A stretch of 64,000 bases of DNA from an uncultured Verrucomicrobiota bacterium (lineage in GTDB: Bacteria; Verrucomicrobiota; Verrucomicrobiia; Chthoniobacterales; JACTMZ01): assembly GCA_903953565.1 (NCBI GenBank), contig CAJBKE010000052.1:186001-250000 (forward strand), given 5' to 3'. A model generated the notes under the pieces. It was given only the letters and a program-made list of their open reading frames with translations, searched no databases and was not told the origin of the DNA. The position numbers and the translations under genes were made by a program. Below, one piece after another: positions 1 through 64,000 of this stretch. Position 1 is the stretch's first letter. The number at the start of each line of letters is the position of its first letter.

Positions 1-1
1 G

Positions 2-799
2 GATCCACTCTATTACTGGCAGTCGGTGGACAAGCCGGGCCGCACGGGACTCACGGAAAACTTGCACGTGCAGGGATATTTGAAGTTCTGGGACGATTTA
101 AAGGCCCGTCACCCCGGGCTCATCATCGATACGTGCGCCAGCGGCGGCCGTCGCAACGACCTGGAGGCGATCAGCCGGGCACTTCCGTTTTTGCGCAGCG
201 ATTATGTTTTTGAGCCGACCGGTCTCCAGGGACAAACTTATGGATTGTCGTTCTGGTATCCTTACACCGGCACCGGGCTGGCCGACATCGTCTCGCTGAG
301 AGGTTCGGCCATTTTTCCGAATACGCCCTACCTGCCGCCGCCGGGCGAGAGCGACAAAATCTGGACCGACTATCTGTTCCGCAGCGCCATGTGTTCGCAC
401 TTTGCCTCGGGCATCGACTCCATGAACTCCGAGGTGGATTTCGCGAGGTTGCGCGTCCTGTTCAAGCAATGGCGTGAGTTGGCGCCGAACTACTACGGGG
501 ATTACTATCCGCTCACGCCTTACACCTTGGAAAACAGCGATTGGATGGCTTGGCAATTTGACCGGCCGGAGTTGGGCAAGGGCATGGTTCAGGTCTTTCG
601 CCGGCAGGACTCGCCATTCGTCGCTGCGGTTTTTCCTCTGCGTGGATTGGATCTTGCTGCGAGCTACACCATCCGCAACGTGGATACCGAAGGAAGCCAG
701 ACCCTCAGCGGGGCCGAGCTGTTGCAAAACGGTCTTCCGGTCAAAATCGAGACCAAACCCGGTGCGGTCATCTACACCTACGAGAAGGCGTCAGAATAA
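2..799 (+). CDS. GH36 alpha-galactosidase, C-terminal part (5' end outside window)
   Basis: Reading is open from base 2, so the gene begins before the window; the GTG at 26 is internal (codons before it read DPLYYWQS). The visible 265 residues carry the GH36/melibiase signature DTCASGGRRNDLE followed by RSDY, whose Asp is the family's acid/base; the nucleophile motif lies upstream and is not visible. The C-terminal 80 residues look like the beta-sandwich tail of the family. The likely role is removal of alpha-linked galactose (or a related sugar) from oligosaccharides. The gene is followed 88 bases later by an SDR dehydrogenase on the same strand, suggesting a shared catabolic unit. Family assignment is firm, exact substrate is not. 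Confidence 0.88.
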   Translation, partial: DPLYYWQSVDKPGRTGLTENLHVQGYLKFWDDLKARHPGLIIDTCASGGRRNDLEAISRALPFLRSDYVFEPTGLQGQTYGLSFWYPYTGTGLADIVSLRGSAIFPNTPYLPPPGESDKIWTDYLFRSAMCSHFASGIDSMNSEVDFARLRVLFKQWRELAPNYYGDYYPLTPYTLENSDWMAWQFDRPELGKGMVQVFRRQDSPFVAAVFPLRGLDLAASYTIRNVDTEGSQTLSGAELLQNGLPVKIETKPGAVIYTYEKASE

Positions 800-834
800 A
801 GTGCCCGGCAGTGCGGAGATGCGTGTGGCACTTC

Positions 835-870
835 GTGAAAACGAATGTTTTTCGCTGGAAAAACAATAGC
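835..870 (+). promoter_or_regulatory. Candidate regulatory motif, copy 1
   Basis: A 36-base stretch ending 17 bases before the SDR start matches a second site at 15122-15156: both have GAAAACGAAT, a 9-10 base spacer, then GGAAAA and CAATAGC. The first half also contains an imperfect inverted repeat, GAAAAC/GTTTTTC. Inference: binding site or promoter element shared by the two loci; the regulator is unknown. Confidence 0.35.
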
Positions 871-887
871 AATTCGAGGAGTGCTGG

Positions 888-1748
888 ATGAGCCTCGTGC
901 TATCCCCAATCATCCCCCTTATGCAGACACAAAGAATGCACGGTAAACGCGTGCTGGTCACAGGTTCAGGAACCGGCCTTGGTCGTGAGATCGCGCTCGA
1001 ATTTGCGCGGGAAGGTGCCGACGTCGTCCTCCACGATGTCCACTATCCTGCCGACTCCGCGAAAAAGGAAATCGAGGACCTCGGCCGGAAGGTTGCGGTT
1101 TTCCAAGCCGACCTGAGCAACCTCGAGCAAACCTATGAACTCGCGGACAAGGCCCTCGAGGTTTTCGGCGGGTTGGACTGTCTGGTGAACAACGCCGGCA
1201 TCTGCCTCAACCGTCCCTTTTTGGAGAACACGCCCGCCGAGTTCGAAAAAATCTACAGCGTCAACGTGCGCGCCCAGTTTTTGCTCATGCAGAAATTCGC
1301 TTCGCACATTGTCGCGCACCAAGGCGAGGGGACAGTCTGCAACATCGCATCGATCCACGGTTTGTCGGGCGCCCCGGAGCATGCGATCTACGCCGGAACG
1401 AAAGGCGCGATCATTTCGCAAACCCGGGCTATCGGCATCGAAATGGCGCACAAGGGTGTCCGGGTGAATGCGATCGCTCCGGGTTGGGTGACGGTGGAGA
1501 GCTACTACAAGGCCCTACCGGGATTCAACGAGGAGGATGCCAAGAAGGCCGCGGCGGACAAAGTTCCTTTAGGTCGGTCCGGTCACAAACACGAAATAGG
1601 AAAACTCGCGGTTTTTCTTTGCTCGGAAGACAGCGGCTACGTTGTCGGCCAGACTATTGTTGCCGACGGTGGGACAACATCGTTGATGTCCCTCATCTCC
1701 GATTTCCGGACCCGCTCGACCGCCCAGTTCGGGAAGGACTACCTATAG
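888..1748 (+). CDS. SDR-family NAD(P)-dependent oxidoreductase
   Basis: A 286-residue classical short-chain dehydrogenase. It has the nucleotide-binding TGSGTGLG motif near residue 27, NNAG in the structural loop, and the catalytic Tyr168-x3-Lys172 pair. The start at 888 is favoured by GAGGAG about 7 bases upstream; an in-frame ATG at 921 would give a more usual N-terminus. SDRs of this type oxidise sugars, sugar acids or polyols (glucose-1-dehydrogenase and gluconate dehydrogenase relatives). The position after a GH36 gene and near a RhaT-like transporter suggests a sugar catabolic step. Substrate cannot be read from the sequence. Confidence 0.9.
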   Translation: MSLVLSPIIPLMQTQRMHGKRVLVTGSGTGLGREIALEFAREGADVVLHDVHYPADSAKKEIEDLGRKVAVFQADLSNLEQTYELADKALEVFGGLDCLVNNAGICLNRPFLENTPAEFEKIYSVNVRAQFLLMQKFASHIVAHQGEGTVCNIASIHGLSGAPEHAIYAGTKGAIISQTRAIGIEMAHKGVRVNAIAPGWVTVESYYKALPGFNEEDAKKAAADKVPLGRSGHKHEIGKLAVFLCSEDSGYVVGQTIVADGGTTSLMSLISDFRTRSTAQFGKDYL

Positions 1749-1822
1749 ATTGTCTACAGGAGTCGGGTCGGTTTATCTGAGGGAACGACGAGTGAATCCA
1801 GCCCGGCCATCCTGGCGCGTGC

Positions 1823-2863
1823 TCAAACTTTGGATTGGGTATTTCCCATTGCCATGATGACTGCGGCGACGATGAGGAGGGCGATGGCGACAAACATGAG
1901 GTTCCGCGGTTTGCCGTAAACGCCTTTCCACTCTCCGCTCAAGAATCCCAGTCCTTGGCCTCCGAGCATTTGGGAAGCCTGCTGGATTCCGAAACCGACC
2001 GAAGCACCTAAGGCACCGAGCATGAGCATGCCATTTCCCATCAGGACAATGCCGGCGGCAAAATTCACGCCGATGATGGCGGCAAGGATCAGATCACGGC
2101 CCGATTGGGCGAAAACATTCCAAGAACGGCCTTTGGTGATTAGCCAGGCGGGATAAATCACGTTGACCAGCGTGCCACCAACTAACGCTGTCGCCCAGAC
2201 GCCGAACGTGGCAGAGATCTCCCCGGCTCCCTCGCCTTTGAGGGCGGCCACGACCGGACCCTGACCGTAGACAAAAGCCAGGCTGATTCCCGCAGACATT
2301 ATCCCGGCGAGCACGACCATGATCAATCCGCCTAGAAAACTTCCCGAGCGTTCCTCGCTCTTCTTGAGGACTTGATCGCGCCCGAATCCCGCGGCCGAGG
2401 CGAAGCCGACACCCACGAGCATCACCGCAACGCCGAGCAGAACGGTTAGGCCGGCCGGAGATCCCAAATTCGGCGCATCTTGGAACAGGCCCGAGCCCTT
2501 GACGATCATTGGCAAAGTGACTCCGATGGAAACGCCAAGGCCGGTGAGAATGGCACCGGTCAGAGCCACGCCAATGCGCACAAAGCACAGTCCGCAAAGC
2601 ACATTGGCAACCCCCCATGCCGTGGCCCAAAGGTTTGACTTGATATAGACCTCGGTCGGCACGCTGGCGAACGCCTTGAAGGCATTGGGGCAAGCGGCCA
2701 GCGTGACCGCCCACGGCAGAATGAAAAGGCCCGTGAGCATGCCGACAAACCACCAGTGCTCGAACCTGAAGGTTTTGATCATTTTCATCGGCCATGCACC
2801 GCTGCCGATAAAGACACCGGCCAGCGAAACAACGACGATTCCCAAGATTGTTTGGTTATCCAT
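1823..2863 (-). CDS. RhaT-like sugar:proton symporter
   Basis: A 346-residue, very hydrophobic protein with about ten predicted membrane helices and little polar loop. The start MDNQTILGIVVVSLAG and the GSGAWPMK segment near residue 20 resemble the L-rhamnose/H+ symporter (RhaT) branch of the DMT superfamily, which is often found in sugar loci of Verrucomicrobiota and Planctomycetes. The ATG at 2863 is chosen because the 25 codons upstream are not hydrophobic and look non-coding. It converges with the SDR at 888-1748 and diverges from the metallo-hydrolase at 3152. Likely transports a deoxy sugar or sugar acid; rhamnose itself is not proven. Confidence 0.8.
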   Translation of the reverse strand: MDNQTILGIVVVSLAGVFIGSGAWPMKMIKTFRFEHWWFVGMLTGLFILPWAVTLAACPNAFKAFASVPTEVYIKSNLWATAWGVANVLCGLCFVRIGVALTGAILTGLGVSIGVTLPMIVKGSGLFQDAPNLGSPAGLTVLLGVAVMLVGVGFASAAGFGRDQVLKKSEERSGSFLGGLIMVVLAGIMSAGISLAFVYGQGPVVAALKGEGAGEISATFGVWATALVGGTLVNVIYPAWLITKGRSWNVFAQSGRDLILAAIIGVNFAAGIVLMGNGMLMLGALGASVGFGIQQASQMLGGQGLGFLSGEWKGVYGKPRNLMFVAIALLIVAAVIMAMGNTQSKV

Positions 2864-3090
2864 GGAGGGGGTAGGTGGGGGGTGAATGAGGGCCGCATCC
2901 TGAGACTGGGCAGCGGTGAGAGAAAACCTAAGTGGCAAGCCGGGTGCGCGACACCTTTTTTCCGACCGTTTACCACCTATATTGGGAGCCTGTTATGCTT
3001 CGGTCTGCCGGCTTCGACGCGGACAAAAACCGGAGAATATGTCCGCAAAAGAGGCGGTTGGGTTTCGGTTGCCATGTCAGAATGTTTGTC

Positions 3091-3108
3091 GATAACTCAT
3101 GAGTTGTC
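3091..3108. promoter_or_regulatory. Near-perfect 18-base palindrome, probable operator
   Basis: GATAACTCATGAGTTGTC lies in the divergent gap between the RhaT-like gene (start 2863) and the UlaG-like gene (start 3152). Sixteen of 18 positions are symmetric. It is 44 bases before the plus-strand start. Size and symmetry fit a GntR- or LacI-type dimer site; no such regulator is in the window, so the binding protein is unknown. A second small dyad, GAGCG/CGCTC, follows at about 3115-3130. Confidence 0.45.
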
Positions 3109-3151
3109 CCCCCACGAGCGGCATGGCGCTCGCCTTTAACTTCTCTCATTC

Positions 3152-3964
3152 ATGACGCAGCCAACAGCATTGCTCGCCTTCCAAGTTCCCGAACGCTCGA
3201 TCGGCATTTGCTGGCTCGGTCAATCTAGCTACATCCTCAAATCTCCTTCCGGCACAGTCCTTGCCCTCGATCCTTACTTGTCCAACGCGTGCAAGGCCCT
3301 TGGTGAAAAGGCGGGCATCAATATGGACAGGAAATTTCCGCCCCCGCTTACGCCGGCGGATTTGGTGGGCGTCGACGGCTGTCTGCTGACCCACGGGCAC
3401 GAAGACCATCTCGACCCCGAGACCATCGTTCCGTATCGCGCCGCCGGCGGACGCGGTCCGTTTTTCGCGCCGGCCGAAACCATTGAAAAACTCGAGGGGC
3501 TGGGAGTTCCCGCGCAGGAACTGCGCATGATGTGGCCAAACAAAGTTGTGGAGATCGGCGAATTCACGGTGCGCGGAACTTTCGCCATTCCCTTCGGTGC
3601 CGACGACCTCACCCACATGGGCTTCCTCGTGTCGGTCAAAAATGGTCCCTCGGTTTATTTCACCGGCGACACGAGGTATCACGAGAATCTCGCCGATTAC
3701 GTCCGCCCGCACGCACCCGATGTGCTCGTCACCGTGATCAATCCGTTCGGAAACATGGACCCGGGGCAGGCGGCGAGGCTGGCCCGCGATCTCGGGGTAA
3801 AAATCGCCATCCCGGGTCACCATGATTTGTTTCCGGACAACACCATCGCGCCGAAGTATCTCCACATGAATCTCATGGTGCTTGATCGCGGTGGCATCTA
3901 TCGCGAACTCGAGCGCGGAGAGTTTTTTGTCTACCCCGAAACCGCCCCGAAAAAATCCGCATGA
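3152..3964 (+). CDS. UlaG-like metallo-beta-lactamase-fold hydrolase
   Basis: A 270-residue protein with the metal site TH81GH83ED85H86 followed by FTGDTRYH and IPGHHDLFP, the order seen in the UlaG (L-ascorbate-6-phosphate lactonase) and UPF0173 branch of the MBL fold. Those enzymes open sugar lactones or related phosphorylated rings using two metals in the cytoplasm. The lack of a signal peptide agrees with that. It is the first gene of a plus-strand run: the stop overlaps the next start (ATGATGA at 3961), and the following gene also overlaps its neighbour. The context suggests a sugar-acid lactone substrate, but this is inference. Confidence 0.8.
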   Translation: MTQPTALLAFQVPERSIGICWLGQSSYILKSPSGTVLALDPYLSNACKALGEKAGINMDRKFPPPLTPADLVGVDGCLLTHGHEDHLDPETIVPYRAAGGRGPFFAPAETIEKLEGLGVPAQELRMMWPNKVVEIGEFTVRGTFAIPFGADDLTHMGFLVSVKNGPSVYFTGDTRYHENLADYVRPHAPDVLVTVINPFGNMDPGQAARLARDLGVKIAIPGHHDLFPDNTIAPKYLHMNLMVLDRGGIYRELERGEFFVYPETAPKKSA

Positions 3965-5043
3965 TGAAGACGAAACCACTCACGCTTCGCCAACTCTCTT
4001 CGAATCTGGAACGCTCCGGACGTCCGGTGCATTGCCTGAACCTGCACGAGGGAAATCTTCTCGTCTTGCCGCAGGGCGGTCGGGTCATCGGGCTTTATCC
4101 GAAAGGCTCCAACGAGAGTTTTTTCTGGACGCACCACGCGCTGCGTTCCGCCGACAGCATCCGGCGTCTTTACGACGAATCACGCTGGCCGAACCCCGGA
4201 GGCGATCGCACCTGGCTTTCTCCCACCACCGAGCTGTTTATTTCCGATCTTAGCCGCTTTTGGGAAACGTGGCGCGAGCCGGTTGCTGTGGATCCGGGCA
4301 ACTACTCCTGCCGCGAGATCAAGGGCGGCCTCAAACTGACCAATCGTCCGAAGATCGAGTTGCGGCGGCGCAAGCAAACTGTCGAATTGGCCATGGAAAA
4401 AACAATCCACCCCGCGGCGGATCCATTCCGCTACGAGAGTGACGTGAAGGGGCCTTACGCTTTTGCCGGCTACACCACACGGTCGACCCTGACCATCTTG
4501 CGCGAACCGCGGAATTCGTGCGTGCCCATCGGATTGTGGCAACTCCTGCAGCTTCCTCCGGACGGCGAGATGATTCTGCCCACGAACACCCGCGCGACGC
4601 CCAAGGTGATTTTCGGAAAAGTTCCGCGCGGCGATGTGCGTTGCGAGGCGCATTGCATCCGCTACCGCATGCGTTCGGCCACCACGGCAAAAATTGCCGT
4701 TCACGCCATCCATCTCACCGGACGCATGGGCTATATTCGGAAAAACGGGGAGGGTGGATGGGATCTCATCGTGCGCAATTTCTTCGTTGATCCGTCCGGT
4801 GAGTATGTGGACACGCCTTTTGATGACGAGAGCGCGCGTGGCGACGCGGTGCAAGCGTGCAAAGTGTCGGAGAAGGACATCGGGTCTTTCGCTGAGATCG
4901 AACACCATTCCCCGGCCATCGGAGCGGACACCGGCCTGACCACTTGCACAGATATCTCGCAGGTCTGGGCCTTCCGCGGCCGTCCGAAAATCATCGCGCG
5001 CTTGGCCGAAGTGCTGCTGGGCTCGAAGCCTCAACTTTCATGA
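3961..5043 (+). CDS. Conserved protein of unknown function, possibly galactose-mutarotase-like (DUF6786-like)
   Basis: A 360-residue soluble protein without signal peptide or transmembrane helix. Its make-up (many short beta-type segments, RYESDVKGPYAFAGY in the middle, TTCTDISQVWAFRG near the end) suggests a beta-sandwich like the aldose-1-epimerase superfold. It recalls the uncharacterised DUF6786 family of Verrucomicrobiota and Planctomycetes, but this match is from memory and not certain. Start and stop overlap both neighbours by ATGA, so it is co-translated with the UlaG-like and acetoacetate-decarboxylase-like genes and probably acts on the same sugar compound. Confidence 0.6.
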   Translation: MMKTKPLTLRQLSSNLERSGRPVHCLNLHEGNLLVLPQGGRVIGLYPKGSNESFFWTHHALRSADSIRRLYDESRWPNPGGDRTWLSPTTELFISDLSRFWETWREPVAVDPGNYSCREIKGGLKLTNRPKIELRRRKQTVELAMEKTIHPAADPFRYESDVKGPYAFAGYTTRSTLTILREPRNSCVPIGLWQLLQLPPDGEMILPTNTRATPKVIFGKVPRGDVRCEAHCIRYRMRSATTAKIAVHAIHLTGRMGYIRKNGEGGWDLIVRNFFVDPSGEYVDTPFDDESARGDAVQACKVSEKDIGSFAEIEHHSPAIGADTGLTTCTDISQVWAFRGRPKIIARLAEVLLGSKPQLS

Positions 5044-5837
5044 AAAACAAAAAAACTCCCGCAAACAAAGCGGCAATCCCCCACAAAGCGCTCACCGCGC
5101 ACTCCATTCCGATGGATGCGCCCATGCACGGTCGTCCTCCGGCCCGGTTTTCCGATTGCGAGGTGCTGGCCATTCTCTACCGCACGGACCTGTCGGCTAT
5201 CGTGGACCTGCTGCCGCCGCCGCTCGAGCCGGTGAACGACGTGGTCATGGTGCAAATCGGCCGATGGGGAGACGTGCCGGGAATGGGACGGAACACTTAC
5301 GAGGCCAACATCATGGTTGCCGCGCGTTACAAGGCCGGCGGGAAAACCGTGACGGGCGCTTACTCGCCCTATTTCTACGTGGACAACGATCGTGCCATGG
5401 CCGGTGGGCGCGAGTTCCATGGTCAACCCAAACGTTTCGCTACCGTCACTCTCGAGGCCCGCGGGGATATTTTTCTCGCGCAGGTCATCGCCAACGGCAT
5501 CACGGTTTTCACCGGCACGATGCATTACAAGGCCCGCCGGACGGATTTCGACGAGGTCTGTCGCTACGTCAATCCCGTGACCAACATCAATTTGAAGATC
5601 ATGCCGCACATTCATGGCGGCTACGCGGTGCGGCAGTTGACGGCGCGGGACTTTGTGGACATGGACATCACGCAGTGCTTCGGGGGCACGGGCACCGCGG
5701 AAATCCATCCGCACGCGACCGTTCCGATGTATCGCCTGCCCGTTCGGGAGCAGATCGATGCCTACTATTGGACCGGAGCCTTTTCCCTCATCGGGGGAGT
5801 GGTGCTGCACGACTACCTTGCGACCGACTCCAAATAG
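5040..5837 (+). CDS. Acetoacetate decarboxylase family protein
   Basis: A 265-residue protein of the ADC fold. The GREFHGQPKR segment near residue 125 matches the family pattern E-x-x-G-x-PK, whose Lys forms the Schiff base in true acetoacetate decarboxylase. Many ADC-like enzymes act instead as aldolase-dehydratases or on keto sugar acids. The start at 5040 overlaps the preceding stop (ATGA); a longer reading from 4944 would run inside the previous gene. Being the third gene of the UlaG-like operon, a keto-acid or keto-sugar substrate is more likely than acetoacetate, but this is inference. Confidence 0.78.
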   Translation: MKNKKTPANKAAIPHKALTAHSIPMDAPMHGRPPARFSDCEVLAILYRTDLSAIVDLLPPPLEPVNDVVMVQIGRWGDVPGMGRNTYEANIMVAARYKAGGKTVTGAYSPYFYVDNDRAMAGGREFHGQPKRFATVTLEARGDIFLAQVIANGITVFTGTMHYKARRTDFDEVCRYVNPVTNINLKIMPHIHGGYAVRQLTARDFVDMDITQCFGGTGTAEIHPHATVPMYRLPVREQIDAYYWTGAFSLIGGVVLHDYLATDSK

Positions 5838-5850
5838 CGGAGCTTCTGTC

Positions 5851-8800
5851 ATGGGCTTGAAACGGCAGATTTTCTTTTTCTGTCTGCTCTTTCCGGCATT
5901 CGCGGTCCGGGGCGAGCTGCTCAACGTGCAGATTCTCGGCCACGGCGCAAATACCACGGGCGGTCCTGATGCGCCGGCTCCGGAATATCGCGGGGCAGGC
6001 GCTACCGGTGGAGAGCAGGACTATTGGAATCCGGTCCACGCCGACGCGTTTAACAAGGCTTTGGAAATCCGGCGCCCGCCGCAGTTCCTCGCCGCCGATG
6101 GCAGGACACCGCTGTCCGTGCGGATCAAGTTCCGCGGGTTCAACGGCGCGGACTACTTTCCGGCCGCGGATGGCGCGCCTGTGAACAACGCGATCCTGAA
6201 TTCCTACCTTGTGGGCGGTGCGGGTGCGGGCGTCACCATCGAAGGACTGCAACCGGGCAAGGCATACGACCTGTGGTTGTTTGCCAGCAACTCCCGCGCC
6301 GGCGCGGGCGCCAAGTTCACCGTGAATGGCGGTCCGGCAAAAGCCGCCCGAGGCTCGGCCGGCAAACCTTTTGCCGCGGGGACGGACTTTGTCGAATTCA
6401 GCGCCGTTACGGCTGACAGCGAAGGCCGGCTCAACATTGCTCTCGATCCGGCGGACGTGGCCGTCTTTCCGGGTGTCATTTTCAACGCGCTGCAGCTGAA
6501 GGGAGATTTTCCGGAGCGCAGTGACTCCGCGCGGAACGACCCGAACCGTTGGGCGCTCAAGGCTTGGTTGAAAGCGGAGGATCTTGCCAAGACCGGCTTG
6601 AAACCCGGAGATGCCGTGCGCGAATGGAAGGACTCCGGATGGGGGCTGCGTTTTGCGCCGGATGCAGCGCCCCCGATGCTTGATGAGGCTCCGGTCTACG
6701 CCGAGGTCACTGTTCCAGATTCGCCAAAAAAATATCCTGTGGTGCAGTTCAATGGTGAGGCCGGTCTGCGGCAGATCGATGCGGTCGAAGCTCGCGATGA
6801 GGAAATCACCGCTTACATCATTTTCCGCACCAAGAATTCTCCGAAATGGAAAAAGATTCTGGCCCGCCGCCACGGCGCGCTCTGCACCTACGATGGAGAT
6901 GTTTCCTCTCCGCGCGTACCCCGCGGATACCACACCGCGTATCGCGAAAACGGGCTGCGACTGGCTGCGGCCGACAAGCTGCCATTGGCCATCACCGGCC
7001 ACCAAGGCGAGTATAACCGCGACACGCGTTTCGAGGGCGAGATTGCCGAGGTCATTGTCTTTGCGCGGCGGTTCGAATCGCCGGACGACCAAGGGCTCAA
7101 CGAGGAAGTTCAAGCAATCGAAAATTATCTCAACACGAAGTATTTCAAACCCGACGACAAAGCCGCTGCGTCGGTTGCGCCTTGGCAGCCCGCACCGCGA
7201 GTTGCCGCCGCGCCTTCGCCGGCACCGGAGCCGGGCTCGCCCGACAAAGGCGAGGGGATCGGCTTGTCAGGTCCGAACATCTTTTCCATGGCCGCAGGCA
7301 GAAAGCCGGGGCCGTTCGAATATGCCGCGGGAGACGTAACCCTGCCCTTCAGCTATGAGGCAGAGGTTTCCAACCGTCCGCGGCCGAAGCCGCTCGACTT
7401 TCCCGGCCAGCTGAATCCGGATTGTTGCCACGCCTTCGTGCGCATGGACGGCGAGTTGTGGATGTTCCGCATCGACTTCATTGCCGACAAGGGTCGCATT
7501 GGCCGCTTCAAAGGTCCGGACATCGACAACATGACCAAGCTGGAGGACGGCACCTATCCGCCGGAAGTCGGCCTCGGGTGGTTACTCGGCGGACTTTGGT
7601 ATGACCAAGCCGAGCGGAAACTCTATGCGCCTGTCCACATCGAACAGGAAGGCAACTACCGTTTCCATCCCGCATGGGGTTGGTTCTCCCGCAAAATCGG
7701 CCTCGCCACCAGCGTGGACAAGGGCAAGACATGGAAATACGAGGGCGATATCATCACGCCCGAGACCTATTACTACACGCGCGACGCTTACAAATTTTCC
7801 GGGGGAGACACCTCCAACGGGATCGCGGACTTCGGTTTCTATGTCGATACCCGCGGCGGCTATTTTTACATTTATCCTCTGGAGAGCTGGTATCCCAAGG
7901 GCGAGTGGGGCGCGCGTTGGGCGCCACGCGTGGCCCGTTGCGCTATCTCGGACAAGATGGCTCCGGGGAAATGGAGTTATTTCTACGAGGGCAAATGGGA
8001 CCAGCCGGCGCTGGGCGGAAAGTCGAGCATCGTCGGCGCGAGCGCTTTCTGGGGTATCCTCTACAGCACGAAGCTCAAGCGCTACATCAGCATCGCACCT
8101 TACAACAAAGATCCGTGGTGGCCGCCTTTCGGCTACAACGTGGATGGAGTGATCATCGGAACCTGCACCGACCTGTCGAAGCAGGACTGGGTGTGGGGAC
8201 ATTTCCCCGAGGGCATGCACGGCTTCATGAAGCTCTTCAATGCCGGGGGCAACGACATCGAAACCTGCGACGACCGGCTGCGGTTTTACTCGTTCTTTGC
8301 CGACAACTCTTACCAGAACCTCGACATCACACTGTTTGACAAACCCATGAGCGTGAATCAGCCGACGCCGCGATTCGGGTTCCAGCCGAACCCCGAGTCC
8401 TCCGACCCGATCCTTTCGCGCCGCACCAAGATTGTCGGATCCGCCAGCTCCGAAATGAAGTATTCCGGCGAGTGGAAGGTGAAGGAAAATCCGAAGGAAT
8501 ATTACGAAGGCCGCTTGAACGAGAGCAGCACGGCCGGCAGCAGTGTCGAATTTTCGTTCACCGGTGCCGACATCTACTGGCGCGCCCTGCGATCCCCGGA
8601 GAGCGGAAAGGCGGATGTCTACATCGACGGGGAACTATCCAAGACCGTCGATTGCTACAGTCCCCGTGCCACGGTCAGCGAAAACTTTGTTTTCGTGAAA
8701 ACCGGGCTCGATCCCGACAAGCCGCACACGATCAAAGTGGTGGTCAAGGGCGAGCAACATCCGAAGTCGAAGAGGAGCGCCATCGGGCACATGGCCTTCG

Positions 8801-9720
8801 AGTTCTCGGCGGACAGCAGTCGCGCGTCGTTCGGCTTCAGCAGCATCATGGGCAAGAACAACTGGCGTTACCTCGAGCGCGCGGGTGACAAAGAGAGCCG
8901 GTTGCGCTTCCTGGCAAGCGATGAAGTATTCACCCGCGATTGGCAGGGCGAGAAAGAAGTGCGGATCGGCGACAACTACCAGATTGCCGAGCCCGGTCGC
9001 GACGCCGTGCGGCAGTGGGTGGCACCCCACACGGGCACCGTCCGCGTCGAAGGTCGTGTCACCGTGGAACCTTCCGCGCTCGCCTCCGCCAGTCTGTTGA
9101 AAAATTCCGAGAAGCTTTGGCACGCGGAAGCGGACGCCAAGGATGCTGCTGCCGCCCACGACCTGACTGTCGAGGTGGCCCAAGGCGACACGCTCGACTT
9201 CGTCGTTGCCGCCACGGGAGACCAAGCAGGCAAATTGGTCTGGGATCCGGTCATCACCTACACCCGCAGCGAGCCCGCCGTGGAGAAACTAAATCCACCC
9301 GGTGAGGAAAACCTCGCGCTCGGCAAATACGCGCGTTCCAAATTGCTGTCCTTTGCCACCCAGCCGTTCAACGCGGTTGATGAAGACCCCCGTTCGGCCT
9401 TTGCCATCTATGCCGATGACCGCATCGCCTCCGGGGACGATTGGCTGCAGATCGACTTGGAGCGTCCGTGCACCATTGACCGCTACGTGCTTGTCTCGAC
9501 CCCGCCGGTCGCGGAATGGCGTCCCTCCAATTTCTCAATGCAGAAAAGTGATGACGGCTTCACCTGGACGGATGTGGAAAAAGTTGCCGACAACAAAGAG
9601 GATCGTGTCGACCGCAGCGTGCCGCCCTTCACCGCGCGCTATGTCCGGCTCTATTTGCCGGAGGGAAAACCGTTTTATCTCAACGAACTTGAGCTGTATC
9701 ACGGCGGTCCGGCGAAATAG
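5851..9720 (+). CDS. Large secreted multidomain protein with beta-propeller-like core and F5/8C-type C-terminus
   Basis: A 1289-residue protein starting MGLKRQIFFFCLLFPAFAVRG, a signal peptide; cleavage is likely near residue 20. Next comes a beta-rich domain (about 25-225), a LamG/concanavalin-like region (about 235-440), then a central region of about 330 residues holding a clear sialidase-type Asp box, SVDKGKTW at 621-628. After that are two carbohydrate-binding-like beta domains (about 865-1140) and a discoidin-type F5/8C module (about 1154-1287, ending RYVRLYLPEGKPFYLNELEL). It starts 14 bases after the ADC-like gene. Likely exported and glycan-binding or glycan-cleaving; no catalytic family can be named with confidence. 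Confidence 0.75.
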   Translation: MGLKRQIFFFCLLFPAFAVRGELLNVQILGHGANTTGGPDAPAPEYRGAGATGGEQDYWNPVHADAFNKALEIRRPPQFLAADGRTPLSVRIKFRGFNGADYFPAADGAPVNNAILNSYLVGGAGAGVTIEGLQPGKAYDLWLFASNSRAGAGAKFTVNGGPAKAARGSAGKPFAAGTDFVEFSAVTADSEGRLNIALDPADVAVFPGVIFNALQLKGDFPERSDSARNDPNRWALKAWLKAEDLAKTGLKPGDAVREWKDSGWGLRFAPDAAPPMLDEAPVYAEVTVPDSPKKYPVVQFNGEAGLRQIDAVEARDEEITAYIIFRTKNSPKWKKILARRHGALCTYDGDVSSPRVPRGYHTAYRENGLRLAAADKLPLAITGHQGEYNRDTRFEGEIAEVIVFARRFESPDDQGLNEEVQAIENYLNTKYFKPDDKAAASVAPWQPAPRVAAAPSPAPEPGSPDKGEGIGLSGPNIFSMAAGRKPGPFEYAAGDVTLPFSYEAEVSNRPRPKPLDFPGQLNPDCCHAFVRMDGELWMFRIDFIADKGRIGRFKGPDIDNMTKLEDGTYPPEVGLGWLLGGLWYDQAERKLYAPVHIEQEGNYRFHPAWGWFSRKIGLATSVDKGKTWKYEGDIITPETYYYTRDAYKFSGGDTSNGIADFGFYVDTRGGYFYIYPLESWYPKGEWGARWAPRVARCAISDKMAPGKWSYFYEGKWDQPALGGKSSIVGASAFWGILYSTKLKRYISIAPYNKDPWWPPFGYNVDGVIIGTCTDLSKQDWVWGHFPEGMHGFMKLFNAGGNDIETCDDRLRFYSFFADNSYQNLDITLFDKPMSVNQPTPRFGFQPNPESSDPILSRRTKIVGSASSEMKYSGEWKVKENPKEYYEGRLNESSTAGSSVEFSFTGADIYWRALRSPESGKADVYIDGELSKTVDCYSPRATVSENFVFVKTGLDPDKPHTIKVVVKGEQHPKSKRSAIGHMAFEFSADSSRASFGFSSIMGKNNWRYLERAGDKESRLRFLASDEVFTRDWQGEKEVRIGDNYQIAEPGRDAVRQWVAPHTGTVRVEGRVTVEPSALASASLLKNSEKLWHAEADAKDAAAAHDLTVEVAQGDTLDFVVAATGDQAGKLVWDPVITYTRSEPAVEKLNPPGEENLALGKYARSKLLSFATQPFNAVDEDPRSAFAIYADDRIASGDDWLQIDLERPCTIDRYVLVSTPPVAEWRPSNFSMQKSDDGFTWTDVEKVADNKEDRVDRSVPPFTARYVRLYLPEGKPFYLNELELYHGGPAK

Positions 9721-9747
9721 CCGGCTCGAGGCCGTGCTCAGTCACTG

Positions 9748-10548
9748 CTACCACTCCACGGAGCCGCCGGCGTTCATGGCCAAGTTACCTCCGTCCACCG
9801 GAAGCAGAACTCCGGTGACCATCGAAGCAGCTCCGGAGGCGAGGAAGATGACCGGTCCGACGACCTCCTCCGGTTCCCCGAAGCGCCCGATGGGAATGCC
9901 GCGCGTCACCGTTTTTAAAAGTTCCGAGGTCTCGGGGCTGGCTTTTTGCGCGGCCCACATGGAATTCATGAACTGGCAGGGCAGGATGGCGTTAACGCGG
10001 ATACCGTGACGGGCCCACGCGAAGGCGAGTTCGCGCGTGAGTTGGCCGACGCCGGCCTTGGCCACTCCATAAGGCATTGCGCCGCGTCCCAAGGCATTCT
10101 CTCCGCCGATGGATCCGAAGTTCACGATGCTCCCCGGACGTTTCGCCGCGATCATCCGGCGGCCCGCTTCGCGGCAGGTGAGGAAAAAGCATTTGAGGAT
10201 GCCATCCTGAAGTCCTTGAAAGGTTTCCAGCGTAACATCCTGCGGTTGGTGTCGCGCAATGGGACACGCCACCGCATTGACCAGAATGTCGACCGGGCCC
10301 AGTTCCGCCTCCGCCTTGTCGAAAAGCGTGGCCACATCGGCTTCGCGGGCGGAGTCACAGGCAATGCCTGCCGCACGTCCGCCCCCGCGGGCGATTTCAT
10401 CACGGATCCTGTCCGCACTTTCCTGCTGAAGATCAGCCACCGCCACCTTCGCCCCGGCCGCCGCTAATCCCTTCGCGACGGCCGACCCAAGCGACCCCGC
10501 ACCTCCGGTGACGATGGCGGTGCGGCCAGTGAGGTCAAAAAGTTTCAT
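9748..10548 (-). CDS. SDR-family oxidoreductase
   Basis: A 266-residue short-chain dehydrogenase with TGGAGSLG at residues 14-21, Ser146, and catalytic Tyr160-x3-Lys164. The AVADLQQ segment after the second strand has an Asp, which usually indicates NAD preference. It ends PVDGGNLAMNAGG, typical of gluconate-5-dehydrogenase-like sugar SDRs. It lies 15 bases downstream of an LDH2-type dehydrogenase on the same strand, so the two probably form an operon, and it converges with the large secreted protein. Likely oxidises or reduces a sugar acid; the substrate is unknown. Confidence 0.9.
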   Translation of the reverse strand: MKLFDLTGRTAIVTGGAGSLGSAVAKGLAAAGAKVAVADLQQESADRIRDEIARGGGRAAGIACDSAREADVATLFDKAEAELGPVDILVNAVACPIARHQPQDVTLETFQGLQDGILKCFFLTCREAGRRMIAAKRPGSIVNFGSIGGENALGRGAMPYGVAKAGVGQLTRELAFAWARHGIRVNAILPCQFMNSMWAAQKASPETSELLKTVTRGIPIGRFGEPEEVVGPVIFLASGAASMVTGVLLPVDGGNLAMNAGGSVEW

Positions 10549-10563
10549 CGGGCTTCGCGCGGG

Positions 10564-11631
10564 TTATCCATAGATGGTTTCTAACGGAATCCCGGTATCG
10601 AGCGAAAGTCCTTCGAGTCGGACCATCACGTGATCGGGCAGCATCATCCCGTGTTCGAGGGCAGCCACGCGCGAGTCCCACTCCAGTTCGCCCGGAAGAT
10701 AGATCCGCTCGGCACCCTTGGCGCGCGGGGCGTTGCGGATGAAGCGGACGAGTTCGTCCATGCGGTTGCGGAAATCCGTGGCATCGAGATAGTGCGAGAC
10801 GTCTATGGCGAGGAACGAATGCGATTGATTCACCGGGGTGGGGTCCTCGAGAACCCAGCTCACTACCTGCTCACCGAACGCGCCGCCCGCGATCACGCCG
10901 GTCAGGACTTCGATGAGAAGACCGATGCCGTAGCCCTTATGCCCCGCCATGGGTAAAAGCGCGCCGACCGCCGGATAGCCCTCTGGATTCGTGGTGGGAA
11001 GACCTTCCTTGTCGATAATCCACCCTTCGGGGATGGCTTTTCCGAGTTCGCGCAACGCGTAGATTTTGCTTGCGGCAACCACGCTGGTTGCGATGTCCAT
11101 CATCACCGTAGGCTCTTTGTTTGTTGGGATCGCGTAGCCGATGGGGTTGGTGCCAAGGAGCGGCACGCGGGCGCCGGGAACGGTCACTCCCGGATCCACA
11201 TTGGTGAAACTCATGCCGATCATGCCCTGCTCGGCCGCAAGGTGGGCGTAGTAACCCGCACCTCCGTAGTGTCCGCTATTACGCACCGCGACAAAGGCAA
11301 TGCCGGTTTTTCGCGCCTTGGCCACAGCCAATTCCATGGCCTGCACCGAGACCACGGCGGGCATGGTCTGGCGGGCGTCGATGAGGGCCGAGCCCGGACC
11401 ATCGCGCTCGATGACCGGCTCGTCGGTCAGGCTCATCCGTCCGTCGCGGTAGTTTTTGAGCAGCCCCCGGATCTGCTTGCTGCCGTGCGTGTAGACACCC
11501 CAAGTGTCGTTGGTGACAAAAACACGCGCGGTTGTCCGCGCGTCGGCTTCCGGGAGTCCGTTTGTCTGCATGGCGGCAACCAGAAAACCCTCGAGGTTTT
11601 CCGGGCGAACAGGTGATTTGCAGGTTGTCAT
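10564..11631 (-). CDS. LDH2/malate dehydrogenase-like (YlbC/YiaK) NAD(P)-dependent oxidoreductase
   Basis: A 355-residue member of the LDH2 family, which includes 2,3-diketo-L-gulonate reductase, ureidoglycolate dehydrogenase and sulfolactate dehydrogenase. The segment VRNSGHYGGAGYYA near residue 120 holds the conserved His, and GTNPIGYAIPT and AGHKGYGIGLLIEVL follow in the family order. First gene of a two-gene minus-strand operon with the SDR at 9748-10548, and divergent from the AraC regulator at 11792. In a locus with sugar transport and lactonase-like genes a keto-sugar-acid reductase is the simplest role. Confidence 0.88.
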   Translation of the reverse strand: MTTCKSPVRPENLEGFLVAAMQTNGLPEADARTTARVFVTNDTWGVYTHGSKQIRGLLKNYRDGRMSLTDEPVIERDGPGSALIDARQTMPAVVSVQAMELAVAKARKTGIAFVAVRNSGHYGGAGYYAHLAAEQGMIGMSFTNVDPGVTVPGARVPLLGTNPIGYAIPTNKEPTVMMDIATSVVAASKIYALRELGKAIPEGWIIDKEGLPTTNPEGYPAVGALLPMAGHKGYGIGLLIEVLTGVIAGGAFGEQVVSWVLEDPTPVNQSHSFLAIDVSHYLDATDFRNRMDELVRFIRNAPRAKGAERIYLPGELEWDSRVAALEHGMMLPDHVMVRLEGLSLDTGIPLETIYG

Positions 11632-11791
11632 GTCGTGCCGTCGGTCGAGGGTCCAACTAGATCATGATTGCCCGCCGCGCGCTTACTCTTTTCGCGCAGA
11701 TCAGCGACGTTTTTGAATCCGCGACTTGTGGTTTCTTTGCCGATGCGCGACTGATACGCAGTGTTTCGAACCACTCCTGTCTCCGCGCCTG

Positions 11792-12769
11792 ATGAAAAAA
11801 TCCGCCCAAACTAAGAGCCCCTCGGTCAAAGATCTGGCATGGCTGGGGAGTGTGCGCGAAGCGCGGCTGCCCATCAGTTTTTCCCGTCCGCTGTGGGGGC
11901 GTGTCGTCAGGTTCGACAAAGGCTCGGGCTCGCTTCCTAGGCCGGGCGTCCAATTTCCGGAGCAGCACCCGCATTGCGAACTGAACATGGTCCTTGCCGG
12001 AACGTGCACGCAATACGTGAACTCGGAAAAGGTTTCGCGTCGGCCGAAGGACGTGATGCTGCTCGGGCCGGCCACGCCGCATTATCCGATTTTGGAGAGT
12101 TTGCCGCAGGAATCCGTATCCGTATATTTTTCGCCGGTCCTGCTGCTGGAAATCGCCCCGAAGCGCGACGGGGCCAGGGCTCTGGCCCGCTTCACCATGC
12201 CATCCCGGATCGAGGATCGCGTCGTTCGCGTGAAGGCGTCCGTTGCAGATAAAATGGCATCCCTCCTTGTGGAGTTGGTCGCGGAACTTCATTCCGAGCG
12301 CGCGTGGAGTGAATTCCGGACACGATCCCTGCTGCTGGACGTTCTCCTCGAATTTTTCCGTTGGGAGGATTCCGTAGGACGGGAATACCAACTCCGCGAA
12401 CACGATGTGAATTGGTCGATCATCCAGCAAACGCTGGACTACATGCATCAAAACTTTGCCGAGCCGATCTACGTCCGCGATCTGGCGCGCGCCGTGGGCC
12501 TAAGTCTGAGCCGCTTGCAGTCCATGTTTCGCAGCGCCCTCGGCATGAGCTGCATCCAGTATTTGCGCGCCTACCGGATCTCGCAGGCTGCATCGATGCT
12601 TTGCATGCCCGACGCCCGCGTCACGGAGGTGGCATTCAATGTGGGCTTCGAGACCCTCAGCCATTTCAACACGTCCTTCCATGCGCTCATGGGTATGGCG
12701 CCGACCCGCTACGCGGATGGGATGAGGCGCGGCAGGAAGCACGCGTCGCCCCCGAAGAAGAAGCGGTAG
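11792..12769 (+). CDS. AraC-family transcriptional regulator
   Basis: A 325-residue regulator. The N-terminal half is a cupin-type effector domain with HPHCELNMVLAGTCTQYV (about residues 55-75); the C-terminal 100 residues hold the two AraC helix-turn-helix units, VRDLARAVGLSLSRLQSMFR and RVTEVAFNVGFETLSHFNTSF. The ATG at 11792 is chosen because codons upstream do not fit the family. It is divergent from the LDH2-type gene with 160 bases between, so it most likely senses a sugar and controls that operon. It converges with the P450 gene. Confidence 0.87.
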   Translation: MKKSAQTKSPSVKDLAWLGSVREARLPISFSRPLWGRVVRFDKGSGSLPRPGVQFPEQHPHCELNMVLAGTCTQYVNSEKVSRRPKDVMLLGPATPHYPILESLPQESVSVYFSPVLLLEIAPKRDGARALARFTMPSRIEDRVVRVKASVADKMASLLVELVAELHSERAWSEFRTRSLLLDVLLEFFRWEDSVGREYQLREHDVNWSIIQQTLDYMHQNFAEPIYVRDLARAVGLSLSRLQSMFRSALGMSCIQYLRAYRISQAASMLCMPDARVTEVAFNVGFETLSHFNTSFHALMGMAPTRYADGMRRGRKHASPPKKKR

Positions 12770-12833
12770 AACAGGAATTTCTCCCGGACGCCGGCTGTCT
12801 TGCTTGCCGGGGATCGGACCACAAACGCCCGGC

Positions 12834-14069
12834 TCAAACTGAAACCGGCAGCTTCCTGAGCATACGCGAGTTCCGCTTCTCCACATCCCAATCGGGATTC
12901 GGATCGACTAGCGCAATGTTAGGGAACATTTCGAAAAGCGTTTTAAGGGCGATGTTAGCCTCCGCTCTGGCCAGCGTTGCTCCCACGCAGAAATGGATGC
13001 CCTGACCGAAAGCAAGGTGCCTGTTGTTTTTGCGAAAGATGTCGAAAGTTTCGGGGTTCTCGAAATGCGCAGGGTCGCGGTTCGCCGCGTTGAGCATTTG
13101 GAACACGATCTCGCCCTTTTTCAGCAGCTTGCCGTCCAATTCAAAATCGCGCTTCATCAGGCGCGGCTGACGCGAAACCGGACTCTCATAGCGGAGCACT
13201 TCCTCGATGGCCTGCGGCAGCAGATCCCAATCGGCGCGAATTTTGGCCAGAGCCTCCGGATGCGTCAGCAAGGTGAAGACGCTGCTCCCGAGGAGGGAGG
13301 TTGTCGTTTCGTGCCCGGCGACCAGCAAAGTCACGCAGGTATTGATGAGCTCGGCGACGGAGAGCCTGTCGCCTTCGGACTCCGCCTGCACCAGCTTGGT
13401 TAGCAGGTCATCCTTCGGATTCGTGCGCTTTTCCTCGATCTGCACCATTAGGTAATCCCTCATCTCAATCAGAGATTCTTGGGCTTGGAGTAGCACGGCC
13501 TCCGGGGGCTTATTGATACCCTGGAAGGCGAGGAGATCGTCAGCCCACTTGCGAAAACGGTGGCGGTCGGCCGTGGGCGCTCCGAGCATTTCGGCAATGA
13601 CCGTGGCGGGAAGGGGAATGGCCAAGTCTCTGACGATGTCGATGTCGCCCCGCGCTGACGCCTCCTTGAGAAGGTCGGTGACAATTTCTTTGATCCGTGG
13701 CTTGAGCGTTTCGATCACCCGGGGGGTGAACGCTTTCGTGACAAGTGAGCGCAGACGGGTGTGGTCTGGCGGGTCGGAATGAAGCAGTCCTTTCGTCCGA
13801 TAATGCGCCTCGAATTTGGCCAACCTCTCCCGGGACGCGCCGGTCAGATGTTCCACCGATTGCGCGAGTCTCCCTTCGTTGGAAAAACTAGAGGTCTCCT
13901 TGAAGGAGACGACGATGTCGTCGTAGCGGGTGAGGATCCAGCCGCCAATCCCGTCGCTCCAGAGAACCGGGTCATCCGTCCGCATTTCACAGAACACCTC
14001 GTAGGGGTCGGCGACAAAAGCCGGGGAATTGATCACGTTTTCGAATCGGGATGTTGCGTGGGTATTCAT
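12834..14069 (-). CDS. Cytochrome P450 (bacterial class I type)
   Basis: A 411-residue soluble P450. It has the I-helix oxygen-activation motif AGHETTT, the K-helix ExxR as [14 protein letters not shown], and the heme-thiolate loop [15 protein letters not shown] with Cys361. No membrane anchor is present, so it is a cytoplasmic class I enzyme that needs a ferredoxin. A single-cluster ferredoxin gene lies 1.2 kb away at 15278, on the opposite strand. A start 15 codons upstream (14114) is possible; 14069 ([11 protein letters not shown]) fits the family better. It follows the pseudopilin gene on the same strand. Substrate unknown. Confidence 0.93.
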
Positions 14070-14117
14070 ATTACAAAATTTAGGTTGTTCTACATGTGCG
14101 GCGGGACACGTCATTCA

Positions 14118-14912
14118 TCACCAAGGGAATCCGTCCAGACCACCGAAGAACTGCCGGGCCCTCTCTTTGCCGCCATCGTAGGCGTTGGCCCGCCACTCTT
14201 TCCAAGTCATCGAACGGGCACTTCCGTCGAAAAAGACGACGTTGCCGACATCGGCGTGGAAGGTCGTGCCGAGCGAATCGATCGAATCCGGATTGTGATA
14301 CCCGAAGCGCACGATGTCGTTGTCATACTGCCAGGAGTTTTTGCCAGACTCTTCAATCAGCATTACCGTGCCGGCTGGCGGGGTCCGAAGCGCAGCAAGG
14401 GGAAAGTCAATATTGGCGTCGTTCACGTTGCGCCGAAGCGAAGCTCCTGCCTCTCCGTTCAGGGCGTAGGTGCAGCCCGCGTAGCGTCCGGTGTAGCCCC
14501 AGGGTGTGTATCCGAGAGCCTTGATGTCCCTCTTGGCGGGACACACGAAAGCGCTCTCGCTGGTGACGTAGCCTCCCCGCATGAGGAGTCCGCATCTCAC
14601 GTCGCCGTGGCTAGGCTCTCTCGGCTTGAAAGGCGGTGGGGGGGTGGCCCGGTCCGGAGGCTTGGCGTAGGAAGGATCGTTGTAAGCCCATCCCCAACCC
14701 GGAAACATGTTGTTGTTGTCTGCGGTATATTGGAGGAGCCCGGCCGAGAGCGTGCGCATGTTGCCAAGACATGTTGCCTTGTGCCCATGTTCAATCGCCC
14801 GGCTCACAGCCGGCACCGCCACAGCAGCGAGGACGGCGATGATGGCTATAACAATGAGCAATTCCACAAGCGAGAATGCATGGACAGAGTTTTCGTTTTG
14901 CGGTGAAAACAT
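14118..14912 (-). CDS. Type II secretion-like pseudopilin (prepilin-type N-terminus)
   Basis: A 264-residue protein with an N-methylation signal: after a short leader comes FSLVELLIVIAIIAVLAAV (residues 13-31), with Glu at mature position 5. The body holds NMRTLSAGLLQYTADNNNMFPG and ends in a DxxxHxDVGNVVFFDG-like segment, the pattern of the H-X9-DG pseudopilins that are abundant as scattered single genes in Verrucomicrobiota and Planctomycetes. The protein would be cleaved by a prepilin peptidase and held in the inner membrane or assembled. No secretion genes are nearby. The P450 gene follows 48 bases downstream on the same strand, with no obvious functional link. Confidence 0.87.
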   Translation of the reverse strand: MFSPQNENSVHAFSLVELLIVIAIIAVLAAVAVPAVSRAIEHGHKATCLGNMRTLSAGLLQYTADNNNMFPGWGWAYNDPSYAKPPDRATPPPPFKPREPSHGDVRCGLLMRGGYVTSESAFVCPAKRDIKALGYTPWGYTGRYAGCTYALNGEAGASLRRNVNDANIDFPLAALRTPPAGTVMLIEESGKNSWQYDNDIVRFGYHNPDSIDSLGTTFHADVGNVVFFDGSARSMTWKEWRANAYDGGKERARQFFGGLDGFPW

Positions 14913-15277
14913 GGGGGGTGGACGGCGATTCGTTTCCCGGAAACTCTACGTTCCTCGGAGGGCGGATTGCTGTGCATGTTGTGGCGCTAAATATCGCACG
15001 CGTTTTTGTTCCCGCACTGCTTTTTGAACCGTTTACATTCTTTTTGTGGAACCTTCGGGTCCCCATCTCCGGCCGAACCGTGCTGCGGTGTTTGGGCGTT
15101 TAGAAATCACGCATGCAAATTGCGAAAACGAATAATTCTGCCGGAAAAGCAATAGCGGTCGGCAGGGCGATGTACGATTGTTTGTGCTAGTCTATGGAGA
15201 GCCGGACGCAAGCGAGCACACTACGGAGAGTATTTCAAAAAAAGCGGACGAGGCGGAAACTGAACCGAAATTAAACT
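14913..15277. promoter_or_regulatory. Divergent intergenic region with copy 2 of the GAAAACGAAT motif
   Basis: No gene is visible in these 365 bases between the pseudopilin and the ferredoxin. At 15122-15156 it holds the second copy of the motif seen at 835-870. At 15028-15036 it holds ACCGTTTAC, a 9-mer also present at 2965-2973 upstream of the RhaT-like gene, in both cases 100-120 bases before a minus-strand start. Both could be regulator sites; neither is proven. Confidence 0.35.
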
Positions 15278-15511
15278 ATGGCTGAAGTCGAAAATAAATA
15301 CGCTCAAAACGCCCCCGGTCCGTTTTACGTCGATGATCAGTGCATCGATTGTGACCTCTGCCGGGAAACAGCCCCGGCCAACTTTACGCGCTCGGAAGAC
15401 GGCGGACACTCTTATGTGTACAAACAGCCCGACACACCTGAAGAGCGAGCCAAATGCGTTGAGGCCATGGAAGGCTGTCCGGTCGAAGCGATCGGCGACA
15501 ACGGCGGCTGA
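15278..15511 (+). CDS. Single-cluster 4Fe-4S ferredoxin
   Basis: A 77-residue acidic protein with Cys22-x2-Cys25-x2-Cys28 and a distant Cys67-Pro, which would ligate one [4Fe-4S] cluster (Cys60 is an extra cysteine). This is the Fer4_13/Fer4_15 type of small monocluster ferredoxin, often used as electron donor for bacterial P450s and other oxidoreductases. The P450 at 12834-14069 is the obvious candidate partner, though it is on the other strand and 1.2 kb away. No ferredoxin reductase is in the window. Confidence 0.9.
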   Translation: MAEVENKYAQNAPGPFYVDDQCIDCDLCRETAPANFTRSEDGGHSYVYKQPDTPEERAKCVEAMEGCPVEAIGDNGG

Positions 15512-15598
15512 GATAGCCTGATGCTTGCGGCGAAGTGCCGCCGCCTGGCGCAATTAGCTGGCGGACATCTTCTCGTCCGGGTGAATACGCTGCGACCG

Positions 15599-15836
15599 AT
15601 GAAGCGCCAGATTAATAGTCTACTCCTTGCCGGGGGGCGGAGCTCGCGCATGGGGCGCGACAAGGCGTCTTTGGTCATTGTTGAAGGCGAATTGAGTCAA
15701 GCCGGGCGCGCATTGGGGCTTTTGCGGCAATTTTGCGCGGAGACCTATATCTCGCCGCGCGACGGACAGGATGTGCCGCTAGGGGCTGAGGGCGTGCTGG
15801 TGCTTCGCGACGATCCGGGGGCGAAAATGCAAGTAA
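15599..15836 (+). pseudogene. mobA: mobA-like molybdenum cofactor guanylyltransferase, 5' fragment
   Basis: From ATG 15599 the product begins MKRQINSLLLAGGRSSRMGRDK, the nucleotide-binding loop of MobA/MocA-type transferases. About 75 residues follow the family up to LRDDPGAK, the point where normal proteins continue for another 110 residues or more. Beyond about 15830 the reading frame is unrelated to MobA, and another frame is homologous to a molybdopterin oxidoreductase. The gene therefore lost its 3' two thirds and cannot make working MobA. The ending point is approximate. Confidence 0.7.
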
Positions 15837-16496
15837 CTTTCGACCAGCCGCAATCGTCCGGCTTCGGAGCACCTTAAGTCCGAACCCGCCATCGTGGCCG
15901 GACTCGGCAAAGCTCTTTTTCCCGGCGGTCCGGTCGATTGGGACGCGCTCGTCGGAGATTACGACCGTATCCGCGAGCGCATCGAAGCGGTCATCCCGGG
16001 TTTTGCGGACTACAACGCGAAGATCCGGCAGCCGAGTGGATTCCAACTGCGGAACGCAGCATCGCATCGTGAATGGAAAACGGCCACTGGTCGCGCCAAC
16101 TTCATCGTTAATCCTTTGCCTGATCTTTCCGTTGCGCCCGGTCGCCTGCGTCTGATGAACCTGCGCTCGCACAACCAATATAACACGACCATCTACGGTA
16201 GCGGGGACCGCTACCGCGGGATCGAGGGCGAGCGGCGCGTGCTTTTCCTCAATCCGGTGGATATGCGCGAGCTGGGCTTGGATGAAAAGTCATTCGCCAC
16301 CATCCGCAGCCACGCGGCCGACGGCCGAGAGCGTCGTGCTCCGGGATTCCGTCCGGTGTTCTATGACATCTCGCGCGGCTGCGCCGCTGCCTATTATCCC
16401 GAAACCAATGTTCTTGTCGGCATCGACGAGCACGCGGTGACAAGTCTTACTCCGATGTCCAAATTCATCGAGGTCACGCTCAAGAAGGAAAGCTGA
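15837..16496 (+). pseudogene. FdhF/YdeP-type molybdopterin oxidoreductase, 3' fragment
   Basis: About 219 residues match the C-terminal part of YdeP/FdhF-type formate-dehydrogenase-like alpha subunits: RPASEHLKSEPAIVAGL, WKTATGRANFIV, LMNLRSHNQYNTTIYG, and the molydopterin-dinucleotide binding domain through DISRGCAAAYYPETNVLV. The frame is open only from 15837 (a stop precedes it at 15834), so about 550 N-terminal residues with the active site are missing. It directly follows the mobA fragment on the same strand, as if one deletion removed the 3' end of mobA and the 5' end of fdhF, genes that are often neighbours. Confidence 0.75.
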
Positions 16497-16511
16497 CACC
16501 GCGCGCGGAAG

Positions 16512-17345
16512 CTACGCGGTCAGTTTTTTCCAGATCTTGTCGGTCTCGACCCGCAGGACTTTGGCGTCCTCCCAGCTGTTGGGCAGGGTGGTCAAGTTGT
16601 AGCCGCTCATCACGGGGCCCATTTCCGGGACGGCGAAGATGTCCCGGTCGGCGTTTTGCTTTGCCGAGAGCCAGCATCTGAGCACGGCCTCGACGAAAAC
16701 AAGATACTCCTTCACTTCCTGCGTGAGATTCCCGCGTCCGTCGGTCACCGGCACTTGACAATGGTGTCCGTTGAACGGACGGAAATGGAATTGTTGCGCC
16801 CGCTGGATGAGATCGGGGCGGACGATGAGCCGTTCGGCGTAGTTGTCGGGCCGCAGATGTTTGACCACCGCGAGATGCGAGAAATCCCAGGTGATGGGGA
16901 ACAATTCGCCGGTGACTTTTTGGTAGGCGTCGGCCAAGGCATAAGTTTTCTCCGGAGTTTCCGTGCAGGTGTCGCGGTGGATTTCGATGCTGGGCTCCAC
17001 GCCCTGACGGCGACCTTCCTGCATGATGAGCAGAGTGAGTCCGAGCGCTTCGGGGGTGGGGGTGTCATCCTTGGCCAGTTGCACATTGATGTGATGCGCG
17101 CCTTCGTCCTTGTTTGCCTTGATTGCCTCGGAGAACTCGGAGGCTTTGCCCGAGTAGACGTAGCCGATCACGGTCATGCCGTGCTTCTTGGCTAGTTCGC
17201 CGAGTCCGGGACGCGGGCTGCCGGCGACCCCGGTGAACCCCGCTTTTTTCGCGTCGACGATTTTATCCTCGAGCGACCACTCAGCCTGCTCGGATGGATA
17301 ATGATTGATCGACCAAAGCGCGGCGATGTGGTGTAGCCGGCTCAC
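16512..17345 (-). CDS. Sugar phosphate isomerase/epimerase-like TIM-barrel protein
   Basis: A 277-residue protein of the AP-endonuclease-2/xylose-isomerase-like fold. Metal-site residues are visible in SIEIHRDT, DFSHLAVVKHL and the HFRPFNGHHCQ segment. GTG at 17345 is chosen as start because it overlaps the stop of the upstream 6PGDH-like fragment (GTGA) and the homology begins at SRLHHIAALWSINHYPSE; codons further upstream belong to the other gene. Such proteins isomerise or epimerise sugars, inositols or keto-acids. The upstream 6PGDH-like gene would have been an operon partner before it was broken. Confidence 0.82.
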   Translation of the reverse strand: MSRLHHIAALWSINHYPSEQAEWSLEDKIVDAKKAGFTGVAGSPRPGLGELAKKHGMTVIGYVYSGKASEFSEAIKANKDEGAHHINVQLAKDDTPTPEALGLTLLIMQEGRRQGVEPSIEIHRDTCTETPEKTYALADAYQKVTGELFPITWDFSHLAVVKHLRPDNYAERLIVRPDLIQRAQQFHFRPFNGHHCQVPVTDGRGNLTQEVKEYLVFVEAVLRCWLSAKQNADRDIFAVPEMGPVMSGYNLTTLPNSWEDAKVLRVETDKIWKKLTA

Positions 17346-17809
17346 TTGTTTTGTTTTCGTGTTTTCGGTCCGCGGCCTTTGAAGGTGAGTTCGGCGGTGC
17401 CGGATTTGTCCAGTTCGCAGAGTCCACCCGCTACCATCTTGCGATATTGGCGGTAGGTGGCGGCGGCGAGGGGAAGTTCGAGTTTGCCCAAGGCGAGGGC
17501 GGTGCCGCTGTCCTTGGCCGCGTGCACCGCGCTGAAGAAGCACGAGTGGTCGCGGTTGACCATGTCCTCGCCATCGGTGGCCAGCACGCGCGAGTTGGCG
17601 CCGGTCTGGCCGAACACTTCCATCAGCGTTTCGAGGTCGAGCCCGAGTCCTTCGGCTAGTCCGGCCGTGTTTATGTTCATCACCATGTTGACCAGCGCCT
17701 TCACTTTTGCCGCGCTGCCGGCCGGGCCGATATAGCGCATGAGTTTGCCCTCGTCGCTCAGCTTGGCGAGAGCCGGGGCAACGCGATCGAAGGTGGCGCG
17801 GTCACCGCC
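17342..17809 (-). pseudogene. 6PGDH/3-hydroxyisobutyrate dehydrogenase-like, 3' fragment
   Basis: About 155 residues match the C-terminal half of beta-hydroxyacid dehydrogenases: GGDRATFDRVAP, then MRYIGPAGSAAKVKALVNM with the substrate-binding Lys, and HAAKDSGTALALGK. The N-terminal NAD-binding Rossmann domain (about 140 residues with GxGxMG) is absent. Instead the sequence upstream at 17810-17925 encodes the beginning of an unrelated HTH protein in another frame. A truncated product from the ATG at 17740 might still be made, but without the NAD domain it could not be a dehydrogenase. Confidence 0.72.
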
Positions 17810-17925
17810 GCGACGGTTTCGGCGGAGAGTCCGGCTCGCTGTGCGAGTTGCTCGTCGGTGAGGCCCGAGCCGCGGAAAGCCTTGCCGAGGATGTCGTGGA
17901 AATTATCTTCGAGAGGAATTTTCAC
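17803..17925 (-). pseudogene. HTH domain of an HTH-MBL protein, 5' fragment
   Basis: From GTG 17925 the product reads (V)KIPLEDNFHDILGKAFRG and continues for about 41 residues as a helix-turn-helix segment. It is clearly related to the N-terminus of the intact HTH-metallo-hydrolase at 32235-33044 ([17 protein letters not shown]). After residue 41 the similarity ends and the frame stops about 20 codons later inside 6PGDH-like sequence. It is a paralogue's 5' end joined by a deletion or rearrangement to the 6PGDH-like 3' fragment. Confidence 0.65.
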
Positions 17926-18249
17926 AAGCGATACATTGCAGCATAGTGGCGGTAAGATATAAAGAGCAACGCATGCGCGTCATGAAGTTGGCGAGTAGCA
18001 AAGCAGAGACGTCAGAAGACTGCGCGGCATTTCCGACATAATGCGACCACGCGGAAAAGTGAGCCACCTATTTTGCGGTGATTCCGCTTGGTTTCGGGCT
18101 CGGATGCCGTGTCATCAGTCTCGCCCTTGATTCTCCTTCCGCTGAGCGCATAGCTGCGAGGTCTTTGCCTTCTCACGGCATGCCGAAAAACCCGTATTTT
18201 TCGCCTAAAAACGAAAGTGCTGTCCCAGCCTGTGTGACATTATTGTTTC
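17926..18249. other. Intergenic region before the PEP-CTERM array
   Basis: No gene found in 324 bases. It must hold the promoter of the first PEP-CTERM gene. A 10-base palindrome CGGCATGCCG occurs at about 18176-18185, followed by an AT-rich stretch with TTTTTCGCCTAAAAACG. No Shine-Dalgarno sequence precedes ATG 18250. Confidence 0.4.
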
Positions 18250-19905
18250 ATGCAACTGTCCCACCGTGCGCTAACCGCCGCCATTTGTCTTGCCGCTGGT
18301 GTCTCCGCGACAACTTCCTTCGCGCAGGTTACCAACACCAATTGGAGCGCGTTCGACGACTTTTACGTCAATGTCCCGGCGACTGGTGGTGGCGGCGACT
18401 ACACGCAATCCACATGGATCGCCAACGCCGGAACGTGGCCGTACGATACCGGCCTAACGAATCCGAATGCGTGGGGCTACGCCGGTGTGAATCTAAACGG
18501 CTTTGGATTTCCGACCAGCGTTGGAACCTATGTGTCGCCCTCCAGTGGTGGAGTCTATTCTTTTACGTCAGGCGGAATTTATGCCGGCGCAGGGGTGAGC
18601 TATTATCTGGGAGGTAGCAACTACTACATTGGCTACAATAGCACCTACGGTCCTGTCTCTCAGATTGCCAAATACACCCAGGAATGGTTTGGCGGCACGC
18701 CGAACTACACGAACAACCCCAGCGGCATCAACGATAAGTATCTTTGGATCCAGAGCACTGGCCTGTCTCCTTCCACGGACGGTTTGGGATCCATGGTGAC
18801 GTGGACCGCTCCGACGTCCGGAACGTACACGTTCACCGGTTCCTACGTTAACGGCAACTACGGCGACGTCTCTACTGATTTCGCCATCGTGGACAGCAAG
18901 AACAACGTTGCGTTGCCCAAGCAGACTTTAGCGCCGAATTCTTCCGTCAATACCTACACTTTCAATAGAGTCTATCAGGCAGGCGATGTCGTTCAATTCC
19001 AAGTCGGCACGGCTGCTGCCGCTCAAGGAAGTCCGCTCGGTCTCGAGGCCAACATCAGCCGCGTCACCCAGTCTATTGGAACCACCTGGAACGCCGCCAC
19101 GGACTTCTATCTCACTCCAACGGCATCCGGTTGGACCGGCGCGACCAGTCCATCAACCGCCGGAGCGGCTTTTGGCTACTACGCTGCCAACGTCAACGGC
19201 AGCGGCTATGCTAGTCAGATTGGCTCCTTTTTTACCCCGCAGTTCTCAGGAAGCGGCAGCCAGAGCCTTTACCAGTATTCGAGCATGGCTCCCATAGGGG
19301 CCGGCACTGTTGTCGGCGCCCCTGGTTGGGCAAATATTGGCACTGGCACTACGGACGGGGCGGGCTTCGCTTACTACTCCGACACTTTAGGGTGGGGGAC
19401 CAGTCTCGGCAAATATGACACGCCATGGTTCGGTGGGGCTCCTGGGTTATCCCAAGGCTTGACCAACCTGATCTGGATGCAACCCGGTTGGCTGAGCGGC
19501 TCAGAAGTCGAAGGAATCGCTCCGGTCGTTACGTGGACGGCTCCGGAATCGGGCTACTACACGTTGAGTGGGCAGTTCGTCTCCGGAAATCAGCCCGGCA
19601 ATGGCGCTTCGGTGGCCATTGTCGCCGGATTCAACAACACTCAATCCGCCCTCGAGCTGGCTAGAACTGTCTTGAACAACAATAGTTTCCAGTCTTTCGA
19701 TTTCACGAGGTTTTACGAAGCAGGCACTGTGGTTCAGTTTCAAGCAGGCAGTTCTTTTACGACTGGAAATTCTGTGGGACTGCAACTCAATATCACCGCC
19801 GTTCCTGAGCCTTCGACCATCATTGCGGCCATCGGCTTGCTCGGCCTGATGCTCTGGCCTGCCCGGCGCTATTTGTGGCGGAATTCGGATAAAAATACCG
19901 TCTGA
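18250..19905 (+). CDS. PEP-CTERM sorted surface protein with two repeat domains
   Basis: A 551-residue exported protein: signal peptide to about residue 25 (cleavage near SFA-QV), then two homologous domains of about 240 residues (28-265 and 270-515). Each opens with a W.A..DFY segment and has a WTAP...YT.SG beta strand about 100 residues from its end. The C-terminus is VPEPSTIIAAIGLLGLML followed by basic ARRYLWR, the PEP-CTERM sorting signal that is cut by an exosortase. No exosortase gene is in the window. It is first of three tandem paralogues and probably a surface or extracellular-matrix component. Confidence 0.88.
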   Translation: MQLSHRALTAAICLAAGVSATTSFAQVTNTNWSAFDDFYVNVPATGGGGDYTQSTWIANAGTWPYDTGLTNPNAWGYAGVNLNGFGFPTSVGTYVSPSSGGVYSFTSGGIYAGAGVSYYLGGSNYYIGYNSTYGPVSQIAKYTQEWFGGTPNYTNNPSGINDKYLWIQSTGLSPSTDGLGSMVTWTAPTSGTYTFTGSYVNGNYGDVSTDFAIVDSKNNVALPKQTLAPNSSVNTYTFNRVYQAGDVVQFQVGTAAAAQGSPLGLEANISRVTQSIGTTWNAATDFYLTPTASGWTGATSPSTAGAAFGYYAANVNGSGYASQIGSFFTPQFSGSGSQSLYQYSSMAPIGAGTVVGAPGWANIGTGTTDGAGFAYYSDTLGWGTSLGKYDTPWFGGAPGLSQGLTNLIWMQPGWLSGSEVEGIAPVVTWTAPESGYYTLSGQFVSGNQPGNGASVAIVAGFNNTQSALELARTVLNNNSFQSFDFTRFYEAGTVVQFQAGSSFTTGNSVGLQLNITAVPEPSTIIAAIGLLGLMLWPARRYLWRNSDKNTV

Positions 19906-19924
19906 CTCCCTCGAGGAAACTAAT

Positions 19925-20794
19925 ATGAGCCCTTCCCCCCGCAGGTTCATCGTCGCCAAGCTTCTTGCAGCTGCGTTGTTGATGTCTTCCGCTCGCGCCG
20001 CACTCATCTACAGCGCCTACGACGATTTTTACTTGGCACCCACCGCGGCCGGATGGGGTGGCGCTACCTCACCATCGGCCACGGGAGCGGCGTGGGGTTA
20101 CTACATGGGCAATGTCAACGGCTTCGGGCTTCCGACCGGCGTTGGAAGCTACTTGACTTCGGAAATCTACAGATTCTCCAGCGTCAATCCTTTGGGTGTA
20201 GGCGGTCCGGTCTACAGCACTTCCTTTTGGGACGCGACCGGCGGGGCCGGCTTCGCGCGTTATCTTGACAACGTTGCTTGGGGAGCGCCGAGCGACCTCC
20301 ATGCCAGTCTGGGCAGTTACAGCACGCCTTGGTTCGGCGGGGCTCCGGGACTTTCCCAAGGACTGACCAATCTGATCTGGATGCAGTCGGTCTGGCTCGG
20401 GGGCGGGGGGTCTGAAGGAATTGCCTCGATGTTGATTTGGAAAGCTCCCGCCGCGGGAATCTACAATTTTTCCGGGCTTTTTGTCTCCGGGGACCAAGCC
20501 GCGAACAGCGCGGCAGTAGCCATCGTGAGTCCGGGCGGCGCAAACCTTTCCAGAACTGTCTTGGCCAACAACGACGTTCAGTCTTTCAGCTTCCAGTCGT
20601 CTTACAACGCAGGTGACGTGGTTCAGTTCCAAGTCGGCAACAATTTTAGCATCGGCAATGCGGTGGGATTGCAACTGGAGATCACCGCCGCCACCGTTCC
20701 CGAGCCCTCGACCTTGTTCTCGGCTCTTGGCCTCGTCGGTTTCGCGCTTGCCCGGTGCTATCTGCGGCGCAAGTTCAAAATCAAGATCGCCTGA
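19925..20794 (+). CDS. PEP-CTERM surface protein, single repeat domain
   Basis: A 289-residue paralogue of the preceding gene. It has a signal peptide to about residue 25 (SARA-AL), one copy of the repeat domain opening YDDFYLAP, the strongly conserved core TPWFGGAPGLSQGLTNLIW near residue 135, and the PEP-CTERM tail VPEPSTLFSALGLVGFALARCYLRRK. GAGGAAA sits 8 bases before ATG 19925 and only 19 bases separate it from the previous stop, so the two are probably co-transcribed. Function unknown; the domain is beta-rich with no catalytic motif visible. Confidence 0.86.
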   Translation: MSPSPRRFIVAKLLAAALLMSSARAALIYSAYDDFYLAPTAAGWGGATSPSATGAAWGYYMGNVNGFGLPTGVGSYLTSEIYRFSSVNPLGVGGPVYSTSFWDATGGAGFARYLDNVAWGAPSDLHASLGSYSTPWFGGAPGLSQGLTNLIWMQSVWLGGGGSEGIASMLIWKAPAAGIYNFSGLFVSGDQAANSAAVAIVSPGGANLSRTVLANNDVQSFSFQSSYNAGDVVQFQVGNNFSIGNAVGLQLEITAATVPEPSTLFSALGLVGFALARCYLRRKFKIKIA

Positions 20795-20915
20795 TTTTCG
20801 CGCGCGGGCCCAAGCTGCCTGACGCAGGGCTGCTCGTCCGGGCTCCCACCAAAAAAAGAAGAATTTCAGTCGAAAAAAGACAGCTTGCGGCACGGTTCCG
20901 TGCAATTACTTTCCC

Positions 20916-21755
20916 GTGATCAATCCCCTCCGCTCCATTCTCCCTGCCCTGCTTTTAGTTGTAGCCGCATTGCCGGCCATTGGCCGCGCGCAAATGGTTA
21001 CCAGTTGGAATGCTTACAATGACTTTTATCTCTCTCCCACCGCGGGATCGTGGGGTGGCGCGACCTCACCATCCGCCGCAGGACAGGCTTGGGGTTATTA
21101 CATGGGCAATGTCAATGGCAGCGGATTCCCAGTGAACGTCGGAAGCTATCTGACTTCTGGTCAGATTTACAAATATACCTCCTTCAATCCCGCGGGTGCT
21201 TCGGATGGGACGGTCTATGGCACTACTTTGTGGGATAACACCGGCGGGGCTGGCTTCGCGCGTTATCAAGACACTCTTAGCTGGGGGACCAGTCTAGGCA
21301 GCTATACAACGCCATGGTTTGGCGGAGCTCCGGGGAATTCCCAAGGCTTAACCAATCTGATTTGGCTGCAGTCTGGCTGGCTTAGTGGCCCCTCCTCTGA
21401 AGGAATAGCGTCGGTGCTCACTTGGACCGCCCCCGCGGCTGGAACCTACAGCTTTTCCGGGCTATTCGTATCCGGCGACCAACCTGCCAATAGCGCCGCA
21501 GTGGCCATCGTCAGCTCGGGCGGAGCGGATCTCGCCAGAACAGTAATGGTCAACAACAGCGTCCAAAACTTTAGTTTTACCAACACTTACAATCTCGGCG
21601 ACACGGTTCAGTTCCAAGTTGGCAATAATTTCAGCACCGGCAGCGCCGTTGGTTTGCAACTCGAAGTTGTCCCCGAGCCCTCGACCGTTTCCCTCGCCGT
21701 CTTCGGATTGGCCGCCGCGGCCCTCTACGGATTCCGGCGGAAATACCTGCTTTGA
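20916..21755 (+). CDS. PEP-CTERM surface protein, single repeat domain
   Basis: A 279-residue third paralogue, starting at GTG 20916 with a hydrophobic signal peptide (LPALLLVVAALPAIGRA). The domain repeats the same order: YNDFYLSP, TPWFGGAPGNSQGLTNLIW, GTYSFSGLFVSGDQPANSAAV, VQFQVGNNFS, then VPEPSTVSLAVFGLAAAALYGFRRK. It is closer to the 19925 gene than to the domains of the 18250 gene by eye, suggesting recent tandem duplication. The 121-base gap upstream may contain its own promoter. Likely exosortase substrate; function unknown. Confidence 0.86.
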   Translation: MINPLRSILPALLLVVAALPAIGRAQMVTSWNAYNDFYLSPTAGSWGGATSPSAAGQAWGYYMGNVNGSGFPVNVGSYLTSGQIYKYTSFNPAGASDGTVYGTTLWDNTGGAGFARYQDTLSWGTSLGSYTTPWFGGAPGNSQGLTNLIWLQSGWLSGPSSEGIASVLTWTAPAAGTYSFSGLFVSGDQPANSAAVAIVSSGGADLARTVMVNNSVQNFSFTNTYNLGDTVQFQVGNNFSTGSAVGLQLEVVPEPSTVSLAVFGLAAAALYGFRRKYLL

Positions 21756-22177
21756 TTCCTTCTGCTGCCTTCGCAAGGTTGTTTTAACGAGCCCCTGGAT
21801 TAGCGAGCAGTCTCTCCTACAACGGCGTTTGACAGCTCATAGCACTTGTTGCGTTGTTTTTGGGCCTTCTGTAGCTGTGGACTTGAACAGCAGGGACCTG
21901 TTGAGCTCTGCGCACTGCCGAGTCTTCTTCCGGTTTGGTGGTGGCGCAGGCAACCAGCAATCACAGCTATCAATAAAGCGACGCCTTGGCCCTGACAGGT
22001 GCCTCCTGGGTCTACGGTGAGGCAGAAGCCTGAACTCGATAACTACGAGATTTTCGCTGCTGCGTTACCTCCCCGCGCCGCGCTCGCAAATGGCCAAATG
22101 CATACGGCCGCGCATGCAATCGGCTCCCCCAACTATTGCCCGCAATTTCGCTCATCGGGCCAAGGGCAACGACGGAT
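21756..22177. other. Intergenic region without recognisable gene
   Basis: In 422 bases between the last PEP-CTERM gene and the PanB-like gene, short open frames exist on both strands but none shows a protein family or coding-like pattern. It may be decayed sequence, since several neighbours in this region are broken genes. No terminator hairpin with a T-run was seen. Confidence 0.4.
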
Positions 22178-23038
22178 TCAACGACGTGGATCAAGCCGTG
22201 CGGCTGCCTCGGCCCCGTCAAGTTTGGACCGGAATGCCGCAACCACCCCTTGATCCACATTTATCGTCTCGGACGGAGCGGGGAAGTCACCGCGCTCGAC
22301 GTCCGCCCTGAAGGCGGCGAAGCCGCGCTTAGACTCCTCGAACAAGTTCGCATAGCGCCTCGCATGCCTGGGCAAAGGCCCCTCGTAGGGCTTGCCTAGT
22401 CCGGGGAAGCGTGGTTCGAGAAATCCGAGAAGGTCAACGCTGTAAAGAAATTGACCGTCGCATCCGCTACCGCTGCCGAGCGACATCACCAAAAGATCAA
22501 CCCTCTTGGTGATCTCGGCGGCGATTTCGGCCGCGACACACTCCATCTCCACCATGACCGCACCAGCTCTCTCAAAGGCGAGGGTCTCCTCGTAAACCCG
22601 GAGGGCCTGATCCAACGTTTTTCCACGGGCACCCAAACCTCCCTCGCGGCTCGACCGAATGGGGACGAGTCCCACGTGACCGCCGAAGTTGATGCCCACC
22701 TCGGCCATGGCCTCAAAGCGGCGCATGCAGTTGCCCGATGAGTAGATGATATCGGCCCCGTGATCCCGGGCGATCATCGCCGACCGAATCGCCTCCGCAT
22801 CGCTGACGTAGGCAATAGTCGGGGGCAAATTGCAGACAATCACCGATTGCGGAGCACCGGCGACAACTTGGTCGAGCACCGCTCCGATCTGGTGCTCATC
22901 CGTGATCCCGCGGGCCAAGATGATGTCGATGCCCGCCTCCTGCGCAGCGCGTGCCGTATTGAAGTCAGCCGCGTTTGTCATCGTCAACTGCCGCTTACCC
23001 TTGGTTGCAAGCAACTCTCCGATTGTTGTTTTCGCCAT
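22178..23038 (-). CDS. PanB-like (ketopantoate hydroxymethyltransferase superfamily) protein with altered metal site
   Basis: A 286-residue PEP-mutase/KPHMT-fold barrel. The overall order follows PanB: TMTNAADFNTARAAQEAGIDIIL at the first strands, INFGGHVGLVPI, GKTLDQALRVYEETLAFERAGA, MECVAAEIAAEI with the catalytic Glu, and GSGSGCDGQFLYSVDLLG. But the GDS metal Asp of PanB is replaced by ARG, the second metal Asp (ADLPF type) by Asn in CNLPP, and the metal Glu (KLEGG type) by Ser in YSSGN. It therefore probably is not pantothenate synthesis PanB. ATG 23038 is chosen over 23059 because homology starts there. Reaction unknown. Confidence 0.72.
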   Translation of the reverse strand: MAKTTIGELLATKGKRQLTMTNAADFNTARAAQEAGIDIILARGITDEHQIGAVLDQVVAGAPQSVIVCNLPPTIAYVSDAEAIRSAMIARDHGADIIYSSGNCMRRFEAMAEVGINFGGHVGLVPIRSSREGGLGARGKTLDQALRVYEETLAFERAGAVMVEMECVAAEIAAEITKRVDLLVMSLGSGSGCDGQFLYSVDLLGFLEPRFPGLGKPYEGPLPRHARRYANLFEESKRGFAAFRADVERGDFPAPSETINVDQGVVAAFRSKLDGAEAAARLDPRR

Positions 23039-23269
23039 GGCCGTTAGTCCCAAACGCACGATACGGGGTGCGAGACGGTCCGGTCAATGACCCAGCCGCT
23101 AGGTTGCTACTGGAATGAAACTTCCAAGCAACTCCCACCGCAGCCATAGCCCGTCAGGGTATGCAGCGAGGCCGGCGTTGTGGGTTCTTTCTATAGGATC
23201 ATCCCGTTCGTTTGTCGGCGTTTGCTCTCACGGCTTCGCACCCGCGGGACTAGCTGGTATTCTGCACGC

Positions 23270-23535
23270 ATGTCCTGGGGCAAACAGCCGCAGCGCTTCA
23301 GAATCTGGTCCTTCGTGAAGGAGATTGTTCCGCGCTGGTGGTGGGAGGTGACCGAACCCCTCGGCAAACGTGGACTCAGCCCCGGCCGCGAGTTCTTCAG
23401 GCGCCTTATGCTCTGGGCTCCGGCGATTGTGCTGAGCCTGGTGTTGGTCGGTGGCATAGGCCTGTATTTCTTAACTGCTTGGCGCGCACGCGATCTGGCC
23501 CGGAAGGCGATGGAAAATGCGCGCGCGGGCGGAAT
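23270..23535 (+). pseudogene. Truncated membrane protein gene
   Basis: From ATG 23270 about 88 residues look genuine: MSWGKQPQRFRIWSFVKEIV, a basic and tryptophan-rich stretch, one transmembrane helix (about residues 48-68), then RARDLARKAMENARAG, which resembles the start of a TPR-type region. After about 23530 the frame turns into arginine-rich translation without protein character and runs through the tRNA gene. The rest of the gene is missing. It stands 250 bases before tRNA-Leu, a usual place for insertion and deletion. Confidence 0.5.
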
Positions 23536-23620
23536 CCGATCTCGTGCCCGGTGCAGTGTCACGCGATCGCCTTGGATTCGACCCTGCCAGAGGGAAATAC
23601 GCAGCGGTAGGGCCCCCGAA

Positions 23621-23760
23621 CTAGCGCGACTTGACGAAGGTCAGCGCACCCAAAGGACGCAGAAGTTCGGCGGTGTTGGGATGGAGTTTGCTTCCCAGCA
23701 CTCCGCTGGCGCGGGTCAGACACACAAATGGCGTCTGAGCCTTTACGCGAGGAGTGGTTC
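23621..23760 (-). pseudogene. Possible 3' remnant of an unknown gene
   Basis: On the minus strand about 45 codons read ...QTPFVCLTRASGVLGSKL and on to FVKSR with a TAG stop at 23621-23623. Composition looks protein-like, but there is no start and no family I recognise. It may be the tail of a gene whose 5' part was lost next to tRNA-Leu; chance reading cannot be excluded. Confidence 0.25.
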
Positions 23761-23784
23761 GTCTATAGTGGCAAATTCAACCAA

Positions 23785-23868
<84 letters not shown>

Positions 23869-23876
23869 CATTTTTC

Positions 23877-24725
23877 ATGGTGAGATTTTCGCGCAGCGCA
23901 GCGGAGGTGTTTGTGCCGGACGGTCGTCCGGCGGATGTGGCGCTGGCGCGGACTACGCATCTGGGCATCGGGGCGCATCAGGACGATCTGGAGTTCATGG
24001 CGTTCCAAGGAATTGCGGAGTGTTTCGGCAAGACGGACCGCTGGTTTTGCGGGGTGACGTGCACCGACGGAGCGGGGAGTTCTCGCGCTGGCGACTATGC
24101 GAAGCTTGGCGATGTCGAGATGTCTGCTCTGCGGAGGGAGGAACAGAATGCCGCCGCCGGGGTCGGACGATACGGGGCGATGATGCAGCTCGGATACGCG
24201 AGCGCCGCAATCAAGGACCGCGCTGACTCGCGGTTGCAGGACGATCTGCGCGGGATTCTCAAAGCAACGAATCCGGAGGTGGTTTATACGCACAATTTGG
24301 CGGACAAGCATCCTACGCACGTGGCGGTAGCCTTGGCGGTGATCGGGGCAGTGCGTTCTTTGCCGGAGGAATCGCGTCCGCAACGCGTCATTGGGTGCGA
24401 GGTGTGGCGTGGGCTCGATTGGATGCCGGACGCGGAGAAAGTGATCATGGATGTCGGCGGACACGAGAAACTGGCGGCGGAGTTGGCGGCTTGTTTCAAA
24501 TCGCAGATAGAAGGCGGTAAGCGCTACGACTTGGCGGTGGAGGGGCGGCGTGCGGCGAACGCGACGTTTCTTGATCCGCGGACGGCAGATGGTGCGACGA
24601 GGGTGATTTTCGGGATGGATCTGACGCCGCTAGTCGTGGATGACACTCTGGACCCAGGGGCTTATGTCGACGGGATGATTGTGAGGTTTAGGGCGGAAGT
24701 GGGGAAGGGAATTGGCGAGGGATGA
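23877..24725 (+). CDS. PIG-L/LmbE-family deacetylase
   Basis: A 282-residue protein with LGIGAHQDDLEF at about residues 29-40, corresponding to the family's metal motif AHPDDxE with Gln in place of Pro, and HNLADKHPTH, which supplies the C-terminal metal histidine. These zinc enzymes remove N-acetyl groups from sugars such as GlcNAc derivatives. It has no signal peptide. The start at 23877, 8 bases after the tRNA, matches the family N-terminus; an upstream start would lie inside the tRNA. No operon partner is visible, so the amino sugar substrate is unknown. Confidence 0.85.
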   Translation: MVRFSRSAAEVFVPDGRPADVALARTTHLGIGAHQDDLEFMAFQGIAECFGKTDRWFCGVTCTDGAGSSRAGDYAKLGDVEMSALRREEQNAAAGVGRYGAMMQLGYASAAIKDRADSRLQDDLRGILKATNPEVVYTHNLADKHPTHVAVALAVIGAVRSLPEESRPQRVIGCEVWRGLDWMPDAEKVIMDVGGHEKLAAELAACFKSQIEGGKRYDLAVEGRRAANATFLDPRTADGATRVIFGMDLTPLVVDDTLDPGAYVDGMIVRFRAEVGKGIGEG

Positions 24726-24753
24726 GACTAAAGCGGGAAACTTACGTGGGATC

Positions 24754-24823
24754 GTAGCGGCGGTCTGTGACCGTCGGTGCACTTGAGAAACAGTAGGGTC
24801 CGACGGTCACAGACCGCCGCTAC
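24754..24823. repeat. Dispersed palindromic repeat, family A copy 1
   Basis: Perfect 24-base inverted arms at 24754-24777 and 24800-24823 (starting GTAGCGGCGGTCTGTGACCG) flank a 22-base loop. The arm recurs with one change at 47474-47497, again in an intergenic gap and again followed by an inverted partner. This is a REP-like or miniature mobile element. It lies between convergent genes, where it could also end transcription. Confidence 0.75.
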
Positions 24824-24834
24824 AAGTGGGGAGG

Positions 24835-25173
24835 CTACGCGACTCCGGCGGCGGCGTCTTGGACGGTTTCGTAGACGCGGAACATTTGGTCGAGGCCGGT
24901 GAGTTTGAAGAATTCGCTGATCTGGGGATTGAGGTTGGCCACGGCGAGTTTGCCTCCGCGCATGGCCAGGGCTTGGGAGGGGCGGATGAGGGAGCGGATG
25001 CCGACGCTGGCGATGAAGTCGACGCCGCCCATATCGACGATGAGCGCTTTGCTGTCCTCTTCGCCCGCGATCTCCATGGCCGCCGCGTGGAGCGTGTCGG
25101 CGCTGGCCTGATTGAGCCGACCGGACAGGACGAGCACGGGAATGCCGTTCTCGCTGCGGCGGGTGATGTCCAT
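24835..25173 (-). CDS. STAS-domain anti-sigma factor antagonist
   Basis: A 112-residue single STAS domain (SpoIIAA/RsbV type). The phosphoacceptor loop reads VDFIASVGIRSL, with Ser56 the residue normally phosphorylated by an RsbW-like kinase. GRLNQASAD near residue 20 is the usual first beta-alpha turn. Its start overlaps the stop of the upstream STAS gene by one base, so the two are translationally coupled. Across the divergent gap lies the whole plus-strand signalling cluster with an SpoIIE phosphatase and an RsbW-like ATPase, which are its natural partners. Confidence 0.9.
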   Translation of the reverse strand: MDITRRSENGIPVLVLSGRLNQASADTLHAAAMEIAGEEDSKALIVDMGGVDFIASVGIRSLIRPSQALAMRGGKLAVANLNPQISEFFKLTGLDQMFRVYETVQDAAAGVA

Positions 25174-25517
25174 CAGGAGGCTTTGGCTGCGGCAACGGCC
25201 GCCTCGCGCGTGTCATGAACCGCGTAGGCAGTCATGAATTGCGCGATCTCGAAGAGTTCTTTCACTTGCGGCTGGAAGCTGCAGACCGAAAGCGTTCCGC
25301 CATCGCGGCTCATGCGGCGGCCGGCGAGGAAAAACTCACGGAAGCCCGCGCTGCTGACGTATTCAAGGGCGGTAAGGTCGATGACGAGATGCTTGGCTTT
25401 GGTCTCGTCGAGGTTGCCGTTCAGAGCCGTCTTGAAATCGTTGTAGTTCGTGGTGTCGATCCGTCCCGCGGGGCAGGCGATGAGGACGTCGCCGTCGGTT
25501 TCGAAGGAGCATTGCAT
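25173..25517 (-). CDS. STAS-domain anti-sigma factor antagonist
   Basis: A 114-residue STAS protein starting at ATG 25517 ([21 protein letters not shown]). The acceptor loop is [13 protein letters not shown], with Ser55/Ser56 as candidate phosphorylation site, close to the classical DSSGLG loop. It is first of a two-gene minus-strand operon and divergent from the hybrid kinase, with a 100-base shared promoter region. Two paralogous STAS proteins next to one phosphatase suggest a branched partner switch. Confidence 0.9.
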
Positions 25518-25617
25518 AGGTGGGGAATTTGCGCCGGTCGACCCTGCGCAGCAAGGTTTTTCCTCGGCAAAGGCATTGCTCCGTGCGCGTTCCGCAGGGA
25601 TAGTGGGCGGATCTCCC

Positions 25618-28395
25618 ATGCGGCGCTTCTTCGGTCTCAATACACTCGCCGGCCAACTCACCCTCTGGATGGCGCTCACTGTCGGCGCGATCATGACGGC
25701 ACTTGTTTTATTCGCCTACAGGTCGGCGCGGACCCAAATCATCGAGCAGACCAAACAGAACGCCATGGCCGAGGTGGCGTTCCATGCCGCGGAAATCGAT
25801 GCGATGGTCGGTCGCGTGGCTTCGCTGGTCACGACCATGGCCGCCGTGCAGGGCTTGCGCGGGCCCGACCCTGATCCGGAGGTGATGCTCGAGTTGCGCC
25901 GCATCATGGACAGTTTCCCGCCGAACGAGGTTTTCGGGGTCTACTATACCTTCGAAAACGCGGACTACCGCGATCCGATGTCCATGCCTTGGATCGACAG
26001 AAATTCTTACCCTGAGAAGACGATCAACAAGAACGACTACCATGTCGATCAGCCTTCCACGATTTGGTATTGGGGGCCGAAAAAGTCGGGCAAGCTGACA
26101 GTGAGTGAACCGTATTTCGACGGCGGCGGCTCGGATGTCACCATGCTCAGCGTCAATGCACCGGTGTTCGGTTCGGATGGAAAATTCACCGGCATCTCCG
26201 GCGTCGATATTTCTCTGGCCGACATGCGGGAGCTGATCAAGAAAGTGGACATCGCCATGGAGGGCGAACACGTGCGGAGCGAATCCGACATCGGCTATCT
26301 GGTCACTCGCGAGGGGACGATCATCGCGCACCCGGACGAGACTTTGATGATCGGGAAGGACAGTCCCGGCGTAAAAATCGACACTCTTCCTGCCGGCGTG
26401 GCTATCGCCGCGCAGCCTTCCGGGGATGCTGCTTTTACGGACGCGGAGGGGCAGCAGAGGGTGGTCTACTGGTCCACCGCGCCTTTGACCGGATGGAAGG
26501 TCGTGCTCGATGTTCCTTACTCGACCCTGCTCGCCCCGGTGCGGGCGCTGGCTTGGCGGCTCGGCTCGGTGGGAGGCGCCGGCTTGCTTCTCCTCTTCGG
26601 TGTTGTCGCCCTGGTGGCCCGTCGTGTCGCTGCGCCTTTGGGTCAGTTGACCCGCGCGGCGGCCGATTTGGAGGCGGGGCAACTCGATCGCGAGAAACTT
26701 TCTCCGCTCCTCCGCCGCGGCGACGAGGTGGGGGACCTCGGTCGGGGCTTCACGCGTATGGCCGACGAAATCCGCAAACGCGAGGAAAGCCTCGCCGCGT
26801 GGAACGCCAATCTCGAAAAGACAGTGGCCGAGCGCACGGCCGAATTGAAGGCCGCCGTCGAGGACGCCGAAGAGGCACGCGAGCAGGCGCAGGAGGCGAG
26901 CAAGACAAAGAGCGCCTTCCTCGCCAACATGAGCCACGAACTGCGCACGCCGATGAACGCCATCATCGGCTACAGCGAGATGCTCCTCGAGGAAGCGGAA
27001 GACACCGGGGAAAAATGGATGGAGCCGGACCTCAAAAAAATCCTCTCCTCGGCCAAACACCTTCTCCAATTGATCAACGACATCCTCGACCTTTCGAAGA
27101 TCGAGGCGGGGCGCATGACTGTTTTCCTCGAATCGGTCGATATCGCGCAGACTGCCAAGGACGTCGCCGCCACCGTCGAACCGCTCGTGGCCAAAAATGC
27201 CAACACCTTCGAGTTGAAATGTCCGCCCGATGCCGGTTCGATTCGCACCGATCTGACCAAGCTGCGCCAGACGCTCTTCAATCTGCTGAGCAACGCGAGC
27301 AAGTTCACCGAGAAGGGAAAGATCACGCTCGAGATCAAACGCCGCGCCGACGGGATGGTGTCATTCGCCGTGAGCGACACCGGCATCGGCATGACACCGG
27401 AACAACAAGGCAAACTTTTCGGCGAGTTCGTCCAAGCCGACGCATCGACCACGCGCAAATACGGCGGGACGGGCCTCGGCCTGGCCATCAGCCGCAAATT
27501 CTGCCGCCTGCTCGGCGGGGACATCACGGTGGAAAGCGCGCCGGGCAAAGGCAGCACTTTCACCGCGATCCTTCCGGTCGAAGCGAAAGAACCCGCACCG
27601 GAAAGCGACACGCCGGAAAAAACCGAGCCGATTGCCGAATCGGCTCCCGCAAAGCAAGGCACTCGCGGAAGTTTGCTCGTTATCGACGATGATCCCGCCT
27701 CGCGTGAATTGCTCGAACGCATGCTCGGGAAAGAAGGCTACGCGGTGCGCCTTGCCGCCAACGGTCCGGACGGTATCGCTTCGGCCAAGCAGAACAAACC
27801 CGACCTCATCACTCTGGATGTCATGATGCCGAGCATGGACGGATGGGCTGTGCTCTCGGCGCTGAAAGCCGACCCTGCCACCGCCGACGTGCCGGTGGTC
27901 ATGCTTACCATGGTGGAGGATCGTCCGATGGGCTTCGCCCTCGGCGCAAACGAATATCTGACCAAGCCCGTGCAAAAATCCCGCGTGCTCGAAGCCGTCT
28001 CGCGATGCGTTGCGCACAAGTCGGACGACATCCTCGTCGTCGAGGACGACCCGATGGCAGCAGACATCGTCATGCGCACGGTGCAAGGGGACGGGCGCAA
28101 ATGCCGTCACGCGCGCAACGGCCGCGAGGCTCTTTCGCTTATCCACCAATCGCGCCCGGCGCTAATCGTCCTCGATTTGATGATGCCGGAAATGGACGGA
28201 TTCACTTTTCTCGACGCCTTGCGGGTGGAAGGCCCGGACTTCGCCGAGATTCCCGTTGTTGTTCTCACCGCAAAGGACCTCAGCTCCTCGGAACAGGAGC
28301 AGCTAGCCGGCCGCGTCATGGAGACATTGCGCAAAGGTGCCGGTCAGCGCGATAATCTCCTTGAAGTCATCCACCGCCAACTCAACCCTGCCTGA
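25618..28395 (+). CDS. Cache-HAMP hybrid sensor histidine kinase with two receiver domains
   Basis: A 925-residue membrane kinase. Transmembrane helix about 13-35, a periplasmic dCache-type sensor (about 40-300, with [13 protein letters not shown]), a second helix about 310-332, HAMP to about 385, HisKA with SHELRTP (His440), HATPase_c with NASKF (about 558), DTGIGM and [13 protein letters not shown], then two receivers with phosphoacceptors Asp734 ([10 protein letters not shown]) and Asp853 ([10 protein letters not shown]). Start ATG 25618 gives the signal-anchor directly. It leads a tightly packed operon of five genes. The sensor is of the small-ligand type, but the ligand is unknown. Confidence 0.93.
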
Positions 28396-28398
28396 ACC

Positions 28399-28767
28399 AT
28401 GCCCAAGATCCTCATCGTCGAAGACAATGAAATGAACCGCGATATGCTTTCGCGCCGCCTCGAGCGTCGCGGGTTCGCCATCGCCATAGCCGTCGATGGA
28501 CAGCAGGGCGTCGACATGGCGCGCAGCGAAAAACCCGACCTCATCCTCATGGACATGAGTCTCCCCGTGATGGATGGATGGACCGCAACGCAAGCGATCA
28601 AAGCCGATGCCGACTTGGCCAAGATTCCCGTCATCGCGCTGACCGCGCACGCCATGGCCGGCGATCGCGAGAAAGCGATGGCCGCGGGCTGCGACGACTA
28701 CGACACCAAGCCCATCGAGTTGCCGCGCTTGCTCGAAAAAATCGGAAAGTTCCTCCCGAATGTCTGA
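28399..28767 (+). CDS. CheY-like single-domain response regulator
   Basis: A 122-residue receiver with acidic pocket Glu8/Asp9, phosphoacceptor Asp52 (LMDMSLPVMDG), Thr in ALTAHAM and Lys in DTKPIEL. There is no output domain. It starts 3 bases after the hybrid kinase and its end overlaps the next gene by 8 bases. Such DivK/CheY-like receivers shuttle phosphate between a hybrid kinase and other partners; here the most likely route is kinase to this protein to the downstream phosphatase. Confidence 0.93.
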   Translation: MPKILIVEDNEMNRDMLSRRLERRGFAIAIAVDGQQGVDMARSEKPDLILMDMSLPVMDGWTATQAIKADADLAKIPVIALTAHAMAGDREKAMAAGCDDYDTKPIELPRLLEKIGKFLPNV

Positions 28768-30244
28768 TCCCGCCGCAACCGGCGAGGAGTCGGTGGCCGC
28801 ATTGCGCCACGACCTTCGCACGCCGATCAACCAGATCATCGGGTATTCCGAGCTGGTCGCCGAGGATCTCGAGGGCGACGAGCACGCGCGCACGCGCGAG
28901 GATCTGGAAAAGATCGGACGCGCCGCGCGCGGGTTGGCCGACCTGATCACCAAAGAAATCCAGCCGGGGCGGATTGTCTTGGTGGGGGAGCGGATCGGAA
29001 CGACCGGCGGCGAGAACGCTACCGCTGCAAAGAATGAAGGCAGCGGACAGCTGGGCCAGCCGTCTCTACCGGAGAGCGAGTTGATTGCTCCGGCCGCCGA
29101 AACAGCGAAAATCCTCATCGTCGACGATCAGGAAGAAAACTGCACGGTGTTGCAACGCCGGCTGGAAAAGGAAGGCCACACCTGCGCTGCGGTTTACGAC
29201 GGGGCCACGGCGCTCGAGCGTTTGGCGGCGGAGGATTTCGATCTCGTGCTGCTCGACATCATGATGCCGGGGATCGACGGACGCGAGGTGTTGCGGCGGA
29301 TCAAGACGGACGAAAAGCTCCGGCACGTGCCGGTCATCATGATTTCCGCGCTCGACCAGATCGAAAGCGTGGTGGCCTGCATCGAGCAAGGGGCGGAGGA
29401 TTATCTGCCCAAGCCGTTCAATCCCGTGTTGCTCCGCGCGCGGATCGGGTCCTCACTCGATCGCAAGCGGTTGCGCGATGCGGAGCAGGCGGCCTTCGTC
29501 GCGCTCAAGGAAAGCCAGGAGAAACTTGCCGCTGAGTTGTCCGAGGCAGCGGCCTACGTGCAGAGCGTGCTGCCTGCGCCGATCAAGGACGGCCCGGTCA
29601 GCGCCTCATGGCAGTTCCTGCCGTCCTCCTCGCTCGGAGGCGATGCCTTCGGCTACGGACCCGAAAAGGACGGCAAGTTCGGCATCTGCCTGCTCGACGT
29701 CTGCGGACACGGCGTCGGCGCCGCTTTGCTCTCGATCAGCGTGCTCAACGTCATCCGTGCCGAATCTCTGCCCGGAGTGAATTTTTCCGATCCGGGTGAA
29801 GTGCTCACCGGGCTCAACAACGCGTTCCCCATGGAGAAACACGGCGAGATGTTCTTCACCGCGTGGTGCGGTATTTACGACCCATCCACGCGCCGCATGC
29901 GCTTCGCGGGCGGTGGTCATCCGCCGTCCATTCTCGTGCGGGGCGACGGAACCACGGAGGTCCTCGCGGCCAAGGGACCCGTTATCGGCGCCATGCCGGG
30001 GATGAATTTTGCCTCCGCCGAAGCGGTCATCCCGCCGGCCGCTCGCCTTTTTGTGTTCAGCGACGGTGCCTACGAGATCGTGCGGCACGGCGGCTCGATG
30101 ATGTCGCACGACGATCTGCGTGAACTGCTGGCCCGCGCGCCGCGCGAGAACGCGGCGGCATGGACCATGGACCAACTGCGTGAATTGAACAGCCAGCCCG
30201 TGTTTGACGACGACGTGTCGCTGGTGGAACTCTGCTTCCCGTGA
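28760..30244 (+). CDS. REC-SpoIIE (RsbU-type) PP2C phosphatase with N-terminal HisKA-like segment
   Basis: A 494-residue protein. Residues 10-65 look like a histidine-kinase dimerisation helix pair (LRHDLRTPINQIIGYSEL, His17), but no HATPase domain follows. A receiver comes next (about 117-235, phosphoacceptor Asp166 in LDIMMPGIDG), then a short coiled-coil and a PP2C/SpoIIE domain (about 270-494). The metal aspartates are kept: LGGDAFGYG, DVCGHGVGAAL, FSDGAYEI and DDDVSLVEL. It should dephosphorylate STAS proteins when its receiver is phosphorylated. It overlaps both neighbours (GTGA with the ATPase gene). Confidence 0.9.
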   Translation: MSDPAATGEESVAALRHDLRTPINQIIGYSELVAEDLEGDEHARTREDLEKIGRAARGLADLITKEIQPGRIVLVGERIGTTGGENATAAKNEGSGQLGQPSLPESELIAPAAETAKILIVDDQEENCTVLQRRLEKEGHTCAAVYDGATALERLAAEDFDLVLLDIMMPGIDGREVLRRIKTDEKLRHVPVIMISALDQIESVVACIEQGAEDYLPKPFNPVLLRARIGSSLDRKRLRDAEQAAFVALKESQEKLAAELSEAAAYVQSVLPAPIKDGPVSASWQFLPSSSLGGDAFGYGPEKDGKFGICLLDVCGHGVGAALLSISVLNVIRAESLPGVNFSDPGEVLTGLNNAFPMEKHGEMFFTAWCGIYDPSTRRMRFAGGGHPPSILVRGDGTTEVLAAKGPVIGAMPGMNFASAEAVIPPAARLFVFSDGAYEIVRHGGSMMSHDDLRELLARAPRENAAAWTMDQLRELNSQPVFDDDVSLVELCFP

Positions 30245-30654
30245 CTTCTTCAGCCGATTTTGTTTCCGACCGCGCCGAGTTGGAGAAACTCGAGGGCTTC
30301 ACTGCAGACTTCGCGCTGAAAGCCGGGCTGTCCGACAAAGATCTATTTGCTTTGCAGATCGTAGTGGAGGAGTTGGTCACGAACGTCATCGATTACGGAG
30401 GCGTTCCCGCCGGAGAGCATGCGGTGCGGGTGGATTTGTCGACGGATAATGGCGAGCTGCTCATTCGCATTGCGGATCGCGGCAAAGAATACAATCCGCT
30501 CCTGCGCGAGGATCCTGATGTCACGCTGCCGGCTGAGGAGCGTCCGATCGGCGGACTCGGCGTGCATTTTTGCAAGAAGTTGACCGATGCGCAGAGTTAC
30601 GAGCGCCGCGATGGATGCAATGTCCTTACGCTGCGAAAAAAACTGAATTCATGA
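30241..30654 (+). CDS. RsbW-like HATPase_c_2 serine kinase/anti-sigma factor
   Basis: A 137-residue GHKL ATPase of the RsbW/SpoIIAB group: EELVTNVIDYG is the N box, IADRGKEYNPL the G1 box, and IGGLGVHF the G2 box. GTG 30241 overlaps the previous stop and ATG of the next gene overlaps its own stop, so it is translated in a block with the phosphatase and the STAS-fusion protein. It would bind and phosphorylate STAS partners. No sigma factor gene is in the window, so whether it controls a sigma factor or some other target is open. Confidence 0.9.
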   Translation: MTSSADFVSDRAELEKLEGFTADFALKAGLSDKDLFALQIVVEELVTNVIDYGGVPAGEHAVRVDLSTDNGELLIRIADRGKEYNPLLREDPDVTLPAEERPIGGLGVHFCKKLTDAQSYERRDGCNVLTLRKKLNS

Positions 30655-31943
30655 AGATCGAAATCACCGGGAAGAGCGGTGTCCGCGTGGCCGAGTTGTC
30701 CGGTCGCTTGGACGGATTCGGGGCCAAAGAAGCGGAGAAGTCGATTGCCTCGCAGACGATTGACGCGCCGCTCGTTCTCGATTGCAAGGAGCTATCCTAC
30801 CTGAGCAGCGCGGGCGTGCGATTCCTTCTCGGCGTGCAGAAAGCGGCGTCCGAATCCGGAGCGGCCTTCGCCTTGGCGGGCCTGCAGCCGTTCTGCGCGT
30901 CCGTCCTCGAGATGTCGGGGTTGTCCGGCATGATCCCGGTCTATGCCTCCGCGGCGGATGCGGTGCGCGCCTTGCAGGCGGGCAGTGCCGCGATGGAAGA
31001 GGGCGAGCGCCGGGAGACTGCTGCAGGGACATTCGTCTTCCACACCGTGGGGAGCACAACGGGCACAATCGACATTCTCGGCGAAGTCGGCAATGTCATC
31101 GATTGCGCCATCACGCAGGATTCGGTCGTCGGAAAGCCTTTCTTCGAGACGGAGTATTCCCTCGGTGTCGGCGCACTCGGCGGAAAACCCGAGGATTATC
31201 TCCCGCTGATGGGAGAAGCGATCATGGTTGCGGGGGCGATGGTCTGGTTGCCGACCGACGGCAACAACACGCCCGACTATATGATTCCGCGTAAGGCCTC
31301 CACCACCGTTGTCATGCAGACCGGTTTCAACGCGAGCATCCGTGGAGGATTCAATGAATTCGTCGAATTCAAAGCCGCACCCGGCCGGCCCGCCAGCGTC
31401 CGCGACATCTATCGCGCTTTGTTCGATCTGGCCAGGACGCGGCGCCCCGAATACCGCGGAGTTCTCGGCCTCGGCATGCGGGCCGAAATCCACGAGGCCT
31501 TCGGGGCGGGTATCATGAAGTCCCCGCTTCTTTCAAACCGCCCGGCCAACGGCAAAATGATCACCGACCCGTCGAACTACGACGCGTGGTTCGAGTCGGA
31601 CAAAATCCCTCGCAACCAGGGAACGACCGCACTGATCTGCGGGGCGGGGGAAGATCTCACCGCCGACTTGTCCCAAATCGATCAGGAACTGCTGCGCCGG
31701 ATGTTCTATATCAATCTGGCCAACAAAGCCTCGCAAAACGAGGTGCTGCACAACCACGCAGTCTTTTTCCGCAACGCGCCGGCCCCCGGCGGAACGCGCG
31801 ATATGGATGTCGAGATGCGCCGTGTGGTGGACGAGGCGGAATTCGTCGACATGCGGCACCTGCTCGACCAAACAACGATTGTCAGCGCTCTCATCGGCGT
31901 CAGCTACGTGCAGGAAGTGCGGGAAGACGTGAACAAGGGATGA
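30651..31943 (+). CDS. STAS domain fused to a 310-residue domain of unknown function
   Basis: A 430-residue protein starting at ATG 30651, which overlaps the RsbW-like stop. Residues 1-105 are a STAS domain, with loop LSYLSSAGVRFLL (candidate phospho-Ser about residue 54). The remaining residues from about 120 have no family I recognise; they include SLGVGALGG, WLPTDGNNTPDYM, TGFNASIRGGFNEFVEF and a conserved-looking HNHAVFFRNAP, suggesting an enzymatic or ligand-binding fold. As last gene of the operon it may be the output of the partner switch, with activity set by STAS phosphorylation. That role is inference. Confidence 0.75.
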   Translation: MKIEITGKSGVRVAELSGRLDGFGAKEAEKSIASQTIDAPLVLDCKELSYLSSAGVRFLLGVQKAASESGAAFALAGLQPFCASVLEMSGLSGMIPVYASAADAVRALQAGSAAMEEGERRETAAGTFVFHTVGSTTGTIDILGEVGNVIDCAITQDSVVGKPFFETEYSLGVGALGGKPEDYLPLMGEAIMVAGAMVWLPTDGNNTPDYMIPRKASTTVVMQTGFNASIRGGFNEFVEFKAAPGRPASVRDIYRALFDLARTRRPEYRGVLGLGMRAEIHEAFGAGIMKSPLLSNRPANGKMITDPSNYDAWFESDKIPRNQGTTALICGAGEDLTADLSQIDQELLRRMFYINLANKASQNEVLHNHAVFFRNAPAPGGTRDMDVEMRRVVDEAEFVDMRHLLDQTTIVSALIGVSYVQEVREDVNKG

Positions 31944-31946
31944 AAT

Positions 31947-32018
31947 GGTGGATCGCGCCGTCCCGGCGCGATTCGTGTTTTTTTAAAACAATCGCGATGG
32001 GGACATCGCGATACACCT
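31947..32018. repeat. Dispersed palindromic repeat, family B copy 1, also terminator-like
   Basis: Two hairpins: TCGCGCCG/CGGCGCGA (31953-31971, 3-base loop) and ATCGCGAT/ATCGCGAT (31991-32012). The first is followed by seven T residues (31978-31984) and stands just after the STAS-fusion stop, so it could act as an intrinsic terminator for the signalling operon. The element at 43847-43914 is the same unit in the opposite orientation, which marks it as a dispersed repeat. Confidence 0.7.
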
Positions 32019-32074
32019 GACGAGCAAAATCCGGCCGGCTTTTACGCCTCACTCTCCAGCCCTTCGGCCTAATT

Positions 32075-32175
32075 CTCCCGGTAGGGCCGGGCCCTCCGGA
32101 CCCGTCGCGCGCGGCAGAAAAAGGGCGATCTTCCATTCTTCCCGGCGCGCCGAGGACGTCGCGCCCTACCGGGAG
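32075..32175. repeat. Palindromic intergenic element, type C
   Basis: Thirteen-base inverted arms (CTCCCGGTAGGGC at 32075-32087 and its complement at 32163-32175) enclose 75 bases that themselves contain GC-rich dyads (GGCGCGCC, GGGCCCGG). It sits 57 bases after repeat B in the gap between the signalling operon and the HTH-MBL gene. It looks like a further REP/MITE-type unit; only one copy is in the window. Confidence 0.55.
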
Positions 32176-32234
32176 GTCTATATTCACCCGCCAGTGGCCC
32201 TCGGCACACCTCCGCCAACCCGCGGGCTGAGGGA

Positions 32235-33044
32235 CTAAGAAGCGAAAAAGGGATTGTTCGTTTTTTCCTGCGCCACGGTGGTGAGGGGGCCATGCCCGGG
32301 GCAGAGAATGGTATCGTCGCGCAGGCCGAGGATTTCCTGGCGGATGGTGGCCAAGGTTTCGATGTAGTCGCCGCGCACGCCGCCGACGGATCCGGCGAAA
32401 AGCGCGTCGCCCACGATCGCCGCCTGCAGGACGGGGCCTTCAATCACGAAGGTGCTGCCGCCGGCACTGTGCCCCGGAGTCAGTCGTGTGCGGATAAAAT
32501 GCTCTCCCGCATTGAAGAGGTCGCCCGGTCGAAAGGTGTTGGTGCCGCGCACCGGTTCGCGCTCGGACGACCAGGCCTCCACCCTGAGTTCACGTTTGAG
32601 CGTGGCCAATGCGTGGATGTGGTCGGCGTGGCTGTGCGTCAGGAAAATGGCCACGACATTGAGGTCGGATGATCGGACCGCCTCGAGAAGGGGCGCCGCG
32701 TCCGCTCCGGTGTCAAAGATGGCGGCATCGCCGCTCTTGGGGTCGCACACGATGTAGGCATTCACCGTCATGTCGCCGAAAGGGGTGGTGGCAACGGTGA
32801 TGGAAGGCGGGCGATCGACGGCCGGTTGGTATTCGCCGCCGGCGAGACGTTGCAGGGCATCGGGGTTGAGTTTGAGCGCGGCGGCGAGGGCACGGGCGGA
32901 GTCGGCCGCGAATTCGCCGGCGAGGAGCCGGGTAACGGCGGCCGTGTCCAATCCGGCGCGTGCGGCCGCGGCATGGACCGATAATTTCTGTCCGCGCAGG
33001 GCTTTGCCCAGAACGTCGGTGAAGTTGTCTTCCAGCGGGATCAT
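32235..33044 (-). CDS. HTH-metallo-beta-lactamase fusion (glyoxalase II-like hydrolase)
   Basis: A 269-residue protein. Residues 1-70 are an XRE-like helix-turn-helix segment ([17 protein letters not shown]...ARAGLDTAAVTRLLAGEF); residues 85-269 are an MBL hydrolase with THSHADHIHA, the LTPGHSAGG histidine, DALFAGSVGG and CPGHGPLTT. The MBL part is like persulfide dioxygenase/glyoxalase II. Its ATG overlaps the stop of the upstream ABC gene (ATGA), so the two are coupled. A broken paralogue of the HTH part is at 17803-17925. The HTH may be a pseudo-regulatory or substrate-recognition domain; DNA binding is not proven. Confidence 0.83.
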   Translation of the reverse strand: MIPLEDNFTDVLGKALRGQKLSVHAAAARAGLDTAAVTRLLAGEFAADSARALAAALKLNPDALQRLAGGEYQPAVDRPPSITVATTPFGDMTVNAYIVCDPKSGDAAIFDTGADAAPLLEAVRSSDLNVVAIFLTHSHADHIHALATLKRELRVEAWSSEREPVRGTNTFRPGDLFNAGEHFIRTRLTPGHSAGGSTFVIEGPVLQAAIVGDALFAGSVGGVRGDYIETLATIRQEILGLRDDTILCPGHGPLTTVAQEKTNNPFFAS

Positions 33045-36000
33045 TCGACGCGGGTGTTCAATTGGTGGCGGAGGACGAAGTAAAGCGCCTGAAACATGGC
33101 GAGCGAAGAGAGGAGCAGCACCCATGCATTGAAGCTCAGCACGCTGGCTTGGATGCCAAAGTAGCGTTTCTCGGGTCCGAAGAAGACGTTGAGAAAGCGG
33201 CTTTCGCGGTAGTCGCTCTGCTCCATCTCGGCTTTGTTTACGAGGTCGGTTGTCTTCTGGTTGACGTAAAGCCGCTCGGCCGTCACGCCCCTCGACATAT
33301 CGGCTGGCGTGTTGTCGGCCAGCGGTTCACCGCGCAGCACACGGTCGACCGTCCGCAGCTCACGCTCGAGCGAGGCGGTGTCGGATGCCTGCAGTCCGGA
33401 GGCGATGGCGAGGAGTTCTTTGAGATCTTCCAGCCGTTCCTCCTGCGCCTCGCTGAGGTTGCCTTGGCGGACGAGACGATTGATCTGCTGCTGGATCTGC
33501 TCCTGGCGTTTGGTCAGCGGGTTGAGTTTGGCCTGCGCGTAGACGAGCGCTTCGTAGGACCAACGCATGGGCATGAACTCGCAGATGAGCGGCACCTGCA
33601 GATCGCTGCGCGCTTCGCCCGCATCGGGGTTCTGCGAGAACCAGCGGCTGATCGAGTAGACGAAATCGAGGTTCTGGTTCATCTCCTCGTATTTGATCAG
33701 CGCGCCACCGAGGATGATCTGCGGGATCAGCACAATCGGAATGATGTTCACCGCGGTTTTTCCCTCGCTGACCAGGCTGGATATGAGGAGTCCAATGGCG
33801 ATGCCACTCACCGCGGTCAGCACCATCGCCGCCAAGAAAATCCAGAACATACCGCGCACCTCGAGAATCCAATTGGCAATGAGGATGAAGAAAACGCATT
33901 GGATGACCGCGAAGAGAGAGAGGGTGAGGACCTTGGCCAGAATATACCATCCGAGCCTGACATTGAGGTTGCGCTCGCGCTGCAGGACGGGGCGGTCGCG
34001 GATGATGTCGTCCACGCTGTTGGTCAGTCCGAGGAACATGGCGACTACGAGCGAGAGGAACAAATAGGTCGGAATGTGGAACGATGATGCGAAGTCGTAG
34101 ATACCTTCCTCCGAGTAGCGCAGCACGGCCCCGATGAGCGCGGCGAGGGCGGGGGCGGCGATCATGGTGGTGGCCAGGTTTCCTTTGTTGCGCAGCTTGC
34201 TGATGAAGGCGCGCGCCAGAAGAGTGCGGAATTGCAGAAATTCCTCCCGCAGGGCCGCGCTCCACGAGCGGCGGGGCTCGGCGGCAACTCCTTGGGGATC
34301 GGCCGCGGCCGGTTCGGGCGACGGTTGCCGCACGTCGCGCATGAGGCGCCACGCCTCGTATTTGTCGCGCCAATAATCCGGCGAGTAGCGGCGCACGGGC
34401 ACGAGCTGACCGCGATCGTTCTCCTCGTAAATGATGTCGCCGCTCAAGTCGCGCAGCGGCGTTTCCAGCACGTCGAAAACGAATTCCGGCCGTGTCGTTC
34501 CGCAGGCGGGGCATCCACCGAGCGGTGTCCCGAAATGCTGCTGGTGCTCCGCTTCGGCGAAGTAGGAGAGCATTTCGTGCGGCGTGCCGAAAAACACCAT
34601 GCGTCCCCCCCGGTCGAGGAGCATGGCCTTGTTGAACATCTGGAAAATTTTCGAGCTCGGCTGGTGGATGGTGACGATGACGATCTTGTTGTGCGCCATG
34701 GCCCGGATGATTTCCATGACGTGCTCGGAGTCCTTCGAGGAAAGGCCCGAGGTCGGCTCGTCGAAGAGGTAGATGTCGGCCGAGCCGATCATATCGAGAC
34801 CGATGTTGAGCCGTTTGCGTTCTCCACCGCTCAGGGTTTTTCGGTGGTGGGCACCGACCACGCTGTCGCGCCGCTCGTTGAGGCCGAGTTCGGCCAGTTT
34901 GCCGTCGATGCGACGGCGACGTTCGCGCCGCGAAAGGTAGGGTGAGCGGATGGCCGCGGCGAACTCGAGGTTTTCGCCGATGGTCAGGTGTTCGTCGAAC
35001 GCGTCGAACTGGGGGATGTAGGTGACGTATTGCTTGAGAGCATCGAAATTCTCGTAGAGCGAAAGACCATTGAACAGGACCTCGCCGCGCACCGGCGGGA
35101 ATTGCCCGGCCAGCGCGCGCAGCAGGCTGCTCTTCCCGCAACCGCTTGCGCCCATCACGCAGATCATTTCACCACGCGTGGCGGAGAAACTGACGCCATC
35201 GATGCCGAGGGTCCCTCCCTTGAAGCGGCAGACGAGGTCACGCACATCGAGGTGGTGGATGACATTGCGTTCTTCCTCGAGGAGGCGTTCCGAGAAATTG
35301 CAGAGCAGGCTTTGGTTGGGGTCGATCTGGATGGTGTCGCCGTTGCGCAGCGCGGCTTCGTTGCGCACGGGGACCTCGCCGACCATGATCGGATGATCGG
35401 CCTTCAAAACCTCGAGCCGCCCGACCAACTGCTCGAAGTCGCAGAAGATGCGGAGCAGGACGTCGCCGCCTGCCCCCGGCGCGAGAAGGATGTCGTCCTC
35501 GTCGAGCAACGTCGGGTTATTGGAGACAAGGTAGGTCGTCTTCGATTGCTTCAAATGGAAGCGCCCACCGTAGGAATGCGCGTGGCGGCGCAGATCACTG
35601 AGCGAAAGTTGGGTGTCGTTGTCGAAAAGGATTTTGCCTTCAAGCTCCGCCTCGACCTTCGTCCCGGCTTTGAGGCGCACGCCGTCGAGCGTGGCGGGCA
35701 CATCTTTCAACGCGATGACAAGGACCTTGAGGCCGAAGCGGACCTCGAGCGAACTGTCGCGCGTGCGGCTTTTCTCCAGCTGGATTTCGTTGTCCTTCGA
35801 GACGGTGACGAAGATGTGGGCCAGCGAGACGTTTTTCTTCGCGTTGAAATAAAAGACGAGGTCCTGGTGCGTGAGCACCTTCTCATCCACGACAATGCGC
35901 TGTCCGGGATAGACGCGGGAAAATTCCTTCGGGCGCAGCGCTCGCCCCTGCACCGAGACCGGGTGGTCGCAGAGATTTTTGATCAGGATCAGGTCTCCAT

Positions 36001-36640
36001 GGCGGTAGGCGGCGAGGCGGTTTTCCCCGGCCAACTCGCGCACCTGCACGTCTGCTTCCGGGTCGGAGCCGAAAGTGATCACCTCGAGCGGCGAGGAATC
36101 CGCCTCGAAAAACTCGCCGCGCGGGGTCAGTGCGTCGCTGTTGAGCTGGTAAACGATGTCGATCGCCTGCGACGCCGTGCCGAGTTGCTCCATGAACGAG
36201 TAATAGGTCGCCATGTTGTCCGTGTTCATCCCGGCACGATGCACGAGGTCGTAGAGTTGGATGCCGAGGAGGATCTTGCGGTCCTCGCTCAGCTGGTTCC
36301 GCAATTGCCGCGCCATGGCCCCGAGGTCCTGCTTTTCGTGCAAAGCCTGGCGGAAAAGTTGGCGCAGTTCGGAATAGACCGCCTCGGGATAGTCATAACG
36401 CAGGAACCCGAGGCTCGAGTCGATCTCCTCCTCGAGCAGTTCGCCGTCTACCCGCGCGAAACCGGCAAGGACCTTGATGAGCAGTGGGAGCAAGTTCGGG
36501 CTTTCCGCCACGGTGCGCGGACGGCGCAGGGCGCGCCGCAGCAATGATTCGCCGGCACGTTGAGCGCGGTAAAAATTGCGCAGCGTTCCCTCGAGGCGCC
36601 GGCCGAGGCCGGCACCGGGCGGATTTTCCGTCGCGGGCAT
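33041..36640 (-). CDS. TerB-like/FHA-like/ABCG-type ABC transporter
   Basis: A 1199-residue fusion. Residues about 50-150 resemble a TerB-like helical domain ([24 protein letters not shown]). About 190-470 is beta-rich with FHA-like segments ([34 protein letters not shown]). An ABC ATPase follows: Walker [10 protein letters not shown] (about 497), signature LSGGERKRL (about 603), Walker [12 protein letters not shown]. After a CPAC motif (about 715) come an ABC-2 permease with six helices (about 850-1050) and a last helix near the C-terminus. This is a half-size ABCG-like exporter with added sensory domains. Substrate unknown. Confidence 0.85.
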
Positions 36641-36745
36641 CCGTTGAAATTACCCCCGGCCGGACCGCTGGCAAAGCCTTTGCGCAAGTCGCGAATTGCG
36701 CGACGGCGCTTTCTCGGGCTTAATGTCCGGCCACCTCACCGCGCC

Positions 36746-37843
36746 ATGCCCGCCAAGAAGAAGTCCAGCCGTCCCCTCGAAAACACGCGGGTTCGTCGCC
36801 TCCAGCGCCTCATTGCACCCAAGGCGGTCAAAAAAGAACTGCCCGTCCGCGGCGCTTCGCTCGAGACGGTGACCAAAGGCCGTGCCGAAGCGCAGGCCAT
36901 CCTGCACGGGCGCGACACGCGTCTGCTCGCCATTGTCGGGCCCTGCTCGATCCACGATCCGGAAGGCGCCCTCGATTACGCCCGCCGCCTGGCCGCCCTG
37001 CGCCGTGAATTGGCCGACTCGGTTTGTATTTTCATGCGCGTCTACTTCGAGAAACCGCGCACCACCGTCGGGTGGAAGGGGTTGGTCAACGACCCGCGGA
37101 TGGATGATTCCTGCGACCTTGCCGCCGGCCTGCGCCTCGCGCGCAAACTCCTCCTCGAGATCACGTCGCTCGGATTGCCCGCCGCCACCGAATTCCTCGA
37201 TCCGATCGTTCCGCAATATTTCGCCGATGCGGTCAGCTGGGCGGCCATCGGCGCGCGCACGACCGAATCGCAAACCCACCGGGAAATGGCGAGCGGACTC
37301 TCCATGCCGGTCGGATTCAAAAACAGCACGGATGGCAGCGTGCAAACCGCGCTCGACGCCCTTCTCGCCGCGCGTTCCTCGCACAGCTTTCTCGGCATCG
37401 ATCAGGATGGCTGCACCAGCGTGGTCACCACCGCCGGAAATCCCGACAGCCACATCGTTTTGCGCGGCGGGCGGGAAGGCGGGAACTACAAGTCGCGCCA
37501 TACCGCGGATACAGAACGCCGTCTGCGCGAGGCGGGGCTTCAGCCGGGGTTCATGGTCGACTGCAGTCATGCCAACTCGGCCAAGAACCCGCGCCGCCAA
37601 GCCATTGTCTGGCGCAACGTGCTGGCCCAACGCCGCCGCGGTCGCACGTCGATCATCGGCGCCATGCTCGAAAGCAACTTGGAGGAGGGGAGTCAGCCGG
37701 TCTCCAAGAACCGGAAGAATTTGCGCTACGGTGTGTCTGTGACCGATGCGTGCATTGATTGGAAGTCGACGGAAAAACTTCTGCGCGCCGCGGCGGCGAG
37801 CGAAGGCAAGATTCGCGGAAATCTGCGTGTGACCGTGAAATGA
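36746..37843 (+). CDS. aroF: 3-deoxy-7-phosphoheptulonate (DAHP) synthase, class I
   Basis: A 365-residue AroF/G/H-type enzyme that joins phosphoenolpyruvate and erythrose-4-phosphate at the entry to the shikimate pathway. Landmarks are [70 protein letters not shown] (PEP and metal region), VLRGG and [15 protein letters not shown] 36746 is chosen because upstream codons overlap the divergent ABC gene. The exonuclease gene downstream overlaps the stop by ATGA. Which of the feedback types (AroF, G or H) cannot be decided; the symbol is provisional. Confidence 0.92.
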
Positions 37844-38487
37844 ACCCGCTCGATACGCCGGTGCGGGAAGCGGCGTGGGCGGCGGTGGATTTCGAGAGCG
37901 CGGGCGCGGCGCCGGGGCGCAGCGACGAGCCGGTGCAGGTTGGAATGGCCATTTGGCGTGGCGCCGCGTTCGGTGAATTTTTCCGCAGCTACATTCATTC
38001 ACCCGTGCGCATCACGCGCAGCGCGCAGGCCGTTCACGGGATCGCCGACCAGGATATCGCGTCGGCGCCGTCCATGCCCGCTCTGTGGCCGGAATTCAAA
38101 GTGCGGTTGTCCGGTGCGGTCGTCGTCGCGCATGGTGCGGGCACGGAAAAGCGTTTCCTGCGTTCCTTTCCTCTCCACGGGTTCGGGCCATGGCTCGACA
38201 CCTTGGCTGTGGCACGGGCCGCTTTGCCTGCTCTGCCGGACCACTCGCTCGGGAGCGTGGCGCGCGCGGTCGGGGCCGAAGACGAAGTGTGCGCCTTGTG
38301 CCCCGGATACGAATGGCATGACGCACTGTTCGACGCGGTGGCGTGCCTGGTCATCCTTCGCCGCATCGTCGAATGCTGCGGGTTGCATGACGCCACGGTC
38401 GGCGAGTTGATCTCCGCGGACGCCTCGGCCTACCGCCGCCGCCGTACGTTCCTGCGGACGGCAAAGTCGGCGGGCTGGGCAGACTGA
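37840..38487 (+). CDS. DEDDh 3'-5' exonuclease (DnaQ epsilon-like)
   Basis: A 215-residue protein with the three exonuclease motifs: VDFESAG (Exo I, Asp and Glu), [11 protein letters not shown] (Exo II position), and HDALFDAVA (Exo III, His and Asp). This is the DEDDh type shared by the proofreading subunit of DNA polymerase III and by RNase T-like proteins. The start overlaps the DAHP synthase stop (ATGA), so translation is coupled although function is unrelated. Exo II normally has Asp where this protein shows Gly-Ala, so activity may be altered. Confidence 0.8.
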
Positions 38488-38553
38488 TCTTTTTTGTGCG
38501 TTGCCCGTCACTGAGGGGCCCGGCTAGTGTCGCAGGCCTGATTTAGCTACCCC

Positions 38554-40749
38554 ATGAACCAACTCGTCTATCTCCTTCCGGCTGCGGGAATTCTCGCCCT
38601 TCTCTTCACCTTTTTCCGTTCCCGCTGGATCGCTAGTCAACCCGCAGGCAACGAGCAAATGCAGCGTATCGGCGCGTTCATCTCCGAGGGCGCGATGGCC
38701 TTCCTGCGCGCCGAATACAGCGTGCTCGCCGGCTTCGTTGTGATCGTTGGGGCCTTGCTTGCTTGGCAGGGAGCTTCCGAAGTGGAGTCCAGCCCGCTTG
38801 TGGCGCTCTCCTTCGTTTCCGGCGCGGTGTGTTCGGCCCTCGCCGGTTACATAGGTATGCGCGTGGCGACCAAAGCCAACGTTCGCACCACCGCCGCCGC
38901 GCAAACCGGCCTTAACCAGGCGCTGCGTGTTGCCTTCAATGGCGGCTCTGTCATGGGCATGGGAGTGGTTGGTCTCGGTCTTCTCGGGCTCAGTATTTTG
39001 TTCATCTACTACACGAGCGTGTTCGGGGCGTCCGCCGAGATGGATGTGGCCAAGGTCATGACCGTTCTGACTGGATTTTCCTTCGGTGCCTCATCGATTG
39101 CTCTCTTCGCCCGTGTTGGCGGTGGCATCTACACCAAAGCGGCGGATGTGGGCGCCGACCTCGTTGGCAAGGTGGAGGCGGGAATCCCCGAAGACCATCC
39201 GCTCAACCCCGCGACGATTGCGGACAACGTCGGCGACAACGTCGGTGATGTGGCCGGCATGGGTGCCGACCTTTTCGAATCTTATGTTGGCGCGATCGTC
39301 GGCACGATGGTCATCGGAGTGGCCATGGTCGCTCTGCCCGAATTCCAGCAACATGCTCCGTTCGGGGGATTGTCCGCCGTGCTTTTGCCCATGCTCCTTG
39401 CCGCGGCGGGTATTGTCGCGTCAATCCTCGGCACGTTCTTTGTCCGCGTGCGTGAGGGAGGTAACCCGCAGATCGCGCTCAACACCGGACAATTTGTCGC
39501 GGCGGGCCTCTTGCTCGTGATCAGCTGGTTCCTTGTCACCGGACTTCTTCCTGCGCAGTGGACCCTCGGCGGAGTGACCTACACCGCTGCGGGCGTCTAC
39601 TGGGCGACGATCGCCGGCCTCGTTGCCGGCGTGGCCATCGGTTTGATCACCGAGTATTACACCGGCTTCGGGAAAAAGCCGGTCCTTGATATTGCGCGTC
39701 AGTCCCTCACCGGCACTGCGACCAACATTATCGCCGGGTTGGGTGTCGGCATGCGTTCGACCGCGCTTCCGATACTCGTTCTTGCTGGGGCCGTGATTCT
39801 TGCCCACGAGATGGCCGGTCTTTACGGCATCGCCATTGCCGCGGTCGGCATGCTGGCCAATACCGGTATCCAATTGGCGGTCGATGCCTATGGTCCGATT
39901 TCCGACAATGCCGGCGGTGTGGCCGAGATGTCGCGTCTTCCCAAGGAAGTGCGCGCCCGCACGGACAAACTTGACGCCGTCGGCAACACGACGGCTGCCA
40001 TCGGCAAAGGCTTCGCCATTGCGTCCGCCGCATTGACCGCGCTTGCGCTGTTCAGTGCGTTCATGGCTGTGACCGGCCTCAAGTCCATCGACATTTCGCA
40101 CGCTTCCGTCATGGCGATGCTTTTTGTAGGCGCGATGCTTCCGTTCCTTTTCTCCGCATTGGCGCTCGGTGCGGTCGGTCGTGCCGCCATGGCTATGATC
40201 CAGGAAGTCCGCCGCCAATTCAGCGATATCAAGGAGTTGCGCGCCGCGCTCGATGTGATGCGCCGCAACGAAGGCGTCGAGCACGAGTATTGGTCAAAGC
40301 AGGATCAAGCCGTCTTCGAGGATGCGCACGGGAAGGCCGAATACGGCAAGTGCGTCGAGATCTCCACCAAGGCCGCCATTCGCGAAATGGTCATGCCAGG
40401 TCTGCTCGCCGTGGTCGCCCCTGTCGTGGTCGGCTTCGCTTTCAAATGGGTCACTGGCTCGGGTGCGGAAGCACTCGGCGGTTTGCTTGCCGGCGTCACG
40501 GTATCAGGGGTGTTGCTCGCCATCTTTCAAGCCAACTCGGGCGGCGCGTGGGACAACGCGAAAAAGATGTTCGAGGAAGGTGTCGAGATCCAGGGCCAGA
40601 AATACTACAAAGGCTCCGATCCGCACAAAGCGGCTGTGGTCGGCGACACTGTCGGTGATCCGTTCAAGGACACTGCCGGTCCGTCCATCAACATCCTGCT
40701 CAAGTTGATCTCCGTCGTGGCCCTCGTCATCGGACCGTTGATCCGCTAA
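38554..40749 (+). CDS. hppA: Membrane-bound ion-translocating pyrophosphatase
   Basis: A 731-residue protein with about 16 membrane helices. The catalytic segment is [44 protein letters not shown], with conserved Asp and Lys residues; a second pyrophosphate loop near the end reads [15 protein letters not shown]. The [10 protein letters not shown] segment has Ala rather than Lys at the position that distinguishes subfamilies, so this is the K+-dependent type. It cleaves pyrophosphate and pumps H+ or Na+ across the membrane; which ion cannot be read safely. It stands alone, with its own upstream gap. Confidence 0.95.
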
Positions 40750-40771
40750 GGCCGCGCGCGAGCTTACATAG

Positions 40772-41851
40772 CTAAAGCTGGCAAGGTTTCAGCGTATTCA
40801 GCGTGGTTTGCACCTCGCGCACGACCTTGCCGTCGACATCGTGGATTTCGAGTTTGATCGCCGGATCCTCCTGCGACCAGTCCACCTCGATCAATCCGAA
40901 GTTTGGTTGGTTGTAAATCTCCGTCCCTTCGACCCGGAAGTGGTTCACCTCCTCGGGCAGGCCGGTTTGGTTCAGCCCGCTCGAGGTAACTTCATACACG
41001 GGGTAGAAGGGTCCGCCGTCCGTCTCGGGTGGGAGCACGGAAAGTTCCGAAAGATGCCGATCGCCGCTCAGAATGACGACGTTCCTCGCGTTGTCGCGGA
41101 TGGCATCGAGCAACTTTTTCCTCTCCCGCGGCAGGTTGCCCCATTTTTCCCAGCCGTGCTCGTTGGGAATCACTTGGATACTGCTGACCAGCAGGCGCAA
41201 CTCCGCCGGCTTTTTCAACTCCTCGACGAGCCAATTCCACTGGTCCTTGCCGAGCATCGAGCTGTCGCTCTCTTCGTCCGGCAGATAGCGGCCGACCTTG
41301 TTCCCGCTTTCGGCCCGTGCCGCCTTCAGCTCTTCCTTGGTCATCTTGCGGATAGGTCCGCGGAACCAACGGGTATCGAGCAGAATCACATGCACGCGTT
41401 TTCCCTCGGGTCCGTAAATCTTGGCATCGTAAACCCCGCCACGCTTCCGCAGCGGGGAATCCTCCGGCGTGGCGAAGAATTTCATGAAAGCATCCTTGGC
41501 TGCCTGCTTGCCCTCGAACTCCTCGCCCGCGTCGTTCTTGCCGTAGTCATGGTCGTCCCATGTGCCGATGACCGGACAAGCCTCACGCAGTGCGGAGAAT
41601 CCCGGAATTTGTGCGAGTTGCTCGTAGCTGTTGCGCAGCTTCACCGGGTCTGCACTGTCCGCATAAACATTGTCGCCGGTGAAAATGAAGAGCTGTGGCT
41701 TCAGATTGTTGATTGCCTCCCAGATCGGCTGCGGACGGTGCTCGTTGGCGCAGGAACCGAAGGCGATGCGGGAGAGGGGTTCCTTCGCCGCGGGGCAGGA
41801 CACGATGGCGGTGAGGAGGGTTGCGCAGAACACGTGACGCACATTATTCAT
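40772..41851 (-). CDS. PhoD-like alkaline phosphatase/phosphodiesterase
   Basis: A 359-residue protein of the metallophosphatase fold: RIAFGSCAN, FTGDNVYAD, GTWDDHDYGKND and VILSGDRHLSELS supply the metal ligands in PhoD order. The N-terminus (from ATG 41851) is a signal sequence with IVSC at about residue 19, a possible lipobox, so it may be an outer- or inner-membrane lipoprotein. The longer frame from 41941 has no signal peptide and is less likely. Substrates of the family are phosphodiesters and teichoic-acid-like polymers. It converges with hppA. Confidence 0.85.
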   Translation of the reverse strand: MNNVRHVFCATLLTAIVSCPAAKEPLSRIAFGSCANEHRPQPIWEAINNLKPQLFIFTGDNVYADSADPVKLRNSYEQLAQIPGFSALREACPVIGTWDDHDYGKNDAGEEFEGKQAAKDAFMKFFATPEDSPLRKRGGVYDAKIYGPEGKRVHVILLDTRWFRGPIRKMTKEELKAARAESGNKVGRYLPDEESDSSMLGKDQWNWLVEELKKPAELRLLVSSIQVIPNEHGWEKWGNLPRERKKLLDAIRDNARNVVILSGDRHLSELSVLPPETDGGPFYPVYEVTSSGLNQTGLPEEVNHFRVEGTEIYNQPNFGLIEVDWSQEDPAIKLEIHDVDGKVVREVQTTLNTLKPCQL

Positions 41852-41943
41852 AGCTGCGAACTTACACCGCGTCTGCGGGTGACAAAGCGCAATCCGCGAC
41901 CTCCGGCATTGCCAAACAGTCTGCCCGATATTAACAAGCACCC

Positions 41944-42165
41944 ATGCAAGATCCCTTTGTCAAATCGGCTACCCGCGGCCTGATCATTTCACATATCGCC
42001 CTTGGTCTGGCCGGCTTCGGTGCGGTTACCCTATTCAGCCTGCTCGCCTTCACCCAGTTCTACGCTCTCGTCGTTGTCGTCCCGTTTATCGCGCTCGCTC
42101 TGGTCACGATGGGGGCGCTCCTGCTGTTGAAGCGCGATGCCGACCGCCGCAAGCGCGGCGACTGA
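41944..42165 (+). CDS. Small two-helix membrane protein of unknown function
   Basis: A 73-residue protein with two predicted transmembrane segments (about 12-34 and 38-60) and a basic tail (KRDADRRKRGD). It is divergent from the PhoD-like gene with 92 bases between. No family recognised. The following 205 bases hold no gene. Confidence 0.6.
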   Translation: MQDPFVKSATRGLIISHIALGLAGFGAVTLFSLLAFTQFYALVVVVPFIALALVTMGALLLLKRDADRRKRGD

Positions 42166-42370
42166 CCACCCGCTTGTAGGTGAACGGTGAATGCCTCAGC
42201 GCGCGGCACGCCGCGCCGCTATTGCGTCCTCTACCAGCCAGCAGCCCCGGTGTTCGCAACGGCCTCGAACTGACGCACCCCCCTGAGGACCGAACCCGCT
42301 TAGACCCGACCGGACGGCTTTCGCTTCCGGGTGCACACGCGTATATTCACTCCATCAGTGCTCCGCGCCC

Positions 42371-43399
42371 ATGATCTCCCGCCGCAAAGAGAAATACCCG
42401 GTCAGCCCTTCGCTTATGCAGTATCTGCATCACTTCGGGCGCCGCGCGGATATTCCGGTCGTCTACGATGACTTGCTCCGTTTCACCGCGTCCATGCCCT
42501 ACGAGAATCCCTCGGGCCAGGAAACGCTCTGGCTCACCGTGGCCTACGAGCCCTCGGTCATGGCCGAACTGCAGCCGAAGCTCACCCGCCTTTATGCCAT
42601 GCTCAAGATCGGCGGCGATCTGTCCCGCACCGAGCACCTTGCCGTCGAGCGTGTTGATTTCGGCGACTTCGGAAACTCCCGGCCGTTCCGCATCCGCATC
42701 ATCAACCGCTTCAACGGCAACACCGACCACTACTACGTGAAATACGCGGACGCCTCGCGTATTTACGGTCTGGAGCTCGAACATCTTCTCTCGCCCTTCC
42801 GCATCAATTACCTCGTCCGCGAGAACACCCTCATCGAAGAACACATCGCCGGCATTCCGGGCGACAATTTCATCGGGACCTATCTTGAACGCGAGGACGT
42901 CAACAAAGTCCGCATCGCCAAAGAATTCGTCAAATTCGCCGAGCGTTGCTATCTGCGCCTTTTGGGCGACATGCGCGCGGTGAACTACGTCGTGGACATC
43001 ACGCCCGACTTCGAAGAAGTGCAATACCGCGTCCGCCCGATCGACTTCGACCAGCAATGCTACGAGAAGCGCCTCGAGGTCTACCGCCCGCATCTTTTCC
43101 CGGACAACAAGCCGGTCGACGATCTCGTGCGGGAACACCTCAACGTCCCGACCATCGTGCAATACCGCCAGGAGGAGCGTTCACAGACGGCCCGCCGCAT
43201 CCAGGCGGAAAGCCGGCGCTACACCGCTCTGCTCTCGACCATGAGGAAGACGCCGATTGCTCCGCAGGACCATGTCGAGCAACTCGCAACGGAGCTCGAT
43301 GCTTACCACGAGTGCAAGGACTTCACCGGTGCCGCCTCCATGGCCGACCTCGTTGTGCGGCACCTGCAACGCCTGCTCGCCGGCGAGATCCGCGACTAA
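42371..43399 (+). CDS. Conserved hypothetical protein
   Basis: A 342-residue soluble protein without a signal peptide. I do not recognise the family. It has RIRIINRFNGNTDHYYVKYADASRIYGLELEHLL in the middle and VQYRVRPIDFDQQCYEKR about 80 residues later; the first could be a VxK-type strand and the second a DFD-type metal loop, so a divergent kinase-like fold is conceivable, but this is only a pattern impression. The C-terminal 80 residues are mostly helical. The gene is monocistronic, between the small membrane protein and tRNA-Glu. Confidence 0.65.
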   Translation: MISRRKEKYPVSPSLMQYLHHFGRRADIPVVYDDLLRFTASMPYENPSGQETLWLTVAYEPSVMAELQPKLTRLYAMLKIGGDLSRTEHLAVERVDFGDFGNSRPFRIRIINRFNGNTDHYYVKYADASRIYGLELEHLLSPFRINYLVRENTLIEEHIAGIPGDNFIGTYLEREDVNKVRIAKEFVKFAERCYLRLLGDMRAVNYVVDITPDFEEVQYRVRPIDFDQQCYEKRLEVYRPHLFPDNKPVDDLVREHLNVPTIVQYRQEERSQTARRIQAESRRYTALLSTMRKTPIAPQDHVEQLATELDAYHECKDFTGAASMADLVVRHLQRLLAGEIRD

Positions 43400-43411
43400 C
43401 GCGTAAAAAAT

Positions 43412-43487
<76 letters not shown>

Positions 43488-43575
43488 GTTGGGAACTGGG
43501 CATTATGCCGGAGGCCGCGCTCTTTTCAAGTCTGCCCCCCTCGACACGCTCAGAGGTTGGAGACAGGATCACCCG

Positions 43576-43839
43576 ATGGACAATGGCGGATTCACCACGG
43601 TTTTGGGACTGGTCGCGGGCACGCTGACGACGCTGTCCTTCCTGCCGCAGCTGCTCAAGGCGTGGAAGTCGCGCTCCACGCACGACATTTCTTTCGGGAT
43701 GCTGGCGTTGTTCTCCGCGGGCTTGGTGCTTTGGATTGTTTACGGCCTCATCGTGGCAGACGTGCCGGTCATCATGGCCAATTCGGTGACGCTGGTCTTT
43801 GTCGGACTCATCCTCGTCCTTAAGCTGCGTTATCGGTAA
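43576..43839 (+). CDS. SemiSWEET-type PQ-loop sugar transporter
   Basis: An 87-residue protein with three transmembrane helices and the PQ motif FLPQLLKAWKSRSTHDIS after the first helix, the mark of bacterial SemiSWEETs, which dimerise to form a facilitative sugar carrier. ATG 43576 is chosen over 43489 because the extra N-terminal residues are polar and not conserved. A palindromic repeat follows immediately. Confidence 0.88.
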   Translation: MDNGGFTTVLGLVAGTLTTLSFLPQLLKAWKSRSTHDISFGMLALFSAGLVLWIVYGLIVADVPVIMANSVTLVFVGLILVLKLRYR

Positions 43840-43846
43840 GCCTTGA

Positions 43847-43914
43847 AGGTGGATCGCGACGTCCCATCGCGATTTTTGGCCATCCATGTCGCGCCGGGAC
43901 GGCGCGACCCACCT
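43847..43914. repeat. Dispersed palindromic repeat, family B copy 2
   Basis: Outer arms AGGTGG/CCACCT bound two hairpins: ATCGCGA/TCGCGAT (43853-43873) and GTCGCGCC/GGCGCGAC (43888-43908). The second hairpin equals, base for base over 19 positions, the reverse complement of the first hairpin at 31953-31971, and the other pair matches as well; so this is the 31947-32018 element in reverse orientation. Confidence 0.75.
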
Positions 43915-43961
43915 CCATCCTTGCCCGCCCGCCGCCGCTGTCGCATTCTCTCCTTCCCATC

Positions 43962-44201
43962 ATGATCATCTACATCAAAAGCCACTGTCCCTGGTGCAAA
44001 GAAGCGCTCGCCTGGCTCGACCAGCATGGCTACCGCTACGAAGTCCGCGAAGTGCTCGAAGATCCCGAAGCCATGGAGCGCATGCGCGAAATTTCCGGTC
44101 AGTCGCTGACCCCGACCATGGAAGTGGACGGCAAAGTCCTGGCCGATTTTGACACGGGACAGCTCTCGGAATTCCTCGACGCCAACGGCATCAAGCCTTG
44201 A
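43962..44201 (+). CDS. Glutaredoxin
   Basis: A 79-residue glutaredoxin with active-site Cys9-Pro-Trp-Cys12 (CPWC), the TPTMEVDG cis-proline loop and GQLSEFLDANG for the last helix. It would reduce disulfides with glutathione or a similar thiol. Its stop overlaps the TTG start of the next gene. Confidence 0.9.
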   Translation: MIIYIKSHCPWCKEALAWLDQHGYRYEVREVLEDPEAMERMREISGQSLTPTMEVDGKVLADFDTGQLSEFLDANGIKP

Positions 44202-45013
44202 ACGAACTTCTCCTTTTCCTCGGTCTCATCGTCCTGACCGCGGCCTGCCTCCAGTTCGCGCATCCGGTCATGCGCAGGCTGGGACTACTCAGCGTGGCGG
44301 TGACGGTTTTCACGGCTGGTTACCTGCTCGCGGGCCACATCTGGGGCGGCGTTGCCGGGGTGGTTGCGCTGCTCCTGCTGCCATGGGTCGAAATTCTTTT
44401 GCGCATTCGCAAACTCCGCCTGCCGTTGCGTAAACACCTGCGTCAGGTCGCGCCGCCCTCGCGGGAAGTTTTTCCCGACCTCCCCGAAGTCACGGACACG
44501 ATCGAAGTCTCCGGTTTCGAGCATGCGGCCGATCTCGGCTGGGAGATGGACGAATACCGCCAGTTCCTGCGGCTCTTCGCCAACCCGGAGAAGCGGGAAG
44601 AGGCGGCCATCACCTGCATCGAGCAGAACCAGATCGGATTTCATTTCGCGAGCGTGACCTCGCGCGCGGCCGATGGTTCGGTCTTCATCACTTGGAATTG
44701 CCCGGTGCTCTCCAGTCTGAAGTCGTTGCCGACCGTTCATCTCAACCGCATGGCCGGAGAGACGTCGTTTGGCGCCCTGCTTGCCGGACACGATGCCTTC
44801 CTCGCGGAGAGGGGAATCGCGCGCGAGACCCTGCAGGCGGTTGATCCGGATTCGGTCCGCGTTTCCGTCGAGCGCGACATGGAAACGCAGCTGCAGCACA
44901 ACCTCAGCGAAGGGCTGCTCGAGCGTGAAGGCGAGGAGCACGGACGTTATTCCTGGCGCGGAATGCTTTTCTTGTGGTGCCAGTGCCTTCGCGATATTTT
45001 CCGGCTTTCGTGA
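44198..45013 (+). CDS. Membrane-anchored hypothetical protein (TTG start)
   Basis: A 271-residue protein beginning at TTG 44198, which overlaps the glutaredoxin stop. The first 75 residues form two transmembrane helices; the rest (about 95-271) is a cytoplasmic domain with no family I recognise (GWEMDEYRQFLRLFANPEKREEAA; FITWNCPVLSSLKSLPTVHLNRMAG). No ATG is available nearby, so TTG is the best start. It is followed directly by deoC; GTGA at 45010 overlaps its stop. Confidence 0.65.
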   Translation: MNELLLFLGLIVLTAACLQFAHPVMRRLGLLSVAVTVFTAGYLLAGHIWGGVAGVVALLLLPWVEILLRIRKLRLPLRKHLRQVAPPSREVFPDLPEVTDTIEVSGFEHAADLGWEMDEYRQFLRLFANPEKREEAAITCIEQNQIGFHFASVTSRAADGSVFITWNCPVLSSLKSLPTVHLNRMAGETSFGALLAGHDAFLAERGIARETLQAVDPDSVRVSVERDMETQLQHNLSEGLLEREGEEHGRYSWRGMLFLWCQCLRDIFRLS

Positions 45014-45027
45014 GTGCCCTGTTCCCC

Positions 45028-45924
45028 ATGACCAGGCAATCGTCCTCGTTCGGGCGGGTCGACCAGATTATGGTCGAAGAACGCGCCGCCACCTTCACCA
45101 AGCGGAGCATCAAAGCCGAATCGAAGATGGAGGGGCTGCGTCTCGCCTTCTCGATGCTCGACCTGACCACGCTCGAAGGACGCGACACGCCGGGCAAAGT
45201 GATGACGCTTTGCCACAAGGCTATGCACCCGGCACCCGAGCGCTACGGGGTGGGGCCGGTTGCGGCGGTTTGCGTTTATCCGAACCTCGTTCCTGCAGCC
45301 AAAGCCTTCCTCCGCGGTTCGAGCGTCAAAGTGGCCGCCGTGGCCACCTATTTTCCGAGCGGGCAATCCTCGCTCAAAACCAAACTCGAAGACACGCGCG
45401 TCGCGCTCAAGGCCGGAGCGGACGAAATCGACATGGTCATCGACCGCGCCGCGTTCCTCCGCGGCGAGTATGCCAAAGTCCATGACGAGATTGCCGCGGT
45501 GAAACAGCTTTGCGGGGACGTGCATCTCAAGGTCATCCTCGAAACAGGCGAACTGGTCACTTACGACAATGTGCGCGCCGCAAGCATGATCGCCATGCAG
45601 GCGGGCGGGGACTTCATCAAGACATCAACCGGCAAGGTCAGTCCCGCTGCCACCCTGCCGGTCACGCTGGTCATGCTCGACGCGATCCGCGAATTCTTCT
45701 TTGCCACCGGGATCCGCATCGGCATGAAACCGGCCGGTGGCATCCGCACGGCCAAGCAGGCGTTGCATTACATGGTCATGGTCAACGAAACCCTCGGGGA
45801 CGATTGGCTCACGCCGGATATGTTTCGCCTTGGTGCCAGCACGCTGGCCAATGACATTCTCCTGCAAATCGCCAAAGGTGTCGATGGACGCTATCAAAGC
45901 GGCGATTACTTCTCCCTGCCATGA
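45028..45924 (+). CDS. deoC: Deoxyribose-phosphate aldolase
   Basis: A 298-residue TIM-barrel aldolase that splits 2-deoxyribose-5-phosphate to acetaldehyde and glyceraldehyde-3-phosphate. The Schiff-base Lys is in GGDFIKTSTGK; VAAVCVYPNLV, GADEIDMVID and LKVILETGEL are the other family marks. ATG 45028 is taken; GTG 45010, overlapping the previous stop, is an equally plausible start. The aldehyde dehydrogenase gene follows with an ATGA overlap and would oxidise the acetaldehyde, so the pair makes a deoxynucleoside salvage step. Confidence 0.93.
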   Translation: MTRQSSSFGRVDQIMVEERAATFTKRSIKAESKMEGLRLAFSMLDLTTLEGRDTPGKVMTLCHKAMHPAPERYGVGPVAAVCVYPNLVPAAKAFLRGSSVKVAAVATYFPSGQSSLKTKLEDTRVALKAGADEIDMVIDRAAFLRGEYAKVHDEIAAVKQLCGDVHLKVILETGELVTYDNVRAASMIAMQAGGDFIKTSTGKVSPAATLPVTLVMLDAIREFFFATGIRIGMKPAGGIRTAKQALHYMVMVNETLGDDWLTPDMFRLGASTLANDILLQIAKGVDGRYQSGDYFSLP

Positions 45925-47462
45925 GCAAAAAATCCAAGAAACTCACCACCGGCGTGGCCGCCCTCGTTGCCCCGGCATCGCACGCGGCCATTGTTCCGGT
46001 GCGCGACCGTCATCTGCGCTTCAACGAACGCTGGAATTATTCGCCCGCTCCGGAAGTTCACACCGACATCAAAATCCGGCCGCGCTACGACCTCTTCATC
46101 GGTGGAAAATTCGTCAAACCATCGTCGGGTAAATATTTCCCGTCGATCAATCCGGCCACGGAGAAGCAACACGCCGAAATTGCACAAGGCACCGCGGCCG
46201 ATGTGGACAAAGCGGTCAAGGCCGCCCGCCGCGCCTACGAAAAGACCTGGGGCAAAATGCCGGGACGCGAGCGCGGCAAATATCTCTTCCGCATCGCCCG
46301 CCTCTTGCAGGAAAAGATGCGCGATCTCGCGGTGATCGAATCCCTCGACGGCGGGAAGACCATCCGCGAGAGCCGTAATATCGACCTGCCGCTGGTCGCC
46401 GCGCACTTTTTCTACCATGCGGGGTGGGCGGACAAACTCGACTACGCTTTTCCTGGACGCAAACCGCAACCGCTCGGCGTGGCCGGCCAGATCATCCCGT
46501 GGAATTTTCCGCTGCTCATGGCTGCGTGGAAACTCGCTCCCGCCTTGGCCTGCGGAAACACCTGCGTGCTTAAGCCGGCCGAGACCACGTCCGTCACCGC
46601 CATGCACTTGGCGGAGATTCTCGCCGAAGCCGACCTGCCCGAAGGTGTGGTCAACATCGTCACCGGATTCGGCGACACCGGCGCGGCCATCGTCAACCAT
46701 CCTGACATCGACAAGCTCGCTTTCACCGGCTCGACCGAGGTGGGCAAGATCATCGCCAAGTCGGTCGCCGGCACGCGCAAGAAGCTGACTCTCGAGCTGG
46801 GCGGCAAGGCGGCCAACATCATTTGCGAGGACGCGCCGATCGACCAAGCCATCGAGGGCATTATCCAGGGTATTTACTTCAATCAGGGCCACGTCTGCTG
46901 CGCCGGTTCGCGTCTCTTCGTGCAGGAAAGTATCGTCGAGCCGGTCATCCGCCGTCTGCGCAATCGTCTCTCCACGCTGCGGGTGGGGGATCCGCTCGAC
47001 AAAAACACGGATATCGGCGCGATCAACAGCCGCGAACAACTCGGCAAAATCCGCGAGATGGTTGAAAGCGGTAAGAAAGAAGGCGCCGAATTGTTCCAAC
47101 CGCAATGCAAACTGCCCTCGAAGGGATTTTTCTTTGCCCCGAGCTTCTTTACCGGCGTGACCGACTCGCATCGCATTGCGCAGGAAGAAATTTTCGGACC
47201 CGTGCTCAGCGTGATGACCTTCCGCACCCCGGAAGAAGCCCTCGAACGCGCCAACAACACTCCTTATGGACTCAGCGCTGGCGTTTGGACCGACAAAGGC
47301 AGCAAGGTTTTCAAGCTCGCGACGAAGTTGCGTGCCGGGGTCATCTGGGCCGAGACCTACAACAAGTTTGATCCGGCCAGCCCCTTCGGCGGCTACAAAG
47401 AAAGCGGCTTCGGCCGTGAGGGCGGTAAGCAGGGATTGCTCAGCTATCTCAAGCTCGGGTAG
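45921..47462 (+). CDS. NAD(P)-dependent aldehyde dehydrogenase
   Basis: A 513-residue ALDH. The NAD-binding IPWNFPLLMAAWKLAPAL, the FTGSTEVGK turn, the general base Glu in LELGGKAANI and the catalytic Cys in FNQGHVCCAGSR are all present. It has an unusual N-terminal extension of about 55 residues, rich in Ala and Lys, before the usual start of the fold. Translation is coupled to deoC by ATGA, so acetaldehyde from deoxyribose phosphate is the likely substrate. A family A repeat follows 12 bases after the stop. Confidence 0.93.
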   Translation: MSKKSKKLTTGVAALVAPASHAAIVPVRDRHLRFNERWNYSPAPEVHTDIKIRPRYDLFIGGKFVKPSSGKYFPSINPATEKQHAEIAQGTAADVDKAVKAARRAYEKTWGKMPGRERGKYLFRIARLLQEKMRDLAVIESLDGGKTIRESRNIDLPLVAAHFFYHAGWADKLDYAFPGRKPQPLGVAGQIIPWNFPLLMAAWKLAPALACGNTCVLKPAETTSVTAMHLAEILAEADLPEGVVNIVTGFGDTGAAIVNHPDIDKLAFTGSTEVGKIIAKSVAGTRKKLTLELGGKAANIICEDAPIDQAIEGIIQGIYFNQGHVCCAGSRLFVQESIVEPVIRRLRNRLSTLRVGDPLDKNTDIGAINSREQLGKIREMVESGKKEGAELFQPQCKLPSKGFFFAPSFFTGVTDSHRIAQEEIFGPVLSVMTFRTPEEALERANNTPYGLSAGVWTDKGSKVFKLATKLRAGVIWAETYNKFDPASPFGGYKESGFGREGGKQGLLSYLKLG

Positions 47463-47473
47463 CTGGAACAATT

Positions 47474-47541
47474 GTAGCGGCGGTCTGTGACCGCCGGAAC
47501 ATGAAGGGGTAAAGGCACCGACGGACATAGTCCGCCGCTAC
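47474..47541. repeat. Dispersed palindromic repeat, family A copy 2
   Basis: The left arm (47474-47497) matches the arm of the repeat at 24754 in 23 of 24 positions; the right arm (47518-47541) is its inverted partner with several mismatches. It lies between two convergent genes, as copy 1 does. Confidence 0.75.
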
Positions 47542-47549
47542 ATCCTCGG

Positions 47550-48287
47550 TCACTCCTCCAACTCGCCAGCCACTTGCGGGATCGCTTCGCGCAGGCGCCG
47601 CAGGGCGGTGCGGCCGAGTTCGACGGGTGGTTCGAGTCCACGCAGCGTCACCCTTGCGCCCCGCGTCGGGCTGACCTCGATGGTTTCCACCCGCTCGATA
47701 TTGATCATGAGCGAGCGGTCGAGGCGGACAAGCGGAGGCGAGGGTAGGGTGCGTTCGAAGATGCCGAGGGTTTGGCAAATGAGCAGAGGGTGCTCTTGCT
47801 CGACGGTCACGCGGGTAAAATCGCCCTCGGCCTGCAGCAGCACGATATCCTCGGCTCGCGTGACCAGCGTCCGTTCCGGCGTGCGCAGGCAGATGCGGTC
47901 CTCCTCGCCGTAGGCCGGTTCCTCGCTGCCCTGCCCGAGGGCAGATTGCAACCGCGCCACCGCCTCGGCCAGCCGCGCGGGGCGCACCGGTTTGAGCAGG
48001 TAGTCGACGGCCTGAACCTCGAAAGCTTGCACCGCATATTCGCTGTGCGCGGTGACGAAGACGACTGGCGGCGGAGCGGGAAGTTTCTTGAGCAGGTCGA
48101 ATCCGTTGCCGTGGGGCATGCGGATATCGAGAAAGAGGGCGTCAGGGGCGAGCGCCGGAATAGCGTGCAGAGCTTGTGTCATGCTCCGAGCTTCGCCGCA
48201 GACCTCCACGCCCGAGCACCGACCGATTTCGGCGCGCAGTCCCTGGCGGGCCAGCGCTTCGTCATCAACGATCATCACGCGGAGCAT
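47550..48287 (-). CDS. LytR/AlgR-type response regulator (LytTR DNA-binding domain)
   Basis: A 245-residue regulator with a receiver (Asp8/Asp9, phosphoacceptor Asp54 in LFLDIRMPHGNGF, Lys in YLLKPVRP) and a C-terminal LytTR domain (LLQAEGDFTRV, LVRLDRSLMINIERVETIE). Its start overlaps the stop of the histidine kinase gene by 13 bases, so they form one two-component system. The kinase is divergent from the chitinase gene at 49539, which makes chitin or cell-wall amino sugar response a possible role; this is inference only. Confidence 0.92.
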   Translation of the reverse strand: MLRVMIVDDEALARQGLRAEIGRCSGVEVCGEARSMTQALHAIPALAPDALFLDIRMPHGNGFDLLKKLPAPPPVVFVTAHSEYAVQAFEVQAVDYLLKPVRPARLAEAVARLQSALGQGSEEPAYGEEDRICLRTPERTLVTRAEDIVLLQAEGDFTRVTVEQEHPLLICQTLGIFERTLPSPPLVRLDRSLMINIERVETIEVSPTRGARVTLRGLEPPVELGRTALRRLREAIPQVAGELEE

Positions 48288-49354
48288 GGCGGATCCCAGA
48301 GTTGCAGCGCCGCGGCGACGCTTTCGTTTTTCGCTTCCAGCGTGAACCGGTGCCGTTGCGGGTAATAAAGATCCAGCCGCCGGCGCAGTGTTTCGAGTCC
48401 GAGCCCCTGGTGGGAAGGGTCGGCCGGCTCCATTGCGCCGGAATTGGTCACGGTGATTTCCAGCAGGTTGCCGTCGACGCGCACGCGCAGTGTGATGAAG
48501 AGGGTGCCGGCGGATCGGTCGAGGCCGTGCTTGACTGCATTTTCGACCAAGGGCTGGAGGAGGAAGCTCGGCACCAGCCGCATGCGGGCGGGCTCGGGAG
48601 CCTCGACCTTGAAATGCAAGCGGTCGCCGAAGCGGGCGCGTTCGATGCTCAGGTAGCTTTCCATGGCGCCGAGTTCGGTCGAGAGGCGGGAGATGGGCTG
48701 CTTGCGGTGGTCGAGCGAGTAACGCAAATAGTCAGACAACTGGCCGACCATATCGACCGCGGCGTCCGGATGCGGGCGGATTTCCGCGGCGATGCCGTTG
48801 AGCGAATTGAAAAGGAAATGCGGGTCGAGTTGGGAGCGGAGCATCTGCAGTTCCATACGCTGGGCGTCATGCTGGGCTTGCACGCGGCGCTCGGACTCGC
48901 GCGAGCGCTCGGTGTCGGCCCATAGCCAGTAGTATCCGAGACTCCACATCATGAAGCTCGCCCACATGAGGATGAAGCGCAGAGTGACATTGACGAAGAA
49001 ATCGAACATCGGGTTGTGCCAGCCGGTCACGAGCGTGAAGCCCGCGGCCACTGCTCCCTGCGCAAAGGCGGCGGCGAGACTCAAAACGATAAGAAGCAGG
49101 GCCGGCAGCAGCCCGAAGACTCGGTCCGTCCGCCGGTAACACGCGCGCAGGGCGAGCGAAAGCAAGAGGCAGGTGCCCTCGAAGACCACGGTGGACAGCG
49201 CGGCGCGCCCCGGTGTCTGACCCGAGGCCAGACGGATGCCGAAGGCCAAAAAACCGAAGGGAATCCAGAAGAACAGGTTCATCTGCCAGAAGGCCCAGCT
49301 ATGCGCAAAAAAGCCGCGCCATCCGACAGCGGGCAGGGGCTTCACGGGCGGCAT
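48275..49354 (-). CDS. LytS-type sensor histidine kinase (His_kinase/HATPase)
   Basis: A 359-residue membrane kinase. About four transmembrane helices (residues 12-160) are followed by a coiled segment and the LytS-type H-box SQLDPHFLFNSLNGI, then LQPLVENAVKHGL (N box) and GLGLETLRRRLDLYY. No separate sensor domain is seen, so the membrane part probably senses the signal. It is cotranscribed with the LytTR regulator and divergent from the LPMO-chitinase, with 184 bases between. Confidence 0.9.
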   Translation of the reverse strand: MPPVKPLPAVGWRGFFAHSWAFWQMNLFFWIPFGFLAFGIRLASGQTPGRAALSTVVFEGTCLLLSLALRACYRRTDRVFGLLPALLLIVLSLAAAFAQGAVAAGFTLVTGWHNPMFDFFVNVTLRFILMWASFMMWSLGYYWLWADTERSRESERRVQAQHDAQRMELQMLRSQLDPHFLFNSLNGIAAEIRPHPDAAVDMVGQLSDYLRYSLDHRKQPISRLSTELGAMESYLSIERARFGDRLHFKVEAPEPARMRLVPSFLLQPLVENAVKHGLDRSAGTLFITLRVRVDGNLLEITVTNSGAMEPADPSHQGLGLETLRRRLDLYYPQRHRFTLEAKNESVAAALQLWDPPCSA

Positions 49355-49538
49355 GGCGTCCAGCTTTGCAGGTGCGGGGTGTCCGAACCAGCGACTTTCG
49401 GTGCCCCTTTGGCCGATTCACAGACTCCTCCGGCGGATTCATCGAAAACGCCGAGCACTCCTCCGCAGACGGTGTCTTTTGCTTCAGAGCCGGTGTTTCG
49501 TCCCCGGACGGACGCCGGCCCAAAAAAACCATCACACA

Positions 49539-52376
49539 ATGAAAATAAAATACCTCCTCCTGACGGCAGTCGCATTGTTGGCTACCGCCTTACACGGATT
49601 CGCCCATGGATCCATGGCCAATCCGGTCAGCCGTGTTTACCAGGTCTTCCTGGAAAATCCGGAAAACCCGTCGAGCGCAGCTGCCCGTGCGGCCGTGGGT
49701 GTTTCGGGACCCGCGCCGTTCTACACGTGGAACGAAGTGGCCCGGCTTGCGCCGCAGCGCAACTACCGCGACCTCATTCCCGACGGCAAACTGGCCAGCG
49801 CGGGATTGTCCAAGTTTGCCGGCATCGATCTGGCGCGGTCCGATTGGCCGGCCACGCCGGTTCAGGCGGGGCCTTACGACTGCGTGTTCTATGCCACCGC
49901 GCCGCATCAGCCGAGCTCCTTCGCCGTGTACATCACCAAACAGGGCTATAATCCCGCGCAACCGTTGCGCTGGGACCATCTCGAGCCGCTTTCCTATACC
50001 GTGCCCCCGTATCTCGAGGGCCGCAATTTCCGGTTCACGGTGAATCTTCCCCCGCGCGCCGGGCGCCACGTGCTCTATGTCATCTGGCAACGCGATGATC
50101 CGGCCGGCGAAGCCTTCTTCTCCGCGAGCGACATCGATTTCGGTGGCGTGGTCTATCCGGCGTCACCCGCGCCGAGGAAAGCGCCCATCGATGGATACTG
50201 TGGAACGGGTTGCACCTGCGATCAGAAGATGCCTGTTCCCCCGGCCAACCCGATGCCGCCCGCGCCCCAACCAGCTCCGCAACCCACGCCGAATCCGGTT
50301 GCTCCTCCGACTACTGCAGCCGGTTCCCTGCAGGTAACGCATGCTATCACTTCCAGTTGGGGCAGCGGTGGTGAAGTGCTCGTCACCCTGCGCAATCCCG
50401 GCGCGCAAGCCGTGACCAATTGGAGCGTCGAGTTCGATTACCCGGCAGACATTTCCAGCCTGTGGAATGCCAATCTGGCCAAGGGAACTTCCTCCCCGCG
50501 CTTCAAGGTGACTCCTCCCTCGTGGAGCAACACCATCGGCGCCGGGCAGAGCACGACATTCGGCTTCATCTACGGTGGAGCCTCGAGCACCCCCGCGTTG
50601 CAAAACCTCGTGGTCAAGCCGTCCGCAGCCGGGACTCCGACCGCACCGGTTCCGCAGCCGACGCCCACGCCCACGCCGGTTCCGCAACCCACGCCGGTCC
50701 CCGTGCCGACTCCCGCACCGCAACCTCAGGCACCGGTTGGCACTTCGCCCGATGCCGACTTCACGGTGAACGGTGTCCGCGTCGAGTTCCGCGTCGGTTC
50801 CGATTGGGGCAGCGGTCTCACCGCCAGCGTGCGCCTGGTCAACACGTCATCCAAGACGGTGGAGAACTGGACCGTGGCTATGGACCTCGCGACAACGCCC
50901 GGCAGCACTTGGGATGCCGCGCATACCCGCAGTGCGGGACGATCGGAATTCCGCCCCGTCGGGTGGAACGCCACCATCCCCGCCGGAGGCAGTGTGAGCT
51001 TCGGCTTCAGTGCCGCGCCCGGCAATTTGCGCATCCCGCCGGCCAATGTCACGGTCTCCGGAGCCGCTGCGCCGCAGCCGGTGCAGCCCGGTCCGCTGCC
51101 CTTGCCCGAGCCCGAGGTGGTTGCCCCGACACCGACCCCGACGCCTGCCATCGTCGCGCCGGTTGTCCCGGTCAACCCCGCGCCGGTCGCCAGCGGCAAT
51201 CCGCCGCCGATCAACGGACCGAAAATTGTCGGCTACTTCGTCGAGTGGGGGATCTACGGCCGCAATTACAACGTGACCGATATCCCGGCGGACAAACTCA
51301 ACGTGATCAACTACGCCTTCGCCGACATCAGCCCGGCGGGCGAGGTGGTCATCTACGACCGCTGGGCCGCGGTGGAGAAAGCCTTCCCCGGTGATTCGTG
51401 GGAGCAAATGCCGCGCGGCAACTACAACCAGCTGCGCAAGCTAAAGCAAAAGCACCCGCATCTGGTCACCATGATCTCGGTCGGTGGCTGGACGCTCTCC
51501 GGACGCTTCTCCGATGCGGCCCTGACAGCCGAGTCGCGCGAGCGCTTCGCCCGGTCCGCGGCCAAGTTCATCGTCGAGCACGGGTTCGACGGCGTGGACA
51601 TCGACTGGGAATACCCGGTCGGCGGCGGACTCGAGTCGAACGTTTACCGTCCGGAGGACAAGCGCAACTACACGCTCTTGCTCCGCGAGCTGCGCCGTCA
51701 ACTCGACGCGCGCGGTGTCCTCGACGGACGCAAATACTACCTGACCATCGCGTCGGGTGCGGGTGACGACAAGATCCGCAACCTCGAACCGGCCGGCATC
51801 GCCGAGGTCTGTGATTGGATTAACATCATGACCTATGACTTTGCTGGCGGCTGGGAGAAAAAGACCGGCCATCAGGCCCCGATGTTCAGCCCCGAGGGAC
51901 GTGGCGCGTCCAATCCTTCCACCCTGTGGAGCGTGGACGGTGCGGTGCGGCAGTTCCTCGATGCCGGGGTCGATCCGAAGAAGCTCGTTGTCGGCGTGCC
52001 GTTCTACGGACGCGGATGGACCGGCGTTCCTTCGGTCAATAGCGGCATCGGCCAGCTGTCGACCGGTCTGCCCGCAGGTTCCTACGAAGCGGGGATCTAC
52101 GACTACAAAGACCTTGTCGCCATGATCCAAGCCAAGCCCGATGTCTACCGCGTCTTCGAGGATACCAAGGCAGAGGCCACCTTCCTCTCTGCTCCGTCGG
52201 CCAACGGCCTCTGGGTCTCGTTCGATGACACGGCGATTGTGAAACGCAAGGTCGACTACATCAAAGGACTCGGCCTCGGCGGCGCCATGTTCTGGGAACT
52301 GAGCGGGGACACCAAAGATCCGTCCACCTCGCTGCTCGAGATTCTCTACCAAGGCTTCAAGCCGCGGCAGAACTGA
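49539..52376 (+). CDS. Secreted AA10 LPMO - CBM2-like - CBM2-like - GH18 chitinase fusion
   Basis: A 945-residue exported enzyme. The signal peptide ends A22, exposing His23 (HGSMANP), first ligand of the copper histidine brace; the second is His123 in TAPHQPSSF. The AA10 domain runs to about 205. Pro-rich linkers separate two CBM2-like modules (about 262-360 and 405-510), each with SWGSG or DWGSG openings. The GH18 domain is about 561-945, with DGVDIDWEYP and catalytic Glu691. Oxidative and hydrolytic attack on chitin are thus on one chain. Start ATG 49539 gives the signal peptide. A terminator follows at 52402. Confidence 0.94.
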   Translation: MKIKYLLLTAVALLATALHGFAHGSMANPVSRVYQVFLENPENPSSAAARAAVGVSGPAPFYTWNEVARLAPQRNYRDLIPDGKLASAGLSKFAGIDLARSDWPATPVQAGPYDCVFYATAPHQPSSFAVYITKQGYNPAQPLRWDHLEPLSYTVPPYLEGRNFRFTVNLPPRAGRHVLYVIWQRDDPAGEAFFSASDIDFGGVVYPASPAPRKAPIDGYCGTGCTCDQKMPVPPANPMPPAPQPAPQPTPNPVAPPTTAAGSLQVTHAITSSWGSGGEVLVTLRNPGAQAVTNWSVEFDYPADISSLWNANLAKGTSSPRFKVTPPSWSNTIGAGQSTTFGFIYGGASSTPALQNLVVKPSAAGTPTAPVPQPTPTPTPVPQPTPVPVPTPAPQPQAPVGTSPDADFTVNGVRVEFRVGSDWGSGLTASVRLVNTSSKTVENWTVAMDLATTPGSTWDAAHTRSAGRSEFRPVGWNATIPAGGSVSFGFSAAPGNLRIPPANVTVSGAAAPQPVQPGPLPLPEPEVVAPTPTPTPAIVAPVVPVNPAPVASGNPPPINGPKIVGYFVEWGIYGRNYNVTDIPADKLNVINYAFADISPAGEVVIYDRWAAVEKAFPGDSWEQMPRGNYNQLRKLKQKHPHLVTMISVGGWTLSGRFSDAALTAESRERFARSAAKFIVEHGFDGVDIDWEYPVGGGLESNVYRPEDKRNYTLLLRELRRQLDARGVLDGRKYYLTIASGAGDDKIRNLEPAGIAEVCDWINIMTYDFAGGWEKKTGHQAPMFSPEGRGASNPSTLWSVDGAVRQFLDAGVDPKKLVVGVPFYGRGWTGVPSVNSGIGQLSTGLPAGSYEAGIYDYKDLVAMIQAKPDVYRVFEDTKAEATFLSAPSANGLWVSFDDTAIVKRKVDYIKGLGLGGAMFWELSGDTKDPSTSLLEILYQGFKPRQN

Positions 52377-52401
52377 GCGGACCTCTCCATCGTAGAGACA
52401 C

Positions 52402-52433
52402 CCCGCGGACCGGCAACGGTCCGCGGGTTTTTT
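52402..52433 (+). terminator. Rho-independent terminator
   Basis: CCCGCGGACCG, loop GCAA, CGGTCCGCGGG, then six T residues: a perfect 11-base-pair stem with a T-run, 25 bases after the chitinase stop. Confidence 0.93.
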
Positions 52434-52490
52434 GTCGGCACGGTATGCGGCACCGAACCGAACGAAAGCCGCGGCGCCCTTTAAACTGCT

Positions 52491-54221
52491 CTATCCCTCT
52501 TCCTCTGCCGGTTTGGTGTGCAGGATGTCGCCGAGCCACCAGCTGATGCCGCGGACGGCCAACTCGGCCAGGGCGATGGGATGCTTTTCCAGCTGACGCA
52601 GCACTCGCGCGGTGAAGTCGGTTTCGGGTTTGTGCTCCGTGCCCGATACTTCGATCGAGCACCAGTGGAGCCCGTCCTCGCTACGGGCAAAGACCGTCGT
52701 TGTCGCGTCGGGCAACCACTTCAGCGAGGACTCGGGCAATCCGGCGAGGATGGTGCCGGAGAGCGCGCCACCGGGTGAAATGTGCACCGAGCCGCGCAGC
52801 CCGGCCTGCCCCGGCGCGAGGACGTTGATCTTGTCGAGGTGAAGCCCGGTGTGGTCCTGACGCCAAGAGCAACCGGCTTGGCTCAGATCGATCTCCGCGT
52901 AGGTGCGGTTCTTGAAGAAGCGGTCGAGGAACGCTTGGAACCGGAATCCGGAAAGCTTTGTCTCCTGCAGCGAAAGCGTGCCGCCTCCTTTGCCTTTGGC
53001 GATGTCCGTTCCTTGCCATGACCATTCGACCGTGCCGCCGATGGCGCCGCGCAGGCTGCCGGCGATGTTCGGTGGCAAATAGGCGCCGAGAGGAACACCG
53101 CTGACTTCGAGAGCGAGCGTCGCTGCGGATGTTTGCGTGTGCCAGGACCCGCGGCCGGTGAGGTTGATGCGGTCACCCGCGCGGATCGCGAGATCGCTCA
53201 CGCGGATGACGTCGCCTTCGAGGGTATAGTCGATGGAAGCCTCGTTGATCGTGAGGTGCTTGAACGAAGGATTTCCCGAGCGTTTGGCCAGATGATCGAG
53301 GTAAGCCCAGTCGCGCAGTCCGCCGTCCAACAACGAGACCTTGCCGCCGCCGGTGATATTTTTGCCCGAGGTGTCGGTAGCGTATTCGAGCGTGCCGCTC
53401 AATTTTCCGGCCAGCACCTTGGCCACGTCCGCCGGGAGAAAGGGCACGATGTCGAGGCGGTCGATCTTGGCCGAGGCCTTGATGCTTTTGTCCGCGTGCT
53501 GACCGAGCCGCATGGCGAGTTGCAGATTGCTGCGCGGCGACTGCGGCTCGCGCAGGTAGATGTAGCCGATGTCGATAATCTCCCGGGTCACGTAGACCTC
53601 GAGGGCATCCACATCCATCACCGGATACTGGGGGTAAACGACGCGACCGCCCTTGCCGAAGTATTTGAAATTTTTGCCGATCATGGTCGCGCCGATGTGG
53701 AGCTTTTCCCCGCGGACGTTTTGCGCCCCCAGCGGCAGTTCGATGGTCATGTCCGGGCACTCGATCCATCCGCAGACGAATTGCGAGGGCATGAGGAAGG
53801 CATACCAAGGCTTCGGTGGGATTACCGGGTCCAGCGCCTTCAGCATGTTGTCCGGATTGACGACCCGGAACTCCGCGCGGTCGATGTCGATGCGCGGCAC
53901 GCGCCATTCGCCGCGGAGGACACCCCAAGGATCGAACCATCCGCGGGCCCGCGTGGCGTCGAGCGATCCGATGGCCTGACCCGGCCAGCCTTTGCTCGTG
54001 AAGTTTTCTGCCATCACGCTGACGTCCGGCTGCAGTTCGAGCGGACCGAATTGCCCTTCCACCTTGAGCGCATGCGAGACCGCCTGCGAAAGCATCCGGT
54101 TGAAAGCGGGCCCGGCGACCCATTGGGACAGCAGCCCCGGCAGATATTGCCGCGCCGCGAAAGTTGCCGCGCCCGCAAGCAGGGCGAGCGCGAGCAAGAC
54201 GATGAGGAGTTTTCGCAGCAC
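52491..54221 (-). CDS. AsmA-like envelope protein
   Basis: A 576-residue protein starting at GTG 54221 (LRKLLIVLLALALLAG, a signal anchor), or at ATG 54257 with 12 more residues. The body is a long beta-rich series (IDIDRAEFRVV, LDIVPFLPADVAKVLAGKLSGTLEY, SLRGAIGGTVEW) with the repeated SG/G-turn style of AsmA/YdbH-like proteins, which form bridge-like beta grooves between inner and outer membranes. Assignment is by pattern, not by a unique motif. Divergent from the secreted protein at 54358. Confidence 0.65.
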   Translation of the reverse strand: MLRKLLIVLLALALLAGAATFAARQYLPGLLSQWVAGPAFNRMLSQAVSHALKVEGQFGPLELQPDVSVMAENFTSKGWPGQAIGSLDATRARGWFDPWGVLRGEWRVPRIDIDRAEFRVVNPDNMLKALDPVIPPKPWYAFLMPSQFVCGWIECPDMTIELPLGAQNVRGEKLHIGATMIGKNFKYFGKGGRVVYPQYPVMDVDALEVYVTREIIDIGYIYLREPQSPRSNLQLAMRLGQHADKSIKASAKIDRLDIVPFLPADVAKVLAGKLSGTLEYATDTSGKNITGGGKVSLLDGGLRDWAYLDHLAKRSGNPSFKHLTINEASIDYTLEGDVIRVSDLAIRAGDRINLTGRGSWHTQTSAATLALEVSGVPLGAYLPPNIAGSLRGAIGGTVEWSWQGTDIAKGKGGGTLSLQETKLSGFRFQAFLDRFFKNRTYAEIDLSQAGCSWRQDHTGLHLDKINVLAPGQAGLRGSVHISPGGALSGTILAGLPESSLKWLPDATTTVFARSEDGLHWCSIEVSGTEHKPETDFTARVLRQLEKHPIALAELAVRGISWWLGDILHTKPAEEEG

Positions 54222-54357
54222 CGTGCAGAGGTTACGCCGGCGGTGGCTGCATCTCAACTCCCACGCGTCCGGACCGTGGAGGCTTGGGAGTCTGCCGCGT
54301 TGAATACTGCTTTCGCCCCAGGGCGACTCGCGGGAGCCGCGACTAATCTGACCTCAT

Positions 54358-56271
54358 ATGAAAGAATCATTGGTTCGGCGGGTCTCAGTTGTGGCGGTTG
54401 CTTCGCTCCTCGGCGGGTTTTTCACGGTGTCTCCGGCGCAGGCTGCCGGCGAGGTGCTGGTTCTCTTCTATGACCGTGACGGCGGTGTCATCACGCCCGA
54501 CGAAATGCGGGCGACGTCGAACAACGGGCTATCGGGATTCAACAACGATTATCTGGTCGATCCCGTCACCTTGCAGGCGATACAGCGCGCACCCTTGACC
54601 GAAAACCCGGGACAGGGATTCAAGTTCAGCGTTCCGGACGTTCCGGTCGCGCTGGCCTTGAACTGGCCCACTGCGCCGCTCGGCTACGGCCTGGTCATCG
54701 TGGACAATAACGGCGCGGGATACAGCGGGGATGCGACGATCAATTTCAGCTACCGGGCTGCCTACGATATCCGGCGGCGTCTGGCCGCCGCCTTGGCCGC
54801 ACGGCCGGACTACGTGCCATCAAAGAAATTCAACGATGCCTACACCCAAGGCCAGGCCATCCTCGATGCCATTCCGATCAGGGTGACGGAACCGGTGAAG
54901 GGCCGGGAGGGGCAGCGCGCGTTGGATCTTTTCGCCGTGGCCTATGACGCGTTGCTCGCGGAACACGGACCGCAGCGGGCGATCGCGCAAGCGTCATCGG
55001 GGTTGCCGTGGCTCGGGGCCAACATTGAATCCACATCGAACTACACAGCAGCCCTCGATCTGGCCGCCAGCCTCACGCAACCCTACGGATGGGTCCGGTT
55101 GTCTATCCCGGCCTCCGCGCGGCCCGCCGATTGGGCGCCGGTGGTTGCCTATGCCAAAAGCAAAGGTCTGAAGATTCTTGGTCAACCCGTGCGCGGCGAC
55201 GACGAGCCCTCGCTGACCCGCGAGCAATACCGTCAGCGTTTCAGAGATTTCCTCACCGCGTTCCCGCAGATCGACGCGTGGGAGGCGGGCGATCAGGTCA
55301 ATGGCGCATGGCACAGTGCCGGCATGGCCGAGAAGTTGGCCGATGCCGTGACGGAGATCGAAACGCTCGCCCCGGAACGCTTGGTTGTTCTCAACCTCCT
55401 ACACCAGATCAACACCGAGGCGCCGGAGTTTTCCATGTTCAGTTGGATCGCCGCCAATCTCCCGCCCGCGCTGCGCGGCAGGTTCGATCTCGTGCTCGTC
55501 TCGCTTTATCCGGGCCAGTCGCCCGCCGGCATGTTCTACGACCAGCTCATGGAGACCACGCGCGCTGCCTTTCCCGGCAAAAAGATCGGGCTCGGAGAGA
55601 TCGGCTACGGCGAACCGGGTGAGACGCTCTGGTGGTCTTACGACGAGGCTGATCCGGCCGGTGCGGCGCGCCGTGCGGTGGCCTCGCAGTATTACCCCGC
55701 GATGTTCGATTTCGCGGGTAGCGTCGGCGGCGGATTCTGGTGGAACTTCGCCGGCGATTTTCCGGGCGACCCCGCTCTGCAAGCGGTCCTCTCCGGTTTG
55801 CGCGATCGGTTGGTCGGCGGCATCAACCCGCCGAGTCCCGCGCGCAACGGCTCATGGTATGCACTGGCCACGATCCGTAACCGCGCGACATGGAAAGACC
55901 TTTACCAGCAAGTCACCGTGAAGCCTTACACCGACCACATCGCCGGCATCTGGGCCAAGGGAACGGGCGCCGTGGCCCTGCAAATCTGGGGCGATCCGGG
56001 CTGGACCAGACTGCTGGCCAATGTGCGTTGCACCGGTGGTGCCGACTGGAGGAGGGTGACCACCCCGGTGTTCAACTCCGGCAACCGCACCCGCGTATGG
56101 TTTGCGTTCGACAATGCTTTCGACCGCTCGGCCGGAACATTGCTGCTCGACGATGGGTGGTTCCGTCGACACGGCACCACCGACAATCTCCTGCGCAATG
56201 CGGGTTTCGAGCAGGGCAGCACGGCGTGGACCACCACCGATACCTCCGTCTTCCGCATCACCGACCGGTGA
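54358..56271 (+). CDS. Secreted glycoside-hydrolase-like (clan GH-A type) protein, possibly inactive
   Basis: A 637-residue protein with a signal peptide (cleavage near PAQAA-G, residue 30). The middle has barrel-like pieces: WLGANIESTSNYTAALDLA, GWVRLSIPAS, IDAWEAGDQVNGAWHSAG, VLNLLHQ, KKIGLGEIGYGE and GFWWNFAG. In clan GH-A enzymes the acid/base is usually in an Asn-Glu pair; here the matching place reads DQ. The nucleophile-like Glu in GLGEIGYGE is kept. The C-terminal 120 residues form a carbohydrate-binding-like beta domain. Function is not identified. Confidence 0.62.
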   Translation: MKESLVRRVSVVAVASLLGGFFTVSPAQAAGEVLVLFYDRDGGVITPDEMRATSNNGLSGFNNDYLVDPVTLQAIQRAPLTENPGQGFKFSVPDVPVALALNWPTAPLGYGLVIVDNNGAGYSGDATINFSYRAAYDIRRRLAAALAARPDYVPSKKFNDAYTQGQAILDAIPIRVTEPVKGREGQRALDLFAVAYDALLAEHGPQRAIAQASSGLPWLGANIESTSNYTAALDLAASLTQPYGWVRLSIPASARPADWAPVVAYAKSKGLKILGQPVRGDDEPSLTREQYRQRFRDFLTAFPQIDAWEAGDQVNGAWHSAGMAEKLADAVTEIETLAPERLVVLNLLHQINTEAPEFSMFSWIAANLPPALRGRFDLVLVSLYPGQSPAGMFYDQLMETTRAAFPGKKIGLGEIGYGEPGETLWWSYDEADPAGAARRAVASQYYPAMFDFAGSVGGGFWWNFAGDFPGDPALQAVLSGLRDRLVGGINPPSPARNGSWYALATIRNRATWKDLYQQVTVKPYTDHIAGIWAKGTGAVALQIWGDPGWTRLLANVRCTGGADWRRVTTPVFNSGNRTRVWFAFDNAFDRSAGTLLLDDGWFRRHGTTDNLLRNAGFEQGSTAWTTTDTSVFRITDR

Positions 56272-56292
56272 CTGCCGGGGTGCGCTTAGTTG

Positions 56293-57228
56293 CTACTTCG
56301 TGAGTGTTGTTCCGTCGATGAAGACGTCCATCTGTTGACCGACGTAGACCGGAGTCTTCGGCATGTCGAAGGTGTAGATGACTTGGAGCACGCGGGTGTC
56401 GACGCGCTCGGTGCTTTCCCCGGTCAGCGATTTCTTCGGGATAATATACGGTTCGACGCGCACGAAGGTAAGGGGGATCGGGTTTTCGCGGGTGCCCTTG
56501 ATGTAGGCCGTGGCGGCGGCGCCCGGCCGCACGCGCCAAGCGCTGTCCTCGTCGACATCGGCGCGCAACTGCAGCGAGCTCGTGTCACCGAGCAGCATGG
56601 CTTCCACCATGGTGTTCGGGGACGCGTATTCGCCCGAACGGATATTGACCTGGAGGATCTCGCCGTCGCGAGGGGCGGAGACTAAGGTGAGATCCAGATC
56701 GGTCTGCGCCTCGGCGAGGAGGGCCTTGCCTTGGACGAGTTCGGCGGCAGCCCGCGCCTGCAGGGCCTCGGCGGCGCGGTGTTGGAAGGTGGCGCGGCGC
56801 ACTTCTTCCTGGCTGGCCACGTTCTTCGATCCGAGTTTGTTGACCCGGTCGAGAAGATCGCGCTTTTCCGCGAGGTTGGCCTCGGCTTCCTCCAACCGCG
56901 CAGTGAGCACGGGGATCTCCGCTTCCCGCGAAGCGACCGCCGCGCGCGCTTCGCGTGAATCGACGCGGAAGAGCGGATCGCCCTTCTTCACCTGGTCGCC
57001 GACTTTGACGGAGACCTCCTCGACCACGCCGTTGACCAGCGGGGAGATGTGCACATTTTCCCCGAGGGACTCGACGATGCCGCGGGCGCCAATCGCTGCC
57101 TCGTAAGGCGCGGCGGCCGGTTCCACGAGCGGCGGGGCGACCGGATCGGGCTTCTTCAAACGCGCGACGAGGAAAAACATGGCGGCCATTCCGAGGATTG
57201 CGGCGGCGATGGTGACGTTTCTAAGCAT
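56293..57228 (-). CDS. HlyD/RND-type periplasmic adaptor of an ABC exporter
   Basis: A 311-residue membrane-fusion protein: signal anchor (IAAAILGMAAMFFLVARL), lipoyl-like half motifs (ISPLVNGVVEEVSVKVGDQVKKG and VSAPRDGEILQVNIRSGEY) flanking a long coiled-coil hairpin (about 95-185), and a beta-barrel region. The start overlaps the ATPase stop by 8 bases. Last of a three-gene minus-strand operon with a MacB-type ATPase and permease, a MacA-like role. No outer-membrane TolC gene is in the window. Confidence 0.9.
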   Translation of the reverse strand: MLRNVTIAAAILGMAAMFFLVARLKKPDPVAPPLVEPAAAPYEAAIGARGIVESLGENVHISPLVNGVVEEVSVKVGDQVKKGDPLFRVDSREARAAVASREAEIPVLTARLEEAEANLAEKRDLLDRVNKLGSKNVASQEEVRRATFQHRAAEALQARAAAELVQGKALLAEAQTDLDLTLVSAPRDGEILQVNIRSGEYASPNTMVEAMLLGDTSSLQLRADVDEDSAWRVRPGAAATAYIKGTRENPIPLTFVRVEPYIIPKKSLTGESTERVDTRVLQVIYTFDMPKTPVYVGQQMDVFIDGTTLTK

Positions 57229-57970
57229 GGCTCTTTGGTTGTGGATGCGGATGAGGATGGTCGCGGAGGTAATCCGACGCGGTTTGGGATGCGGTGACAA
57301 GCCCGTCGTCCATTTCAACGATGCGGTCGGCGTAATGGAAAATGCGCGAGTCGTGCGTGACGACGATAACACAGCGATCGGGATGGCGCGCGGATTCCCG
57401 CAGAAGATCCATGGCGCGCTGGCCGGCGGCAGCATCGAGGGATGCGGTGGGTTCGTCGCAGATGACCAATCGTGGTTGATGAACCATGGCGCGCGAGATG
57501 GCCACGCGCTGCTGCTGTCCGCCGGACATTTGCGAAGGGAAGCTTTTCTCGCGTCCGCCCAGCCCGACCTGTGCGAGCATGGCGCCGGCATCCTGCTGTG
57601 CGGTGGCGTAGGGCGCGCCGTTGAGGAGGCGGGGAATGGAAACGTTCTCCTGCGCGGTGAGGGTCGGCACGAGATTGAATTGCTGGAAAATGAACCCGAC
57701 ATTGCGGGCACGGAACGCGGTCAGTTCGCGCTCCGGCATCGAGGAGATGGACTTGCCGAAAAGTTCGATCGTGCCCGAGTCGGCGCGCAGCGTTCCGCAC
57801 ATCACGCTGAGTAGAGTTGTTTTGCCGCAACCCGATGGTCCGACGATCATGAGCAATTCGCCGAATCTCGCCTCGAGGCTCACGCCTTTGAGCGCGCGCA
57901 CGGCGATCTCGCCCTTGCCGTAGGTCTTGACCACGTCACGGCAGATTACGGCTGGTTCGGAAGTGCTCAT
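57221..57970 (-). CDS. MacB/LolD-type ABC transporter ATPase
   Basis: A 249-residue ATPase with Walker A VGPSGCGKTTLL, Q-loop FQQFNLVPTLTAQENV, signature MSGGQQQRVAISRA and Walker B LVICDEPTASLD. The FQQFNLVPTLTA stretch is typical of the LolD/MacB/FtsE group. ATG 57970 overlaps the permease stop (ATGA); the longer frame from 58078 is out-of-frame translation of the permease gene. It energises the FtsX-type permease next to it. Confidence 0.94.
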   Translation of the reverse strand: MSTSEPAVICRDVVKTYGKGEIAVRALKGVSLEARFGELLMIVGPSGCGKTTLLSVMCGTLRADSGTIELFGKSISSMPERELTAFRARNVGFIFQQFNLVPTLTAQENVSIPRLLNGAPYATAQQDAGAMLAQVGLGGREKSFPSQMSGGQQQRVAISRAMVHQPRLVICDEPTASLDAAAGQRAMDLLRESARHPDRCVIVVTHDSRIFHYADRIVEMDDGLVTASQTASDYLRDHPHPHPQPKSHA

Positions 57971-59100
57971 TTGAAGACCGTGGCCGCCTCGAGGCGTGCC
58001 ACCTTGGCCACCCCGATCGCGGCGGAGAAGCTGCAGATCAGCGCGATGACCACGCCGACGAAAACCGGAACCTGCCACGGCATGTAAAAGGGCGGTGTGC
58101 CGTTGCGCAGGACGGAATTGCCGAAGATGGCAGCGAGTCCGAGTCCGAGTCCGTAGCCGATGAAACCGGTGGTAAAGGCCTGCAGCAGGACCATGCCGAC
58201 AAGTTTGGTCGTGCCGGCGCCCATCGCTTTGAGGGCGGCGAGGTAACGGAGGTTGTCGTGGACGAAGAGGTAGAAAGTTTGTCCGGCAATGGCGATGCCC
58301 ACAATGATACCCATGAGCACAACGGTCCCGAAGGAGACGGGAATACCGGTGTTCTTGATATACCAGATCATCGTCTCGCGGAAAAACGTGTCGTGGTCGA
58401 AGGCGCGCAGTCCCGGCAGCGCGTTGACCTGCCTGACGACTTCCTGCGGCGAGACGCCCGGTTTGGGTTCGGCCAGAACGTAGGCCAGCATTTTGCGCTG
58501 GGCCGGCATGTATTGCAGGGCGCGCTCGTAGGTCGTGTAGACGTAGGGCTGGCCGAGGAAGCTGCGTTCTGTATGGCAGATGCCGACGATGCGCGCTTCC
58601 TCGTCGTTGATTTCGAAGGTTGTGCCGATGCGCGCGTCGATGCCCTTGCGGTGCAATTTTTCCAGGGCGACTTGGTCGACGATGACCGAGTTGGGCAGGC
58701 GGAGGTCCTCGACGCGTCCCTCAAGCATGACGGCCGGCCGTCCGGTGAAGGAGGAGGAATCGAGGCCGGTGAGCTGGATCGCCTGGAACGAGCCGTCGGG
58801 GAGTCGCGCTTGCACGATGCCCCAGAAAAGCGGCACGGCCCAAGCCACGCCGGGCAGGCTGCGCACCCGCTGCACGTCGATATCGCGCAGCGAAATGACC
58901 TCGTTGATCTGCTGCACCTTGGCATCGACGACCCAGACCGGCGAGCTGATGTTCCGCAGCGTGGCGGTGGTCCACATCATGATGCCGCAAAAGACGCCGG
59001 CCTGCTGGCTCATGAGGAGCGAGCAAAAGGTGAGCCCGCTGATCAGCATCGCATACTTCGCCTTGTCGCGAAAAAGCATGAGCAAAGCGATGCGGAACAT
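57967..59100 (-). CDS. MacB/FtsX-type ABC transporter permease
   Basis: A 377-residue permease with four transmembrane helices (one near the N-terminus, three in the last 130 residues) and a large periplasmic domain between (about 45-260), the FtsX/MacB layout. First gene of the exporter operon. In other bacteria such systems export macrolides, peptides or lipoproteins; nothing here tells which. Confidence 0.9.
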   Translation of the reverse strand: MFRIALLMLFRDKAKYAMLISGLTFCSLLMSQQAGVFCGIMMWTTATLRNISSPVWVVDAKVQQINEVISLRDIDVQRVRSLPGVAWAVPLFWGIVQARLPDGSFQAIQLTGLDSSSFTGRPAVMLEGRVEDLRLPNSVIVDQVALEKLHRKGIDARIGTTFEINDEEARIVGICHTERSFLGQPYVYTTYERALQYMPAQRKMLAYVLAEPKPGVSPQEVVRQVNALPGLRAFDHDTFFRETMIWYIKNTGIPVSFGTVVLMGIIVGIAIAGQTFYLFVHDNLRYLAALKAMGAGTTKLVGMVLLQAFTTGFIGYGLGLGLAAIFGNSVLRNGTPPFYMPWQVPVFVGVVIALICSFSAAIGVAKVARLEAATVFK

Positions 59101-59243
59101 GGATCTACCCGAATACTGAACCCTGCAGGCGACCTGTCAACAGGCGGCGGTTCACGGGGAGCGGTATCCGCTGCCTGCTTTCGCGCCTCTCCGGCGAATC
59201 GCCCCTGCATCGACATAGGGTGCCGGCGCGTAAATGATGGGGT

Positions 59244-59393
59244 ATGCGCGGCGTGAAAAAACAGGATCTGCCATCCAAGCTATGCGTCGTTTGCGGGCGT
59301 CCGTTCGTGTGGCGAAAGAAGTGGGAGAAGGTCTGGGCCGACGTACGCTATTGCAGTGAACGTTGCCGCCGCACGAGGCCGTCGGCCCGATGA
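59244..59393 (+). CDS. DUF2256-family small zinc-finger-like protein
   Basis: A 49-residue protein: Cys14-x2-Cys17 and Cys37-x3-Cys41 (LCVVCGRPF ... RYCSERC), with basic residues between, which is the DUF2256 pattern. The function is unknown. Its stop overlaps the start of the photolyase gene (ATGA at 59390). DUF2256 genes are often found next to cryptochrome/photolyase genes, so a connection with light-dependent repair is likely. Confidence 0.85.
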
Positions 59394-60952
59394 AAGATCC
59401 GGTGCAGCTTGTGTGGTTCAAGCGCGACCTGCGCGTGGAGGACCATCGTCCGCTGACTGAAGCCGCCCGGCGCGGACCGGTGGTTGCTCTGTATGTTTAC
59501 GAGCCGGAGTTGCATGGCAGCGACGAATTGACTGCGGCACATTTGGTCTTTCTCGACGAATCCCTGCGCTCCTTGGAGCGTTCGCTCCACGAGTTGGGCG
59601 GCAGCCTCGTGCTGCGGCGTGGCCGGGTGGTCGAAGTGCTCCACGCGCTGAAGGGAGAGACATCGTTTGTGTCCCTCTGGTCCCACGAAGAAACCGGCAG
59701 CGACCGCACGTTCCGGCGTGATCGCGAAGTGGCGGCGTGGTGCCGCGAGCAAGGGATCCCTTGGCATGAGTTCCGCCAAGATGGTGTGGTCAGGCGTCTC
59801 GCTTCGCGCAACGGCTGGTCGCGGCACTGGGAGGAATTCATGCGTGAGCCGGTCGATCCGCCGCCCGAGTTGAATGCTGTCCCCGGCGTGCGCAGTGACG
59901 GTCTGCTCGCCGCGGCCGATCTTGGCATGCCGCCCACCGACAGACCCGAGGCGCAAAGAGGCGGGCAGGAAGAGGCGCACCGCACGCTGGCGTCGTTTCT
60001 CGCCACACGCGGGGTCAATTATCGTGCTGGGATGTCGAGTCCGGTCACGGGATGGAACGCGTGCTCGCGGATCAGTCCGTATCTCGCCTTCGGTTGTATT
60101 TCTCTGCGCACGGTGGCCGGCCGACTGGCCGAGCGGCGCCATGAATTGCGAGCGGCGGCAGCAGTTGGCGCCCCGGTCGATCGTCGCTGGCTCGGATCAC
60201 TGCAAAGCTTCGGGTCGCGATTGCGCTGGCATTGCCACTTCATGCAAAAGCTCGAGGACGAGCCTCGTATCGAGTTCGGCAACTTTGTGCGGGCCTACGA
60301 CGGGCTGCGGGAGGAGTTCACGGCCAGCGGGGAGGCACGACGCCGATTCGAAGCGTGGAAGGAAGGACTCACCGGCTATCCGATGGTTGATGCGTGCATC
60401 CGTTGCGTGAAAGCCACCGGTTGGCTGAACTTCCGCATGCGCGCCATGCTGGCCAGTTTTTCCGCGTATCATCTCTGGCTCCACTGGCGGGAACCTGCGG
60501 TCTGGTTGGGCTCGCACTTTCTCGACTTCGAAGCGGGGATTCATTTCAGCCAGTTCCAAATGCAGAGCGGGACCAGCGGGATCAATACGGTGCGGATTTA
60601 TTCCCCGGCCAAACAGGCGGTCGAGCAGGATCCGGACGGCGAATTCATTCGCCGCTGGGTGCCGGAGCTTCGCGCTGTTCCCGTGGCGTGGCTCTCCCGA
60701 CCGGAGCAAATGCCCGCGGAAATGCAAAGTCGTTGCGGATGCCGCATCGGTGGCGACTACCCAGCGCCGATTGTCGAACATACCGTTGCCGTGAAAGAGG
60801 CCCGCGAGCGGATTGCGGCCGTGCGGCGAATGGGGGCAACCAAGGGCGAAGCCCGCAAGGTCTTCGTGCGGCACGGCAGCCGCAAACGCCCGGCCTCGCG
60901 CTCGGCCGCAGGCTCCCGCCAACCTGCCTTGCCCGGTCTGCTTGTCGACTGA
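59390..60952 (+). CDS. Cryptochrome/photolyase-family FAD protein
   Basis: A 520-residue protein with an N-terminal antenna domain ([19 protein letters not shown], about 5-135) and a C-terminal FAD domain with [64 protein letters not shown], the flavin and DNA-contact region. It is longer than class I CPD photolyase and ends with a basic tail (about residues 495-515). Role: blue-light repair of UV damage or light sensing; which type cannot be decided. Operon with DUF2256, and next to an FAD-domain relative at 61003. Confidence 0.9.
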
Positions 60953-61002
60953 GACTGGCCGCACTTTCCGGCAGCCTTGCGGCGAGGCAGAATCGTTAAG
61001 CA

Positions 61003-62154
61003 ATGGTGGACCTTTTTCCCTCGGACCGGCAGGGCGCCCTTCAGCGGCTTGATGAATTCGTGCAAGCGGAAGCCATCGCTTACGCTCGCACCCGGAATTT
61101 TGTGGAAGTCGGTCATGCCAACGTTTCCCGGCTTTCGGCGGCGTTGCGGCACCGCTTGATTTCCGAGGAGGAGGTGGTCACCGCTGTGCTCGCCGTGCAC
61201 CGCTTTTCCGCGGTGGAGAAATTTGTCCAAGAGGTGGTCTGGCGCACTTACTGGAAAGGATGGCTCGAGCAGCATCCCGGGGTGTGGGAGGACTACGTCC
61301 GCCAGTCTGCCGTTGCCATGACTGTGCCGCCGTCCGGCGGAGCGATGAGTCGCTTCACCGAGGAGTTGCGCACAACGGGCTACATGCACAACCACGCCCG
61401 CATGTGGTGGGCGGCGTGGTGGTGTCACCAGCAAGGTCTGCCTTGGGCGGCGGGTGCGCGTTTCTTCTTCGACCACCTGCTCGATGCCGATGCAGCGAGC
61501 AACACGCTCGGCTGGCGTTGGGTGGCCGGACTGCAAACGCCCGGCAAGGCCTATCTCGCGCGTCGCGACAACTTGGCGAAGTATTGGGAAGACCACGGAT
61601 CGCTCGAGGACATCGACGACCACGTTCGTGCGCGGATTCCGGCCGAGACCGCCGACCGATCACGCACCTCCTTGTCGGAATATCCGGAAGCGCCGCCCGA
61701 GCTGGAAGGAAAAGTGGCCTTGGTCGGCCATGCCGACGATCTGTCGATCGAAACAACGCCGCTCGGCGCCGTGCGTCCGAGTTCCGTCGCCCTGATCGAC
61801 CAACCCGGCGTGACCGACAGCGCGGTGAAGTGCGCTTGGCGATCGCGTGCCATGGATGACGCGTCGGCGCGCTGGACGTCCCACTATGGAAAAGTTGTCT
61901 CCCGCTTGCCGTGTTGGGATGCTCTGGCTTCCTGGTTGTCGGAGAGCGGATGCGATGCGCTCGTGCTTATGGCGCCGTTCGTTGGTCCGGATGCCGATGC
62001 GTGGCGCCCTGTCCGGCAGACCTTGCAAGACGCGGGAATCCGTGTGGTCGAATGCCGTCGCGCCTGGGACCAACGCCTCTTTCCCGCAGCCCGTGCGGGA
62101 TTCTTTCCTTTCTGGCACAAGGCCAAGCCGATTTTGTCGAAACGCCAACAATGA
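61003..62154 (+). CDS. Photolyase-related FAD-binding protein with domains in reverse order
   Basis: A 383-residue protein that begins directly with the FAD-binding helical domain of photolyases: EAIAYARTRNF, VWRTYWKGWLEQHPGVW, GYMHNHARMWWAAWWCHQQGLPWAAGARFFFDHLLDADAASNTLGWRWVAGLQ (residues 20-185). The last 150 residues (about 235-383) look like an alpha/beta sheet domain (VALVGHADDLS..., DALVLMAPFVGPDADAWRPVRQTL, FFPFWHKAKP), similar in style to the antenna domain that normally stands at the N-terminus. It starts 50 bases after the photolyase gene and is probably cotranscribed. Confidence 0.78.
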   Translation: MVDLFPSDRQGALQRLDEFVQAEAIAYARTRNFVEVGHANVSRLSAALRHRLISEEEVVTAVLAVHRFSAVEKFVQEVVWRTYWKGWLEQHPGVWEDYVRQSAVAMTVPPSGGAMSRFTEELRTTGYMHNHARMWWAAWWCHQQGLPWAAGARFFFDHLLDADAASNTLGWRWVAGLQTPGKAYLARRDNLAKYWEDHGSLEDIDDHVRARIPAETADRSRTSLSEYPEAPPELEGKVALVGHADDLSIETTPLGAVRPSSVALIDQPGVTDSAVKCAWRSRAMDDASARWTSHYGKVVSRLPCWDALASWLSESGCDALVLMAPFVGPDADAWRPVRQTLQDAGIRVVECRRAWDQRLFPAARAGFFPFWHKAKPILSKRQQ

Positions 62155-62287
62155 TACCAAGGACAGGCCATCTGTTCGGCCGATAGTTGAGTCGGTCGCG
62201 CAGGGGAGGTTGGTGGTTCACTGGTGGAAGTCGCGGCATTTTTGGTGAGCGGCGTTCCGGCCCGCAGAACGGGAACTTTACCCACCT

Positions 62288-63139
62288 ATGAGTGGCCTCT
62301 GCGCTGCCTATGCTTTGTGTGTGATCAAGGAACATGGTGGCGTGGGCGGGGGTGTCACAGTGTTGGGTGGCGAACGTCGGAGGACATCGGATCGACGCAA
62401 AGCGTTTCGTCGAGTGCATGATATTCCCCCGAGCGGAACTATCATGGTGACGGTCGCGGGTGGCGAGTTGCCGGAGGACTCGGAGCTGCACGGCACCAAA
62501 GTGGAGGGATTCGAAATCGGGAAGTTTCCGGTGATGAAGGAGGAGTATGATTGGATTCGCATTTGGGGAATGGGGAGGGGCTACTCCCTGGCTGTGGGCC
62601 TTGCGCCTGGGAACTCCCATCCCGTGACGCATGTGAGTTGGTATGACGCGGTAAAATGGTGCAATGCCAAGAGCGAGCACGAGCTGCTGGTTCCGGTCTA
62701 CACAATCAACGGCCTGGTCCACCGCGCGGGCGAATATGGCCCCGACGGATCGAAGCTGGTCGCTAGAAACGAGCGGGCCAATGGCTACCGTCTTCCGACC
62801 GAGGCCGAATGGGAATGGGCGGCGCGTGGCGGTCCGTTCAGCCGCGGACACAAATACAGCGGTAGCAACGAGGCGGATGAGGTGGGTTGGCACGGTGAGA
62901 ATGCCCAAGGAAGAACTTGGCCGGTCGGATTGAAGGCGGCCAACGAATTGGGTGTTCACGACATGAGCGGCAACGTGTGGGAGTGGTGCTGGGATCTCGA
63001 CGATTCGATGTCCGCCAACCGTCTGCGCGGCGGCAGTTGGAAGCACCAAGCAGCCGACGCTGCGGTGACTTATCGCGTGAGCCGCACTCCTGATAGTCGC
63101 TATAGCGCGATTGGTTTCCGTCTCGCCCGGAACGCCTGA
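62288..63139 (+). CDS. SUMF1/formylglycine-generating-enzyme-like protein lacking active-site cysteines
   Basis: A 283-residue protein (from ATG 62288; ATG 62444 is a shorter alternative). From about residue 50 it has the SUMF1/FGE-sulfatase fold: HPVTHVSWYDAVKWCNAKS, YRLPTEAEWEWAARGG, LGVHDMSGNVWEWC, RLRGGSWKHQAADA and GFRLARNA. In true formylglycine-generating enzymes two cysteines follow RGGS; here they are absent, so sulfatase activation is unlikely. Generic SUMF1-like proteins have C-type lectin-like folds and varied roles. No sulfatase gene is in the window. The first 50 residues are not conserved, so the true start is uncertain. Confidence 0.75.
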   Translation: MSGLCAAYALCVIKEHGGVGGGVTVLGGERRRTSDRRKAFRRVHDIPPSGTIMVTVAGGELPEDSELHGTKVEGFEIGKFPVMKEEYDWIRIWGMGRGYSLAVGLAPGNSHPVTHVSWYDAVKWCNAKSEHELLVPVYTINGLVHRAGEYGPDGSKLVARNERANGYRLPTEAEWEWAARGGPFSRGHKYSGSNEADEVGWHGENAQGRTWPVGLKAANELGVHDMSGNVWEWCWDLDDSMSANRLRGGSWKHQAADAAVTYRVSRTPDSRYSAIGFRLARNA

Positions 63140-63254
63140 CACGATGCGGCACGCGCCGCGCAGCACGGCGCTTGGTGGACGAGCCTATGGGGAGTTTTGC
63201 TACGCGGGATCTACCCCATAAACAACCAGGGGTGGATTGCTCATATTCGCGATC

Positions 63255-64000
63255 GTGAAATCTCCGACTATCTTCCTCGCCGCCTTGTTCGCGGCCATCT
63301 CTGCCACCGGCGGCGTCAATGCCGCTACCGCCCCGACAGCAACATCCGGCAAGTTCTTCGTTCCGCTTTTGGCCGGCAAATCAACCCGCATGGAAGGCGT
63401 GCTGGCCTCCCGCGAGTTCGTCTTCCGTCTTCCCGAACACGTCCGCTACTTGCCGGGGTCGCAGTTCAAGCTCGTGTTCCGCGCATCGCCCCTGCTGCTG
63501 CCCGATGTTTCGACCATGACCATCACCCTGAATGACCAACCACTGACCAGCATCCGTCCGGTCGCGAACGGCGAGATCCAGCCGGAGAAGCGAACCGCCG
63601 CGGTGACCCTCGAGAATGATGTTCTTCAACCCGGTTGGAACAAGCTCTCGATCCGCTGTCTCCTCGTGACCACCGCCACTCCGTGCCGCGATGTCGATAA
63701 TCCGGCGTCGTGGGTCGAACTGGATGGAGGCAGCGGTTTCGATGTGGCGTTCGCCGAGCAGGCGCTTTTTCCCGAGCTGCAAAGATTTCCCGATGCTCTC
63801 GGCGAACCGCAGTTGATGCGCTTGGGTTCGAAAAACGACGACCCCGCTGTGTCTGTCCTCGTGGCCGACCAAGGCGGCGATACCGAATGGAGAGGGGTGC
63901 TGGTTGCAGCGGCGCGGTTGGGTCAGTTGATTTACTTGGACGACGATGCGGTCCGCGTCGGTTCACTCAAGGAGTTTGCCGCCAAGGCGGCGCGTTCCAA
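63255..64000 (+). CDS. BcsB-like cellulose synthase accessory protein, N-terminal part (runs off window)
   Basis: From GTG 63255 the frame is open to the window end (248 codons). The first 23 residues are a signal peptide (SPTIFLAALFAAISATGGVNA). Then comes a beta-rich region with SREFVFRLPEHVRYLPGSQFKLVFRASPLLLPDVSTMTITLN and LQPGWNKLSIRC, the jelly-roll pattern of BcsB (periplasmic cellulose synthase subunit, c-di-GMP linked systems). A BcsA gene is not visible but would lie just outside. Assignment is from this segment only. Confidence 0.68.
   Translation, partial: MKSPTIFLAALFAAISATGGVNAATAPTATSGKFFVPLLAGKSTRMEGVLASREFVFRLPEHVRYLPGSQFKLVFRASPLLLPDVSTMTITLNDQPLTSIRPVANGEIQPEKRTAAVTLENDVLQPGWNKLSIRCLLVTTATPCRDVDNPASWVELDGGSGFDVAFAEQALFPELQRFPDALGEPQLMRLGSKNDDPAVSVLVADQGGDTEWRGVLVAAARLGQLIYLDDDAVRVGSLKEFAAKAARS

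Follow-up and report, generated by a model that had tools for sequence, protein, structure and literature searches.

Probable deletion scar of a mobA–fdhF operon in a Verrucomicrobiota draft genome

Results

Fragments of mobA and fdhF lie joined on one strand

The window, by which we mean the whole 64,000-nucleotide stretch analysed here (G000:C52:186001-250000), belongs to a 2.86-Mb draft genome of 70 contigs with a completeness of 95.68%, denoted G000. Within 0.9 kb of it, a 5′ fragment of mobA (molybdenum cofactor guanylyltransferase) runs into a 3′ fragment of an fdhF/ydeP-type molybdoenzyme gene on the same strand, as the earlier note had described from the sequence alone; PF12804, TIGR01701 and tblastn matches show its coordinates for the two pieces to be right (Table 1).

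Table 1. Genes, fragments and signals in and around the joint (window positions)
Feature	Position	Strand	Basis or remark
4Fe-4S ferredoxin gene, upstream context	15278-15511	+	PF13370, E 2.3e-22
Candidate degenerate moaC 3′ remnant, just 5′ of the mobA start	15520-15598	+	tile and shuffle alignments; suggestive
mobA 5′ fragment	15599-~15820	+	~74 codons; PF12804 match, tblastn
Putative MOSC/FdhD fusion gene scrap encoding DPGAKMQVTF, in frame with mobA	15812-15841	+	peptide match in relatives
TAA stop in the fdhF frame, just 5′ of the fdhF match	15834-15836	+	sequence
fdhF/ydeP-type molybdoenzyme 3′ fragment, residues 527-744, out of frame with mobA	15840-16496	+	TIGR01701, tblastn, DNA identity
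Convergent neighbour, 277 aa, apparently whole	16512-17345	-	open frame
3-Hydroxyisobutyrate-dehydrogenase-like (HIBADH-like) protein, 3′ half	17809-17363	-	residues 141-295, 65%; PF14833
Metallo-beta-lactamase-fold (MBL-fold) hydrolase, 5′ end	17925-17830	-	residues 3-34, 50%

The mobA frame spans 15599-15877 and encodes 92 aa, with its stop at 15875-15877. MobA proteins carry an N-terminal NTP transferase motif of the consensus type LLAGGxSxRMGxDK, and the frame holds such a motif (LLAGGRSSRMGRDK). PF12804 (MobA-like NTP transferase) matches residues 8-73 (E 9.2e-10; 39.4 bits, cut-off 27), covering profile positions 2-67 of 160 and thus not a whole domain, and every NCBIfam MobA model scores below its cut-off. 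By tblastn, the piece is 66% identical at the amino acid level to residues 12-87 of the MobA-MoaD frame of a congener, G005.

The fdhF piece is similarly partial at the family level. TIGR01701 (FdhF/YdeP) aligns with 15837-16493 over positions 524-743 of 744 (E 5.2e-67), and the score of 226.6 bits falls short of the curated cut-off of 582.15 for the 744-position model; PF01568 (C-terminal molybdopterin dinucleotide-binding domain) gives 24.8-25 bits (E 2e-5) against a cut-off of 26.8. Residues 527-744 of G005 FdhF map to 15840-16493 with 88% amino acid identity (tblastn), and at the DNA level the piece is 82-83% identical to L047 and L048, which we took, by match, as contigs of the congeners G004 and G005. 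The 218 codons are open, giving 654 bases without a frameshift or stop. Because the mobA and fdhF pieces occupy different reading frames of the + strand, each with a stop, no MobA-FdhF fusion protein is expected.

Congeners hold the full-length genes in the same order

Alignment to relatives, which the earlier note had proposed, yielded full-length, colinear mobA, MOSC/FdhD and fdhF genes in both G004 and G005. G004 has mobA, MOSC/FdhD, fdhF; in G005, moeA and moaC come first, followed by a mobA-moaD fusion, moaE, the MOSC/FdhD fusion and fdhF, with a divergent moaA. The related contigs L050 and L051 run moeA, moaC, mobA-moaD, moaE, MOSC/FdhD, fdhF, with moaA on the opposite strand between MOSC/FdhD and fdhF. 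On L052, a UBA3063 contig, mobA-moaD (from the contig edge), moaE and MOSC/FdhD are followed by an fdhF match in two pieces. The pieces of that match (L052:2388-4326) do not share a reading frame, and the match stops at residue 691; this fdhF may be decaying too, or the assembly may be of low quality.

The view that mobA and fdhF are normally neighbours therefore does not hold, since an FdhD/MOSC gene lies between them in relatives, together with moaD and moaE in some. Nor does the proposed deletion size of about 2 kb: compared with G004 the window lacks 545 + 2672 bases (3217, or 3.2 kb), and compared with G005 it lacks 1218 + 2669 bases (3887, or 3.9 kb). We searched scar DNA against 38 genomes including G000, keeping at most the ten best candidates per genome, and the chimeric mobA-fdhF layout, which might have turned up in homologues as a stable gene, was absent among the candidates scored in the 37 other genomes.

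A putative scrap of the middle gene lies at the joint

After the mobA residues LRD, the frame at the joint reads DDPGAKMQVTF. MobA in relatives continues differently (DAPGAQGPLAG in G005, DEPAAEGPLAG in G004), and the MOSC/FdhD protein reads DPGAKSQITF (G005), DPGAKTQVTF (G004), DPNSKTQITL (L050) and DPNSKTQVTL (L051) at the matching site, with KMQVTF in L052, identical to the window. The best match of the 10-residue joint peptide fell on this same MOSC site in 5/5 relatives, and 0, 0, 2, 3 and 1 of 1000 shuffles reached its score. A 34-base word (15809-15842) matched the MOSC site at 25, 23, 20 and 22 of 34 positions in L047, L048, L050 and L051, against 17, 17, 19 and 17 at its best position in the mobA block; in L052, whose MOSC site borders on unknown bases, that site scored 18, as did two other places. 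The case for the scrap is carried by the 10-residue peptide and the 34-base word, both of which include bases common to the mobA side, overlapped by the first bases of the scrap.

Shorter probes were less discriminating. For the 6-residue scrap core, 156 and 109 of 1000 shuffles reached the score in L050 and L051, a weak match. By DNA identity alone, the 20-base core was not significant in 4/5 relatives (96, 300, 300 and 101 of 300 random window words reached the score in L047, L048, L050 and L051, and the best site in L047 was not the MOSC one); in L052, 14 of 300 did so. A degenerate scrap-core pattern, designed after the match was seen, had a single occurrence each in L043 and the window, and none in 200 and 100 shuffles.

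From these matches we conclude that a putative MOSC/FdhD scrap sits between the mobA and fdhF pieces, which implies two junctions. The earlier proposal of a deletion within the mobA...fdhF operon thus stands, given the full-length colinear genes of G004 and G005, but that of a single event of about 2 kb between neighbours does not. The mobA-MOSC joint falls in GAyCCGGGGGC, which G004 and G005 carry on the MOSC side and which has a similar counterpart on the mobA side, so a microhomology-guided deletion is plausible there.

The fdhF piece shows little sign of drift

Against five relatives, the pairwise dN/dS of the fdhF piece was 0.078-0.101, and full-length fdhF genes over the same codons gave 0.105-0.157, ratios that are rough because several dS values exceed 1. 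Neither a raised dN/dS nor a nonsynonymous excess, and hence no relaxed selection, was seen on the piece. Private changes (nonsynonymous:synonymous) numbered 10:32 for the window, 7:12 for L047 and 8:11 for L048 in a four-sequence pool, and 8:15, 6:5 and 6:7, respectively, in a six-sequence pool.

For site conservation we used 24 homologues (28 loci given; L019 was without a hit, the duplicates L003-L005 were dropped, and L017 and L018 aligned only partly). Beyond the first four codons, the window piece has no change at strictly invariant sites, and at least one such change occurs in five other sequences of the set. Within the first four codons, G529S is private compared with 22/22. Three further changes, G592S, T633N and P704S, had appeared as private changes at sites invariant among 11 homologues and were set aside when the larger set removed that invariance (of the 24, 15 retain G592, 22 T633 and 22 P704), so site changes say little for decay of the piece.

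The fdhF piece therefore shows no long neutral drift: either the loss was recent or the piece has been kept. We favour a recent loss because cofactor genes were not found (below); the low dN/dS fits this without proving it.

Cofactor genes are missing from the draft and patchy in the genus

Profile searches of the 95.7%-complete G000 draft, which followed up the suggestion to look for other moa/moe genes, found no MoaA over the cut-off and no MoeA_N, MoaC, MoCoBD_1 or Oxidored_molyb. The best TIGR02666 match reached 31 bits (E 1.8e-7), compared with a cut-off of 284 bits. The sole PF00384 protein is a 629-aa frame on contig C55, which we take to be NuoG. When DNA of the G005 cluster was compared with G000, the scar was the only match among the best 27 of 94 candidates. 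The proposed loss of both cofactor finishing and the enzyme is thus supported, and it reaches beyond the locus.

Cofactor (Moco) genes are patchy across the genus. Among its 11 genomes including G000, several of them drafts less than 90% complete, MoaA over the curated cut-off was found in 5, MoeA_N in 5, MoaC in 6 and MoCoBD_1 in 5, all four together in 5/11 (G004, G005, G006, G008 and G010). The sixth MoaC is a piece at a contig end in G007, which is also the one genome of the 11 with Oxidored_molyb. Since the genes are this patchy (5/11), the scar may offer a workable case for timing pathway loss. One possible reading, which we hold tentatively and with more doubt than confidence, is that molybdenum use is being lost in parallel within the genus and that G000 is caught just after the loss, with the pathway gone and a piece of its last enzyme barely decayed; if so, a comparison of sister species could reveal in what order and how fast the pathway was lost.

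Two deletions best account for the locus

With two congeners holding full-length mobA, MOSC/FdhD and fdhF in order, we consider 15599-16496 very probably a pseudogene scar of the mobA...fdhF operon, left by two deletions. In the ancestral operon mobA, perhaps accompanied by moaD and moaE, would have been followed by MOSC/FdhD and then by fdhF. One deletion would have fused mobA in frame to MOSC/FdhD where the two share a short stretch of similarity near GAyCCGGGGGC, and another would have joined MOSC/FdhD, some 30 bases on, to fdhF codon 527 out of frame. Between them, the two events would account for the loss of most of mobA, of MOSC/FdhD apart from ~30 bases, and of codons 1-526 of the 744 in fdhF, leaving pieces that are presumably non-functional.

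A scrap of only ~20-30 bases could instead be templated filler copied in during repair, with a single rearrangement taking mobA to fdhF in one step. We regard this as improbable, because the scrap stands in ancestral order, in frame with mobA and at the similar GAyCCGGGGGC, as two plain deletions predict. Even less likely is that the cell still produces the C-terminal part of FdhF (200 aa, starting at a possible GTG at 15894) and retains it as a domain standing on its own, as the 654 bases free of frameshifts and stops and the low pairwise dN/dS might suggest. With MoaA over the cut-off, MoeA_N and MoaC not found, no molybdopterin is expected for such a domain; its layout did not recur among the ten or fewer best candidates in each of 37 other genomes, and a consensus promoter scan gave no + strand site here. 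That scan (15150-16700) returned one promoter-like site, on the minus strand, and one terminator-like site, and was uninformative relative to shuffles. It is likewise very unlikely that unrelated reads were joined in one contig of this 70-contig draft while the living cell has the whole operon, since mis-joining would hardly produce two joins in colinear order and on the right strand with a middle-gene scrap between them, and since an assembly that is 95.7% complete also lacks MoaA over the cut-off, MoeA_N and MoaC.

Deletions in bacterial operons leave pseudogene scars. The locus resembles these in that the 5′ part of one gene has been joined to the 3′ part of another farther downstream, on the same strand and out of frame, and differs from the usual kind in the survival of a putative middle-gene scrap of ~30 bases, which points to two junctions. 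The two-deletion scar thus looks like a known kind of locus, an ordinary but well-resolved gene-loss fossil within 0.9 kb, and its chimeric layout can be explained as ordinary gene loss.

The available part of PMC6147048 describes loss of molybdenum use and ‘orphan molybdoprotein’ organisms. As in those organisms, to judge from that part, G000 has a molybdoenzyme match without a complete cofactor pathway; unlike theirs, its match covers just a C-terminal part and so represents a remnant, no longer a whole enzyme. A profile search can therefore report a molybdoenzyme in an organism apparently unable to make the cofactor when the hit is a remnant. Our literature search, including the available parts of PMC5673642 and PMC6147048, found no mention of the locus, which does not imply that it is unpublished.

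A second scar and the flanking genes

The convergent neighbour on the fdhF side gave no hit in Pfam and NCBIfam searches. By tblastn it also lies beside fdhF in two UBA3063 contigs, L049 (residues 133-283, 62%) and L052 (residues 199-282, 69%, at a contig end), which suggests that the scar occupies the original fdhF site. DNA of 16450-18200 had no match in G004 or G005, so the neighbour is not common to these congeners. In L049, only residues 133-283 were matched (L049:2566-3027), next to a frame that we take to be glutamate-synthase-like; the neighbour may be truncated there.

A second scar of this type lies 0.9 kb from the mobA-fdhF scar, at 17363-17925, where the 5′ end of the MBL-fold hydrolase gene is joined to the 3′ half of the HIBADH-like gene. 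L050 and L051 carry both genes open and side by side, ~1.1-1.2 kb downstream of fdhF. Given this second scar, the stretch seems to have lost genes through deletion more than once. A full-length relative of the hydrolase lies elsewhere in the window (32238-33041; 46% over residues 5-273 of 273).

On the mobA side, a moaC remnant at 15520-15598 is possible, on evidence that is suggestive and that we do not press as a claim. The best of 8222 overlapping tiles was moaC of L050 (score 42), with other tiles at 41 and 39. Shuffles reached the moaC score in 98, 2, 13 and 248 of 300 local alignments (L048, L050, L051 and L047) and in 24, 0 and 1 of 1000 end-free alignments (L048, L050 and L051), L050 and L051 being closely related to each other; 95, 0 and 1 of 2994 random window words reached it. 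MAFFT places 15520-15598 differently from the moaC-remnant alignment.

Farther upstream, the ferredoxin gene has a match in nine of the other ten genus genomes (one each) and none in G009, among the candidates scored. In G010 and G005 it shares contig and strand with mobA and lies ~22 and ~29 kb upstream of that gene, respectively; as a mark of a larger deletion it is neither supported nor excluded. The ferredoxin aside, window positions 8000-15600 matched the genus only in short, scattered stretches. A second, similar 4Fe-4S ferredoxin gene lies at G000:C33:73552-73779. On the far side of the second scar, three consecutive, similar open frames (18250-21755) have ends that we take to be PEP-CTERM-like.
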